Source: a virus. From it: 45,047 nucleotides of DNA. Where the stretch lies: positions 1 through 45,047 of the IMG/VR virus record IMGVR_UViG_3300045141_000138. One strand, 5' to 3'. The notes under the pieces are model-generated. The model had not been told where the DNA came from. It worked only from the letters and a program-made list of their open reading frames with translations, and made no database searches. A program made the translations under genes and the position numbers. This document shows positions 1-45,047 of the stretch, one piece after another (the stretch's first letter is position 1; the number at the start of each line of letters is the position of its first letter).

Positions 1-378
1 GACTATTGCCTCGCCTGTCGTGTCCACAGCTTTTCCTGGCACACGCAGTAACTTCTTCCATGTTTGCGGTGGAATTTCTTCGACCGGTAAATGTGTAGAA
101 ATACAAGCCATGCGCACAAGGCCGGCACAAAGACCGAGAACATACATACCGCGATCACCGGGCCGTTCCCATAACTGCTCAATGACGACACGATCAGCCC
201 CTTTCAGCTTGGCCAGTTCAAAATACGTCAACAGCGCAACGTCGTCTATCCGATGACGTTTCGTCTTGTTGACTGTGATCTTGTATACCGGCATGTCTTC
301 AATGTTGAGAATGCCATTGCGGTGGTCGTAGTACGCCATGGCACCACCAATGCCGCAGTCAACGCCTACGGTGGTCAA
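1..378 (-). CDS. RuvC-like Holliday junction resolvase, 3' end cut by window
   Basis: The reading frame runs off the left edge, so only about the first 126 residues are visible. It starts with the RNase H-fold strand VGVDCGIGGAMAYYD, whose first Asp matches the catalytic Asp of RuvC-type resolvases. A second acidic motif follows at VVIEQLWERPGDRGM, then the segment EEIPPQTWKKLLRVPG, which is typical of phage and bacterial RuvC relatives. The family cuts branched DNA during recombination and before packaging. I chose a TTG start that overlaps the stop of the next gene upstream (TTGA) and has AGG about 9 nt before it; no ATG fits. It is the last visible gene of the left minus-strand operon. Confidence 0.8.
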   Translation of the reverse strand, partial: MTTVGVDCGIGGAMAYYDHRNGILNIEDMPVYKITVNKTKRHRIDDVALLTYFELAKLKGADRVVIEQLWERPGDRGMYVLGLCAGLVRMACISTHLPVEEIPPQTWKKLLRVPGKAVDTTGEAIV

Positions 379-656
379 TGTCCATGCCTGCCGCGATAGG
401 TCAACTGCCATGCCAACAGCACTTCAAGCACACCCGGTATCTGACGCGCTTTCTCAGCCTCTTCGTGCGTTGGCCGGCGTAGCTCGGACGCGCCCAGCCA
501 TAGGCTGATCATACCACAGCCGATGCAAATAAACGTGTCGCCAGGATGCGGTCTGTCGTCTGTGTCTATGCCGGATGCTTCCTTATGCTCAGCCCGGCAC
601 CATGGGCAATAAACGGGTTTCTTTAGCTCGATCTCGTGTATTCTCACTCGATCCAT
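375..656 (-). CDS. Small zinc-ribbon protein, 93 aa
   Basis: The product carries two Cys pairs, CPWC near residue 20 and CIGC near residue 45, spaced as in a zinc ribbon, followed by a helical tail. I recognise no specific family. A longer frame begins at 722, but that would overlap the upstream gene by 79 nt. The ATG at 656 has AGAGGGG about 9 nt upstream and leaves only a 13-nt overlap, so I prefer it. The stop codon overlaps the TTG start of the RuvC-like gene, suggesting translational coupling. A nucleic-acid-binding or host-modifying role is possible but not shown. Confidence 0.65.
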   Translation of the reverse strand: MDRVRIHEIELKKPVYCPWCRAEHKEASGIDTDDRPHPGDTFICIGCGMISLWLGASELRRPTHEEAEKARQIPGVLEVLLAWQLTYRGRHGH

Positions 657-844
657 TTCAAACACCCCTCTGTTGTGCATGCTCCACGCGTTGTATTCTT
701 TTTCAAGTTCATAAGTTGCCAACGCACAAGTCCGTTACCGCAGCGCTCGCAACGGAACTCTCCCGCGAGTAGTCCAGTCTCTTGGGAGAATTTCTTGGCC
801 TTCACGAGCGCTGCTAACACGTCGCTGATATACTTGGCGTCCAT
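644..844 (-). CDS. Small two-CxxC protein, 66 aa
   Basis: This short protein has a helical N-terminus (about residues 1-25), then CERCGNGL near residue 32 and CTTEGC near residue 56, again giving four potential zinc ligands. Its ATG shares bases with the TGA of the upstream HAD gene (TGATG), so translation is probably coupled. An ATG five codons further upstream exists, but it lies inside the HAD gene and has no better ribosome-binding site. The function is unknown. It is one of three small Cys-pair proteins in this operon. Confidence 0.6.
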   Translation of the reverse strand: MDAKYISDVLAALVKAKKFSQETGLLAGEFRCERCGNGLVRWQLMNLKKNTTRGACTTEGCLKWIE

Positions 845-1263
845 CAGGCCAGATACCACGGCTTGAATGCCTTGATCGTATCCACGTCAGGGAATGTTCC
901 CATGAACGTAATTGCGCGGTCATCTATTGTCAAGAACGCAGGTGGTTTGATCGTTGGCCACTGAATAGCCGATAGCCACGCCAAGTCTTCGTTACTGTTA
1001 GCGCGTTGTTCCTTCGCCCAAAACTCCAGCCACTCTTGCATTGCGCGTTTACCACGGTCATCGTGTGAACGCGTTGACGATATGTTGACGTTGAAGTGTC
1101 GTACGGCTTCGCGCAGAAACGCGATTGCCCCCTTGACAGGTGGGTCATTGATCACGTCCACGCCATGCCAGCCGCTTGTGTAGCTGTGCAGCACACCGTC
1201 GAAATCAAGAACCAAAGTCAGTTTCTGGCTTGTCTGTGTCGTGCTTGTCTTTGTCGGGCTCAT
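844..1263 (-). CDS. HAD-superfamily phosphatase
   Basis: The 139-residue product has the HAD nucleophile motif LDFDGVLHSYTSGW near residues 18-31. The second motif is at SSTRSHDD (about residues 62-69), and IDDRAI near residue 112 is the acidic pair that holds magnesium. The DFDGVLH form resembles the small phage and RNA-repair-associated HAD families; the substrate (nucleotide or nucleic-acid 5'/3' phosphate) cannot be told from sequence. The ATG at 1263 sits in the repeated 13-mer GTACGAACACATG with GAGG upstream. Its first 59 nt overlap the end of the preceding gene, which is long but supported by the start signal. Confidence 0.8.
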   Translation of the reverse strand: MSPTKTSTTQTSQKLTLVLDFDGVLHSYTSGWHGVDVINDPPVKGAIAFLREAVRHFNVNISSTRSHDDRGKRAMQEWLEFWAKEQRANSNEDLAWLSAIQWPTIKPPAFLTIDDRAITFMGTFPDVDTIKAFKPWYLA

Positions 1264-1558
1264 GTGTTCGTACTACCTCGTATGCTTCGGGGCCAGTGAG
1301 TGTTTCGGCTATGACGACCACCAAATGCCATGGATCGGTCGGCTCGTCACGGCCGCAGCGGGAACTCACGACAACAACGCGTTTTACGTCATGCTTGAGC
1401 AACACGTTTTCCATGGCTGCGTAAATACCGTCTTGTATATTTGCCGGCCAGTCTTTCAACTCGCCTTCCAAATAACCAGTTACGTTCACGACGCATTCAA
1501 ATACGCGTGTTTTACGCAGTCGAACGATTATATTAGGAGAGTTTTCTGCGGTAGCCAT
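1205..1558 (-). CDS. Hypothetical protein, 117 aa
   Basis: I recognise no family. The predicted chain alternates beta-like and helical stretches (NIIVRLRKTRVFECVVNV, then VKRVVVVSSRCG and HLVVVIAETL), so it is probably a small alpha/beta fold. It ends in a charged Asp/Lys/Thr tail that is read in the region overlapping the HAD gene. The start ATG lies 31 nt inside the upstream gene, as is common in this operon, and an AGGG is near. It lies in the left early block with the same strand and spacing as its neighbours. Confidence 0.55.
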   Translation of the reverse strand: MATAENSPNIIVRLRKTRVFECVVNVTGYLEGELKDWPANIQDGIYAAMENVLLKHDVKRVVVVSSRCGRDEPTDPWHLVVVIAETLTGPEAYEVVRTHEPDKDKHDTDKPETDFGS

Positions 1559-1887
1559 GCGACGCCCTGTGTGATCATGCCAATTGCTTGGTCAAGGCGC
1601 ATTGGCTTGCCAAAAAACCCGTACAGCACGCCATACGTGGTCACTGTCCAACCGCCGTCAGCAATCGACGACCATGGAGTGGTTGCCGGCAGTTGCGTGA
1701 TGATGGCTCGTGCGTCGGCTTCCGTTGTGACCACCCGGATACCTTTTCCGCCAGCCATGTTTACTTGTATGCTCACGCCATACTGGCGCGCCACGTTCAT
1801 TGCGTTGTCAATGCTGCCAGCCAGCAGTATGCACACAACGTCGCTATCACGTGTCAGATAGCTTGTCGGATCGTCTGTGAGGTTCAT
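1528..1887 (-). CDS. Hypothetical protein, 119 aa
   Basis: No family is recognised. The protein is mixed alpha/beta, with a Gly-rich turn (NMAGGKGIRVV) and a C-terminal segment GKPMRLDQAIGMITQGVAWL. The open frame extends to 1917, but the ATG at 1887 has AGGGGG 6 nt upstream and is the likely start (MNLTDDP). The 3' end overlaps the next gene by 31 nt. It lies 10 nt downstream of the gene ending at 1898, so it is probably co-transcribed with it. Confidence 0.55.
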   Translation of the reverse strand: MNLTDDPTSYLTRDSDVVCILLAGSIDNAMNVARQYGVSIQVNMAGGKGIRVVTTEADARAIITQLPATTPWSSIADGGWTVTTYGVLYGFFGKPMRLDQAIGMITQGVAWLPQKTLLI

Positions 1888-1897
1888 CGTTGTCCCC

Positions 1898-2281
1898 CTA
1901 TGTTGACGGAAACACACTCACGCTTGACACGATCAGCGGGCTATACGCGATAACGAAATCGCCCTTTGTCACAATTACCCAGCCCATTGACGTTTCGAGG
2001 TTTTCGCATTGGTTCATCGTCACGCTAGGCAACGACGCAAAAACAATCGTGACCTTCTTGCCGCCCAGGCCCAGCGCAGCGTCGCCAGGATACGCCACGC
2101 CAGCCGGGCATACAATCACTTTCTGAATACCAGTAAATTCGTATGTCCAGCCTTGCCTTGTATCTGTCGCGTCAGTCAGCCCATACACCCATGCGTCTGT
2201 GAACCCGACGTAATCATATGACGCACTGATTATCGTCGCAGGCGCAGTGAGGTTCAGAATGGTCAAGTCCTTCACAGCCAT
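1898..2281 (-). CDS. Hypothetical beta-rich protein, 127 aa
   Basis: No family is recognised. The sequence is rich in Val, Ile, Thr and aromatic residues (ILNLTAPATIISASYDYVGF, later KKVTIVFASLPSV), suggesting an all-beta fold. It contains the turn PAGVAYPGDAALGLGGKK. The start ATG overlaps the stop of the upstream gene in TGATG, which indicates translational coupling. There is no signal peptide or membrane segment. Confidence 0.55.
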   Translation of the reverse strand: MAVKDLTILNLTAPATIISASYDYVGFTDAWVYGLTDATDTRQGWTYEFTGIQKVIVCPAGVAYPGDAALGLGGKKVTIVFASLPSVTMNQCENLETSMGWVIVTKGDFVIAYSPLIVSSVSVFPST

Positions 2282-2646
2282 CAGCGTTCTCCCAATACGC
2301 GTTTCAGGCGCTCAGCATGTTCACGCAAGTCCATACGCATCTTACGGTCTAGTTCGTCTTTCACAGCCAGATAACCGGCTATCTGGCTATCTACGTACGC
2401 CGACAGTGTACCCCAAAACGGGTCGATCACGGACGAACTCGCGTTGGCGCGTGGCCCATGCCGGTCAACCACGTCTGACAACGGCACGCCTAACGCGTTT
2501 GCCAGTTGGCGCGGGCTCATGCCCAACGCCAACTGTATACGCGTCATGAAGTCAGCGTCTGAGAGTGGGTCTTGTCCGAACCGTGGTCTTTCCGTGGTCG
2601 CCCGGTCCCATCCAGTCGCGCCTTTTCGTCTGCCTAAGTCGGTCAC
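2281..2646 (-). CDS. Putative helix-turn-helix protein, 121 aa
   Basis: The middle of the protein (about residues 33-62) reads DFMTRIQLALGMSPRQLANA then LGVPLSDVVDRHG, a plausible XRE/Cro-like helix-turn-helix. The C-terminal half is helical and charged (DELDRKMRMDLREHAERLKR). The first possible start is a GTG at 2646 with GAGG 13 nt upstream; this overlaps the upstream gene by 95 nt. An internal ATG at 2547 would avoid the overlap but would remove part of the domain and lacks a ribosome-binding site. A DNA-binding regulator is an inference from the motif only. Confidence 0.55.
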   Translation of the reverse strand: MTDLGRRKGATGWDRATTERPRFGQDPLSDADFMTRIQLALGMSPRQLANALGVPLSDVVDRHGPRANASSSVIDPFWGTLSAYVDSQIAGYLAVKDELDRKMRMDLREHAERLKRVLGER

Positions 2647-2776
2647 GTGGCGGCAAGTCCTCTATTGGCACAACGCATTCCGGGGGCACGTCGTTGCTCG
2701 ACCACTGCCGATGACACGCCGTGCAGCGTGTCATGTCGCCCATTTGTATCACATGCGGATGATCGGGTATGTTCAT
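2552..2776 (-). CDS. Small Cys-rich protein, 74 aa
   Basis: The N-terminal half contains CTACHRQW and a further Cys and His (residues about 18-35), so it may bind one zinc ion. The C-terminal half is strongly basic (PPRDRLRQTKRRDW and beyond), which would suit nucleic-acid contact. The start ATG overlaps the stop of the poly-proline/HTH gene (ATGA), with GGAG 11 nt upstream, which supports it as a real coupled gene. Its last 95 nt overlap the next frame. The function is unknown. Confidence 0.55.
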   Translation of the reverse strand: MNIPDHPHVIQMGDMTRCTACHRQWSSNDVPPECVVPIEDLPPRDRLRQTKRRDWMGPGDHGKTTVRTRPTLRR

Positions 2777-4059
2777 GGTAGCTGTATCTCCTTGTACGCG
2801 TTAGTGAGCGCAGTAAGATGCGTCATCAACGTGTTCAGCACAGCATTACGCCGCTCCGGTGACGGAACGCAGTGTGTCTTGCCTTTCATGATGTTGGCAA
2901 GCGTCGGCCGTGAAATACCAAGCATTTCAGCCAGCACTTCGTCTTTGAGCCCAGCGTGATCCTTGATCGCGCGAAGCGTCTCCACGGAGATCGTGCCGGG
3001 CGGGGGTGTGTCGCTCGCGGACGCCTTCTTGCGCCGACCGGGCTTCCCTGTGTTCGTACCCGGATCAGAGCCCGTGCCAGCCGAGCCAGGGAGCGCCGCT
3101 GGCGCGCTTGGCGGGGGCGGGGGTGGTGGAATGCCTACCGAAGTTTTCAGCGCGTCCTTGAGGCTCCCTACGGGCGGCGGCGGGGGTGGCGGCACTGCGC
3201 CACGAACAAGTTGCGTAGGTAAATCCGGGCCGGCGTCGAATGGCGCTTGCGTAGTTGACCCGTTTTGTGCGCCTGCCAAGTCAACGTAGTTTGTTTTCTC
3301 GTCAAGCGTCTCGCCGGCCAAAATAGCTGTTCGCCACGCTTCAACAGCCTTGGGCGTATGCGAGCGAATATCCTGAAGCACTTTCACGTCTTCAGGGAGT
3401 AACCCCAGCCGCTGCGCAGCGCCTTGTGCGAGGATATCATCGTTGTCACTGACCAAGTCCAAGTTGTCTGCCAGCGTCGCCGGGTCAGGGAACGAAAGCA
3501 TGACGCGATTGAGAATGGCATTCACTTCCATCGTTGTGTACTCCACTTGTTGTGTAGGTGTTTGCTCAGTGGCCATTTGACCGCCGTAGACTTCCAAGTC
3601 GGCCGCGACGATACCGACGCCAGCCAGTATCTGGTTGTCGCTGCGCTGCCAAGTCAATTGTTTCCAGACCTCAGCAGCAAACGAGTTTGCTAGACGTGTG
3701 TCTTCGCCTTCTTGCCATAGTCGGGCGTCTGTCGTCGCGAAGTTCAGCCAGCTTGCGGATAACACGTTGGCGAAGCCTTCGAAGATTGCCAGCAAGCCAT
3801 CGTCGTGGCCTTCGTACCAATCGCTTCCTTTGTCGTCGGGAGGCGGGCCGTTGTCCCGCTCGTAGTCTCTGTAAAACAATTGTATTTCAGGCAGTATGAG
3901 TGCGTGGGCTTCTTCCATGCCCACAGCCTTTGCAATGTTAACGAGTATACTAGCAGCGCCTTGGGCTGATTTCAGCCTTGTATGCTGCCATGTCTTGTCG
4001 GCCGCGAGTTTACTCAGTATGTGTTCGCGACCGCCGGTCAAGAGCGCTAGGCTGAGCAT
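2773..4059 (-). CDS. Poly-proline linker protein with C-terminal XRE-type HTH, 428 aa
   Basis: Three parts are visible. Residues 1 to about 270 are a mostly helical domain I cannot assign. Residues about 280-350 form a low-complexity linker with two runs of seven prolines and then a Gly/Ser/basic stretch. Residues about 355-415 contain an XRE-like helix-turn-helix (LKDEVLAEMLGISRPTLANI). The gene is by far the largest of the left early block. Its start overlaps the upstream stop (TGATG) and its stop overlaps the next start (ATGA), so it sits in a coupled chain. A tethered DNA-binding regulator is plausible; the partner of the N-terminal domain is unknown. Confidence 0.7.
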   Translation of the reverse strand: MLSLALLTGGREHILSKLAADKTWQHTRLKSAQGAASILVNIAKAVGMEEAHALILPEIQLFYRDYERDNGPPPDDKGSDWYEGHDDGLLAIFEGFANVLSASWLNFATTDARLWQEGEDTRLANSFAAEVWKQLTWQRSDNQILAGVGIVAADLEVYGGQMATEQTPTQQVEYTTMEVNAILNRVMLSFPDPATLADNLDLVSDNDDILAQGAAQRLGLLPEDVKVLQDIRSHTPKAVEAWRTAILAGETLDEKTNYVDLAGAQNGSTTQAPFDAGPDLPTQLVRGAVPPPPPPPVGSLKDALKTSVGIPPPPPPPSAPAALPGSAGTGSDPGTNTGKPGRRKKASASDTPPPGTISVETLRAIKDHAGLKDEVLAEMLGISRPTLANIMKGKTHCVPSPERRNAVLNTLMTHLTALTNAYKEIQLP

Positions 4060-4250
4060 CAGTCAGGCACCTTCACCTTGTCGGGATTAGCATGTTGCCA
4101 TTCCGAAACAGCAGCCAAGTGTTCTGTTGCTTTGTCAATCTTGGCTTTGTTGACGCCTCTCGCTATCGCTCTATTGATCCAATAGCTTATGACTATTGGC
4201 GTCAACTTGTCTTCTGGCTTGAGGCAAAACGGGTCGGGTTTGTCTGTCAT
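4059..4250 (-). CDS. Hypothetical protein, 63 aa
   Basis: A small charged helical protein beginning MTDKPDPFCLKPEDKLTP; no family is recognised. The open frame begins at 4274, but the ATG at 4250 forms the ATGA overlap with the upstream gene, as seen repeatedly in this operon, so I take 4250. Its TGA overlaps the ATG of the poly-proline/HTH gene, suggesting the two are made together. Confidence 0.5.
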   Translation of the reverse strand: MTDKPDPFCLKPEDKLTPIVISYWINRAIARGVNKAKIDKATEHLAAVSEWQHANPDKVKVPD

Positions 4251-4462
4251 CGCTTTGCCTCTTCGTGCCGCCACACCGTCCTGTCAAGGTGTTCTATGCG
4301 TATTGCGTCAACGTATCGTATACGCAACACGCATACACCGTCTACGTTTACCCACACCTTGCCGTCAACACCAGCCATGAGTTCGATTGTCTTGGCTTCG
4401 AGATAGTCAGTCAACACACCGGTATCCCGATTGACTTCCAGGGCTTCCCGAACGTTCTTCAT
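4247..4462 (-). CDS. Hypothetical protein, paralogue of the next gene, 71 aa
   Basis: No named family. Residues about 28-58 (IELMAGVDGKVWVNVDGV onward) line up without gaps to residues about 33-63 of the adjacent gene (CELVTAAGGVVHINVDGV onward), sharing the NVDGV core and the following beta stretch. The two genes are therefore likely a tandem duplication. The start overlaps the upstream stop (ATGA) and the stop overlaps the next start (ATGA). It is probably a small beta domain; the role is unknown. Confidence 0.55.
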   Translation of the reverse strand: MKNVREALEVNRDTGVLTDYLEAKTIELMAGVDGKVWVNVDGVCVLRIRYVDAIRIEHLDRTVWRHEEAKR

Positions 4463-4695
4463 GCGTCGTACAACGTGAAGCGGCCTTCGGCTTCGGCCAT
4501 GGTTGCGGTCACGGTGGTTGCCGCGCAGTTTTGTATGCTGAGCGCCAGCACGCCGTCAACATTGATATGCACGACACCACCCGCTGCCGTAACGAGTTCG
4601 CATGTCGCTGCTGTCTGTAGCTGCGTCGCCGCGCCTTCCATTGTGTTCTGCGTGCGATCAACTACTTCAGCCATTGTGTCTGCGATTATTCCCAT
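4459..4695 (-). CDS. Hypothetical protein, paralogue of the previous entry, 78 aa
   Basis: The N-terminal 25 residues are a helix (IADTMAEVVDRTQNTMEGAA). The rest contains the same NVDGV-centred beta segment as the adjacent gene. The ATG has GGAG about 9 nt upstream in the sequence GGAGAACACGTTATG, a start region similar to others in this block. It is the first gene of the run 4695 to 1, downstream of a noncoding 160-nt stretch with a hairpin. Confidence 0.55.
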   Translation of the reverse strand: MGIIADTMAEVVDRTQNTMEGAATQLQTAATCELVTAAGGVVHINVDGVLALSIQNCAATTVTATMAEAEGRFTLYDA

Positions 4696-4727
4696 AACGT
4701 GTTCTCCAATGGTTTCTAAACGGTTTA

Positions 4728-4758
4728 AGCCGAGAGGCAGATTGGCTACCTCTCGGCT
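4728..4758. terminator. Hairpin, possible terminator or attenuator
   Basis: A perfect 10-bp stem (AGCCGAGAGG / CCTCTCGGCT) with an 11-nt loop lies in the leader of the minus-strand run that begins at 4695. On the plus strand it is followed by CTTTT; on the minus strand only by TT. Since the flanking genes are minus, it may act as an attenuator there, or end stray plus-strand transcription. Confidence 0.55.
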
Positions 4759-4859
4759 CTTTTGTCCCGGCCGGCGCGTAGGGGCTAGGGGGGCTCGCTA
4801 GTCGCTTAGCCAGGACATCGACGGCATACCGAACGCTACATATTGCCGCCGTGAACGCG

Positions 4860-4961
4860 TTATCCAAGCCAGTTGCGTATGACCGGCCACCAGACGAAAA
4901 GCGCGACGATGACAGCAACCCAAAACGCTACGCTGCCACCGTCGCTAACGTCCACGTCCAC
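4860..4961 (-). CDS. Predicted single-pass membrane microprotein, 33 aa
   Basis: A 34-codon frame starts with GTG two bases after the TAG of the upstream gene. It encodes an acidic N-terminus (MDVDVSDGGS), one hydrophobic helix (VAFWVAVIVALFVWW, about residues 11-25) and a short basic tail (PVIRNWLG). A start so close to the stop of the preceding gene suggests coupled translation. It resembles small phage membrane effectors or holin-like peptides in outline only. No family is recognised, and it could be a chance frame. Confidence 0.45.
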   Translation of the reverse strand: MDVDVSDGGSVAFWVAVIVALFVWWPVIRNWLG

Positions 4962-4963
4962 GG

Positions 4964-5395
4964 CTACGCGGCCTTCTTCTGGAACGGATTGACCTTCGTG
5001 CCGGGCACCACGCGGTAAACAACAATTCCCCACGTGCCGTCAGTCGGCTTCTCCGGGTCACGCGCCTTGCGGAACGTGAAGTCGTGCGTCTCCGGGTGCA
5101 GCTTCTTGACGCGCCGCGCCATTGACGTGAAGCGATTGATCAGCTTGCGCGCGCCGTCCTTCGCCGCCTTCTCGATCTCGCCAGCGTCCGTGATCGTTGC
5201 CGGAACCTCGGCCGGAACAAAGAACCACGCGAATTGCGTCTGCGCGTCCTTGCCCTTGCCTTTCAGCGCCGGGGCTGGCATGTCGATCATGTACTGCTGG
5301 TACGGGCTGACTTCGCCGCCGCGACCACGTCCACGAGTGGTTTCGGGAATTTCGCTGGTAAACTTGATTGCGGGGAGATTGGGGAAAGCGACCAT
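4964..5395 (-). CDS. Basic hypothetical protein, 143 aa
   Basis: No family is recognised. It has an Arg/Gly-rich patch near residue 20 (TTRGRGRGGE), a beta segment (TQFAWFFVPAEVPAT), a basic helix (LINRFTSMARRVKKLHPE) and a Lys-rich end. Its composition suits a nucleic-acid-binding protein, but this is inference. The ATG lies in the 13-mer GTACGAACACATG with GGAG before it. It is preceded by a terminator and a good promoter, so it heads its own transcription unit. Confidence 0.65.
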   Translation of the reverse strand: MVAFPNLPAIKFTSEIPETTRGRGRGGEVSPYQQYMIDMPAPALKGKGKDAQTQFAWFFVPAEVPATITDAGEIEKAAKDGARKLINRFTSMARRVKKLHPETHDFTFRKARDPEKPTDGTWGIVVYRVVPGTKVNPFQKKAA

Positions 5396-5436
5396 GTGTT
5401 CGTACTCCGTTGTTGGTGTCTGTGTTCGACCATCCT

Positions 5437-5465
5437 TATCTATGTGATCGTATATGGCCTGTCAA
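5437..5465 (-). promoter_or_regulatory. Sigma70-type promoter for the 5395 gene
   Basis: On the minus strand the -35 box is a perfect TTGACA (5460-5465). A 17-nt spacer follows, then TAGATA (5437-5442) as a weaker -10. It lies after the terminator at 5603-5631 and about 40 nt before the 5395 start. The spacing and -35 box are ideal; the -10 has only three consensus bases. Confidence 0.6.
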
Positions 5466-5602
5466 GTCATGTAGTCGCATTTCCTAAAACTATTTTTGGC
5501 AAGCTACCAACGGGTTTAGCACAAAAACCCAAATGCGTCAACGCGTCCTAAACAAGTCCATAAGATACCGTGTAAAAAACAAGTTTTCTGTGTAAAGCGC
5601 CA

Positions 5603-5630
5603 AGAGAAAACCCGCGAGTTTCCTCGCGGG
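5603..5630 (-). terminator. Rho-independent terminator after the 5889 gene
   Basis: On the minus strand an 8-bp GC stem (CCCGCGAG / CTCGCGGG) with a GAAA tetraloop is followed by TTTTCTCTT. It lies 20 nt after the TAA of the 5889 gene. A second inverted repeat, AACCACC/GGTGGTT at 5637-5651, immediately precedes it. It separates the 7761-5650 run from the 5395 unit. Confidence 0.85.
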
Positions 5631-5649
5631 CTCTGTAACCACCCGGTGG

Positions 5650-5889
5650 TTAACCGGTGCGAATGGTCTGAGTGTTCGCTTCGGCCTTGATCTCCACGTC
5701 CAGGCGCTCGATTGCCATCAGCAGCGCAGCGCGCCGCCGCTTGTAAGACGCAATTGTCATCGCCTTTTCGCTCTCGCGCATACTGCGTTTGCGACGCACG
5801 GCCGCGATCAGCGCGCCAATGCCGTCAACAGCCGTCATGAGCGCCATGCGCTGTTCGTTGAGGTTCAAGTCAACTTCGTATCGTTCCAT
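5650..5889 (-). CDS. Small helical basic protein, 79 aa
   Basis: The chain is almost wholly helical, with a basic middle (AAVRRKRSMRESEKAM, then SYKRRRAALLMAIERLDVEI), suggesting a coiled-coil or nucleic-acid-binding protein. No family is recognised. The ATG has AGGAG about 8 nt upstream; that site overlaps the end of the preceding gene, which stops only 3 nt before the ATG. It is the last gene before a strong terminator. Confidence 0.6.
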   Translation of the reverse strand: MERYEVDLNLNEQRMALMTAVDGIGALIAAVRRKRSMRESEKAMTIASYKRRRAALLMAIERLDVEIKAEANTQTIRTG

Positions 5890-5892
5890 TGT

Positions 5893-6342
5893 TCACACTC
5901 CTGATGCGGTTTCTAAGCTGCCTTCAATGTCGTCCAGCTTGGACAACATGTCTTCCACGTCTGGTATTTCCAGGCCATCGAAGCCAGGGAATTCAAACCC
6001 AGCGATCTCGCTGATTGCGTCATACGCTTCGCCTAGCGCGTCCACTGCCTCTTCCGACGCCGTACCGTTCGGACCAGCCTTGAGCCCATCCGGCATGTTG
6101 TCATAAAACTCGCTTTCTGCGTCTTTGATCTCTTCGATCTCGCCTTGAATATCCTCGCAGGCACTGACGAGCGCTTCGATTGCGCTCTTTAGGTCTGCCC
6201 ATGCTGAGCCGGCCACTTCGACAAAGCGGTCGTAATACGTTTTCACAGCAGCGGCTTCACCATGCGGCACGGTGCCAGCCGTATTGAGCGCACCAACTCG
6301 TTTGACAATCGCGTCGATTGCCGCGCGCCGTTCCTTATTCAT
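5893..6342 (-). CDS. Acidic hypothetical protein, 149 aa
   Basis: A strongly acidic helical protein: a helical N-terminus (MNKERRAAIDAIVKRVG), a long helix with heptad character (LKSAIEALVSACEDIQGEIE), then a Glu/Asp-rich C-terminal part. The open frame begins at 6441, but the ATG at 6342 has GGAG 6 nt upstream (GGAGAACACGATG) and forms an ATGA overlap with the preceding gene. Acidic phage early proteins are sometimes DNA mimics, but nothing specific supports that here. Confidence 0.6.
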   Translation of the reverse strand: MNKERRAAIDAIVKRVGALNTAGTVPHGEAAAVKTYYDRFVEVAGSAWADLKSAIEALVSACEDIQGEIEEIKDAESEFYDNMPDGLKAGPNGTASEEAVDALGEAYDAISEIAGFEFPGFDGLEIPDVEDMLSKLDDIEGSLETASGV

Positions 6343-6638
6343 CGTGTTCTCCGTGTGATTGACGAGCATTCCCAGATGCCCATGTGTTCGTACAGGAAGA
6401 TGTCCCATCCGACGCCTTGTCTTATCATATACACATGCCATACGTCATCACATATTTCATAAGCTTCGATCACATCTACGTGATCGAAGTGTGAACGCAA
6501 CGCGTAATCTATATAGGCGTGGTCAATTGGTCGCGCACGTGATCGTCTGACCGGCGCGAAGTGTAAATTACTCATATTTTGTACCCGACGGGATTTAATC
6601 CAGTCGGGCACGTCGTCATCGTCAGGCGGTGGTATCAT
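6339..6638 (-). CDS. Hypothetical protein, 99 aa, start uncertain
   Basis: No family is recognised. The N-terminus carries PPPDDDDVPDW, and the middle (HVDVIEAYEICDDVWHVYMI) alternates beta and turn. The open frame extends to 6716. I prefer the ATG at 6638 because it follows the preceding gene's stop at 6658, though neither start has a good ribosome-binding site. The ATGA overlap at the 3' end with the 6342 gene supports it as real. The 13-mer GTACGAACACATG occurs inside its 3' end at 6381-6393. Confidence 0.5.
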   Translation of the reverse strand: MIPPPDDDDVPDWIKSRRVQNMSNLHFAPVRRSRARPIDHAYIDYALRSHFDHVDVIEAYEICDDVWHVYMIRQGVGWDIFLYEHMGIWECSSITRRTR

Positions 6639-6657
6639 TGATGAGAAAGCGTGTTTA

Positions 6658-6924
6658 TCACTTATTCTTTTGACCGTCTGTATACAAGCGCTCGCCGTTA
6701 GAACGGTACTCTTCATACAAGTCGCGCACCTGTTTCAAGTACGCTTCCCAGCGCTCGCGGTCTTGCTTGTACCTGTCCTGTGTCACTGTCTGGTAATCGC
6801 GGCCATGTGGTGCCGCGCGGCCCAGCGCCTGTATCAGCGTCTCCGCAGCGCTCGATACGTCAAACGCTTGCTTAACCAGTTCAGCACGTGATGTGCCATT
6901 CAAGTTGACGAATGGTCCTAGCAT
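6658..6924 (-). CDS. Hypothetical helical protein, 88 aa
   Basis: The product begins MLGPFVNLNGTSRAELVKQ and is largely helical, with a charged C-terminal half (DRYKQDRERWEAYLKQVRDL). No family is recognised. The frame is open to 7032, but the ATG at 6924 has GGAG 7 nt upstream (GGAGAAAACAAATG), the same start signal as the 7311 gene. I therefore use 6924. Confidence 0.55.
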   Translation of the reverse strand: MLGPFVNLNGTSRAELVKQAFDVSSAAETLIQALGRAAPHGRDYQTVTQDRYKQDRERWEAYLKQVRDLYEEYRSNGERLYTDGQKNK

Positions 6925-6967
6925 TTGTTTTCTCCATGATTGTGTTCGACCACCCTGACGATGGTCA

Positions 6968-7117
6968 TCAAACCCGTTCCCACACGATAGCACCTTGGCC
7001 CCAGTGAATAACACGGACGGACTTGTCCCCAAGTGTTAAAGCAAACGCGATGGCCCTACGGCGCGTTACAAAATAGGCTCGTCCGTTTGACCAGCGAACC
7101 TCGAATTCATCCTTCAT
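6968..7117 (-). CDS. Very small hypothetical protein, 49 aa
   Basis: The product is MKDEFEVRWSNGRAYF followed by a basic helix (VTRRRAIAFALTLG) and a beta-like end. No family is recognised. Two starts are close together: ATG 7126 overlaps the upstream stop, but its GGAG is only 2 nt away; ATG 7117 has the same GGAG at 11 nt. I prefer 7117, but either is possible. Confidence 0.45.
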   Translation of the reverse strand: MKDEFEVRWSNGRAYFVTRRRAIAFALTLGDKSVRVIHWGQGAIVWERV

Positions 7118-7122
7118 ATGTG

Positions 7123-7311
7123 TCATTTCTCCGTTGCAGACAAAATACGCTTGCCGATCACTTGCACTAAACGCACTTCGCACAGGATGTTATTCCATGC
7201 GCACGTGACCAGCCACGAAGCGGCAAACTCTGCCGCTTCCTCTATCGTGCCAGCGCGTTTAGCAGACAACTGCCATTCCTCGCTGTTTAACTTCATTTCA
7301 AACGACCACAT
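7123..7311 (-). CDS. Hypothetical protein, 62 aa
   Basis: Starts MWSFEMKLNSEEWQLS and has a helix rich in Ala and Glu (GTIEEAAEFAASWLVT), then a beta strand. No family is recognised. The frame is open to 7353, but the ATG at 7311 overlaps the TAA of the preceding gene (TAATG) and has GGAG 10 nt upstream. The gene is one of a chain of five short coupled genes here. Confidence 0.5.
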   Translation of the reverse strand: MWSFEMKLNSEEWQLSAKRAGTIEEAAEFAASWLVTCAWNNILCEVRLVQVIGKRILSATEK

Positions 7312-7535
7312 TATTTGTTTTCTCCTTGAAGCAAAGCCAGTGTCTTGCGCCATCGGCTCAGCGCTGCATCGAGGTTCACGCCCATCTCATGCGAGCGGTT
7401 CGGGCTTCGCCAATTGGCCTGTTGCTGCGCTTCAAGCCGCTCGATTGCGGCGCGCGCCTCTTTGATGCGTTCGACCACCGTCATTTCCGAGAACGGTTTC
7501 GGTATCTTGGTAACGCGTCTTTTACGCATTGGCAT
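7311..7535 (-). CDS. Hypothetical basic protein, 74 aa
   Basis: The N-terminus is very basic (MPMRKRRVTKIPK) and is followed by a helix (VVERIKEARAAIERLEAQQQ) and a second helix ending KTLALLQGENK. No family is recognised; a small nucleic-acid-binding coiled-coil is possible. The frame is open to 7619, but the ATG at 7535 has AGGGAG 7 nt upstream. It overlaps the preceding gene by 14 nt. Confidence 0.5.
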   Translation of the reverse strand: MPMRKRRVTKIPKPFSEMTVVERIKEARAAIERLEAQQQANWRSPNRSHEMGVNLDAALSRWRKTLALLQGENK

Positions 7536-7761
7536 CGATGATCTCCCTGATGATACGCGTTGCATCGGCCACGTTGCGCTTTGTCCAGCACGTTGCCGCC
7601 AAGTCCAAAGCCGTGGCAATCGCTGGCCTGTTGTCGCGACGCGCGCTAGCCGCTTGCGTCATGAGATAGGATGGCACAGCGTCATATGGCACGCTGTCAT
7701 TGCCCTTCGTTTGCAGCAAACGCAGAATATACGTCAACTCGCCGTCTTTCCATATGGCCAT
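7522..7761 (-). CDS. Hypothetical protein, 79 aa, first gene of the 7761-5650 run
   Basis: A helical protein (ELTYILRLLQTKGND, later RPAIATALDLAATCW and VADATRIIREIIDA) with no recognised family. The ATG is within the repeated 13-mer GTACGAACACATG with GAGG just before it; a second copy of the 13-mer lies 34 nt upstream. It is the first gene after the 470-nt control region and probably the most promoter-proximal of this run. Confidence 0.55.
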   Translation of the reverse strand: MAIWKDGELTYILRLLQTKGNDSVPYDAVPSYLMTQAASARRDNRPAIATALDLAATCWTKRNVADATRIIREIIDANA

Positions 7762-7805
7762 GTGTTCGTACCCTCGCTTTCCTGTAATCGCCCATGTGTT
7801 CGTAC
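7759..7805 (-). repeat. Two copies of the start-site 13-mer GTACGAACACATG
   Basis: Exact copies occur at 7759-7771 (its ATG is the start of the 7761 gene) and 7793-7805 (its ATG opens only a short frame). Further exact copies are at 1261-1273 and 5393-5405, both containing start codons, and at 6381-6393 inside a gene. In the three gene-start cases a GAGG or GGAG lies just before it. It could be a conserved translation-initiation element or a trace of local recombination. Confidence 0.7.
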
Positions 7806-7814
7806 CTGATCATT

Positions 7815-7843
7815 CGTCTAGCTGTAACCCGCCGCCATGTCAA
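7815..7843 (-). promoter_or_regulatory. Possible promoter for the 7761 run
   Basis: On the minus strand a perfect TTGACA (7838-7843) is followed after 17 nt by TAGACG (7815-7820), a poor -10. The geometry matches the stronger promoter at 5437-5465. It would start transcription about 40-50 nt before the 7761 ATG. Confidence 0.4.
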
Positions 7844-7893
7844 TAGGGTGGTTGAACGGTTTTTGTGTTTTTTCTAGCCAGCCGCCGCGCGCC

Positions 7894-7923
7894 ATGAACG
7901 TTGTTCACATGAACGTTGTTCAT
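7894..7923. promoter_or_regulatory. Tandem pair of 15-bp palindromic sites
   Basis: Two directly abutting copies of ATGAACGTTGTTCA(C/T) lie at 7894-7908 and 7909-7923. Each has the inverted arms TGAAC and GTTCA around a 3-nt centre, the shape of a dimeric repressor operator. They lie about 50 nt upstream of the candidate promoter for the 7761 run. The cognate protein is unknown; the HTH proteins of the early block are candidates. Confidence 0.65.
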
Positions 7924-7935
7924 TGCCGCCGTGGG

Positions 7936-8001
7936 CGAAACATGTTTTTTGCGCATATCCTTTGAACGCGTTTTGTACGCGTATCGTCGAAACATGTTTT
8001 T
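7936..8001. promoter_or_regulatory. Second pair of palindromic sites, CGAAACATGTTTTT
   Basis: Two identical 14-mers, each holding the perfect palindrome AAACATGTTT, lie at 7936-7949 and 7988-8001. Their spacing of 52 bp is about five helical turns, so bound proteins would sit on the same face and could loop the DNA. They are distinct in sequence from the pair at 7894-7923. Confidence 0.6.
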
Positions 8002-8143
8002 CACGCGTTGCCGCGTTGCGAGCCATGGCGCGCGCTATCTCACTGGCTTAGTCCATAGCCAGTATGAACCAAGGCAAAGGCTCACAAGCCAAACGACCAC
8101 CATGCTAGACATAGCCGCAATCTCCCAGAAACGGGCACCAGCG

Positions 8144-8194
8144 CGCGTTTCGCCTATGGTTGGATATCCCCTAGCCAGCCATAGGCGAAACGCG
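8144..8194. repeat. 16-bp perfect inverted repeat
   Basis: Arms CGCGTTTCGCCTATGG (8144-8159) and its exact complement (8179-8194) flank a 19-nt centre. It follows the terminator-like hairpin downstream of the VWA gene, so in minus-strand RNA it would form a second long hairpin. The rest of the 7762-8231 gap holds no convincing gene. Confidence 0.7.
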
Positions 8195-8218
8195 TAGGGC
8201 GGCTTCGCAGCCGCCCTA
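8195..8218 (-). terminator. GC-rich hairpin after the VWA gene
   Basis: In minus-strand RNA, a 10-bp stem (TAGGGCGGCT / AGCCGCCCTA) closes on a GCGA tetraloop, 13 nt after the TAG of the VWA gene. There is no U-tract, so it may be a processing or stability hairpin rather than a classical terminator. Confidence 0.55.
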
Positions 8219-8231
8219 GCGTCGATTTCAC

Positions 8232-9425
8232 CTAGCTAGTGTAAAGACAAAGCTTTTCACCGAATGGTGGTCTAAGCCGCTCTGTAGCTGGCAATGTGTC
8301 TGTTATTGCCCAAAGAACCGGTATTTCCGGGTCGTCGCCAAAGCTTGTCGTTTGACCATCCGTCAAAAACACAATTGCCGCATAGTTGTCGTCACTATCA
8401 ATGACATGTTGCATAACAGCGCGGAAATTGGTTCCGCCTCCCGTACCATCGTGAAACTGTATCGTTTCGCCGGCTTCATAGTGGTCAATCGCCTTGACCG
8501 CAGTATCTGTATAGATAACGTCAATTGCATCGCACGCGCCATCGTCTAGCGCGCTCTGAGCTTCAACAAGCGCTTGCCTTACCTTGGCGCTATCCATTGA
8601 CCCGGATACGTCAATCATGAACGCGACAATTGACGGTCGAATTACCTTTTGACCCGGTAACACGTGGCCACGCGTCAAACCACGCCTAGACAATTTCGCC
8701 CAAGATGATTGGCGCGAGCCTAGTACGTCAATGAAGGCTCTTAACGGTTGCCGCCAATCAATCACGTTATGCATTGAACGCGTGGCGCTAATCGCGACAA
8801 GGCTTGTGGGAATATGACCGCCAGCCATAAGCCCGGCTTTACGGGCAGCGCCAAGGGCTTGCGAAACTGTCTGTTCAATGCGTTCATTTAGTTCGCCCAA
8901 TTGTTCGCCACTCATAGGTGAGCCGTCATCGTTTGACGGCTCAATCATATTTCCAGATTGTGGCGTATGCCGTGGCGTATTGCCTTGCTTTTTGTCTTGC
9001 TCGTTTTCGCGTGAAATCACGTTATAAACTTGTTCGGCAGACAAGCCATCAAAACGCGTATCTAGCAAAAGACCATCTGGCAACGTGAAACCAGCTTTCA
9101 CTAGATCAAGGTTTAATTCGTAGTCAGCAGCCATATTCCAAGTGTTTTGATCTCTATCGCCCATGCGCGGGAAGTGTCTTAGCGCCACGTGCGAAATTTC
9201 ATGGGCGATTACTCCCATGCACTCACTTTCAGTGAGAGCCATCACATATGCGGGCGAATAGTAGATTGAGCGGCTATCTGTGGCCATTGTCTCAATTTCA
9301 TCGCTGGCTACCATTGGCATAGTCAGGCCAATTGTTCCCCAGAATTGCGCGTTTCGATCTTCGAATAGCTTTCGCCTTGCGCGCGCAACGCGTTTTGACG
9401 CGTCTTTGATATGTTCCCAAATCAT
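8232..9425 (-). CDS. Metallopeptidase-VWA fusion protein (DUF2201-like)
   Basis: The 397-residue product has two domains. The first is a zinc-metallopeptidase-like domain with HEISH at residues 75-79 and a downstream NMAADYELN segment, as in the DUF2201 putative metallopeptidases. The second is a VWA domain with the metal-ion-dependent adhesion motif DVSGS near residue 270 and FLTDGQT near 355. The linker (about 155-195) is Gln/Asn/Gly-rich. Such proteins pair with MoxR AAA+ ATPases, which lies directly upstream here, and probably act together in remodelling a protein complex. The ATG has GGAG 9 nt upstream. An AUUGG-loop hairpin lies 18 nt before the start. Confidence 0.85.
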   Translation of the reverse strand: MIWEHIKDASKRVARARRKLFEDRNAQFWGTIGLTMPMVASDEIETMATDSRSIYYSPAYVMALTESECMGVIAHEISHVALRHFPRMGDRDQNTWNMAADYELNLDLVKAGFTLPDGLLLDTRFDGLSAEQVYNVISRENEQDKKQGNTPRHTPQSGNMIEPSNDDGSPMSGEQLGELNERIEQTVSQALGAARKAGLMAGGHIPTSLVAISATRSMHNVIDWRQPLRAFIDVLGSRQSSWAKLSRRGLTRGHVLPGQKVIRPSIVAFMIDVSGSMDSAKVRQALVEAQSALDDGACDAIDVIYTDTAVKAIDHYEAGETIQFHDGTGGGTNFRAVMQHVIDSDDNYAAIVFLTDGQTTSFGDDPEIPVLWAITDTLPATERLRPPFGEKLCLYTS

Positions 9426-9443
9426 AGCTTTTCGCTCCGTTAT

Positions 9444-9462
9444 CTAGCCGCCAATCGGCTAG
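9444..9462 (-). promoter_or_regulatory. AUUGG-loop hairpin before the VWA gene
   Basis: In minus-strand RNA a 7-bp stem (CUAGCCG / CGGCUAG) closes the loop AUUGG. Its 3' end is 18 nt from the ATG at 9425, just before the ribosome-binding site. Matching hairpins precede the two other genes of the module with different stem bases, so pairing and loop are kept. Confidence 0.75.
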
Positions 9463-9466
9463 GCGA

Positions 9467-9496
9467 TTGACCACCATCGTTTCCAATGGTGGTCAA
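9467..9496. terminator. 11-bp inverted repeat between MoxR and VWA genes
   Basis: Arms TTGACCACCAT (9467-9477) and ATGGTGGTCAA (9486-9496) are perfectly complementary around an 8-nt loop, 14 nt past the MoxR stop. There is no U-tract. It may attenuate transcription or protect the 3' end. Confidence 0.6.
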
Positions 9497-9509
9497 CTAG
9501 CCTAAGCGA

Positions 9510-10580
9510 CTAAGCCGCTACGTCGTTTCCGCTACGGGCAATCGCGTAGGCAACATGTTCGGCAGTCTCGCGAAAGCTATCGTCTTTCGCAATCGCCATT
9601 GACCAGAATGCGGCCTGATAAAGCGCTTCGTTGCGCGCAATGTATCGGCCGATCTTCGTGATATTCGCATGCGTCAATCGCGACACTAATCCGACAATTA
9701 CCGCATAATTCACGGACGGCTCGCGGGCGATTGGCGCGCCACTCGGGTCCGCCAAAATCAAATCGACGTTAGGCGCGAGCCGATACGTTGCAAGAAAGTT
9801 CATCAAATCATTGGCGCTATCCTCGCCAATGTTTTGCGCGAATAGGCGTCGCAATTGCGTATCATTCGGCACTGTCGTCATTTTTAGATATTTGTCGCAA
9901 CGCGCGAGTGACCTAGGCGTCACAAAAGCAATTGCGTCATTTCCGCTCGCTGTCGGATATCGATGCAATGCATCCGCGCCCATACCTTGCCTATTGGCGT
10001 TTTGAATGTACGCAATTAACACGGGCGAAATGCCATTGGCAATTGCCCAATCTATCCAAGCTTGAACGTCTATCGCAATTTCCATGATTGCGAGCCGATT
10101 TGACATGGCGCGCGATATTTTCTGGCTTGCCGCTTTATCGGCCGCACGATTGCCCGTCGCGACTATGTGCGCATTGTCGGGCAATGTGTATCCTGGCAAT
10201 GCGCGATCAAGGATTAGCTGGTTTAGCGCCGCTTGCACTGCAATTGACGCGTCGGTTAGTTCATCAAGGAATAGAATGATCACGTCGTATTGTGCGGCCG
10301 TAACGCTATCCGGCAACCATTCCTGTAGACACGCGATAACGCGACGCGTTGTGATATCGGGCATTGGAATTGCTAAATCTGTCGGTTCCATCTGGCTTGC
10401 GCGTTTGTCGATTACCAAAACGCGTTTTGAACCATATGCGCTTGAACGGAGTTTATCGGCGCATTGCCGCACAATGTCAGTTTTTCCGACGCCTACGGGT
10501 CCAATGATCAATGTCGCGATTGACAGTTCAACATTGACCATCAAGTCCGATGACGCTTGCGCGAGAGTGATTGCAGACAT
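9510..10580 (-). CDS. MoxR-type AAA+ ATPase
   Basis: The 356-residue product is a single AAA+ domain of the MoxR/CobS kind: Walker A GPVGVGKT at residues 27-34, Walker B LFLDE near 103-107, sensor 1 ATGN at 141-144, and the arginine region SNRLAIMEI near 160-168. The C-terminal 150 residues form a helical lid. MoxR ATPases work as chaperone-like motors with VWA partners, and a VWA gene follows. The ATG follows GTAGGGAAACGAAA, with an AUUGG hairpin 19 nt upstream. The substrate in phage infection is unknown. Confidence 0.85.
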   Translation of the reverse strand: MSAITLAQASSDLMVNVELSIATLIIGPVGVGKTDIVRQCADKLRSSAYGSKRVLVIDKRASQMEPTDLAIPMPDITTRRVIACLQEWLPDSVTAAQYDVIILFLDELTDASIAVQAALNQLILDRALPGYTLPDNAHIVATGNRAADKAASQKISRAMSNRLAIMEIAIDVQAWIDWAIANGISPVLIAYIQNANRQGMGADALHRYPTASGNDAIAFVTPRSLARCDKYLKMTTVPNDTQLRRLFAQNIGEDSANDLMNFLATYRLAPNVDLILADPSGAPIAREPSVNYAVIVGLVSRLTHANITKIGRYIARNEALYQAAFWSMAIAKDDSFRETAEHVAYAIARSGNDVAA

Positions 10581-10599
10581 TTTCGTTTCCCTACGTTGT

Positions 10600-10614
10600 G
10601 CCCGCCAATCGGGC
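10600..10614 (-). promoter_or_regulatory. AUUGG-loop hairpin before the MoxR gene
   Basis: In minus-strand RNA the stem GCCCG / CGGGC closes the loop AUUGG; its 3' end lies 19 nt before the ATG at 10580. The core CGAUUGGCG is shared with the hairpins at 9444-9462 and 11618-11638 while the outer pairs differ and still match. Confidence 0.75.
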
Positions 10615-10630
10615 TCAGAAACCGCACCAT

Positions 10631-10678
10631 GCGTTTTCTGCCGATAGGGTGGACAACCACCCCATGGGGAGAAAACGC
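10631..10678 (-). promoter_or_regulatory. Nested inverted repeats in the MoxR leader
   Basis: GCGTTTTCT (10631-10639) pairs with AGAAAACGC (10670-10678), enclosing GGGTGG-acaa-CCACCC (10647-10662). On the minus strand the outer 5' arm is the T-rich tail of the terminator at 10677-10703. A downstream segment can therefore compete for that tail, as in attenuation or anti-termination. Confidence 0.5.
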
Positions 10679-10703
10679 GAGCCTAGGGCTGTCCTAGGCT
10701 CGC
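10677..10703 (-). terminator. Terminator after the 11598 gene
   Basis: An 11-bp perfect stem (GCGAGCCTAGG / CCTAGGCTCGC) with a 5-nt loop, followed on the minus strand by GTTTTCT, lies 7 nt after the gene stop. It contains two facing copies of GAGCCTA, the heptamer also repeated in the noncoding region at 11.8-12.4 kb. Confidence 0.75.
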
Positions 10704-10710
10704 GCGTAGC

Positions 10711-11598
10711 CTATGCCATAAAATCCGACACTGCGCTCACAATCTCTTTTGCGGCCGCAATTGTGTTGCGCCGCGCAATGTCATCGGCTCGCAAGTCCTC
10801 GGCTTCATACGTTGTCAACGCCGTCATGTCGCGCACTAGCTGGTCAATGCGCGTATCACCCGTAAAATTCAGACCAGGGAGAATGCTCAGCAAGTCGCGC
10901 ACGTTTGAAACCAGCGTATCGCGAAACGTGCCACGGTCTTTGCCCGACGCATTCGGTTGGAATGCGTCGAGCTTTTCGACCATGGTGCTAACCGTATCGT
11001 GAACGCGTTCAAATACATCGATAACGGCTGCGTTTGCCCGTTCCGTGACGGTAGCTTCAATCTCTGCCCGAACGCGCGCGATTGCGCTTTGCCCAATGTC
11101 AACGCGAAAATCAGCAGCCGTGGGGATTGGCATAACGCGATTGCGCCAAGAAAACTTGGCGCTAATACGCGTTACTTGCGGATAATCCGCATGATTAAAC
11201 AGTTTGCCAAGTGCCACATATTCGCGGGAAGCATCTTCGCGCATAGCAGGATACGTAGCCACAAATCTGTCAACCAACGGATAGAACCTTGCCTCATATG
11301 CTTCCATCCCAGCCATATACGCAGCATGATTGGCAACGCTGAGAATGCGCGCGCCATTGTCAAACCATGGCGACGTTAGCCGCATGTGGAACAATCTGGC
11401 TTGCATAACCAGATTGTTTATTTCCGACAGGATATCGGAAACGACAAGCTTTTTGCTGACATGCGCAAGCTTGCCGCTTGCGCGCTTTTCGTCTGTCAAG
11501 TCCGCTGACGCGGCCTTGTCAATCTTTCTGGCTGTCCATTGTGACACGCTGAAATCTACCAGCATGGCTACGCTAGCAATGTGAGCCGTTCCGTTCAT
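10711..11598 (-). CDS. Phage helical protein, partner of the MoxR/VWA module, 295 aa
   Basis: The N-terminus has SVSQWTARKIDKAASADL. Further on come MRLTSPWFDNGARIL and MEAYEARFYPLVDRF, a pattern I recall from uncharacterised phage proteins that sit beside MoxR and VWA genes. The chain is largely helical, with no catalytic motif seen. The open frame runs to 11769, but the ATG at 11598 has GGGGA 7 nt upstream and places the AUUGG hairpin 19 nt away, as for the two other module genes; this decides the start. It is the first gene of the module and ends at a strong terminator. The function is unknown; a substrate adaptor is one possibility. Confidence 0.7.
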   Translation of the reverse strand: MNGTAHIASVAMLVDFSVSQWTARKIDKAASADLTDEKRASGKLAHVSKKLVVSDILSEINNLVMQARLFHMRLTSPWFDNGARILSVANHAAYMAGMEAYEARFYPLVDRFVATYPAMREDASREYVALGKLFNHADYPQVTRISAKFSWRNRVMPIPTAADFRVDIGQSAIARVRAEIEATVTERANAAVIDVFERVHDTVSTMVEKLDAFQPNASGKDRGTFRDTLVSNVRDLLSILPGLNFTGDTRIDQLVRDMTALTTYEAEDLRADDIARRNTIAAAKEIVSAVSDFMA

Positions 11599-11617
11599 CG
11601 TCATTTCCCCATAGCTT

Positions 11618-11638
11618 GCCCGTCGCCAATCGACAGGC
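11618..11638 (-). promoter_or_regulatory. AUUGG-loop hairpin before the 11598 gene
   Basis: In minus-strand RNA GCCUGUCG pairs with CGACGGGC (seven Watson-Crick pairs and one U-G wobble) around the loop AUUGG. Its 3' end lies 19 nt before the ATG at 11598. Third member of the set at 9444-9462 and 10600-10614. Confidence 0.75.
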
Positions 11639-11649
11639 GAGACACATAC

Positions 11650-11678
11650 ATAATCGCTTGTGTGCGAGATTGCAACAA
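11650..11678 (-). promoter_or_regulatory. Possible promoter of the MoxR/VWA module
   Basis: On the minus strand TTGTTG (11673-11678), a 17-nt spacer and GATTAT (11650-11655) give a moderate sigma70 match. Transcription would start only a few bases before the AUUGG hairpin. Confidence 0.35.
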
Positions 11679-11794
11679 TCAAAACACGGAAAAAGAACAC
11701 GCGCGAATTGCGTGCGCGTGCAACAAAAATATGGTCGAAATATGGCAAGAAACAAGCGGAAATGAACAATTTTGTTAAGTATTAGGAAAAGTCG

Positions 11795-12667
11795 CTTTCA
11801 AATTGAAAGTGAGCCTATCAACGTACTTCTCAATTCTGAGAGTTTGGATCGATCCAAAAACACTATACTTAGACAACAAAAAGCCATAATCGCTAGAAAC
11901 GGCTGAAATCAGCCATTCTTACAAATATGTTAAAATCGTAAACATAGTGTAAAAAGCTTAGCTGCGGTAGTGATTTGGTCCATTTTTTCAACGCAGGGAT
12001 AGCCTAAAAATAGGCTCACTCTATAGGCTGACCGGATTGGAGAATAGAAAAAAATTGGACTTGCATACAACCACCGCTGAACTAGGGCTTTATTCAGTAA
12101 TACCGCTTTACAGAAAAGCGAGCCTAAGAGAAATACAGTAGAAAATTGAGCCTAACTCTAAAAAAACAACGACAAGGGAGTAAACAGCTTTAGCTGTGTT
12201 TTTATAGAGTTATGGCTGTAGAAAAAGGCCGAACCGGCATAGGCGAAAAGAGGCATAGTCAACCATGGTGGTCTCGCGCGAGCCGAGCCAATGCCAATCG
12301 CGAGCCGTCCTAAACGCGCTCTGAGATTACAGGCCAAAGATCAATGTGAGCCTAGCTAACATCAGAAATCACTAATTTTGCTAGTGAGCGCGGTTGACAA
12401 GATTGTCAGAATATGCATAGGGGAAATATGGGCTTTATGGGCATTTAACACTTTACGTCGCGGAAAGATTTTACCCGTAAAGGCTATTTACAAAAATGTA
12501 ATTGCTTGCATTTAGCATTCGTGGGAATGGCTTTACACTTTTGCAGTAATTACAGGAATGACATTTCATGCGCTTTACGCAATAAACGCGTTGCGTGTAA
12601 CATGTTGCAAGCGACTTGTCGCGCGTAACGCGTTTTGCACATGTGTTAAAGTACAGTTTAGTAAACT
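11795..12667. promoter_or_regulatory. Seven palindromes in the noncoding region
   Basis: Perfect inverted repeats: CTTTCAA-A-TTGAAAG at 11795-11809; TTTGGATCGATCCAAA at 11843-11858; GGCTGA-aa-TCAGCC at 11901-11914; AGCCTA-aaaa-TAGGCT at 12001-12016; ACAGCT-tt-AGCTGT at 12184-12197; TGACAA-ga-TTGTCA at 12395-12408 (overlapping a TTGACA); AGTTTA-g-TAAACT at 12655-12667. They differ from each other, so several proteins or a structural role are more likely than one operator family. Confidence 0.6.
11811..12354. repeat. Five copies of heptamer GAGCCTA
   Basis: Copies at 11811-11817, 12011-12017 (reverse), 12120-12126, 12148-12154 and 12348-12354. Further copies flank the loop of the terminator at 10677-10703, and one is at 19260-19266 before the capsid gene. 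All are noncoding, which suggests a bound site rather than chance. Confidence 0.5.
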
Positions 12668-12797
12668 ATTCTCTTGACAAAGATGTAAGCAAGTACAATT
12701 AAGTAAAAGCCAGAACAAATTTGGAAAATTATTTCATCTGACGGAGGGTGGGGGGCCTTTACAATTCCGCTTTGGTGGCCGCTCGCTTGCGAGGAGG

Positions 12798-12877
12798 TTT
12801 GTAAATTCCGCCCCAAAAATCCGCCAAGTAAATTACGTATTTATGTAAAGAGCATTTTTGTAAATTCCCGCCCAAAA
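12798..12877. repeat. 21-nt near-repeat TTTGTAAATTCC(C/G)GCCC within TGTAAA-rich DNA
   Basis: Two near-identical 21-mers start at 12798 and 12857, 59 bp apart. A third partial copy is near 12757. The surrounding 12480-12970 holds a dozen TGTAAA, TTTACA or AGTAAA motifs, an iteron-like density. Confidence 0.5.
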
Positions 12878-12919
12878 TTACGCGCAGCATTTTTTGTATT
12901 GATGTACATATTTGTAAAG

Positions 12920-13221
12920 CGCTCTCCAGGGGCTCAATAGCAGGATCAGAGCCGAGAGTGTTGTAAACGCATATTGGCCGTGATTGGCTTGACGAGCTAT
13001 AACCTCATACCGTGGTCAAACGCCGCTGCGGGCCTATGGCTTGCGCCCAAGTCGCGAATGTGCTATTGGCTCAAGCCGCGAGCCAATAGGGGCTCAGAGC
13101 CTGACCGGCGCTCAGCCCGGTCGAAGACAGGGAGCCGATAGGTTCCGGCCTTAAGCTGGAATTCAGAACCGCACACTGAAATCTGCCAAACTTGACAGGG
13201 AGCCGCTTTGGCTCCCTTTTT
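12920..13221 (+). ncRNA. Candidate structured RNA ending in a terminator
   Basis: In order on the plus strand: CTCTC/GAGAG with GGCTC/GAGCC at 12922-12958; a perfect 10-bp hairpin CTATTGGCTC / GAGCCAATAG at 13063-13089; GACCGG / CCGGTC at 13103-13122; and the terminator GGGAGCC-gcttt-GGCTCCC-TTTTT at 13198-13221. No plus-strand gene precedes the terminator, so it would end a noncoding transcript. TTGACA at 12674 is a possible upstream -35 box, but its spacing to TACAAT is short. Alternatively the hairpins serve the convergent terS transcript. Confidence 0.4.
13198..13221 (+). terminator. Rho-independent terminator, plus orientation
   Basis: A 7-bp stem GGGAGCC / GGCTCCC with a 5-nt loop is followed on the plus strand by five Ts. 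On the minus strand it follows the terS stop by 9 nt and is preceded by AAAAA, but has no U-tract after it. It probably works best on the plus strand and may also close the terS transcript. Confidence 0.75.
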
Positions 13222-13230
13222 GTTAACGCG

Positions 13231-13749
13231 TTAATAGCATGAGCTTACGTCAAATTCGTCGTTTACAACTTTGTCAAGCTCGATATCGGTGACATCCTGC
13301 GTGATTGACAAAGTTGTATCCTTTACAGAACTGTCAATGATAGCCCCTTGGGCTCGCGCCTTAGCCCGCTGTAAAGCTTCGATCACTTCCCGGTCAGCCG
13401 TGATGTTCACTTCAACGCTGCTGTGCGCGCCATATGATTTTTGACGCCGCCGCTCAAGTAACCATTTGATATTACCGCTGATTACGCTCGCTTGGCTGTC
13501 GCGTTGCACACCGTATATATGATGATCATATATACGGGGTAATGCCTCTGCCATGAGATCGTATAGCCTGTCTTCGGCTTCTTGTCGCATCTGAACAAGC
13601 TGCGGGTAGCGACTGCCGGCTTTTGTGTACGTCGTGAACGTCGTATATGCCACGTGGCACATGTCGCATGCCACGGTTGGCTGATAGCCTTGGGATATCG
13701 TCGTGATCACACGAAGTATGTCAGCCACGATGTCATATGGTACGGTCAT
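13231..13749 (-). CDS. terS: Terminase small subunit
   Basis: The 172-residue product has a helical N-terminal DNA-binding region (CDMCHVAYTTFTTYTKAGSR), a central oligomerisation part (SQASVISGNIKWLLERRRQK), then SSVEVNITADREVIEALQRA, typical of phage small terminases. It selects viral DNA and hands it to the large subunit, whose gene is directly upstream (stop 9 nt before this ATG, AGGAG 6 nt before the start). A 27-bp perfect palindrome lies within the coding sequence at 13511-13537. Length is normal for the family. Confidence 0.8.
   Translation of the reverse strand: MTVPYDIVADILRVITTISQGYQPTVACDMCHVAYTTFTTYTKAGSRYPQLVQMRQEAEDRLYDLMAEALPRIYDHHIYGVQRDSQASVISGNIKWLLERRRQKSYGAHSSVEVNITADREVIEALQRAKARAQGAIIDSSVKDTTLSITQDVTDIELDKVVNDEFDVSSCY
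13511..13537. other. 27-bp perfect palindrome inside terS, candidate pac/terminase site
   Basis: CCGTATATATGAT (13511-13523), one central G, then its exact complement (13525-13537). A palindrome this long is very unlikely by chance. Packaging sites of several headful phages lie in or near the small terminase gene, so a recognition or cleavage site is a reasonable inference. Confidence 0.6.
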
Positions 13750-13758
13750 AGTCTTCTC

Positions 13759-15285
13759 CTAGTGCGCAAACTCGTCATAGTCCACCTTTGCTTGGTTGCG
13801 TGTACGCCAGTCTAGGCCGCGATCTCTGCGCAACACGTTCACTGCGAATGTCAACATGAAGCTGTCAGCCCTGTCGGGTGAATGCTCGCCTGTGCGCGAC
13901 TTGTATAGGTCTTTGCTTTCCATTTTGAGCTTCTGCTCAAAACGATCATACCCATATTGTAGGCCGGTCAGTTGTACGAAGAACTCTTCATCATCGTCTA
14001 TGCAGCCGCCTTCGATCAGCCAGTCTTTTCCTAAGTGCCATACCTCGTCGCGTTTGCGATAGTATTTGTTTGGCTCAGAACTCATTGCGCCCGGCCAGAA
14101 CTCGAATACCCTCAAATGGTGGTTTTCACGCAACTGATCAATTACGCCTTCGCCGCCGCCCGGCGCTTCTACCACAATTGCATCCGGGTGGTTTATCTGC
14201 ACTTCTTTCACAATGATGTTTGTCAATTGGACGGTCGAAATTCCTTTGAATACGCGTCGTTTGCGGGAACGCGCATCGCGGCCCTGCCGATACGTAATGA
14301 CAATTTCGTCTCCCCCGAAGCGTGCAACGTCCACTGCCATGATAAGTGCTGATCCATTATCAATATCAAGTTGTCTGGTCTGCGCTTCGCGAGCCAAATC
14401 CTTGCCAATAAACTCGTTGTATGCTTGGTGCGGAAACTGGCCGTACACACGAACCCTTGCTTCATCGCTGTCGGCTCCATACATCTTGATGATATCGGCC
14501 AGTGCGGACTTGTTTGTGTGGGAAACATCGCGGCTATCCACGAATTCGAGGTCGTACATGTCTGAATGCTTGTCGAAACAGTCGGCAAATTCGCCAATTG
14601 GCTGCGTTGGATTGCCAAATACCAGAAAAAACACTTCTCCGTCGGTCGTTGCGCCTATTGCAGCCTCCCAAATCTTCGGATGTATACCCGAAGCTTCGTC
14701 AAAAATGATCAAAACGCTACTCGTAGCGTTATGGAGCCCTTGAAATGCCTCTGTATTGTCTTCGCCGACCGTCATAGCGGTCATCATATAGTTTTTTCTG
14801 ACGCTATCGGGCACTAAAGCACTTGAATACGACGTTGCTTGCCACTGAAACCACCGTTTGAACAGAAAAATGCTGTGCCATTTCGATAATTCCGGCCAAG
14901 TCTTGTCTTCAAGCTGTTTTTGCGTGTTTGCCGTGATTACGCCGCGTGCCATTGCCCTTGTAGCCATAATCCAATGGATAATCCACGCCACAAGCGCCGA
15001 TTTGCCAACACCATGGCCGCTCGATCTCGCGCTTCGCCATACCAGCGGGTCTAAACCCATTGATATGCGTTGGTCGTTCTCTTTGACGTGGTCGCCAATG
15101 TGTTTTAGTAATCTTTCTTGCCATGGCTCCGGTCCTTTGCGGTCATGTAGTGGGTTAAAGCTGCCATCTGGTAATGTCGTTTCGCCCCATGGATAGCTGG
15201 CCATCACAAATCCATACGGGTCGTCTCTGAACGTTGCTGCGAACTCAGCTAATTGTTTATCGGTGGATTTCTCGGCTGCAAACAT
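13759..15285 (-). CDS. terL: Terminase large subunit
   Basis: The 508-residue product has the ATPase Walker A SGHGVGKS near residue 91, Walker B VLIIFDEAS near 195, the coupling segment VFGNPTQPIG near 225, and the nuclease start MAVDVARFGGDE near 318 with later Asp residues (PDRADSFML). It drives DNA into the prohead and cuts it. The gene lies on the minus strand while all other virion genes are on the plus strand, 68 bp away and divergent, which is unusual. It precedes terS in the transcript. Confidence 0.95.
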   Translation of the reverse strand: MFAAEKSTDKQLAEFAATFRDDPYGFVMASYPWGETTLPDGSFNPLHDRKGPEPWQERLLKHIGDHVKENDQRISMGLDPLVWRSARSSGHGVGKSALVAWIIHWIMATRAMARGVITANTQKQLEDKTWPELSKWHSIFLFKRWFQWQATSYSSALVPDSVRKNYMMTAMTVGEDNTEAFQGLHNATSSVLIIFDEASGIHPKIWEAAIGATTDGEVFFLVFGNPTQPIGEFADCFDKHSDMYDLEFVDSRDVSHTNKSALADIIKMYGADSDEARVRVYGQFPHQAYNEFIGKDLAREAQTRQLDIDNGSALIMAVDVARFGGDEIVITYRQGRDARSRKRRVFKGISTVQLTNIIVKEVQINHPDAIVVEAPGGGEGVIDQLRENHHLRVFEFWPGAMSSEPNKYYRKRDEVWHLGKDWLIEGGCIDDDEEFFVQLTGLQYGYDRFEQKLKMESKDLYKSRTGEHSPDRADSFMLTFAVNVLRRDRGLDWRTRNQAKVDYDEFAH

Positions 15286-15353
15286 CGTTCCAACCCCAAT
15301 TGCGTAGTAAACGCGTTTATGCCACTATCGCCAAAACCGCGGAGACACGCAAC
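15286..15353. promoter_or_regulatory. Divergent control region with TAAACGCGTTTA palindrome
   Basis: The 68-bp gap between terL and the late operon contains the 12-bp perfect palindrome TAAACGCGTTTA at 15308-15319. On the minus strand TTGGCG and TTTACT are 17 nt apart; on the plus strand TTGCGT and CACTAT are 17 nt apart. Both candidate promoters span the palindrome, so one regulator could control both directions. Neither promoter is close to consensus. Confidence 0.45.
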
Positions 15354-15578
15354 ATGAGCCTGTTCGGTGGCGGTGGTTCAAAAACCGTTTATGTGCCGAC
15401 GCCCGCGCCGCCACCACCCGTGGCGCGCAGCACGTCAGTCGTGGACATGGGCGACAAGCAATACAAGAGTTTCATATCGCAAAACGCTAGCTCGTATGCG
15501 TCAACGATACTCGGTGGTGCTTCGCCAGCGCCCAAGAAATCGTATGCGTCGGCACTGTTTGGCGGCGGGGGCTTGTGA
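15354..15578 (+). CDS. Small virion-operon protein, 74 aa
   Basis: A short protein bounded at both ends by glycines (MSLFGGGGSK ... ALFGGGGL), with a Pro-rich stretch (TPAPPPPVARS) and a Ser/Ala-rich middle. No family is assigned. Small proteins occur at this position, just before the portal, in other T7-like and BPP-1-like phages and are often virion components. The frame is open from 15234, but the ATG at 15354 has GGAG 10 nt upstream. The stop precedes the portal start by 2 nt. Confidence 0.65.
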   Translation: MSLFGGGGSKTVYVPTPAPPPPVARSTSVVDMGDKQYKSFISQNASSYASTILGGASPAPKKSYASALFGGGGL

Positions 15579-15580
15579 CC

Positions 15581-17398
15581 ATGGCTGACGGCAGCGGCAA
15601 CAACTACGTTTCAATCCAACGGCTCAATGACGGTGCGCGACCGGAGCCAAAAGACATACTGATGGCGTACAACGAAGCGAAGTCAATTCGCTCGCCGTAC
15701 GAGCAAGACTGGAAGATGAACGCGGCATTCTGCTTGCCACGCCACTATTCAGGCTGGCTGAGCGAAGGGCCGACGATGAACGCGCCGCAGTCAAGAGACG
15801 TGAAGCGCTACGCGTACGACGCGACCGCTGCACGAGCGTTGCCGAAGTGGTCAGCTATCCTGCGGCGGCTGGCGACGCCTGACGGGCACAAGTGGCAGCG
15901 GCTGACGCCAAGCAATCCCGATCTTCTCAAGAGCTATGACGTTCGCGCGTATTTCGATGCAGTGACGGACTTGCTGTTCACGCTGCGCTATGACCCACGC
16001 GCGCTGTTCAGCCAGACATGCGACGAAACGTATTTAGGGCTTGGCTGTTACGGCACTGCGCCAATACGCATCAAATGGCGCGACAAGAAGCCAACCGATC
16101 AAAAGGGTGGTCTTGCGTTCAAGGCCATGCCGCTGAAAGACATGTTCCCGCTGGCTGACGGCGACGGTATAATTGACACGATGTTCGTGCGCTTGTGGTA
16201 TACGGCACCACAAGTGAAGAAGATGTTTCCTGCATCTGCCTATGCCGACTGTGCGAGCATTCAACGTGAGCTATCGAAAGCGGTTCCGAGCAATTCGCGC
16301 TATTTCGAAATCGTTCATGCGGTATTCCCGCGTGATGAAAACCGATATGACCCAACGACGCTTACGGTCAATCGTCATCCGTTCGTCGGCTGTTTTATTC
16401 ACGTGGAAGACGCTTGCTACATCGGGCCGGAAGATGGCTTCGCGTCGTTTCCGTATCTGGTCCCGCGCACGGCGACTGAGCCCGGCCAGCTATTTGGATT
16501 TTCGCCGGCTCAACAGGCTAGCCCGGCAATGGGCACGGTCAATGCAATGAAGAAGACGATGCTGCGCGTGGCTCAGAAGAAAGCTGATCCGACGCTCTTA
16601 GCATCCGACGATGGCGTGCTGTCAGGCCGGCTTGGCTTGACGCCCGGCTACGTCAACTACGGCGCTGTAAACTCGCAAGGCGTCGCGCTGGTCAAACCAC
16701 TGGACGTGGGCGATCTCAATCCGGCCAAAGACATTTTGGCCGACGAACGCGGCGACATAGACGACGCGTTTCTGGTCAACCTATTTCAGATACTGATCGA
16801 AACGCCGGAAATGACCGCGACGGAAGTCATCGAACGCGTGGCTGAGAAAGCCGCGCTGGCCGCTCCGACGATGGCACGGCTACAGGGTGGTTTTCTTGGA
16901 CCCGAAGTCGAACGTGACTTGGCGCTGATAAACGAGAACGCGCCGTATCTCATGCCGGTAATGCCGCCTGAACTGATCGAAGCGCGAGGCGAATATGAAA
17001 TCGTCTATACGTCGCCGCTGGCCAAAGGGCTACACGCGGAAGAAGACAGCGGCTTTCTGTACATGGTGCAATCGTCAATCGAAGTGGCGACAGCGACCGG
17101 TGATCCGTCCGCGCTGGACCATTACAACTTCGATGTGGCCATTCCTGAACTAGCGGAACATCGCTCCGTGCCAACGCGTTGGATGCACACGCCGGAAGAA
17201 CTGCAAGCCATTCGCGACGACAGGAAGAACCAGCAGGCACAGGCGCAGATCGCGCAGGCTGCACCGTCGATTGCGAAGATAGCCGTTACCGGCCGCGCTC
17301 CGCAGCCAGCAATAGCGTCACAGGCCAGCGGCGTGCCGGCCGGCGGCGCGCCGGTTGGGGCTGGCGGTGCGGTCAAGGGAAACTACGTAGGTGGCTGA
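15581..17398 (+). CDS. Portal (head-tail connector) protein
   Basis: The product (605 aa) belongs to the T7-type portal family. It has a helical N-terminus (LMAYNEAKSIRSPYEQDW), the segment ALPKWSAILRRLATPDGHKW typical of these connectors, a long wing and stem region, and an Ala/Gln-rich, Gly-rich C-terminus that forms the barrel and crown. Twelve copies form the ring through which DNA passes. I use the ATG at 15581; a GTG at 15575 overlaps the preceding stop. A Bbp19-family gene and scaffold follow, as in BPP-1-like phages. Confidence 0.9.
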   Translation: MADGSGNNYVSIQRLNDGARPEPKDILMAYNEAKSIRSPYEQDWKMNAAFCLPRHYSGWLSEGPTMNAPQSRDVKRYAYDATAARALPKWSAILRRLATPDGHKWQRLTPSNPDLLKSYDVRAYFDAVTDLLFTLRYDPRALFSQTCDETYLGLGCYGTAPIRIKWRDKKPTDQKGGLAFKAMPLKDMFPLADGDGIIDTMFVRLWYTAPQVKKMFPASAYADCASIQRELSKAVPSNSRYFEIVHAVFPRDENRYDPTTLTVNRHPFVGCFIHVEDACYIGPEDGFASFPYLVPRTATEPGQLFGFSPAQQASPAMGTVNAMKKTMLRVAQKKADPTLLASDDGVLSGRLGLTPGYVNYGAVNSQGVALVKPLDVGDLNPAKDILADERGDIDDAFLVNLFQILIETPEMTATEVIERVAEKAALAAPTMARLQGGFLGPEVERDLALINENAPYLMPVMPPELIEARGEYEIVYTSPLAKGLHAEEDSGFLYMVQSSIEVATATGDPSALDHYNFDVAIPELAEHRSVPTRWMHTPEELQAIRDDRKNQQAQAQIAQAAPSIAKIAVTGRAPQPAIASQASGVPAGGAPVGAGGAVKGNYVGG

Positions 17399-17744
17399 AC
17401 AAAACCTTGATGCAGCGGACCCGCTTGACCCTAACGACATTCAGGCTGCGGAACGGCTTGCGCTGGAGTCGCGCGAAGAACTGGTTATGCGCAAGCAGGC
17501 TTTACTGCGGGCGCGGCGGGATAGCTATCGGCGGCTATTTGCTGGTAATGCTCTTACTGGCGATAGCGATCTCGTGCTTGGTGATCTTAAGCGCTTTTGT
17601 CGCGGCAACCAAACACCATGGGACGCCGACCCGCGTGTCCACGCACTACTTACAGGCAGGTTCGAAGTGTACAATAGGATCGTCAATCATATGACGATGG
17701 CATTTGACGATCTGTGGGAAATGTTAGAAGGACCAAGTGAATGA
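17391..17744 (+). CDS. Bbp19-family phage protein
   Basis: The 117-residue product has the conserved block RRLFAGNALTGDSDLVLGDL followed by CRGNQTPWDADPRVHALLTG and an Arg-Val helical end, matching the Bbp19-like domain found between portal and scaffold genes in BPP-1-type podoviruses. Its exact role is not known. The start is GTG with AAGGGA 10 nt upstream, overlapping the portal end by 8 nt. Its stop overlaps the scaffold ATG (ATGA), so these genes are translationally coupled. Confidence 0.75.
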   Translation: MAEQNLDAADPLDPNDIQAAERLALESREELVMRKQALLRARRDSYRRLFAGNALTGDSDLVLGDLKRFCRGNQTPWDADPRVHALLTGRFEVYNRIVNHMTMAFDDLWEMLEGPSE

Positions 17745-18670
17745 CGACCGGTGGTGGAGTGGGTGATGGCGGTCAACAGCAAGGTGGCGCTGGTCAGCAA
17801 ACGCCGTCTGTGCCATGGGCTGCGGCTGGCGACGGTCAGATATGGACGATTGGCGATAAGCCTTGGTACGAAACGGCTGTGCCGGATGGGCCGGCGCGCG
17901 AACTGTTTCGTGCGAAGAAGTACGCCAACCCGGCGATACTGGCCACGTCGTATGCCGAGCTAGAACGCGCCAATTCGGCGCGCGACGACAGCAAGATGGT
18001 ACGCTTGCTGGACGACAACGCGAAGCCGGAAGACGTAAACGCGTTTTACGAACGGCTTGGCCGACCAAAAGACGTGACCGGCTACAAAGACGTGAAGTGG
18101 GGCGACAACGTTGACCCTGCCATGAAGGAATTCGGCACCAATCTGGCGTTCAAGCTTGGCTTGTCGCCTAAGATGGCCGAAACAGTGATGGCGGCAGAAT
18201 GGAATGCATTCGTCGGCAAGATGAACGCACAAGCCGCCGAAGCTGAGAAGACGACAGGCGCGCAAGCGCTCGCTACGCTCAAAGCCGAGTGGAAAGGCGA
18301 TTTCGACGCTAACAAGGCAAAGGGCCAACAAGTTTTGACTGCGCTGAACCGCGCAGGCTTTTCGGAAGCCGACATGTCGGCATTGGAGAAACACATTGGC
18401 GTCGTGCCGGTGGTGAAACTGCTGGCAACCATCGGCAAGCTATCAGGAGAGGGTAAATTCATGGAAGGCAGCGCTACCGGTGGACAAGCCGACCCGGCAA
18501 CGATGACGCCGGAACAAGCAAAGTCAGCAATCACACAGAAGTCCATGGACAAGGAATTCCAGAAGACGTACATGGGTAAACACGAGCCCGGCCATGAGGA
18601 AGCCGTTAAGCTCATGGAGCAGTTGTACAAGAAAGCCGGCCCGCTCATGGGCGGCGCAGCAACCCCATAA
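17741..18670 (+). CDS. Scaffold / capsid assembly protein
   Basis: The 309-residue product has a Gly/Gln-rich start (MTTGGGVGDGGQQQGGAGQQ), a middle KPEDVNAFYERLGRPKDVTGY as in podovirus scaffold proteins, a helical Ala-rich core, and a basic/charged C-terminus (KSMDKEFQKTYMGKHEPGHE) of the kind that contacts capsid subunits. It guides prohead assembly and leaves before DNA packaging. Its place two genes before the major capsid gene fits. Confidence 0.85.
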   Translation: MTTGGGVGDGGQQQGGAGQQTPSVPWAAAGDGQIWTIGDKPWYETAVPDGPARELFRAKKYANPAILATSYAELERANSARDDSKMVRLLDDNAKPEDVNAFYERLGRPKDVTGYKDVKWGDNVDPAMKEFGTNLAFKLGLSPKMAETVMAAEWNAFVGKMNAQAAEAEKTTGAQALATLKAEWKGDFDANKAKGQQVLTALNRAGFSEADMSALEKHIGVVPVVKLLATIGKLSGEGKFMEGSATGGQADPATMTPEQAKSAITQKSMDKEFQKTYMGKHEPGHEEAVKLMEQLYKKAGPLMGGAATP

Positions 18671-18680
18671 GGAGATGACG

Positions 18681-19238
18681 ATGGCGAAGAAAAGCAGTTA
18701 CGGTTACGAGACGGACCCGCCGGTTGACGATCCGGTCAGCGAGACAACGACAAAGTCGGAGACGACAGCGCAGCATGCACGCGATTGGTGGAACACCATT
18801 CTCAACACGACAACAATCGTCGGCCAGAACGTCTATCGGGTGAAATTCAAGAACCCGAATGCGCCAACGGACGATGAACTGATTGCGGCGTATGACGAAG
18901 CGCACCAGCCGGCAACAGCCGACGTGGCGAAGGCATGGTGGGATGGGCTGACGGCGACTGAGAAAGCGTCAGTCAAGGCGGCGCACGACAGTATGCCAGC
19001 CGAAGAAGACATCATCGCAATGTACGACGAAGCGCACGCACGCGACGGCGTCGTCGAACTACCACCCGACAGCACGATCCCGCGTGTGCAGCCGGCAACG
19101 CCCGGTGCGAGTGCGACCAATCCCGAACTGATGCCGAACGACGCCGTGCCGGTCACGGAAGTGCCGTTGTACGCCGGCATGCCGCGCCGGCCCCCGGAAG
19201 CCCTGCCAGGACGCGATCAGGCACCGGCACCGAGGTAA
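18681..19238 (+). CDS. Unknown head-region protein with internal repeat, 185 aa
   Basis: No family is recognised. A duplicated motif is visible: DDELIAAYDEAHQ near residues 61-73 and EEDIIAMYDEAHA near 108-120, separated by AKAWWDGLTATEKASVKAAH. The C-terminus is Pro-rich. AAGGAG lies 6 nt before the ATG at 18681; an ATG two codons earlier would be too close to that site. It lies between scaffold and capsid genes, so a head-assembly or virion role is likely. Confidence 0.65.
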   Translation: MAKKSSYGYETDPPVDDPVSETTTKSETTAQHARDWWNTILNTTTIVGQNVYRVKFKNPNAPTDDELIAAYDEAHQPATADVAKAWWDGLTATEKASVKAAHDSMPAEEDIIAMYDEAHARDGVVELPPDSTIPRVQPATPGASATNPELMPNDAVPVTEVPLYAGMPRRPPEALPGRDQAPAPR

Positions 19239-19260
19239 CTACCCTTCGGCGCCAAAAGCG

Positions 19261-19358
19261 AGCCTACGGGGCTCCCAGCCCTTCAGGCGTCGGCCCCGCT
19301 GGTTAGGCTGATGGCGTCAGGACGAGAGCCAGGACGTTTCGAACGCCGTCCTGGCTCT
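19261..19358 (+). terminator. Two hairpins in the scaffold-capsid gap
   Basis: First, AGCCTA-CGGGGC (19261-19272) pairs with GCCCCG (19293-19298) and TAGGCT (19304-19309). Second, a perfect 12-bp stem AGAGCCAGGACG / CGTCCTGGCTCT at 19325-19358 with a weak T-tract. They lie in the 260-nt gap before the capsid gene and may be a leaky terminator or RNA-processing site that sets capsid mRNA levels. AACGCGTT at 19372-19379 recalls the late control region. Confidence 0.6.
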
Positions 19359-19498
19359 TGTCATTTGTGGAAAACGCGTTTACCACATGAGTTTACAGGA
19401 AGCCTACTCGGACACCTTCCTGTTTTCTGGAAATACATGATCAACCCGTCAGCGTGTATGTAATCACGCTACGCGCTGGCCAGCCAGGAGACAGGTAA

Positions 19499-20443
19499 AT
19501 GGCTGAAACAGTTGCTTCCTACTCGATCCCCGAAGCGCACGTTTACATGTTCACGGATAATATCCGTGCGACAATCGCACGTGCCGGTGGTCTAGTGTAC
19601 CCGTACGTTTCCATGGGCTCGTATGTTGGCGAACGCGTGCAAGTCGTCAACTTCATTGGCCCCGTCGAATTCGTTCAGCGTGACACGCCTTATAGCGACA
19701 CGAAGCTGACCGAACTCGAACACACAAGCCGTTGGATCAATGGCTACGAATGGGACGTGGCCGTGCTGATCGACCGGCTTGACACGCTGAAGATGATCTA
19801 CGATCCGACCAACCCGTACGTGGATCGTTTCCGGCAGGCACACGAGCGCAAACGCGACCAGATTGTCGTGGACAGCTTCTTTCTCGATTGCAAGACCGGC
19901 AAAGATGCCAATATCATCGCGTCGTACAAGGCCGCGAATACGGTTCCGTCAGGGACCGTTGGAACCACGCCGGCCGGCTTCACGACGGCAAAGCTGCGCG
20001 CGCTGCGCAAGTTGATGAAGAAGCGTAACCTCGATCTGCGCACGATTAAGCCAATCATTCTCGTCACCAGCGAGGCAATCGACGATCTGATTGGCGACAC
20101 GAACTCAGCCGGCCAGGGACTGACCACGTCATCCGACTACGCGGCAATCAAGGCGCTCGTGGATGGCGAGATCAGTTACTTCATGGGCTTCCAGTTCCAG
20201 CCCTTCGAAGACTACAACGCCAGGGGCATTCCGTATCAGGCTGGCTCGACGGTCGTGCGTCAGTCGCCGGCATGGATACCGGACGGCATGCACTATGGCA
20301 CGTGGCAGGACTTGGTCGTGACGATCAGCAATCGGCCCGACAAGAACAACATCAAGCAGATACACGCGACGTTTACAGCCGGCGCAACCCGGCTGGAAGA
20401 AGACAAGGTGTTCGCTATCGCGTGGGATGAAACCGCGCCATAG
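19499..20443 (+). CDS. Major capsid protein
   Basis: The 314-residue product looks like a HK97-fold capsid protein of the BPP-1 (Bbp17) kind: an N-terminal arm, an extended loop region (MGSYVGERVQVVNFIGPVEF), a spine/A-domain rich in charged helices (VDRFRQAHERKRDQIVVDSF; LRALRKLMKKRNL), and a C-terminal beta part (NNIKQIHATFTAGATRLEED). It forms the icosahedral shell. GGAG lies 8 nt before the ATG. It stands alone after a 260-nt gap, as strongly expressed capsid genes often do. Confidence 0.85.
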   Translation: MAETVASYSIPEAHVYMFTDNIRATIARAGGLVYPYVSMGSYVGERVQVVNFIGPVEFVQRDTPYSDTKLTELEHTSRWINGYEWDVAVLIDRLDTLKMIYDPTNPYVDRFRQAHERKRDQIVVDSFFLDCKTGKDANIIASYKAANTVPSGTVGTTPAGFTTAKLRALRKLMKKRNLDLRTIKPIILVTSEAIDDLIGDTNSAGQGLTTSSDYAAIKALVDGEISYFMGFQFQPFEDYNARGIPYQAGSTVVRQSPAWIPDGMHYGTWQDLVVTISNRPDKNNIKQIHATFTAGATRLEEDKVFAIAWDETAP

Positions 20444-20517
20444 CTACTGACGTGGCACCGGGCTGCGGCTGGGCATAATGCCCAGCCGTGTTTGTCCGAC
20501 ACAGAAGGAAGACGACA

Positions 20518-21000
20518 ATGGCAGTTGTGGTATTCGATCCCCTGAGCAATGCGCCAGGGTACTTGAAACGGCCGCTCGACAATCACGGCAAGCTGCGTAC
20601 CATCTACGGGAAGATGGTTGCGGCCACGTTGGGCGACATCGGTAGCACGATCAATATGGGCATTCTGCCTCCCGGCGCTGTGCGGCTGCGTTTCGCCGGC
20701 TGCAATTACGTCAACTCCGCGTGGGGCGCTGGCGCATTACTCAACATTGGCTACGCGCCATATCGCTACAAGCAGGACCAGCTTACGGTTGGCGACGGTA
20801 TCGACGCTGGCAGCAGCAACGCGTTGGGACCGGCACTCAGCATGGCGGCGGCTGCGGCTGCGCGTACGCCATGGCAGACTGTGCTGATGAAGTATGATTT
20901 CTACAGCGTGGCTGGCGTCAACGTCATCGGCACGGTGGCCGGCGCGGCTGTGCCTGCGGCTGCGACGCTGGAATGGTGGATTGAATACGTGTACGAGTAA
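20518..21000 (+). CDS. Probable capsid cement/decoration protein
   Basis: The 160-residue, beta-rich product (MAVVVFDPLSNAPGYLK; MGILPPGAVRLRFAGCNYVN) lies directly after the capsid gene. In BPP-1 the gene at this position (Bbp16) is a jelly-roll cement protein, and the size and composition fit that fold. This is position-based inference; I do not see a diagnostic motif. AAGGAAG lies 7 nt before the ATG at 20518, which I prefer over the longer open frame. Confidence 0.6.
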   Translation: MAVVVFDPLSNAPGYLKRPLDNHGKLRTIYGKMVAATLGDIGSTINMGILPPGAVRLRFAGCNYVNSAWGAGALLNIGYAPYRYKQDQLTVGDGIDAGSSNALGPALSMAAAAAARTPWQTVLMKYDFYSVAGVNVIGTVAGAAVPAAATLEWWIEYVYE

Positions 21001-21027
21001 ACGTATTAGCTATCGGAGCGCCAAGCT

Positions 21028-21633
21028 ATGCCCAGCATGAAAGACATATGCAATCAGGGTCTAGGCAAGCTTGGCGCTTCACGCGTCAACAACTTGTCAC
21101 CACCGATCAGTACGCTCGAAGTCAAATGCGCAAGCGAATACCCACAATGGAAGGCGAGTGAGCTACGTAAACGCCGCTGGGTATTCGCGACGGTTCTAAC
21201 CTCGTTAAGCGCGTTAACTGATCCTGCACCGGCTGGTGCTGCGACTGACGGGCGTACATTCAAGTTTCAGAAGCCCGGCGATCTCCTTCGGGCTATTCGC
21301 CCAAAAAATTGCACGTGGGTACAACGTGGCGAATTCTTCTACGATTTCACGAATACAATTGCGCTTGAATACATTCGCAACGCGCCCGACAGTGAACTTA
21401 CAGACGCGTCGTTTGTTGACGTGCTTGCGTGCCGCGTGGCAGTCGAATGCGCTGAGCTAGCGACGCAGTCGCCCGGCAAGAAGCTGGCGGCAAACGCTGC
21501 GCTCAAAGACGCCGAAGACCAAGCTGGCCGGCTGAATTCATTCATTCTTGATCCGCACGAAACAGGCGGCGACGACGCTGCATTTACGTGGGATAACTCA
21601 CGCGTATTGCCTGAATTCAGCGGCGGGTGGTAA
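21028..21633 (+). CDS. Tail tubular protein A (T7 gp11-like adaptor)
   Basis: The 201-residue product has the helical start of this family (DICNQGLGKLGASRVNNL, then STLEVKCASEYPQWKASELRK, RRWVFATVLTSLSAL), followed by a short beta domain and a C-terminal helix (LAANAALKDAEDQAGRLNSF). It forms the adaptor ring between portal and nozzle. GGAG lies 9 nt before the ATG. The gene abuts tail tubular protein B with no gap, as in T7-like phages. Confidence 0.85.
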   Translation: MPSMKDICNQGLGKLGASRVNNLSPPISTLEVKCASEYPQWKASELRKRRWVFATVLTSLSALTDPAPAGAATDGRTFKFQKPGDLLRAIRPKNCTWVQRGEFFYDFTNTIALEYIRNAPDSELTDASFVDVLACRVAVECAELATQSPGKKLAANAALKDAEDQAGRLNSFILDPHETGGDDAAFTWDNSRVLPEFSGGW

Positions 21634-24600
21634 ATGGCCAAGACTTCTCCGATACATAACGTATTCGAAGGCGAGTTCTCGCCGCTATCTGAAGGCCGCG
21701 TGGACATCGACCGCTATCCGCGTGCGATGCGCTACATGCTGAACATGGTTCCGTGTCGTACGGGACCGGCCATAGGCCGTTCGGGCACGTTTTTCGAGCG
21801 CAAGTGCATTGAGCCGGCGTATGCGTCGAAGCTGCTGCCGTTCGAGTTCAACGAAGACGAAACTCTGCAACTGGAATTTGGCCACTATCTGCTGCGCTTT
21901 CATTACGAGTACAATACGATTGCTGCGTACCGCGAAGCGGCAATAAACTACATTACAGGCACAAATCCGTTTGCGTTCTACGCGCCCACGAACAACTTTG
22001 CCATTGGCGAGCATATCGTGTTCGCTGGCTTGGCCCCGCAACTGAATATGAACGGCGAGATTGTCAGAGTGACCGCTGTTTCTGGCGGCGTCGTGACGAC
22101 GGATGGCATAGCCGGCACTGACACGTTCGTATGGGGTGGTTCACCGACTGCGGCAGTCGTGTACGAGATCGCGACGCCTTACCGGCGCAACGACGTGCAG
22201 AATTTACGTTTGGTGCAAGAACTGAACGTGTGTTATTTGTTCTGCACGAAGACAGACGGTTCTGGCGACTACATGCCATACCATCTGAACAGGCTAAGCA
22301 CATTCAACTGGACATTACAGCCCTTCCCGCTTCAAGATGGGCCGTATATGGACATAAACCAGACAACCACGTATTTGATCCCAAATGGGAATGGTACGTG
22401 GATACCGAACATGACCAGTAACATCGCGCCAGCGCCGTTTGTAGCTGCGGCGAGCAGTGAAGTTGTTGGCCACGAAGCTTTTCGCGCATTTGACAGCGAT
22501 ATCGACACGTATTGGGAAGGCAACGCGTCACAAGAAGGCTGGTTGGAATTCGCATTCGAAAATGGCTTTACTAATTCGCTGCCGACGTTCAGCGGGCCAA
22601 CGTTTGGCAGCATGGTGATTTCAGCGTCAACGGAAGCGTCCGGTCACGCGGCATGGAAAGCATCGGACGCGAGCGCAGCAACGTATTGGCAATCGACCGG
22701 CAATCTGCCGCAGTCGTGGTATATCGACCTTGGCGCTGCGCAGACAGTACGCGAGTACGCGTTGCGTTCGCCCAAGCCGGCCGAATGGTACGCGCCGAAG
22801 AATTTTACGCTGGCGGGCTCGAATACCGGAACCAGTGGTCCGTGGGCCACCGTGGACACACGCGTCGGCATTCAGTGGGATAGCGGGCAGCGTAGACAAT
22901 TTACGGTCAAGACGCCGGGCGCGTATCGCTACTACCGGATAAACGTGACGGCAGTAAACAACGTGTATACGGTCGTCAAGCACCCGGCAGTTGGCACGAA
23001 GGGCAAGAAAGGCTATGTAGCCGCGTATACGACAACGACAGTCAGCCCGAATGTGACTGCGTTCACGCAAATGCAACTGAGCTATGGCAGCGGTACGCCG
23101 AAGTGCGTGGACGGCTATACGATCTATCTTGGCCGATACAACAAGGGCCAAGACGTGATCAACCATGCGCCGAAGACATGGTATTTCGAAGGCTTTGACG
23201 GCGTGAATTATCAGTTGCTTGATAGCCAGCAAGGCTATGAAGCTTGGGGCAATTTCCGTTCAAAGTATTTTCCGCTTAAAAACCGGGAGGCATATAAGAA
23301 GTATCGTATACGCATTAAGACAGTGGTTCAGGCTGGCGACGTAAATCCGCGTATCGGTAAGCTGGTCATGTCGTCGCCGGACGCGCCGCTGTTGCGGCTG
23401 ACGCCAACAAGCAAAAACGGCATTAACAACGGACAGGGCTTTTTGCCCACGGACGTTGGCCGCATGATCCGCGTGCGTGACGCCGATAATATATGGCGCT
23501 GGACGTATATAACGGCGGTATCGACCGTCGATCAGATATACCTTTCGATGCGCAGCACTGATCCGTTCGTGCTGAACAGCCAAGTGAAATTCTGGCGGCT
23601 TGGCTTATGGTCCAACACAACCGGCTGGCCAATCTGCGGCGTCTTGCACGAAGACAGATTGTTCTGTGCTGGCGCGAACGGCTTCCCCGATCACGTGGTG
23701 GGCTCGTATTCCGGTAACCACATGTTCTTTCAACAAGTCAACAACGTTGACGAAGTGCTGGACGCGCACGCCATCGTCATGCGCTGTAATAGTAGATTTA
23801 TGTCGCGTATCGTATGGCTGAAATCAGCAATCGAAGCATTACGTGTTGGCACAGGCAAGAACGAGTTCGTGATATCGACGCCAACGGATGGCGCATTGAC
23901 TGCGTCAAACGTGAAAGCGCGCATAACCACCCAGCGAGGCAGTTACCCGCACGAGAGCATATTCGTAGACAACGAAGTCGTGTTCTTGCAAGAAAGCGGA
24001 CGAGCAATATACAATCTATCATTTTCGCTGACGGCGACCGGTGTGCAAATTTACAAGTCAACGCTCATGTCGAAATACGGGCCGCACTTGCTACAGCCGC
24101 CCGTCGTGCAAATCGTGTATCAGCAAGAGCCGCACAGCGTCATATGGGGGCGACGTAGCGACGGCTCAGTCGTCGCAATGACGTACTCGACTGACGATGA
24201 CATATATGGTGGTCATCGGCACGATTTCGGCGCAAACATCAAAGACATGTCCACGCTGTACAGCCCGACCGACAAGCAGCACGCGTTGTGGATGGTCGCA
24301 ATGCGGCATGTCAACGGACAAGACGTTCACTACATCGAGCGGCTATATCGCTTTTGGGATTTTGGCGACGTGCTGTGGGAAGACGCGACGTATGTGGACA
24401 GCGCGTTGCGCTATTACGGTACTACGCCAATTGACAAGGTGTATGGGCTGAACCACCTTGAAGGCATGTACTTGAACGTGCTGGCTGATGGCATAACGTA
24501 TTTAGGGCTTGGGCCGGTCACGCATGGCATGTTGGCGCTGTTGCGCCCAGCCACGTACATCGTGGCTGGCTTGCCAATGATCACGCAAGGCGAGATCATC

Positions 24601-24930
24601 GCGCCTGAGAGCGGCGCTGGTGACGGCGGCACGGCGCAAGGCAAGTCCAAGCGCCCACATAGCGTAGTCTTAAGGCTATGGCAAAGCGCTGGTGGCGAGG
24701 TTGGCCGTTGGGACGAAGACCACGGCGAAATCATGTGGACGCCATGCGAATACAATTATCCACTCACAGCAAACATAGACGATATTACACTACGTGATTG
24801 CCTGACCAACGTTACAGTCTTGCCCGGTGGTTATGGGACATTGGGCACGGTGACATTCAGGCAGACGCAGCCGCTTCCGTTCAATGTGGCTGGCGTGTAT
24901 CCACAGACGTATGTGGAAGACGAACGATGA
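21634..24930 (+). CDS. Tail tubular protein B (T7 gp12-like nozzle) with discoidin-like insert
   Basis: The 1098-residue product opens with the nozzle signature (FEGEFSPLSEGRVDIDRYPR, then MVPCRTGPAIGRSGTFFE). T7 gp12 is about 790 residues, so roughly 300 are extra. Much of this extra lies at residues about 265-500, where two discoidin (F5/8 type C)-like units are seen: one around VGHEAFRAFDSDIDTYW, the other SGHAAWKASDASAATYW followed by SWYIDLGAAQTVREYALRSP. Such beta-sandwiches usually bind carbohydrate, so the nozzle may touch surface glycans. The rest is beta-propeller-like. It is coupled to the next gene by ATGA. Confidence 0.85.
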   Translation: MAKTSPIHNVFEGEFSPLSEGRVDIDRYPRAMRYMLNMVPCRTGPAIGRSGTFFERKCIEPAYASKLLPFEFNEDETLQLEFGHYLLRFHYEYNTIAAYREAAINYITGTNPFAFYAPTNNFAIGEHIVFAGLAPQLNMNGEIVRVTAVSGGVVTTDGIAGTDTFVWGGSPTAAVVYEIATPYRRNDVQNLRLVQELNVCYLFCTKTDGSGDYMPYHLNRLSTFNWTLQPFPLQDGPYMDINQTTTYLIPNGNGTWIPNMTSNIAPAPFVAAASSEVVGHEAFRAFDSDIDTYWEGNASQEGWLEFAFENGFTNSLPTFSGPTFGSMVISASTEASGHAAWKASDASAATYWQSTGNLPQSWYIDLGAAQTVREYALRSPKPAEWYAPKNFTLAGSNTGTSGPWATVDTRVGIQWDSGQRRQFTVKTPGAYRYYRINVTAVNNVYTVVKHPAVGTKGKKGYVAAYTTTTVSPNVTAFTQMQLSYGSGTPKCVDGYTIYLGRYNKGQDVINHAPKTWYFEGFDGVNYQLLDSQQGYEAWGNFRSKYFPLKNREAYKKYRIRIKTVVQAGDVNPRIGKLVMSSPDAPLLRLTPTSKNGINNGQGFLPTDVGRMIRVRDADNIWRWTYITAVSTVDQIYLSMRSTDPFVLNSQVKFWRLGLWSNTTGWPICGVLHEDRLFCAGANGFPDHVVGSYSGNHMFFQQVNNVDEVLDAHAIVMRCNSRFMSRIVWLKSAIEALRVGTGKNEFVISTPTDGALTASNVKARITTQRGSYPHESIFVDNEVVFLQESGRAIYNLSFSLTATGVQIYKSTLMSKYGPHLLQPPVVQIVYQQEPHSVIWGRRSDGSVVAMTYSTDDDIYGGHRHDFGANIKDMSTLYSPTDKQHALWMVAMRHVNGQDVHYIERLYRFWDFGDVLWEDATYVDSALRYYGTTPIDKVYGLNHLEGMYLNVLADGITYLGLGPVTHGMLALLRPATYIVAGLPMITQGEIIAPESGAGDGGTAQGKSKRPHSVVLRLWQSAGGEVGRWDEDHGEIMWTPCEYNYPLTANIDDITLRDCLTNVTVLPGGYGTLGTVTFRQTQPLPFNVAGVYPQTYVEDER

Positions 24931-25361
24931 TCGAGTTTAGACCACTGGAAGAGTGGCATATTGAGTTAATTCAGGCTCAAGAAACACAAGCCTTTGAGCA
25001 AGCGTATACGATCAGCCAGGACGCAATCCCCGATCTTGTGAAAAACTCGTTTTCCATGTCTTGCTGGCTTGACGGCAGGATCGTGGGCGCAGCCGGTGTA
25101 AGACCTATCTGGAGTGGTCGCGCTGCGGCTTGGGCGCTCTTGGGTAGGAATTCCCGGCCTGCCATGGTCGCCATCGTCAAGCAACTCCGGTTCGTCCTCG
25201 CCACGATGCCGATCAATCGCATAGAAATGACCGTACAGTCGGAATTTGGGCCGGGCTGTAGGCTGGCAGCGCTCTTGGGCTTTCAGCGCGAGGCGAGGCT
25301 TCCAGGCTTCTTTCCAGACGGTTCAACCGCCTATTTGTTTACACGCTTGAAACACGTTTAG
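24927..25361 (+). CDS. Small internal/assembly protein, T7 gp13-like (GNAT-like fold)
   Basis: The 144-residue product has a GNAT-like layout: MIEFRPLEEWHIELI at the start, SMSCWLDGRIVGAAGVRPIW as the central strand pair, MVAIVKQLRFVLATMPINRI, and RLAALLGFQREARLPGFF as the typical C-terminal substrate side. In T7-like phages the gene after the nozzle is gp13, with a related fold and a role in loading internal proteins. GGAAG lies 8 nt before the ATG, which overlaps the nozzle stop. Acetyltransferase activity cannot be judged. Confidence 0.65.
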   Translation: MIEFRPLEEWHIELIQAQETQAFEQAYTISQDAIPDLVKNSFSMSCWLDGRIVGAAGVRPIWSGRAAAWALLGRNSRPAMVAIVKQLRFVLATMPINRIEMTVQSEFGPGCRLAALLGFQREARLPGFFPDGSTAYLFTRLKHV

Positions 25362-25373
25362 AGGGTCTACGCC

Positions 25374-25832
25374 ATGGCAATGATGGGCGCGGTGCTAGGC
25401 GTAGTCGGTGGCGTCGTGCAAGGCATTGGCGCGATGCAGGCGCACAATGCGCAAGCCAAGGCCGACGAATACAATGCTGCTGTAGCTGTACGTAATCAGC
25501 AAGTTATTCACGAACAGACAGCAGCGGCAATTGATGATCAGCAACGAGCCGATAAACGCGATTTGTCCGCAATCAAAGTGGCGTTCGCGAGTAACGGCCT
25601 TTCGTACACAGGGTCAGCAACGGACTTGATGCTAGACACGGTGAATGCAAAAGCGCTGGGCATTCAACGTATTTCTTACCGTGGTCAACTGCAAGAGATC
25701 GAACAAACGGATAAACAGAACTTAGACCTTATGGGCGCGGCCGACGAACGTCAAGCGGCTGGTCTAAGTCTTGTTAGCGGCATACTTGGTGGCGTCAGCA
25801 GTGGTATTAGCTCAATGTCAAGGATGGCATAA
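25374..25832 (+). CDS. Internal virion protein, T7 gp14-like
   Basis: The 152-residue product starts with a Gly-rich hydrophobic helix (MGAVLGVVGGVVQGIGAMQA), followed by a long Ala/Gln-rich helix (QAKADEYNAAVAVRNQQVIH) and ends in a Gly/Ser-rich hydrophobic tail (LSLVSGILGGVSSGISSM). This matches the gp14 class, which leaves the virion and forms a channel in the outer membrane during DNA ejection. GAGGG lies 8 nt upstream. The gene order gp13-gp14-large internal proteins is conserved. Confidence 0.75.
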   Translation: MAMMGAVLGVVGGVVQGIGAMQAHNAQAKADEYNAAVAVRNQQVIHEQTAAAIDDQQRADKRDLSAIKVAFASNGLSYTGSATDLMLDTVNAKALGIQRISYRGQLQEIEQTDKQNLDLMGAADERQAAGLSLVSGILGGVSSGISSMSRMA

Positions 25833-28800
25833 ATGCCGGCAATTCCGCTTCCAGCGCCTGCACAAGTACGGCAGATTAGCGCACAAGTCGGCGCGCCACA
25901 GTCGGAAGCAACCAGCGAAGCTTTTGGCGGCGCGGCTGGTACTGCGCTCGAAGGGCTAGGCGGTGCAATTGGCGCGCTTGGTCAATCTATTGGTGAATAC
26001 GCTGCAAAACAGAAAGGCAAGGCTGACGAGCTAGCTTCGGCTACTTCGCTTGCGAACAGTAGCTTTGCGCCAACAGCCAATGACATAACCATCAATTACC
26101 CGGACCCTACTGGTAAGGGCTTACCGGAAACAATGCAAACTGCGTATTTGAAGTGGACAAATGACCAGTACGAAGCCGACATAAAGTCCGGCATGTCGCT
26201 GGAAGCCGCGCAGCAAGCTAAGCTGTCGCGGCTGAGGCAAGCACCCGGTTATACCACCACTGCGGCCAACGACGCTATAAAGATGGCCAATAGCAATCAG
26301 GTGATGGCGTCTGATCAGGCTGCGGCTACGCAACTTGCTGATATACGTGTACATGGCCAAACCTCGCAGGCACAGATATTTCAACGAGAAAAGACGTTTT
26401 ACGACCAGACCGATAAGCGAACTGACATATCGCAAGAGCAAAAAGCAGTTCTCAAAAAGAATTTCTCCGACAACGCGGCCATTGCGCGCATACAAGCCGG
26501 CATGGAAGCAGCGACGAAATCGCCAACCGGCATAGCTGACTTGGCAGCGCTACGCCGCGAGGTAGAAAGCGAGTTCTATACATCAAGGCTAGACCCGAAG
26601 CATTTAGAGCTACAGCTTAACGCGCTTGACAGCGCGCAAAAGACGATGGTCGAGCAACAGAACGCGAAGCTTACTTCGCAGCTTGATCTGCTGAATGATC
26701 GTGCTGACAAGGCGGTCATACCGCGTGAAGAAATAAACGCTGCGTTTCAATTGCATGAAGGGCTTGCTGGTTCGATCACGCCGGAAGTTGAAAGAAAATA
26801 TAATGAGATAATGACCAAGCAGTCGTTCTATGTGGCGCATAACGGTCAGTCGTCAACGATGATAACCGCAGCCAAGAATGCGGTAGAAAACGGGCAACCA
26901 CCCGCTGGCGGCGCGCCATTGGCCGGTGGTGGCATACTGCGCAGCGCGCCGGCAGGAACAAGGCCGCTTGCGGAAAACGATCCACGCCTAGCGCCTGTGC
27001 GTACGGCTGACGGTCGTACGTTTATGGTAGACAAGCGCTTTCAACGCAATTTTCAAGGATTTATCAGCGATTACGAAAAAGCTGGTGGCGTGCTTGGGCC
27101 AAATACCGGCACGCTTGGCGAACGGCCAAACAACGGTTCATACCACCCGATTGGCGGCGCGATAGACGTTAACCAAGTAGGACGTGGAAAACGTGCTGGT
27201 GGTGTAACGCTGCCGTTGGCTGTTGAAGATCAGATTGCAGCGAAATGGGGCTTGCGATCAGGCAATCATTTTGCTGACAATGACAATGGGCATTTCGACG
27301 CTGGTGCCATTGGCGGACGTGGGGGTGGTGGCGCGGGTGGGCGTATTGGCCCAAGTGGTGGCGGGCTCAATTTCATTGGTGCGCTAGGTCATTTTGAAAG
27401 CAGCAATACAAATGTAACAAACCCGGAGATGACTTCATCCGGTAATGCGCGAGGCTGGCTACAGATCACGGATGATACGTGGAAAGAATTTGGCGGGCTT
27501 GCGACCGGCTATAAGACAGCACAAGACGCGCCGTATGCTGTGCAAGTGCAGATTGGCAGCAAGATACCAATGGGCCGTTGGGCAAAAGTAACGCTCGATA
27601 AGATGCGAGCGGCTGGGTTTACCATAGACCCGAACAAAACAATGGGTGAAAACGCAGCGGCTAACGGCAGTACGCTGGCTGGTGGCAGTGGCGCTAGCGA
27701 TGGTGCCATCCCGCAAGCACCACGAACTGCGGAGCAACAGATACAGATCGAAACGGCAGACAAGATGCTTGCGGCGCGCAACGCCGGTATAGCGTCGGAC
27801 CCGGTTTCGACGATGGCGCAAGGACCAAATGGCATGCCGATAGCCATACTGGATAGTCCAGAAGGCTATGCTCAGCGCGCCAAAGACTATGCGGCAATTA
27901 AGCAGATTGAGCCAACCGCCAACAAGCCTCTTACGATAAACGAAGCGGCTGAAAAGGGAGACTTGATGGAAAGCAACGATACCGCGGCAAAGGTAGCCTT
28001 TGCTGGTATGGTTGCAAGATGGCCGCAGCAAATGCAAGACGAAATGTGGAAACAAATCGGCGAGGCGCACCCGTTTGCTGCGGCGGCTGGCCGATTGTAC
28101 GCCAATGGTAAAGGCGATTTGGCCAACAGCGCTTTTGACGGCAAGACAGCTATGGACGAAGCGCAAAAAGGTGGTTCCGGTACGTTATGGGAGCCTGCGG
28201 CCAACAAGTGGATGCAGGCCAATATGGACGCGATCATGCGTGGCGTTGACCCGTCGCGTATTGCCGGCTTGCAACAAATAATAAAAGGTGTGTACGCGAG
28301 CAAATATGGCTTGGGCCAGGATTTGAACGCGCAAAACCTTCAGACTGTCGCAGAAGCCGTTACTGGCGGCACATTCGACAAAGTGAATGGCATGAGTACA
28401 ATCGTGCCAAAGGGTACAAATGGCGCTATGTTTGAAGCGGCATTACGAGCGCCAACACTTAATATGACAGACTTGTCAGTTACGCAAACGCCGCCAATGG
28501 CAGAAGACAGAAAGAGCCACGAACTTGTTCAAGTGCCGCCTTGGGACATAGCCAACGGCCATCCGATAGCCATAGGTGACGATAACTACAAGTTCATGGA
28601 CAACGATGGTGGTCTATGGCACACAAAAGGGCCACAAGGCGCGCAGATATACATTGCGCATTTGGACGCGCCAACGATAACGAAGCTGGCGTCAGACGCA
28701 ACACTCAGTGGCGCAAGCGCTGATCCGGCACTGACACCGGGAGCGCCAGCAGCGGCAACGGCTGGCGCAGCCAGCGAAGACAATAACCCGTATTTTGGTT

Positions 28801-29150
28801 CAGGCTTTGAACCACCACCAGCGCCGGCAACGCCAGCGGCTAGAGAATTTGTTACACGCCCGGATACGCCGATTATCACGCAGCCGCCAATCACGCCGCC
28901 AGCAGTACAGCCAACGCCAGCGGCGTCAGTAACTGGTGGTGTTACGATTGGTGGGCCGGTGCCGCCAATGGGCAACGTGAATGCTGATATGACAGTAAAG
29001 CGTGGCGTTGACTTGGAAAAGATATATCAGTCGAACGCCAAGACATTTGGCGACATACTCAAACGCAATGGCGCGAGTGACGATCAGGTCAGACGATCAG
29101 TGGAAGAGTACATTCAAAATATGCGTAGTCACGAAGCAAATCGGCAGTAG
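25833..29150 (+). CDS. Internal virion protein with M15-like peptidase and lytic transglycosylase domains, 1105 aa
   Basis: Residues about 1-370 are a helical scaffold-like part. Residues about 385-490 show a D,D-/L,D-peptidase-like domain with the zinc motif SYHPIGGAID (His then Asp seven residues on) and a final GHFD. Residues about 515-600 show a lysozyme-fold transglycosylase: HFESSNTN with the catalytic Glu near 521, followed by GNARGWLQITDDTW. The C-terminal half is helical with a Pro/Ala-rich tail. The virion would thus carry enzymes that cut both peptide and glycan bonds when the DNA tunnel crosses the cell wall. AAGGATGG precedes the start. Confidence 0.8.
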   Translation: MPAIPLPAPAQVRQISAQVGAPQSEATSEAFGGAAGTALEGLGGAIGALGQSIGEYAAKQKGKADELASATSLANSSFAPTANDITINYPDPTGKGLPETMQTAYLKWTNDQYEADIKSGMSLEAAQQAKLSRLRQAPGYTTTAANDAIKMANSNQVMASDQAAATQLADIRVHGQTSQAQIFQREKTFYDQTDKRTDISQEQKAVLKKNFSDNAAIARIQAGMEAATKSPTGIADLAALRREVESEFYTSRLDPKHLELQLNALDSAQKTMVEQQNAKLTSQLDLLNDRADKAVIPREEINAAFQLHEGLAGSITPEVERKYNEIMTKQSFYVAHNGQSSTMITAAKNAVENGQPPAGGAPLAGGGILRSAPAGTRPLAENDPRLAPVRTADGRTFMVDKRFQRNFQGFISDYEKAGGVLGPNTGTLGERPNNGSYHPIGGAIDVNQVGRGKRAGGVTLPLAVEDQIAAKWGLRSGNHFADNDNGHFDAGAIGGRGGGGAGGRIGPSGGGLNFIGALGHFESSNTNVTNPEMTSSGNARGWLQITDDTWKEFGGLATGYKTAQDAPYAVQVQIGSKIPMGRWAKVTLDKMRAAGFTIDPNKTMGENAAANGSTLAGGSGASDGAIPQAPRTAEQQIQIETADKMLAARNAGIASDPVSTMAQGPNGMPIAILDSPEGYAQRAKDYAAIKQIEPTANKPLTINEAAEKGDLMESNDTAAKVAFAGMVARWPQQMQDEMWKQIGEAHPFAAAAGRLYANGKGDLANSAFDGKTAMDEAQKGGSGTLWEPAANKWMQANMDAIMRGVDPSRIAGLQQIIKGVYASKYGLGQDLNAQNLQTVAEAVTGGTFDKVNGMSTIVPKGTNGAMFEAALRAPTLNMTDLSVTQTPPMAEDRKSHELVQVPPWDIANGHPIAIGDDNYKFMDNDGGLWHTKGPQGAQIYIAHLDAPTITKLASDATLSGASADPALTPGAPAAATAGAASEDNNPYFGSGFEPPPAPATPAAREFVTRPDTPIITQPPITPPAVQPTPAASVTGGVTIGGPVPPMGNVNADMTVKRGVDLEKIYQSNAKTFGDILKRNGASDDQVRRSVEEYIQNMRSHEANRQ

Positions 29151-29155
29151 CCAAT

Positions 29156-31687
29156 ATGGTTGATTTTCTGTTTGGTTCCGACAGTCCATTTCAGACGCGG
29201 GCGCGGCCAGATCAGCTTGCGACCACGGATATTGACGGACCACCGTCGCTGCTTGGCATTAAAGAAGCGTACAACGCATCAAACGCAATGCACAAGTTTG
29301 CGTATGAGCTACGCGTTGGCGACGAACTCGCGGCCAACGACGCAAAGCTAAGAGCGGCTGGCTACAACCCGCCATCGCTTGCCGATACTGCGTACCACGT
29401 GCCGATCATTGGCTCGTATATAAGTGATTTCACTGCGGCTACTGCGTTTCAGACAGTCATGGCGAATGGCGCTCAAATAGCTGGGCCAGACGAACGATAC
29501 GACGCTGCAACGGAGCGCACATACAAAGAGCGTATAGCCGTTCAAGATACGAATAAGATGATTGCCGAGGCACAGACCAAGCGTCCCGACCTTGGTATCA
29601 AGACACTGGACGACATACACAATGGCGTGCTTGACGAATTGCGACGTGCGCAGACGGAAGACCCGCAATACGGCGGTTTTGTGCGTAACGTTCTTGGCGG
29701 CTTCATAGGATCGTCGCTCGATATATTCAGCCCGGCTGATCCGTGGTCAGCAGTCAAAGTAGGCGGGCTGTTCCTTGGCGGCGTTGGGCCAAACGCAGTA
29801 GCACGTGCGTTGTCAGTCGGCGCAATGAACGCTGGCTTGACAGCGTTGGAGCTAGGCACAGACACAGGACGAACGCGTAAACTGCTTGGCATGCCGCCGC
29901 TTACGTCAAGTGACATCGTGTCTTCGGCTGTGTCGGCTTTTGCGCTGGGCACACTGGCCGGTGGTATTGGCGAGTTTGCGGCTGGCGCGCATGGCCGCGC
30001 GGCAATGGACGATCAGTTTAGCTGGCTGAGCCCGGCCAAACGCGAAGTCAAAAACGATCAGATCATGCAAACTGGCGTACAGCGGCTGGACGCGGCAGCG
30101 GCAACGCCGCCATTGCCGCCAGCGCCGCCAGCAGCGGGACCATTGCCGCCCGACATAGCAGCGCTCGCGGCGCGGCCGGCTGGGCCGACTGCGTTTCAGC
30201 GCATGGGCGCGGGCGAGATACCGGAAGCCGCGCCGCTAACCTCAGAGGGGGCACCAGCGCTTCCGGGGCTACCTCCCCCCGCTCCGGTAGCCGGCACACC
30301 CCTAGAACGCGCCCAGGCCGCTCTCAGGCCCGCTGCGGAGCCCGTCGCGCCACTCAGGCCGGTCGATCAAATGGCGGGCTCGCCATTGGCCTATGTGCCA
30401 CGTGACCAACGCGTTGCGCTCGCAATTCTCGACAAGTTCGAAACACGTGCATCGAAAATACGTCAAGCAAAAGCAGCGGATCACGCAGGCAGTCAGCTAC
30501 AGACTGATGGTGTGGCACCACAGGATTTGATTGCACCGTCGCGGCCGTTAAGCGAGACGGCTACGTCAATGCCTGACATACGTGAATGGCAAGGCGCTGG
30601 CGCTGGGCAGGCACAAGACGTAGTGCTACCAGCCGAGTTCAAGCAGCGAATATCCGCACACGTAGATCATATGATTTCGGAAGATAATTCGCCAACTGTT
30701 GAAGATGTAGTGGCGCGGCAATTCGACCCGGAAACATGGAAGCGTTCAGACGCAATATTGACGCAACTGAACCTCGCACGCGAGCAATTGGGCCGCGCTA
30801 TTCGCTTGCACGAGAAGACAAGGGCCGGCGACGCAAAAGCGTTGGACGAAATGGTCATGCAGCACGAAGGCGAGCGCATGGCCGCGAGATCGGCTGGCGG
30901 CAAGGCCGCAGCAACACAGCGTATTGACCAAACAATACGTTATTACAATGATCTGAAGAAAGTTCGTCCCGGTGGTACAACGCCAGAAGCGCCGCCGCAC
31001 TTGGACTTGGTAAGGCTCGCGCAACGCGTTGCCGACTATGAAGCCAAGCGTGACGCGATATTTCCTGATCTGGAACAATCGAAAGCAAATTCGCAAGGCG
31101 AATTTGGTTTGCGTGCTGCGGAAGCGCAAGCGTTCGAGGAACGCATGCGAGCCGGCGCAAACGATTGGATCAATTCGCCATGGCGTTATCCAAAGGGTTA
31201 TCGTCGGCCAAAAGACGCGCCGAAAAACCCGTATGAAGTGACGTTGCTGAAAGGGCCGACGAAGCAAGAGCTATTCGCTGAGCGCGAGTTACAGCTACCG
31301 CAGTTGACCACGCCAGAGGCAGCGGCTGGTGCAAAGCCGGGCGAGGCACCGGTAGACGTGGCAACGCGTGTCAACAACGAAAAGCAAAAGACAGCAATTG
31401 AGACAAGCGTAGAAGACACGTACAAGCAGATTGGCGATTTCGTGAAGTCGCTTGAAGCTGTGACTACGTCAATGAAAGTGCCGCAGGCTTCAAAGATCAT
31501 AAAGCCGGGCGAAGAACCACCAGTGCCGTCATTGCCGTCGGGCATGACATTGCCTGATCTCGCAAAGATGCAGCATGCGTTTGTGCTTGATAATGGTAAG
31601 ACAGGCAATCTGTCGGCTGCGTGGAAAGAAGTACAAGCTGAGCTAGACGCGTTCAAAGCATTCGAGAAATGTTCAAAGGTGCCATAA
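29156..31687 (+). CDS. Large internal virion protein, 843 aa
   Basis: No enzymatic motif is seen. The chain starts MVDFLFGSDSPFQTRARPDQ and has a hydrophobic Gly/Ala-rich region (about 185-265, e.g. VLGGFIGSSLDIFS and FALGTLAGGIGEFAAGAHG) that could insert into membrane. A Pro-rich linker (about 310-400) and a charged helical C-terminal half follow. Position among the giant internal proteins suggests a gp15/gp16-type core or ejection protein. It starts 5 nt after the preceding stop and ends abutting the next gene. Confidence 0.7.
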   Translation: MVDFLFGSDSPFQTRARPDQLATTDIDGPPSLLGIKEAYNASNAMHKFAYELRVGDELAANDAKLRAAGYNPPSLADTAYHVPIIGSYISDFTAATAFQTVMANGAQIAGPDERYDAATERTYKERIAVQDTNKMIAEAQTKRPDLGIKTLDDIHNGVLDELRRAQTEDPQYGGFVRNVLGGFIGSSLDIFSPADPWSAVKVGGLFLGGVGPNAVARALSVGAMNAGLTALELGTDTGRTRKLLGMPPLTSSDIVSSAVSAFALGTLAGGIGEFAAGAHGRAAMDDQFSWLSPAKREVKNDQIMQTGVQRLDAAAATPPLPPAPPAAGPLPPDIAALAARPAGPTAFQRMGAGEIPEAAPLTSEGAPALPGLPPPAPVAGTPLERAQAALRPAAEPVAPLRPVDQMAGSPLAYVPRDQRVALAILDKFETRASKIRQAKAADHAGSQLQTDGVAPQDLIAPSRPLSETATSMPDIREWQGAGAGQAQDVVLPAEFKQRISAHVDHMISEDNSPTVEDVVARQFDPETWKRSDAILTQLNLAREQLGRAIRLHEKTRAGDAKALDEMVMQHEGERMAARSAGGKAAATQRIDQTIRYYNDLKKVRPGGTTPEAPPHLDLVRLAQRVADYEAKRDAIFPDLEQSKANSQGEFGLRAAEAQAFEERMRAGANDWINSPWRYPKGYRRPKDAPKNPYEVTLLKGPTKQELFAERELQLPQLTTPEAAAGAKPGEAPVDVATRVNNEKQKTAIETSVEDTYKQIGDFVKSLEAVTTSMKVPQASKIIKPGEEPPVPSLPSGMTLPDLAKMQHAFVLDNGKTGNLSAAWKEVQAELDAFKAFEKCSKVP

Positions 31688-34210
31688 ATGGCCAAACAGC
31701 CGAAAAGCAGTGGCGACAAGTCGCTTGATTGCCTTAACCTTGCGCTGAAAGCCGCGCAATATGGTCCTATGCGTATGCAAGAAGCTATCGACGCATACCA
31801 CCGGAATGTAGACGGCAACTTAGCTGCTGGCATGGGCTTGAACGATGCTCGGCCGGAAGCGATGAAACAAGTCATGGACGCGCTGAACGAGAGCGCCATA
31901 GCGAAGAAGCTGAAACTGGACGCCAATATCAAGAAGCTTGGCGAACACGAAGCACGTATAGACGAAGCGCGAGCCGCAAAGCCGACACTTCTAGCCAGCA
32001 AGCCAAAGCTGTTTTACGACACGTGGCTGGGCACGCTACAAGACATAAGCTGGGCGAAGACGGCGCGAAGCAATTTCACGTCCGAAAAAGACGTTGCGCT
32101 GGGTAACATCGTGTCGATGTTTCGCAACGTGGTCAACGATTTCAGCCGAAATTGGGCTGGCGTACTGCGAGCGCCAATCGACACGGCAGCAATTGCGTCG
32201 GAGGTATTGAAGCCGGGCAGCACTGGCAATCAAGTAGCCAAGGACATAGCGGCGGCGCTTGGCAAGATGTATGACTACACACAGTCAGAACTCGGCTTGA
32301 ATGGCGTGATGCTAAAGCGCACGGCTGGCGACGAACTGACGTTCTTGCCCAATGCAGTCAAGCTGGAACGCATGGGCTTGGATCAGTTCAAGTCATACAT
32401 GAAAGACAATGTAGATTGGACGCGTTCGGCCAACGGGTATTTTGTGCGTGAAGCTGAGCGCGACGATTTCCTGAAAAAGTATTTCGACGCGGTGACAAGA
32501 GATAGATGGGATGATTTCCCACGTCCTTTCGAATACACAGGTGGTCGATTTGCCCGTGATTTCAACAATCAGACCATATTCAAGTTCAAAGACGGCAATG
32601 CGTATGCGGACGCACACAAGACGCTAATGGACGGTGATTTGCTGCAAACCGTCACGCGCCAAATGGAGAAACACGCATTCAATATTGCGCGTGCCAAGAT
32701 TTGGGGGCCAAACCCGGATCACATGGGCGCGTTGTTCATGAAAATGTCCACTGACGCGGCGAAAGACGCGGCAACAAGCGGCAAGGAACTCGGCAAGCTG
32801 AACACGCTGATGCGGCGTGGCAAAGCCGTATTCGACATGGCCATGCGCACGAATGCGCTTGACCCGGAAAGCAAGCTTGGTTTGATCACGAATACCACCA
32901 GCAATCTTATGTCGGGCGCAATGTTGCATGGCGCGCTGTTCACGTCGATAGCCGGCGACTTCGCAACAATGCTGGCCAACCGTATTCACAACAACGAAGC
33001 CATCATGGCTCCGATGGCATCGTACATAAAGGAATTTCTCAATCCGAAAACGATGCTACGCAGCGATATGTTGGCCATGGGCCATTCGGTATCCGACTAT
33101 CTCAGTCAAGTCTATCACGTAACGCATTTCAACGACAAAACAGCGTATGGCGAGACAATCGCCAAGTACATGACCGACAAGACGATGCGGCTCAATCTCA
33201 TGAACCGGCATTTCGATATAATGCGCGGCGCAGATACGCGCATGCGCTCGCAAAGCCTGTTTAACGCACGGTTCACAAGTTTCGACGATCTGCGTGAACG
33301 CGCTCTTCTGGAAAACAACAATATCACGGCTGCCGAGTGGGATAAGACGCGCAAGGCAATGACTGAGCATGTGTACATGCCAGCAGACGACGTGAGCATG
33401 TTCAGGCCAATGGACCACTTCGATACGCTGGGCTCCACGCTGGCGCACAAGTGGCAACTGATGTTCAGCAACGAAAGCAAGCGCAGCGTCATGGAAACCA
33501 CCCTTGAAGCACGCGCTATGCTCATGGGTGGTGAAAGGCCGGATACAGTCATTGGCGTGATGCGTCGTTCAACCGGTCAATTTGCCAATTACGGTATTAC
33601 GTATGGCTTGGCGTTGACACGTGCATTGGCGCATGGCGACGGCACGCAGAAGATGGGCGCAATTGCTCGGCTTGGCGTTGGCGCTATTCTCGCGGCGGCT
33701 ATCGGCTCGCAGGCAAAAAACCTTTGGTACGGTAAGAACATTGAGCCAATGGACAATGCCAATTTCTGGCTTAGAATGATTGCCACGAGTGCAGCCGGGC
33801 CATGGGGTAGCGTTCTAACCGGTGGTATGCGCGCAGACAGCAGCACAGCAATTATCAAAGCTATGGGCGGGCCATATGCGCAATTTATTGGCGACACGTA
33901 CTCGACGTTTATTGGCTCAGCATATCAGTATATGGACATGACAGAAGCGGCGAGTAAATGGAACAGTGGCAAAGCCGGTGTGGCTGTTCTCGACTACTTG
34001 CGTAAATACATGATACCGGAAACATTCTATACCAGCTTGGCATTGCAACGCGCTGTGCTTGAGCCAATGCAAGAAAGTTTAGACTCGTCGTATATGCAAC
34101 AACGATATCGTGCGCAAATACAAAACGAAGCAAAGTTCCGTGGGGGCTATCGACCGGGATACGAGCCGGGTTCGCGCAGTGGCATTCTGCCAGGGCTTGG
34201 AGGCCAATAA
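31688..34210 (+). CDS. Large internal virion protein (gp16 C-terminal-like), 840 aa
   Basis: A long, mostly helical protein with many Met and Asn residues and a hydrophobic segment near residues 650-680 (LGVGAILAAAIGSQAKNLWY). No active-site motif is seen. In T7 the last core protein (gp16) carries a transglycosylase; here that enzyme sits in the protein two genes upstream, so the functions appear to be distributed differently. AAAGG lies 8 nt before the start. It probably forms part of the ejected DNA conduit. Confidence 0.65.
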   Translation: MAKQPKSSGDKSLDCLNLALKAAQYGPMRMQEAIDAYHRNVDGNLAAGMGLNDARPEAMKQVMDALNESAIAKKLKLDANIKKLGEHEARIDEARAAKPTLLASKPKLFYDTWLGTLQDISWAKTARSNFTSEKDVALGNIVSMFRNVVNDFSRNWAGVLRAPIDTAAIASEVLKPGSTGNQVAKDIAAALGKMYDYTQSELGLNGVMLKRTAGDELTFLPNAVKLERMGLDQFKSYMKDNVDWTRSANGYFVREAERDDFLKKYFDAVTRDRWDDFPRPFEYTGGRFARDFNNQTIFKFKDGNAYADAHKTLMDGDLLQTVTRQMEKHAFNIARAKIWGPNPDHMGALFMKMSTDAAKDAATSGKELGKLNTLMRRGKAVFDMAMRTNALDPESKLGLITNTTSNLMSGAMLHGALFTSIAGDFATMLANRIHNNEAIMAPMASYIKEFLNPKTMLRSDMLAMGHSVSDYLSQVYHVTHFNDKTAYGETIAKYMTDKTMRLNLMNRHFDIMRGADTRMRSQSLFNARFTSFDDLRERALLENNNITAAEWDKTRKAMTEHVYMPADDVSMFRPMDHFDTLGSTLAHKWQLMFSNESKRSVMETTLEARAMLMGGERPDTVIGVMRRSTGQFANYGITYGLALTRALAHGDGTQKMGAIARLGVGAILAAAIGSQAKNLWYGKNIEPMDNANFWLRMIATSAAGPWGSVLTGGMRADSSTAIIKAMGGPYAQFIGDTYSTFIGSAYQYMDMTEAASKWNSGKAGVAVLDYLRKYMIPETFYTSLALQRAVLEPMQESLDSSYMQQRYRAQIQNEAKFRGGYRPGYEPGSRSGILPGLGGQ

Positions 34211-36397
34211 ATGTCTATCAGTGGCACAATCGTTGAACAAGAATTTACGAATATCATCGTCAATGTACCGCTGAACGTAAACATACAAACAAGCGGTATA
34301 TCGTCCGAAATACTCGTTCGCTACGGCGATTTGAAGCTGACAGCGACGGAGGGACCGGACTACGCGGTGGTAATTGCGCCTGATCGGCTCACGTTCAATG
34401 TGACGCCGTTTCAAGCGCTACTGGACAAGATCGCAGCACAAGGGCCAAACGCGATATACGTGTCGCGGCAACTGCCATTGACCAGCGATTTCGACTATGA
34501 CAACGCGTTTGTCAGGCAAAAGATCGTAGACGAGTTCGACCGTGTGTGGATGGTCGAACAACAGAACTTGTTCAAGATTGGCAGCTTGCAAGATGCCAAC
34601 GACGCAGCCCACGACGCAGCAATCAGCGCGGACGCAGCCGCGACAAGCGCGACGGCTGCGGCCACGAGCGCAACGCATGCGGCCACCAGTGCCACAGCGG
34701 CGAACACCAGCGCGGGAAACGCGGCGGCGAGTGCCACGGCAGCGTCGGGGAGCGCCAGCGCAGCCAGCGGCTCTGCTAGCGCCGCCAGCGGCAGCGCGGG
34801 CGCGGCGGCGTCAAGCGCCAGTGCCGCCAGCGGCAGTGCGAGTGCAGCGGCAGGCAGCGCAAGCACGGCAACCACCCAAGCCGGCATAGCGACCACTCAG
34901 GCCGGAATTGCGACGACGCAAGCAGGAAACGCGTCAACATCGGCCACGAATGCGGCGGCGAGTGCCACTGTGGCCAACACGAGCAAAAATAACGCGGCCA
35001 CGAGTGAAACAAACGCGGCGGCGAGCGCAGCGGCGGCAGCGGCTAGCGCGGCAGCAATTCCGCAGCTTGGCCAGCCAAACACGTGGACAGCGCTACAGAC
35101 GTTCAGCGCTGGTGGTGCGTTCAGCAGTATGTGGACTGTTACCGCGACCGGTGGTAATAAGGGCGCTGGTACAGTAAACGCAACTGCGCTGTACGAGCAA
35201 GGCGTAGCGATCAGTACAAAATACGCGCCGCTTGCTAGCCCGGCTCTGACAGGCGTGCCAACTGCGCCAACGCCGCTAACATCAGACAACAGCACGACCA
35301 TTGCGACCACGGCATACGTTAAAGCTAATTCTGGTACATACGCGCCACTAGCTAACCCTGTATTTACTGGCGATCCGCAAGCACCAACGCCGGCAACAGC
35401 CGACAACGATACGAGTATTGCAACCACGGCATTTGTTAAAGCGCAAGGCTATGTTCTCAAAGCCGGTGACACGATGACCGGCGGTCTGACAATAAACCCA
35501 GCGGCTGGCACTGCGGGCATTACACTTAACCCAGCTGCTGCTGCGCAACAAGCCATTGTTAGCTTCTCTCAGACAAACGTACCAAAATGGCAATTTGGCA
35601 AACAGACTGATGACAGTTTTTTCTTATATGATAGCGTTGCAGCCGCCTACGTCTTTACCGCACCGTCCAACGGAACGACTGTCACTTTCAGCAAGGCTGC
35701 GTTACTGCCTGCCAATTCGACTGCTGTGACACCAGCGTCAACCGATAGCTCGACCAAGATAGCGACCACTGCGTACGTCACGTCAGCAATACCAATTGGT
35801 GCTGTGTTGCCGTTTGCTGGCAGCGTTGCGCCGGCTGGCTGGGCATTGTGCTTTGGCCAAAATATCACGCGTGCGTCCGCGCCGCTGCTGAGCGCACTGC
35901 TGGCAGCAAGCACACCAGCTTATCCGTATGGCGCTGGTGACGGTTCGACCACCATGGGCTTGCCTGACTTACGTGGTCGCGTGCCGTTCGGCAAGGATGA
36001 TATGGGCGGCACTGGAGCCGGCAAGCTAACCAATAGCGCTGCTGGCGGCATTGTTGGTACGACGCTTGGCGCTGTTGGCGGCGAGCAAGCGCATGCGCCA
36101 ACAAATGCCGAGATGATAGCTCATACTCATACTGGCTCAGTTACCAGCGGTACGACTAACGACCCAGGAAACCATCAGCATATACAAACTGGTACGGGCA
36201 GCACTGGTGGTGGCGTGCTAGCCAACGTTGCTTCGGGCACTGCAACGTCAGCCGGTGGCGGAACAAGCAGCAGCACTACGGCTGCGGGCTCGCATACACA
36301 CAACGTGTCTGCTAACATACCGAGTGACGGTTCAAGCGGTGCGCATAACAACGTGCCTCCGGGTATCGTGCTTACTTACATCATCAGAATATCATAG
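34211..36397 (+). CDS. Tail fibre protein
   Basis: The 728-residue product has an N-terminal virion-anchoring part (about 1-130) resembling the T7 gp17 N-terminus, then an Ala/Ser/Thr-rich repeat shaft (about 133-285, [12 protein letters not shown] repeats). Next come three fibre repeats with [16 protein letters not shown], and a phage collar domain ([19 protein letters not shown] ... [14 protein letters not shown]) near 535-610. It ends in a His-rich tip ([25 protein letters not shown]) that probably binds metal ions. It recognises the host receptor. GGAGG lies 8 nt before the ATG. Confidence 0.9.
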
Positions 36398-36409
36398 GGG
36401 TGAACGAAC

Positions 36410-36811
36410 ATGGCCGCTTACGAAATGTACGTGGATACGTATCGCACGCTCGAATACGATCTGCAAGCGGAAATCGACGCGTATATAGACGCACTTGAAG
36501 CACACAAGACCACCGTTGACGTGCCAGCGCCCACGACGTATTCACTTGTTGAAACAATCGTCAAGCAGTATGACGGCGAATTCGTGCTAGTGCCAGCGCC
36601 AGACCCGCCGCCGCTACAGCCTTTGCCAAAAGACCTGAAATACTATAAGTCCAAGGCTGATCGTACGAAGATCATGGCAGCGGTAGCGGCTGAGGAAAAA
36701 GCGGCCAATACAGTGGCAGACAACGCAAAGACGGCAGCCGACAACGAAGCCGAACAGGCAAAAACGAAACAGGCAGAAGCGAAGAAACTGGCAAAAATCA
36801 GCGCTAAATGA
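36410..36811 (+). CDS. Hypothetical protein after the tail fibre, 133 aa
   Basis: No family is recognised. The N-terminus is acidic and aromatic (MAAYEMYVDTYRTLEYDL), a Pro-rich linker lies near residue 65 (PAPDPPPLQPLPKD), and the C-terminal half is an Ala/Lys/Glu coiled-coil (KTAADNEAEQAKTKQAEAKK). A tail-fibre chaperone or accessory is possible by position. AGGGG lies about 10 nt upstream. It ends in an ATGA overlap with the holin-like gene. Confidence 0.55.
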   Translation: MAAYEMYVDTYRTLEYDLQAEIDAYIDALEAHKTTVDVPAPTTYSLVETIVKQYDGEFVLVPAPDPPPLQPLPKDLKYYKSKADRTKIMAAVAAEEKAANTVADNAKTAADNEAEQAKTKQAEAKKLAKISAK

Positions 36812-36996
36812 CAGAACACCATCGTACGCTTGCAATGCTGGCTATCGTCGCGACGTTTTGCGTCGTGACGATAATCGCGGCTATAGCCGCAGTATTAGGC
36901 ATACCAATACGCGACATAACGCGTGACGCCATCATTGGCTTTCTCGCACTGGCCGGTGGTGCAGCGATAACGTATTTCGTGGGAAAATCAAAATGA
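36808..36996 (+). CDS. Putative holin, two membrane segments, 62 aa
   Basis: Two hydrophobic segments are visible: about residues 9-28 (MLAIVATFCVVTIIAAIAAV) and about 42-58 (IIGFLALAGGAAITYF), with a short polar turn and a basic end (VGKSK). This is the plan of class II holins. It is coupled to the genes on both sides by ATGA overlaps. Without an adjacent recognised endolysin the role is inferred from topology and position only. Confidence 0.6.
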   Translation: MTEHHRTLAMLAIVATFCVVTIIAAIAAVLGIPIRDITRDAIIGFLALAGGAAITYFVGKSK

Positions 36997-37511
36997 CGCT
37001 ACGAGTACCAGCGCCGCCGACATGGCTTGTCTTGGTCACGCTATGGGCAATCGTGATCATCGGCATATATGCATTGGTCACGTGCGCGCACGCAGCCGAA
37101 GACGAAGTATGCCGGCCATATGCTACACAGCTACTGAACAACAATATGACATGGCTATGGTGGCGAGCGTTCAACCACTGCAAGCTGTTGGAAGAAGACA
37201 AGCCCAAGCCGCCGCAGCCGGGCAACTGGCGCGGCGCGTTGGATATCCTCGAACCGGATCACACGCCGATCAGCGAGATCGGCAACGTGCCGGCAACGGA
37301 AGAAATACCCAAGCCACCCGAACGGCCGGCGGAAGCGATCACCCCGCCACCGGCCCAGGCGGCGACGCCGGCAAGGTCCAGTGCCGGCGTCGCTGCCGCA
37401 CGTGCCAAGTGCAAATCAACGCATCCGGCCGGCTTCCAGGCCAACTCAGGCACGGGCACCTTCAACACGCTCTTTAAGGGAAAATGGGTAAGAGTACCTT
37501 GTCCCGGTTGA
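36993..37511 (+). CDS. Secreted or membrane-anchored Cys-containing protein, 172 aa
   Basis: The N-terminus has a hydrophobic helix (TWLVLVTLWAIVIIGIYALV) ending at CAHAAED, which may be a signal peptidase site or an anchor. The exported part has Cys residues at about 42, 63, 138 and 170, a Pro-rich stretch (residues 70-125) and a C-terminal KCKSTHPAGFQ segment. I do not recognise it as an endolysin or spanin. It is the last gene of the late operon and probably belongs to the lysis cassette. Confidence 0.55.
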   Translation: MTLRVPAPPTWLVLVTLWAIVIIGIYALVTCAHAAEDEVCRPYATQLLNNNMTWLWWRAFNHCKLLEEDKPKPPQPGNWRGALDILEPDHTPISEIGNVPATEEIPKPPERPAEAITPPPAQAATPARSSAGVAAARAKCKSTHPAGFQANSGTGTFNTLFKGKWVRVPCPG

Positions 37512-37688
37512 TTTAAGATCCGCGATCGCCGGGACTTACGTAAAAAACACGTTGGCCACGTGTTGACTGGCCAGTCCGCGTGGCCAGGGGCTGGGCTGGT
37601 ATCCCAGCGCTCACAGGGATGCCCAAGGCGTGACTTTCTCCCGCGCCGGGTGCCCAGCCCCGCTCGATCCCGAAAAACCTCTCCACGG
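37512..37688. terminator. Convergent gap with extended inverted repeat
   Basis: GGGGCTGGGC (37587-37596) pairs perfectly with GCCCAGCCCC (37652-37661) over a 55-nt loop. Inside and before it are shorter stems such as GGCCACG/CGTGGCC and CTGGG/CCCAG. The gap lies between the plus late operon and the minus replication operon, so a two-way terminator region is expected; no clear T-tract is seen. Confidence 0.5.
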
Positions 37689-39767
37689 TCACGCCAGGGG
37701 CGGCGCGGGGGTGTCTGCCTCGGGCGGCTCGTACTCAGGCAGGATCAGGACCGGCTCGGGCAACTTGGCTCCCTCGACACCACCGATAAGCACCAGCACT
37801 TGAGTTTTGTTGTCTACTTCCAGCACCATCGTATAGCGCTGGCCAGTTGTTATGTCTGTGTATGCGTGTGGAACTGTGCCGCGCTTGAATATTAAACGTA
37901 TCTGTTCCGCTAGTGATTTCTCTGATCTAGCCGGCGCATATGCGTCTCTTACAACTAGACCAGCCTGCATCACAGACAGCTTGTTTTTATTGTACTCGAT
38001 CATATAGTCGCCAATTGCGTTGACGTACGTAGCGTTGAGCAGCGCTGCGGCATTCTGCGCGTTAATGGGCGAAGCCACAGGAAACTCGTTGTTGTTCAGA
38101 CGGATTATCTTACGTGCAAACCAAGCTATCTCAGTCAATGGCCCATGATTGCTTTTGGATATACGCAGCGAGAAATACTCGTTGTGCCGGCCTTGCTCGA
38201 TCCGGTCAGTGTCCATTTGTGGAAGTATGTTCGCGACCACTCGCGCGCTTGACACTACGCTGCCAGCGCCCACAGACAAATCAGGACTGTCAGGGTCCAA
38301 GTCTTTTCGTTGCATCATGTTCTTAGCAGTGTGATGCGTGACAGCTAGGCTTACGTCCAGCTTTTGTGCGAAGACGTGCAAGACTGCCATAGCCTCGCTC
38401 ATTTGCGCGTTGTCATTCTCGTTTATGCCGCGCAGTATCTTTCGCAGCGGGTCCATTGCCATCAGCTTGCAATCAGGAAATTCGTTCTTGTACTCGCTGA
38501 AAAAGCGTACTGTCTCGTCTGGTATACGCATTTTACGATCAACATACTCAGCAAGTATGTGACCACCAAGCTCTTGGCCAGCAAAGCGGAAATGCTGGCG
38601 GACGTGGTCAAAATCCATGTTGTACACTTGGCACGCCGCAGCCATGCGGCCAGAAATCCAATCTGAATTGTCTTCTGGGTTATAGAGCAGCATATCAAAT
38701 GCGTTGTCTATCTTGAACTGTCCAAAATCGCGGCCCGACACGATATGACAGCCAAGCGCCACAAGCAGCATTGACTTGCCAACGCTACCCGGTCCAACCA
38801 GTAACGTCACTTCACGCTGTATGAATAACGACTTGGCTAGCCATTTTGTTGGCGCTATGTCCGTCACGTTCTTTGCCATGAACTTATCCCAGCTTTTTGC
38901 TATTGGCGTGGCTACCACTGGCGTATACGTCACGCCATTGAGGATGACATCAGGATCACGCGAGCCTGTCTGGCCTATTGCGTACGCTTCGGCGTTCTCG
39001 ACTTTGCGCTGTAGCTCGTCAGCATCCCATGGCGGCTCACAGCGCGGATTGAAATGCTCCAGCATCAAAGCGGTGGTCGTGGGCTCGCTCAGCCCGTAGT
39101 CTCGCACGCCCATGCACGCAACGTTATATGTGTGCTGATCACCACCCATGCCTTCGATGGCCGGCTCTACGTGCAACAAGTATTCTATGTACAGCGGGAT
39201 TGCCTTCTCGCTGTCTGCGTGGCCGTTGAAGCGCTCTTTGCGCGTCTTGATCGGCTTCAACAGCGGTATAATCGTCTCGAACAGTTCAGCAATTGGCTTA
39301 TCTACATGTATCTCGTATCCGCCGCCGCTTTCAATGCTAAAGCTTCCCGGTCCAATGCCGTAGCCATGTTCGCAACGTATATCTACGGCGGGTACTACGT
39401 CTTGCATATTTGTGAACGTCTTGCCAGCAGGCAACCGAAAATAGGCTTGTAAACCACCGGAAGCTGTCTTGACCACGAGCGTGTTGAAGTGTCCGCCTAT
39501 GCTTTCGTAGTTGGCAATTGCTGAGCGCCTGAATTTCTTGTCGTACTTTGTGTCTATATCTATGATGATTAACGTGCCGCCGCATAATACGCCTATGTTG
39601 TAATCCTTGCTGCCTGTGATCGGGTCAAACCATAGTTGCTTGATCCGTTCAGGATCACGTGTCGCTTGCTCGATAAACGAGATGCTTGGCCGCTTGCTGC
39701 CCAAGTCCATAGGAAATACGTCTACGCCACGCGCACTGAACGCGAGTGCTTCCTCTACGGTGGCCAT
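37689..39767 (-). CDS. Primase-polymerase / RepA-like helicase fusion
   Basis: The 692-residue product has an N-terminal bifunctional Prim-Pol domain (about 5-170) with the acidic motif IDIDTK near residue 70, GGLQAYFRLP and the His-Gly segment CEHGYGIGPGS. A RecA-fold helicase (about 300-520) follows, with Walker A GPGSVGKS near 327, Walker B LMAMDPLRK near 437 and the His motif VTHHTAKN near 480. The C-terminus is Pro-rich. It should make primers and unwind DNA at the fork with the adjacent polymerase. AGGTGG precedes the ATG by 4 nt. Confidence 0.85.
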   Translation of the reverse strand: MATVEEALAFSARGVDVFPMDLGSKRPSISFIEQATRDPERIKQLWFDPITGSKDYNIGVLCGGTLIIIDIDTKYDKKFRRSAIANYESIGGHFNTLVVKTASGGLQAYFRLPAGKTFTNMQDVVPAVDIRCEHGYGIGPGSFSIESGGGYEIHVDKPIAELFETIIPLLKPIKTRKERFNGHADSEKAIPLYIEYLLHVEPAIEGMGGDQHTYNVACMGVRDYGLSEPTTTALMLEHFNPRCEPPWDADELQRKVENAEAYAIGQTGSRDPDVILNGVTYTPVVATPIAKSWDKFMAKNVTDIAPTKWLAKSLFIQREVTLLVGPGSVGKSMLLVALGCHIVSGRDFGQFKIDNAFDMLLYNPEDNSDWISGRMAAACQVYNMDFDHVRQHFRFAGQELGGHILAEYVDRKMRIPDETVRFFSEYKNEFPDCKLMAMDPLRKILRGINENDNAQMSEAMAVLHVFAQKLDVSLAVTHHTAKNMMQRKDLDPDSPDLSVGAGSVVSSARVVANILPQMDTDRIEQGRHNEYFSLRISKSNHGPLTEIAWFARKIIRLNNNEFPVASPINAQNAAALLNATYVNAIGDYMIEYNKNKLSVMQAGLVVRDAYAPARSEKSLAEQIRLIFKRGTVPHAYTDITTGQRYTMVLEVDNKTQVLVLIGGVEGAKLPEPVLILPEYEPPEADTPAPPLA

Positions 39768-39775
39768 GATGCCAC

Positions 39776-40084
39776 CTAACGAATTTGAGTGAGGCGAAAA
39801 CTCTTGCGCAAACAGCCGGGCACAATCCGAAGCTTGGAGCCCTTGCGCTGTTCGTGTGCGTTTATGCGGCCAGTGTACACGCCAAAACCGCCGCCGCCTG
39901 TGTAGGCTAATCCTAGTTCGAATAGGATGGTTTCAACGTCAATGTCTACGTCTATGCCTTTGCTCAACATAAACGCGACAATAGCGTCACGTGTCGGGCT
40001 CACTTCACGTAGCGAGTGCCCGTCCACGTACTTGCTGCCATTGGAAAATCCGTTGCCCATGCCGGCAACTGCGTCATTAGCCAT
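39776..40084 (-). CDS. Hypothetical protein, 102 aa, overlapping the polymerase end
   Basis: No family is recognised. The N-terminal half is Gly/Ser-rich, and the middle (TRDAIVAFMLSKGIDVDIDV, then ETILFELGLAYTGGGG) looks like a small helical domain with a basic C-terminus. The ATG at 40084 lies 85 nt inside the polymerase gene, yet it has AAAGG 8 nt upstream, which supports it. It lies between polymerase and primase-helicase and may be a replication accessory. Confidence 0.55.
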   Translation of the reverse strand: MANDAVAGMGNGFSNGSKYVDGHSLREVSPTRDAIVAFMLSKGIDVDIDVETILFELGLAYTGGGGFGVYTGRINAHEQRKGSKLRIVPGCLRKSFRLTQIR

Positions 40085-42261
40085 TGGTAATACCTTTCAT
40101 GGTCCACTGATCGGTCATACCAGTTGGGCTTGATTAATGATAACAGTTCGTCATGTACGGTTAAACAGACTTCGTAGCCTGCTTTTTCAGCGCGTACGAT
40201 AGCCGGCGCTAGAAAATCGCGCGCGGTGCCTTGTACTATATTTTCGCACTGGTATCCGCCATAAAGTGTTTTTCTTGTCCACTGTTTGACATCGTTCAAA
40301 CCGTAGAACTGGACGCCGCGTCTACTGCGTTGCACCACCCTGTAACCTGATTTGAGCAAGGCGTCAAGTTCGTACGGAAACAAACAATCAACATCAACAT
40401 ATTGTGTGCCGTCGAAGATTTTTTCCTCTGTTAACACCATTACATGTGGTTGGGCATACATAAGCACGCGACCGCTCGGCAGACGACAATAAAGAAACTG
40501 CGTATCCGAGAAATAGTTAACGCGTCCACCGTACACTGGTATTGCTGTGCCCGGCCGGTCAACGGCTTGTATAGCTGCGTCCTGCAAATCCCACCAGCTT
40601 TGCACTATATTGGGATTTGACTTGCGCCAGCCCAGCACGGCGACTTTTACCGCTGTCCATGTCGCCTCGTCTAGCTGCATCTTGTCGCGTGCGTGCGGAA
40701 ACCTCGCCGCGACGCTATCCCATACTTCGGCAGGGGTGGTTGCCGCGATTGCGCGTACTAGGCTCGTCATCTTCAATAAATACGTTTGTGTCGCAGTCAC
40801 AAATGCCCCAACACCACCCTGATATCCACACTGTAGCTCAATCACTTTGCCAATCTGGCGGAGTGGTTTGGTGACTTGTTCGGGCTCGATATTAAATGCT
40901 TTGGCGTAAGCAAGCTTATAAAGATCAGGGCCAATATGATTGTCATAGTCACGGAAAGCTTGTAACTTCCATTGCTCATCTGCCAACCACGCGTTTATCC
41001 TGCCTTCGATGTTTGAGAAGTCGCCACCAACGAATAGCTCACGCTTCGGATCGGATACAGCTATCGTTGAACGCAGCGACTTGGCCAGCCATGCGAGCGT
41101 AGCCAGCCCGCCTTGCTTGTCGCCATTTGCGAGCCGTGGCGAGCCAATCAGTTCGATCATGTCGTACACTTCGCTGAGCGGGCGCGTCGTGTCGCTCGTG
41201 ATCCCCACCACGAACGACACGATTGCTGCCTCTTCGTCGTCGCTCACGCGCACATAGTTCTGCGGCTGCACCACACGGCCAGCCCAGCGCATCGTCTGCT
41301 GAGCGCCACCGAATTGCAGCCAACCACGCCCACGCCCGTCAGAGCCCACGCTAGTCTTGATGGCGCGATATTTGGCCGTGCTTGTCTTGCCGGTGGTTGC
41401 CCGTAGCTCGATTACATCGGCGGCGTCGTCATCGTCGGCGCTCTCGGCCAAATCGAGTAGTCTCTGTCTATCGCCCTTCCGTAAACTTGTTGCACCAATA
41501 TGACGCGAATTAAGCCATGCCACGATCTTAGCCACTTCGGTAGCTTTATTGACCGCGCCACTTGTGAGATTGCTAATCTCTTCATTAGCGCGTGTCTTAG
41601 CATAGTCCACCAGCTTTATTGCTCGTTCGACAAACACCATGTCGTGCGGAATACCACGGTCATTGATACGCTGGTCAATGTGCCATAGCTCTAGTTCGTC
41701 AGGCGTCAGTTCCGGCAGCACTGCATTCGCATGGCGTTCGACATTCACGTCTTGATCGCAGTAGTCTTCTTGCGCCAGCAACAGCGTCGGGTCATCCCAC
41801 CATACGATTGTACCGTTGGCTTCGATGCGTCGCGGCTTGCTCAGCTTCATCATGACTGAATGCCCAGCCATGTCTTTCTCAGGCAAGCCCAGCACCTTGG
41901 CCAGTTGTTCAAGTTTGCCAGGGAGATTACACGCGAATGCACGCACCATCAAATCGCTTGTTTGCTCAATGCGTAATTCAGGCAATACCTGATTTTGCGG
42001 TCGTAGGCAGTATTCCCAAATTATGCGTTCGAATGGCCCATGCGTAACAACACGCCAGCCACGTGTTACGTGGTACAGCAGATCGAATGGAACTGGCTCG
42101 CCTTTGTACGGTCGCCAGCGTTTAATTGGCCCTTGGCCCATACAATAGCTGGCCACAAGCACTTGTGTGCTTGGGTCAGACGCGTAGCGGTACGCGCCCG
42201 CTTTCTTCAGCGAGCAAACGCTACGCGTCTCGAAATCAAGTACGCAGTCGTCAGATTGCAC
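40000..42261 (-). CDS. Family A DNA polymerase with 3'-5' exonuclease
   Basis: The 753-residue product has an N-terminal DnaQ-like exonuclease (VLDFETRS near residues 8-15; VVTHGPFERIIWE near 72; YCDQDVNVE near 168). The polymerase domain carries motif A (GGDFSNIEGRINAWLADEQ, near 417), motif B (RQIGKVIELQCGYQGG) and motif C (LTVHDELL near 707). It is the phage replicase. The start appears to be GTG at 42261, overlapping the anti-defence-like gene by 11 nt; no strong ribosome-binding site is seen, so coupling is likely. Confidence 0.92.
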   Translation of the reverse strand: MQSDDCVLDFETRSVCSLKKAGAYRYASDPSTQVLVASYCMGQGPIKRWRPYKGEPVPFDLLYHVTRGWRVVTHGPFERIIWEYCLRPQNQVLPELRIEQTSDLMVRAFACNLPGKLEQLAKVLGLPEKDMAGHSVMMKLSKPRRIEANGTIVWWDDPTLLLAQEDYCDQDVNVERHANAVLPELTPDELELWHIDQRINDRGIPHDMVFVERAIKLVDYAKTRANEEISNLTSGAVNKATEVAKIVAWLNSRHIGATSLRKGDRQRLLDLAESADDDDAADVIELRATTGKTSTAKYRAIKTSVGSDGRGRGWLQFGGAQQTMRWAGRVVQPQNYVRVSDDEEAAIVSFVVGITSDTTRPLSEVYDMIELIGSPRLANGDKQGGLATLAWLAKSLRSTIAVSDPKRELFVGGDFSNIEGRINAWLADEQWKLQAFRDYDNHIGPDLYKLAYAKAFNIEPEQVTKPLRQIGKVIELQCGYQGGVGAFVTATQTYLLKMTSLVRAIAATTPAEVWDSVAARFPHARDKMQLDEATWTAVKVAVLGWRKSNPNIVQSWWDLQDAAIQAVDRPGTAIPVYGGRVNYFSDTQFLYCRLPSGRVLMYAQPHVMVLTEEKIFDGTQYVDVDCLFPYELDALLKSGYRVVQRSRRGVQFYGLNDVKQWTRKTLYGGYQCENIVQGTARDFLAPAIVRAEKAGYEVCLTVHDELLSLIKPNWYDRSVDHERYYQWLMTQLPAWATDFPMAASTWTGTRYVK

Positions 42262-42643
42262 TGTCGGTAGCGTCGATCACTGTCTGCAAATAGTCCAGGG
42301 TGGTGTCAGCCAGCTTGACACGGCCGGGCTGGAACACAGCGCGATTGAGCGCCATAAAGGCTTGCTCCATTTGTGTACGCGCGATGGCCAGCCAACGCTG
42401 GTCAATGCTTGTCTTCGTCTTGTGTGCGTCCATCACGCGCAATACGAGTTCTTCAAGCTCTTTGTGCGCGTTGACGATCCTGACGTTCACGTCAGGCTGT
42501 GTCTTGTAGCCAGCCACTGGCAAGCCAGTGTGTTCTGTCTTCTCAGCCAACTTGTTTCTCCCGCGTTTGCTGTTTAGCATTCTGTCCATTGCATCGCGTT
42601 CAGCCTGCGTGCGTTTATTTATCTGTAGCTTTTCCTCCGTCAT
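42251..42643 (-). CDS. Acb2/Tad1-like hairpin-domain protein, putative anti-CBASS/anti-Thoeris sponge
   Basis: The 130-residue product has a basic N-terminal helix (about 1-35) and then the pattern of the Acb2/Tad1 hairpin domain: PVAGYKTQPDVNVRIVNAHK, a long helix, and DQRWLAIARTQMEQAFMALN followed by RAVFQPGRVKL. In Acb2 and Tad1 this two-helix hairpin forms hexamers that bind cyclic nucleotide alarm signals of CBASS or Thoeris. The open frame runs to 42676, but the ATG at 42643 has GGGAG 7 nt upstream. It overlaps the broken Tad2-like gene by 29 nt. Ligand choice cannot be judged; the domain also occurs in untested proteins. Confidence 0.75.
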   Translation of the reverse strand: MTEEKLQINKRTQAERDAMDRMLNSKRGRNKLAEKTEHTGLPVAGYKTQPDVNVRIVNAHKELEELVLRVMDAHKTKTSIDQRWLAIARTQMEQAFMALNRAVFQPGRVKLADTTLDYLQTVIDATDSAI

Positions 42644-42866
42644 GTACGATCTCCCAATCGCCGGCCAGTAGATCACTCTGTGAACACAGCCATGGTATCA
42701 GACCGCCTTGTGCCGTACGCATGTACACGTATGGAAGTGTCATCTTGCTGTGTTCATCAGGCACTTGCAAGGCAAGTCACATGTTCTTGCCGTTCCAGCC
42801 CGCTCGCGCGACTTTCTCGCCGTCACGCATTGCGTCAACCGCTTCACCAATTGTCATCTTGCCCAT
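42615..42866 (-). pseudogene. Tad2-like (DUF2829) anti-Thoeris gene with one in-frame TGA
   Basis: A frame of 83 sense and stop-replaced codons starts at ATG 42866 (AGGGA about 9 nt upstream) and reads MGKMTIGEAVDAMRDGEK, then VARAGWNGKNM. It meets TGA (42777-42779) and continues in the same frame LALQVPDEHSKMTLPYVYM, then GGLIPWLCSQSDLLAGDWEI, to TAA at 42615-42617. Both halves match DUF2829, the Tad2 family that binds the Thoeris signal molecule. The TGA stands where the family often has an aromatic or hydrophobic residue, so a TGG-to-TGA change is the simplest reading. Readthrough or a sequencing error is possible. Confidence 0.8.
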
Positions 42867-42900
42867 AACGCGTTTTCCCTGTGTTGCCACGTGAGAGACA

Positions 42901-42940
42901 GGCGGGACCGGACTACGTGGCGCGTTGAGCCGGTCCCGCC
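42901..42940 (-). terminator. Hairpin between SSB and the Tad2-like gene
   Basis: GGCGGGACCGG (42901-42911) pairs perfectly with CCGGTCCCGCC (42930-42940) around an 18-nt loop. On the minus strand it is followed by TGTCTC, a poor U-tract, so it is probably an attenuator that lowers expression downstream of the abundant SSB. The 92 nt between it and the SSB stop hold no gene that I can see. Confidence 0.65.
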
Positions 42941-43031
42941 CTTAACGAGCAAAGCTGGGTATGATGCGGTCTTAACCAGCCTTGCCCCTTCCTGCGGCCA
43001 GCTTGCAATAGCCGCAAGGTTCCTGCCTCGC

Positions 43032-43922
43032 CTACATCAGCGAGGATATGTCGTAGGCGTCCTCAGCCGGCGTTGTACGCGCCATTCCGCTGTAGAGCGG
43101 GTTGGGTGGCGGGGGTGGCGTAAAACCGCTCTGTGGGGCTCGTGGGGCCTGCCAGCCGGGAGCCATGCCAGTGACCGGTGGTATATAGGGACCAGAACCA
43201 CTGACAGGCGGCGGCACCATGCCGGCCAGCGCAGCCGGATTGACTTGCGGCGGCTTCACGCTGACGCCCTTGAATGCTTCACGCGGGTCGATACCACCAC
43301 CACTGAGGTTCTGATCGTCGCCAATGATCATAACCGCTTGCAGCCCGTACGAAACGCCTTTCTTCGGCTGCGGTGGTGTTTTGCCATACCCGTACGCATT
43401 GACCACCAGAATGGCCCATACGCCGGGATAGACCTTCGCCTTGTCTACGATCAAATTCTTTTGCGGCGTTGCGTCCACGATGCTCGGCTTGAATTTCGAC
43501 GTGTGGTTTATGTACATCAAGCCAGGAGTGAAGCCTTCGAACTTATGCGCTTTTTGTGCGCAATCGTGGAACGGGTTTTCCAGGCCGGAATAGCCGGGCG
43601 GATTGAGGTTTGGATTGTAGTAGTCGGGGAACATCTCGCCGCACACACGGTAGTATTCACTGTAGTACAGCGACAGATCGCTAAACGGTGTGTACAGAGC
43701 GCACACACTGTATTTTGGCGTTGCACCAGGGTTGCCGGTCGGCGCTTTCGGGTCAAACAACGTATCGCAGAACGCCAGCCGTACCGGACCAGACGACAGC
43801 ATACGCCCTTCACCCGGCAGCATGTTTACCGGATTGGCTGCGCATACCTCGCGTATCCACTTGTCGCCAATGACGCTGTTTGTCATCAGCGTATTTCCAC
43901 CTATGAATGATGATCCTGCCAT
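43032..43922 (-). CDS. Single-stranded DNA-binding protein (DUF2815/Enc34-like)
   Basis: The 296-residue product has an OB-fold-like core (about 1-200) with the family pattern SGPVRLAFCDTLFDPKAP, PKYSVCALYTPFSDLSLYY and VVNAYGYGKTPPQPKKGVSY. A long Pro/Gly-rich flexible linker (about 215-280) follows, then an acidic tip PAEDAYDISSLM, like the partner-binding tips of other SSBs. It coats single strands during replication. It lies between the Cas4-like nuclease and the polymerase block; AGG lies 6 nt before the ATG. Confidence 0.85.
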   Translation of the reverse strand: MAGSSFIGGNTLMTNSVIGDKWIREVCAANPVNMLPGEGRMLSSGPVRLAFCDTLFDPKAPTGNPGATPKYSVCALYTPFSDLSLYYSEYYRVCGEMFPDYYNPNLNPPGYSGLENPFHDCAQKAHKFEGFTPGLMYINHTSKFKPSIVDATPQKNLIVDKAKVYPGVWAILVVNAYGYGKTPPQPKKGVSYGLQAVMIIGDDQNLSGGGIDPREAFKGVSVKPPQVNPAALAGMVPPPVSGSGPYIPPVTGMAPGWQAPRAPQSGFTPPPPPNPLYSGMARTTPAEDAYDISSLM

Positions 43923-43954
43923 GTTATCCTGCTTTCTGATCTCTGGTTTATGGT

Positions 43955-45047
43955 TTATGTTTTCTGCTTGCTAGGGTCTGTGTACTCAATCATAGTCGCT
44001 ATGTTTACTGCCGGTCGTTTGTCATCGTAATCGACCAAAGTAAGATTACCAGAAGTATCGCGTATCATCAAGGGAGCCATTGCCTTGTTTGCTTCCTCGA
44101 TCAACTTTTTTGAATTCCTCTGGCCAACGCGTTCATAGATTGCGCTCTTGACCAGCGCTCTTGCTTCCGTGATCGTCACAAGCTTGGGCTGAATGAATAC
44201 ATTCCCAGGAATACCGGCTATCTGCCCAAGGTTCCCTGCGATCTCGCGCGGATCGCCATTCCACTTGCTGCGCGCCTGAGAGAAAACAAGTTTTTTGCCC
44301 GGTATGTTTGCACCAGCCCTTGCCAGCGCAATCGCTTGCCTGTGTACAGCCTCGAACCACTCTTCGACCATGTCGCGCATTGTCAGAATATCAGCTATCC
44401 TGTCCACACTGAGCGAATTGACCGGTGGTAGACCGTCCTTTATGTCTTTCGTCTCATTGTACGTCGGTAGCACGCTACGCATACGATGTTGCTCAGCTTC
44501 GGGGCAAGCCGATATGGCGGGGCACCACCGGCAGTACGAGCCCGGTCTGATCTCAGGTACGCGCTCACGCGTTTTCTCAATGGCGAAGTTAACTTCGCCA
44601 ATGAACTGGTCCAATCGTTCATCGTTGCAAATCCACTCGCGCATCTTGCCGTCGCGATGAAAACCTCTTGGTTGCATGATCATCATGCGATAGATCGTGC
44701 GCCCACTGTTGCACATGCCTTGCTCGCGCAGCGCTTGCCGTGAACCAACGCAGTAGAACAGCAACTGTGTGTTCTCTTGCACGTTCACAGCTACGCCACT
44801 ACCATGTTTATAGTCGGCCACGATCATCATGTCCAGATCGGGCACAAATATCGTCACGTCTGACGTACCACCAGCGTCGTCGTTATGGGTGGTTGGAAAC
44901 CGGAATTGTGTCTCCAAGTAAACGTGTATATCAGGCGCGTAGGCGTCTATCAGGTCTTGTACGTGGTCTAATGCGTCTTGCACGCTTTCCAGCCTGATCT
45001 CTTCGTCGTCATGCCTGTGTTCCCATTCCAGGCCAGCTTGTATCTTT
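43955..45047 (-). CDS. Cas4/RecB-like nuclease (DUF2800), 5' end beyond the window
   Basis: The frame is open to the right edge: 21 codons lie upstream of the first possible start at 44983, and the N-terminus is probably missing. Nuclease residues are visible: GGTSDVTIFVPDLD and IVADYKHGSG give the PD-(D/E)XK Asp and Lys, followed by Gln in NVQENTQLLFY. CRWCPAISACPE gives Cys ligands of an iron-sulphur cluster type. The family is widespread in phages next to DUF2815 SSB genes, as here, and probably acts in recombination or DNA processing. Confidence 0.85.
   Translation of the reverse strand, partial: KIQAGLEWEHRHDDEEIRLESVQDALDHVQDLIDAYAPDIHVYLETQFRFPTTHNDDAGGTSDVTIFVPDLDMMIVADYKHGSGVAVNVQENTQLLFYCVGSRQALREQGMCNSGRTIYRMMIMQPRGFHRDGKMREWICNDERLDQFIGEVNFAIEKTRERVPEIRPGSYCRWCPAISACPEAEQHRMRSVLPTYNETKDIKDGLPPVNSLSVDRIADILTMRDMVEEWFEAVHRQAIALARAGANIPGKKLVFSQARSKWNGDPREIAGNLGQIAGIPGNVFIQPKLVTITEARALVKSAIYERVGQRNSKKLIEEANKAMAPLMIRDTSGNLTLVDYDDKRPAVNIATMIEYTDPSKQKT

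Follow-up and report, generated by a model that had tools for sequence, protein, structure and literature searches.

Each of the three genes of a phage module, encoding a DUF3150-like protein, a MoxR-type AAA ATPase and a VWA-like domain protein, is preceded by a short hairpin (hairpin B). Judged from sequence comparison, hairpin B is a conserved cis-acting RNA element with compensatory stem changes across related phages. Between the genes, its 5' strand and part of its loop can pair instead with a strand at or close to the point where the preceding gene stops. The two resulting helices, structures A and B, are mutually exclusive and both conserved, as in a two-state switch, and the location of the switching strand, which a ribosome on the upstream stop codon would cover, fits translational coupling.

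Hairpin B in the window and in related phages

The window, that is, the whole stretch of DNA analyzed (45,047 nucleotides), is a 45-kb virus record in IMG/VR. Its module comprises three genes:

10711..11598, minus strand: first gene of the module, DUF3150-like, ~295 aa, without a Pfam or PHROG match
9510..10580, minus strand: MoxR-type AAA ATPase, 356 aa (AAA_5; phrog_1297)
8232..9425, minus strand: DUF2201_N putative metallopeptidase and VWA-like domain protein, 397 aa, assigned by domain search

The predicted fold of the first-gene product was mostly helical (pLDDT 89); its fold matches were viral DUF3150-like proteins only, and the fold search gave no PDB match. The gene is a member of a large phage family without a named function, with at least 578 matching stretches in IMG/VR. 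A chaperone and cochaperone role in virion assembly has been proposed for phage MoxR-VWA modules (PMC7824862). No close named phage was found in the searched collection, where MoxR and portal matches were below 60% identity, and a search of bacterial genomes by MoxR returned no prophage relatives.

Several other features surround the module. Two strong hairpins stand right after the VWA stop codon (8151-8218) and possibly mark the end of the module transcript; in locus L190, four strong hairpins rich in GGCTGGCTGG are clustered behind the VWA gene (4115-4457). In the 1.6-kb noncoding region ahead of the first gene (11605-13230), which is of similar length in several relatives, a 12-nt repeat built around GAGCCTA occurs four times, and an imperfect tandem repeat of 57 nt is also present.

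A preliminary description placed three hairpins 18, 19 and 19 nt before the module starts, and all three are present on the minus strand:

9444..9462, minus strand: hairpin B of the VWA gene, CUAGCCG(AUUGG)CGGCUAG, 18 nt before the ATG at 9425
10600..10614, minus strand: hairpin B of the MoxR gene, GCCCG(AUUGG)CGGGC, 19 nt before the ATG at 10580
11618..11638, minus strand: hairpin B of the first gene, GCCUGUCG(AUUGG)CGACGGGC (DNA: GCCTGTCG(ATTGG)CGACGGGC), 19 nt before the ATG at 11598

A second in-frame ATG of the first gene, at 11604, would put its hairpin 13 nt before the start; position 11598 was taken as the start because spacing to GGGGAA favours it. When each of the upstream regions was shuffled, such a hairpin arose at a frequency of 0.000-0.002. 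The nonamer CGATTGGCG occurred seven times in the window against 0.9 expected. With this core so common, the case therefore rests on the whole hairpin and its position.

IMG/VR contigs containing all three module genes or parts of them were G001 (48 kb; loci L017-L020 and L037), L021/L034, L028, L033, L038, L039, L027 and L029. The sample amounts to ~8 lineages, all metagenomic and several of them contig fragments. Both ends of the G001 contig (L008/L017 and L019) lie inside the VWA gene, which fits a circularly permuted genome.

Hairpin B was found in seven further phages carrying module genes. It preceded the first gene, MoxR and VWA in the window, G001 and L028; MoxR and VWA in L034 and L039; the first gene and MoxR in L038; MoxR in L033; and the first gene in L027. 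It was absent before the first gene and VWA of L033, the first gene of L034, VWA of L038 and the first gene of L039, and these five module starts indicate that it is not essential for these genes. It was also absent before the partial first gene of L029. Defined as a loop of A[C/U]U1-3GG closed by at least five pairs and lying 12-32 nt before a start, hairpin B occurred at 16/22 module starts, compared with 0.014 expected from dinucleotide shuffles; the MoxR hairpin of L034, with one stem bulge, raises the count to 17/22. Outside the module starts, 165 ORFs of the clade contigs yielded one single match, inside a portal gene.

The loop precedes the start codon by 17-23 nt (29 nt in one copy) and is constrained to the consensus A(C/U)U1-3GG, mostly with one type per phage: AUUGG in the window, G001 and L039; AUUUGG in L028 and L033; AUGG in L034; and ACUGG in L027, while L038 mixes AUGG and AUUGG. 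The type was uniform in the window, L020 and L028 (3/3 each), L034 (2/2) and L039 (2/2). The loop and inner pairs had been called invariant, which is correct inside the window but does not extend to relatives, where AUUGG, AUUUGG, AUGG and ACUGG loops occur with other inner pairs.

Covariation had been claimed from the three copies of one genome, which are insufficient by themselves; the cross-phage comparison supplied it. In an alignment of 17 hairpin B sequences, all eight stem pairs showed changes on both sides. Shuffles served as the control, although the sequences had been picked because they pair: cells changed on both sides numbered 45, against 14.7 +/- 3.0 when shuffled (0/500 reached 45) and at most 13 in slid controls. 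By our own count, B stems contained five G.U and no A.C on the mRNA strand. Selection for RNA structure, as proposed earlier, with a set loop at a set distance from the start codon, is strongly supported by the shuffle statistics and the compensatory stem changes. Relatives without the hairpins, which had been named as evidence to the contrary, were confined to distant phages (below ~40% identity) and to 5/22 starts of the close clade, and the module families are widespread without the hairpin.

Covariance models, the search proposed in the preliminary description, returned their own members, the VWA-gene hairpin at 9444..9462 being the best match of model R2, and gave no further copy at any module gene. 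Used as an IMG/VR probe, the motif TGGTCAATCGCCTAG recovered known members and unrelated matches only. No Rfam covariance match reached the gathering score in the window and six relatives, and positions 9300-11800 gave a single sub-threshold match, which was unrelated. Nothing was found in the literature on such an arrangement.

A sigma-54-like motif, TGGCAT-N5-(A/T)TGC(A/T), was seen ~80-160 nt upstream of the first gene at corresponding positions in seven loci: L027, L028, L033, L034, L038, L039, and L029. It was not evident in the window. A stricter pattern run over whole contigs gave one site each in four of them, two in that of L027 and none in that of L021, and the reversed control gave no sites in whole contigs. 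In L027 a second sigma-54-like site (645-661, plus strand) stands in opposite orientation in the noncoding region.

Exclusive pairings between the genes

Here S2 and S3 denote the 5' and 3' strands of hairpin B; structure B is S2:S3 and structure A is S1:S2. Strand S1 lies upstream, outside a long inner hairpin preceding B, and is complementary to S2 and the AUU of the B loop. Since it pairs with S2, S1 resembles S3. This alternative pairing with the last part of the preceding gene, like the complementary-loop hairpin treated below, was not part of the preliminary description. Before the VWA gene of the window the element consists of the following:

9444..9511, minus strand: complete intercistronic two-state element, model R1, 72.1 bits
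9500..9511, minus strand: strand S1, AGUCGCUUAGGC, overlapping the MoxR stop codon (9510-9512) and pairing with S2 and the loop AUU
9467..9496, minus strand: inner hairpin UUGACCACCAU...AUGGUGGUCAA, between S1 and S2 in both states

Structures A and B conflict over S2. At the VWA gene of the window, S1 AGUCGCUUAGGC faces S2 plus loop GCCUAGCCGAUU; the corresponding strands at the VWA gene of L028 are S1 GGUCUGACUUG and S2 plus loop CAAGUCAGAUU, with CUGACUU as S3. Energies predicted for 9444..9511 were -36.2 kcal/mol for A and -33.4 kcal/mol for B, and thermodynamic prediction made A the more stable by 1.6-10 kcal/mol in 11/11 copies.

Structure A was possible in 11/12 intercistronic copies, the sole exception, without a clear S1, being the MoxR hairpin of the window (10600..10614). 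The leader of that gene contains further competing helices (10615-10700), in which AGAAAACGC can pair with GCGUUUUCU upstream or GCGGUUUCU downstream. First-gene copies of B had upstream complementarity no higher than chance. On a nine-copy alignment (A7), 94% of cells were paired in structure A, with 13 pairs changed on both sides (5.6 when shuffled; 0/500), and 97% of cells were paired in structure B, with both-side changes in 6/7 pairs. With S1 and S2 registered by hand and shuffles as the control, 106/116 possible S1:S2 pairs were formed, a number reached by 0/2000 re-dealings of S2 among the phages. S1 covaries with S2 and the loop, which argues that the upstream pairing is selected; an excess of G.U over A.C (19 vs 2) points to the mRNA strand as the selected one. 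Using a covariance model of structure A, no copy was found in 99 loci of distant MoxR/DUF3150 phages except G001 itself.

In 9/11 copies S1 begins 1-6 nt past the point at which the upstream stop codon starts. In the predictions, structures A and B each stop short of the Shine-Dalgarno sequence. Neither visibly hides the ribosome binding site of the downstream gene, which leaves no role for simple unmasking.

Translational coupling by intercistronic RNA structure is known from MS2 coat-lysis and rpmI-rplT (reviewed in PMC12548453). The phage element is similar in that upstream translation would alter an RNA structure controlling the downstream gene. In textbook coupling, however, the downstream ribosome binding site is covered, whereas here it is visibly covered in neither state, and the competing fold is a defined hairpin whose loop is conserved. 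The erm leaders are ribosome-driven attenuators in which ribosome position decides whether strands pair 1:2 or 2:3. The same choice, set by the site of the ribosome, would be made in the phage element, but by a ribosome terminating on a full structural gene rather than one stalled on a leader peptide, and the part set free is not a Shine-Dalgarno sequence.

Hairpin C, whose loop is complementary to AUUGG

The preliminary description saw no fourth copy of the hairpin. This needs a small correction, since positions 4728-4758 form a hairpin of 13 bp whose loop reads AUUGG on the plus strand and CCAAU in gene sense. This hairpin (hairpin C) came from the low-scoring tail of the covariance searches, in the window (4728-4758), L019 (4049-4079) and L190 (7603-7633). 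In the window it is found with a small conserved gene:

4728..4758, minus strand: hairpin C, AGCCGAGAGGUAG(CCAAU)CUGCCUCUCGGCU, 32 nt before the ATG at 4695
4459..4695, minus strand: conserved gene of 78 aa downstream of hairpin C, without assigned function

All three copies have 13 pairs and the gene-sense loop CCAAU, the exact complement of AUUGG. The distance to the small gene, which sits ~3.5 kb downstream of the VWA gene, is 32 nt in the window, 29 nt in L019, and 18 nt in L190. A search for more loci of this fourth gene added one only, L193, whose flanks are 93-95% identical to those of L190; the C stems of these two differ at several pairs, all compensated. Among the window, L190 and L193, two of which have these 93-95% identical flanks, 8/13 pairs vary and 8/8 of these are compensated. 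The constants are the loop CCAAU and one U.G pair.

Complementarity of the B and C loops was seen in the window, G001 and L039, and not in L021/L186. There the B loops are AUGG and the hairpin in the homologous place has the loop UCCC, which is not complementary to AUGG, so the match between B and C loops does not hold throughout. The minus strand of the window contains 15 strong pentaloop hairpins, giving a chance match to a given 5-nt sequence of ~15/1024, a post hoc figure. In AUUGG phages hairpin C may be a kissing partner of the B loop, which is plausible but unproven. The 1.6-kb noncoding region was considered as the site of an anti-loop partner and rejected: its CCAAU, CCAAAU and CCAU sites do not track loop type.

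RNAI/RNAII of ColE1 is a kissing-loop regulator. The phage pair is like it in having two hairpins with fully complementary loops (AUUGG/CCAAU) and drifting stems, and unlike it in that B and C would both lie in phage mRNA leaders and the complementarity is absent in one phage.

Proposed control of the module

The reading we favour, by a modest degree, is that the hairpins act in cis on the mRNA and control translation of the three-gene module through A/B switching. We infer that ribosomes drive the switching and that translation is its output, with an effect of either sign. The functional unit would be hairpin B, its loop held at the upstream boundary of the ribosome during initiation. Before the first gene B stands alone; between genes it is one of two exclusive states, of which A would be the default, with S2 and the loop paired with S1 where the preceding gene ends. 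From the size of the ribosome footprint, a ribosome on the stop codon should cover most of S1. Termination at the upstream stop would thus leave S2 free for S3, B would form and its loop would be exposed, and the state of each leader would depend on translation of the subunit encoded before it. The exposed loop would be read by a partner, either RNA (hairpin C) or protein, and translation of the downstream gene would change, up or down, coordinating three interacting proteins.

In AUUGG phages the likeliest loop partner would be hairpin C, by kissing, or a protein, the two being about equally probable. The preliminary description suggested a translational regulator or one of the module's own products as the binder; domain searches gave no RNA-binding protein candidate, most small genes of this phage being without a known domain. 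A circuit with no protein regulator, in which terminating ribosomes expose the loops and hairpin C kisses them, setting the subunit ratios of a MoxR-type machine, is a tentative extension that we think could hold but do not expect.

Among other explanations, the strongest is a protein operator only, an appreciable though clearly lesser possibility than A/B switching. B would be bound by a protein of phage or host, perhaps autogenously by one of the module products, in the manner of operators for coat proteins, gp43 or ribosomal proteins, and the upstream pairing would be incidental or fine tuning. A constrained loop on a drifting stem and mostly one loop type per phage fit one trans-acting factor. 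The coat operators of MS2 and PP7 are phage translational operators. The operator hairpin of T4 gp43 is likewise sited ahead of the ribosome binding site, and conservation in it falls on the loop (PMC3014915). Hairpin B resembles these operators as a small hairpin near the start codon with a conserved loop and variable stem; it differs in that three genes each have a copy, placed ahead of the Shine-Dalgarno sequence, and in having no known binding protein. The covariation of S1 with S2 and the loop, which speaks for selection on the upstream pairing, weighs against an operator alone, as do the missing RNA-binding candidate and the wide occurrence of the module families without the hairpin.

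Processing of the mRNA is a rather improbable explanation. Structure A would be an RNase III site, and after cleavage S2:S3 would refold, with B protecting the new 5' end of the downstream message. This would explain why S2 needs to pair both ways, and 11 copies do have long, near-continuous intercistronic stems (A of ~20-25 pairs). However, first-gene copies have B without structure A, protection of a 5' end needs no fixed loop, and S1 would not need to be at the stop codon.

It is very unlikely that the hairpins are a DNA-level signal, be it a hairpin promoter of the N4 virion RNA polymerase type, a terminator or a repeated protein-binding palindrome. N4-type phages use hairpin promoters, and the inner hairpins resemble intergenic terminators, but G.U pairs occur on the mRNA strand, the position is tied to the start codon, and neither B nor the inner hairpin is followed by a T tract. 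The N4-type promoter was rejected as a candidate: B loops are 4-6 nt against the required 3 nt, and the large proteins searched included no RNA polymerase. Chance or an artefact of sequence bias, to which the over-represented nonamer could point, has next to no probability given the 16/22 starts and the compensatory changes in all stem pairs.

We would place the element in no named family, as the defining features of each are either lacking or beyond sequence data. For a structured RNA of metagenomic phages it is well supported, with two exclusive, compensated helices that are tied to a stop codon upstream and to a start codon downstream. It is compact enough for reporter testing and gives a handle on phage MoxR-VWA modules. 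The element suggests a previously undescribed way to control the amount of each module protein and, if A/B switching is true, would show how a phage can adjust the ratio of interacting proteins that are encoded on one message.

Follow-up and report, generated by a model that had tools for sequence, protein, structure and literature searches.

A putative two-sponge cassette in a phage replication operon: an intact Acb2-type gene beside a Tad2-like frame interrupted by a stop codon

The locus described here raises the question of whether two short, overlapping frames in a phage replication operon form a pair of anti-defence sponges, and if so, what is meant by the stop codon that interrupts one of them. 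The window analysed is the whole of the IMG/VR virus record IMGVR_UViG_3300045141_000138 (45,047 nt), and the two frames lie near one of its ends on the minus strand. The best explanation, to which we assign a probability of roughly 0.55, is a two-sponge anti-defence cassette in which the Acb2-type gene is intact and the Tad2-like gene has been stopped by a recent nonsense codon. Judged from sequences and a structural model, the small products of the two neighbouring genes probably sequester alarm signals of the bacterial host. Both belong, as new members, to sponge families already known, and it is their recurrent pairing that is the interesting part. The features of the pair are as follows.

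42615-42866, minus strand: Tad2-like frame (PF11195, formerly DUF2829), 83 codons, interrupted at codon 30
42777-42779, minus strand: in-frame TGA with C as the next base, codon 30 of the Tad2-like frame
42876-42880, minus strand: AGGGA, Shine-Dalgarno-like, 9 nt ahead of the Tad2 ATG, read from the sequence
42251-42643, minus strand: predicted Acb2-type hairpin protein, 130 aa, intact (PF24729, AF2 model, Foldseek)
42651-42655, minus strand: GGGAG, Shine-Dalgarno-like, 7 nt ahead of the ATG of the hairpin gene, read from the sequence

Read from 42866 to 42615 on the minus strand, the first frame translates as MGKMTIGEAVDAMRDGEKVARAGWNGKNM*LALQ...ATDK, and its sole interruption is one TGA (42779-42777, codon 30). 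The preliminary description of this DNA had claimed that the 252-nt frame matches DUF2829/Tad2 along its whole length except at this codon, and a profile search of the joined frame bears this out: with TGA read as W, positions 1-73 of the 73 in PF11195 are matched at 88.1 bits (E 5.5e-25), the curated cut-off being 25 bits. The 29-aa part upstream of the stop and the 53-aa part downstream of it score 35 and 42 bits, respectively, i.e. both pass the cut-off separately, so that the match is independent of the residue chosen at codon 30. The halves are easily missed, as had been pointed out, each being shorter than the 60-aa limit of the list of open reading frames. When the entire record was searched independently in six frames, a single Tad2 match came up (42857-42645, with one TGA inside) and no second, intact Tad2; with its stop at codon 30 the gene is thus a broken member of the family in this record.

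Among 81 aligned Tad2 relatives the column of codon 30 is occupied by W (48), Y (23), F (9) and H (1), and a stop is found there in none of the 81. The conserved columns are kept at 11 of 11 positions before the stop and at 13 of 14 after it (24 of 25 overall; the family residues considered were R21, G23-W24-N25-G26, W59, S62-Q63, D65 and D70-W71), and the post-stop identity of the window protein ranks 41st of 80 among the relatives. Judged from this alignment there is no decay past the TGA, which leaves three readings of the stop, as a recent change, a leaky codon or an error. The undecayed sequence fits a recent loss, but readthrough, or a mistake in sequencing or assembly, would explain it equally well. 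The preliminary description saw in the combination of one intact and one broken sponge a sign of recent change in the immune pressure on the phage; the combination itself stands, as the hairpin frame is open and the Tad2 frame carries the TGA, and the change in pressure can be offered as a hypothesis.

An error in the record, or a minority variant in a population that keeps an intact Tad2 together with the intact Acb2-type gene, is unlikely in our view and has to be taken seriously. It would account for the undecayed sequence after the stop and for a difference from the relatives that amounts to one codon. Moreover, the locus is known from a single metagenomic record: viral_contigs was searched for the DNA flanking the stop, with A or G allowed as the last base of the codon, and yielded no further copy. 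Against it, no other broken gene was seen in the record, in whose 13,000 codons about 4,000 single-base changes could make a stop. The long genes common to the window and its closest sister phage, L083, whose polymerase is 74% identical, comprise the polymerase, primase-helicase, SSB, nuclease and structural genes (several thousand codons) and contain no internal stops in the alignment, so errors are not common across the record.

The second gene overlaps the first by 29 nt (42615-42643), exactly as first described, and the Acb2/Tad1 hairpin proposed for it is found: the product of 42643-42251 matches PF24729 over positions 1-58 of the 58-position profile at 52.9 bits (E 4.1e-14; curated cut-off 27 bits). 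The hairpin domain spans residues 45-105 and is accompanied by an extra N-terminal helix and a C-terminal helix. When a profile built from 17 hairpin proteins was compared with PDB sequences, T4 Vs.4 (7uq2) was matched with E 5e-11 and Pseudomonas-phage Acb2 (8h2j) with E 2e-10, while Tad1 came later (E 4e-4). In the profile alignment K61 of the window protein falls in the lysine column and aligns with Acb2 K26, which we take to be a ligand-contact lysine, and Y46 aligns with T4 Y8 and Acb2 Y11. The T4 substitution Y8A yields a binding-deficient Vs.4 mutant (PMC12657218).

Structure prediction points in the same direction. The AF2 model has a pLDDT of 75, the hairpin mostly exceeding 85, with helices at 51-73 and 82-103 and a short N-terminal helix that is not clearly modelled; its first Foldseek match is T4 Vs.4 Acb2 (7uq2; probability 0.97). 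The top rows of VIA-align were Wzc coiled coils, generic helical matches that were set aside. The model is all-helical, the N-terminus being a helix, and the N-terminal beta domain of Tad1 is missing, which makes the protein Acb2-type rather than Tad1-type. By profile and model, then, we assign the intact hairpin protein to the Acb2-type family.

Elsewhere PF24729 hairpins are found in replication and structural operons and also fused to other modules; in view of these contexts the domain by itself is no proof of a sponge. The hairpin could be a mere oligomerisation element of a replication or structural protein, and the long N-terminal extension of the window protein, similar to that of a different protein of L083, would suit such a role. 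We nevertheless regard this as rather improbable, given that the ligand-contact tyrosine and the lysine column are retained and that the domain is repeatedly paired with Tad2, a family with a tested role in signal sequestration. A fused member occurs in a Flavobacteriaceae locus, where a hairpin protein adjoining Tad2 is joined to a crAss001_48-related domain (PF21825; L157:3257-3688), and in Rhizobium phage RHph_X2_26 the gene immediately ahead of a hairpin gene encodes a TIR domain (L094:1941-2746).

The pair is located inside the replication operon, as had been stated, and its neighbours are on the same strand.

43955-44983, minus strand: DUF2800 / PD-(D/E)XK nuclease (PF10926, 120 bits)
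43032-43922, minus strand: Enc34-type ssDNA-binding protein (PF10991, 65 bits)
42867-43031, minus strand: structured leader that separates the SSB gene from the two sponge genes and contains a GC-rich hairpin GGCGGGACCGG...CCGGTCCCGCC
40000-42261, minus strand: family A DNA polymerase (PF00476)
37689-39767, minus strand: Prim-Pol / DnaB-type helicase (PF09250, PF13481)

The polymerase starts 11 nt within the end of the hairpin gene. The leader folds better than all of 200 dinucleotide shuffles (z -3.2), and L083 has an analogous GC-rich stem at the same place; an attenuator or an RNA-processing site is possible. Phages of Brevundimonas, Rhizobium, Rhodobacter and Caulobacter supply the named relatives of the hairpin protein, and a Rhizobium phage has the nearest named polymerase, so the host is probably an alphaproteobacterium. 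Two other regions of the window may be mentioned here. The first, about 1.45 kb at 11780-13230 (GC about 47%), contains no ORF of at least 60 aa and carries repeated TAGGCTC-like motifs; it is possibly a control or origin region. In the second (8232-11769) a DUF2201 metallopeptidase/VWA gene stands beside a gene for an AAA_5 (MoxR-like) ATPase and a weak DUF3150-like gene.

Three further explanations concern the stop codon itself. The first is that it is leaky, i.e. that the Trp-tRNA of the host now and then decodes UGA-C and a little full-length Tad2 is made. It is established that tRNA-Trp can read UGA-C at a low rate, the base after the TGA is C, the Trp that would be inserted is the commonest residue at this position (48 of 81 relatives), and conservation is retained downstream. 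On the other hand, the stop is absent from all relatives and hence is not a conserved programmed signal, and a sponge works stoichiometrically, so that a low output would be of little use; we consider the leaky stop quite unlikely. Secondly, the loss of the sponge may have been selected, for example by a Panoptes-type defence that punishes removal of its decoy cyclic dinucleotide. There are precedents: in T4 mutants that escape Panoptes, acb2 has acquired premature stops and other loss-of-function changes (PMC12657218), and in naturally resistant T4-like phages acb1/acb2 are broken, in one case through a nonsense mutation (PMC12657230). Here, however, the Acb2-type gene has stayed intact, the window Tad2 is without the dinucleotide-binding insertion, and among four Tad2 proteins assayed only SptTad2 slightly triggered Panoptes (PMC12657218), which leaves selected loss with very little likelihood.

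Thirdly, the idea of a recoded gene, also raised in the preliminary description, can be set aside as hardly credible: code 4 would turn the frame into a complete Tad2, but TGA ends more of the phage's own 40 confident genes than either other stop (17 of 40, the hairpin and polymerase genes included), all 204 Trp of these genes are TGG, neither a suppressor nor any other tRNA gene is present in the window, the long frames are open under table 11, and not one of the 81 relatives shares the stop.

If we return to the two-sponge cassette with a recent nonsense codon, the following mechanism can be proposed. The intact Acb2-type product would form an Acb2-like oligomer that traps cyclic di- and trinucleotides and would thereby silence CBASS-type immunity early in infection. 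An intact Tad2 would have bound the ADPR-type signals of Thoeris (gcADPR or His-ADPR), complementing its Acb2-type partner. The stop would be a real mutation by which Tad2 activity was lost, and what is left would be a 29-aa fragment that lacks the remainder of the fold. The hairpin gene should still be translatable from its own ribosome-binding site, since its own Shine-Dalgarno-like motif makes a start possible independently of Tad2 translation.

The association of the two families is by no means confined to this phage. We gathered 80 viral contigs by Tad2 similarity alone and then searched them with PF24729, which scored above its cut-off in 22. In 15 of the 80 the hairpin gene lies on the same strand and no more than 128 nt from Tad2 (9 downstream, 6 upstream), compared with about 0.4 expected under random placement, and after merging of near-copies 12 of 17 clusters have the adjacency. 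The genes flanking the viral pairs are mostly unrelated. Within one lineage with shared flanks the order of the pair is reversed (L020/L027 versus L060/L061/L063), a sign of repeated assembly. On a tree of 81 Tad2 proteins parsimony needed 7 changes for a downstream and 6 for an upstream hairpin gene; the tree is not long enough for the pairing to be dated or rooted, and its supported branches are compatible with one origin. A neighbouring hairpin gene above the cut-off is also present in 7 of 80 loci from bacterial genomes (Amycolatopsis, Mycolicibacterium, Paenibacillus, Lysinibacillus, Flavobacteriaceae, Marinosulfonomonas and an uncultured bacterium). An intact pair on the same strand, with a 1-nt overlap, is carried by the isolated Mycobacterium phage MalagasyRose (NC_073465.1); in phage Nergal the hairpin gene is present but Tad2 is missing. 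This side-by-side occurrence in many unrelated phages suggests that the two genes work as a set. No described Tad2-Acb2 pair was found in the open-access papers searched; the clustering of anti-defence genes in general is already known (e.g. PMC7648647). Another kind of neighbour is seen in Aeromonas phage Ahp1_CNU-2021 (L115), where a Tad2-like gene stands beside a nicotinamide phosphoribosyltransferase gene, an arrangement that hints at combined anti-Thoeris and NAD-restoring functions.

The slot between the SSB gene and the DNA polymerase is variable. In L083 it holds neither Tad2 nor PF24729 and is occupied by a 127-aa protein (L083:5210-5590). The N-terminus of this protein is identical to that of the window hairpin protein at 12 of 21 residues, an agreement reached by 1 of 5000 shuffles, and the two genes have a 35-nt DNA match. 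Its C-terminal domain, here called FFxYGHL, corresponds to phrog_1761/phrog_5120 and is found in 268 phage records with no Pfam match. It occupies sponge-like positions in three phages: in L083, in L036 (5612-5998), where it is directly upstream of Tad2, and in L023 (4365-4595), where it is near Tad2. A model of the domain consists of a short helix and a long hairpin. With hhalign it resembles one hairpin subfamily (P 0.0015 over 36 columns), which is suggestive, and its first PDB sequence match is the weakly scoring 'Acb2 homolog 43' (E 0.09). Profile comparison with a broader hairpin set gave no match, and neither Foldseek nor VIA-align returned a meaningful match for the model, no Acb2 being among the PDB matches listed. 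We regard the FFxYGHL domain as a candidate for a third sponge. A search for this family in the window record gave no match, but the control genomes gave none either, so that the result carries no weight. There is also an N-terminal module, 'GYxVxY..Y.SWSP.E.FE.GY', that is common to a Caulobacter-phage hairpin protein (L092:3749-4315) and a Vibrio-phage FFxYGHL protein (L109:1878-2300), as if the C-terminal domains were interchangeable.

A more general picture can be put forward tentatively, and we think it somewhat likelier to be wrong than right. According to this picture a two-gene sponge cassette recurs in phages of several bacterial phyla, has been assembled repeatedly and in either order, and has an exchangeable second slot; FFxYGHL would be an alternative occupant of that slot and an unrecognised sponge family, and the members would be gained, swapped and broken singly as host signals change.

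Sponges have so far mostly been found and studied singly. A cassette that joins an ADP-ribose-type and a cyclic-oligonucleotide sponge would, if true, mean that Thoeris and CBASS are met by phages as a combined threat. It would also provide a rule of guilt by association, by which genes beside Tad2, or in the corresponding slot of a sister phage, become candidate sponges, beginning with the widespread FFxYGHL family. If the broken copy is real, it would be a natural loss of one sponge with the partner kept, and would bear on whether defences that guard against sponges, such as Panoptes, shape phage genomes.

It is instructive to compare the window proteins with the known sponges. Firstly, the Acb2 proteins (7uq2, 8h2j) have the same helical hairpin with a conserved N-terminal segment and conserved Y and K columns, and structural alignment gives 26-30% identity over 66-69 residues. 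The window protein differs from them in an N-terminal extension of about 44 residues that contains a helix, in a C-terminal helix (112-129), and in a shorter loop between the two long helices. Secondly, Tad1 has the PF24729 hairpin in common with the window protein, but it carries an N-terminal antiparallel beta-sheet domain whereas the window protein is predicted to be all-helical. Thirdly, in comparison with Tad2 of SPO1 (gp34.65, 8sme) and SptTad2 (8wjd), the window frame has the whole PF11195 domain and all but one of the conserved post-stop columns, and differs by the stop at codon 30 and by the missing insertions that both of these proteins have between strands 2 and 5. It is via the strand 2-5 insertion that Tad2 binds cyclic dinucleotides (review PMC12043709); 3'3'-cGAMP is not bound by SPO1 Tad2 (PMC11722364), and His-ADPR has been reported as a ligand of MoTad2. 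Since the window Tad2 is without this insertion, its predicted ligand is of the ADPR type only. The slot protein of L083 shares the position between SSB and polymerase and the similar 21 N-terminal residues, but has another C-terminal domain. Finally, the MalagasyRose pair consists of the same two families, adjacent and on the same strand; both of its genes are intact, however, and the pair is next to terminase genes instead of being part of a replication operon.
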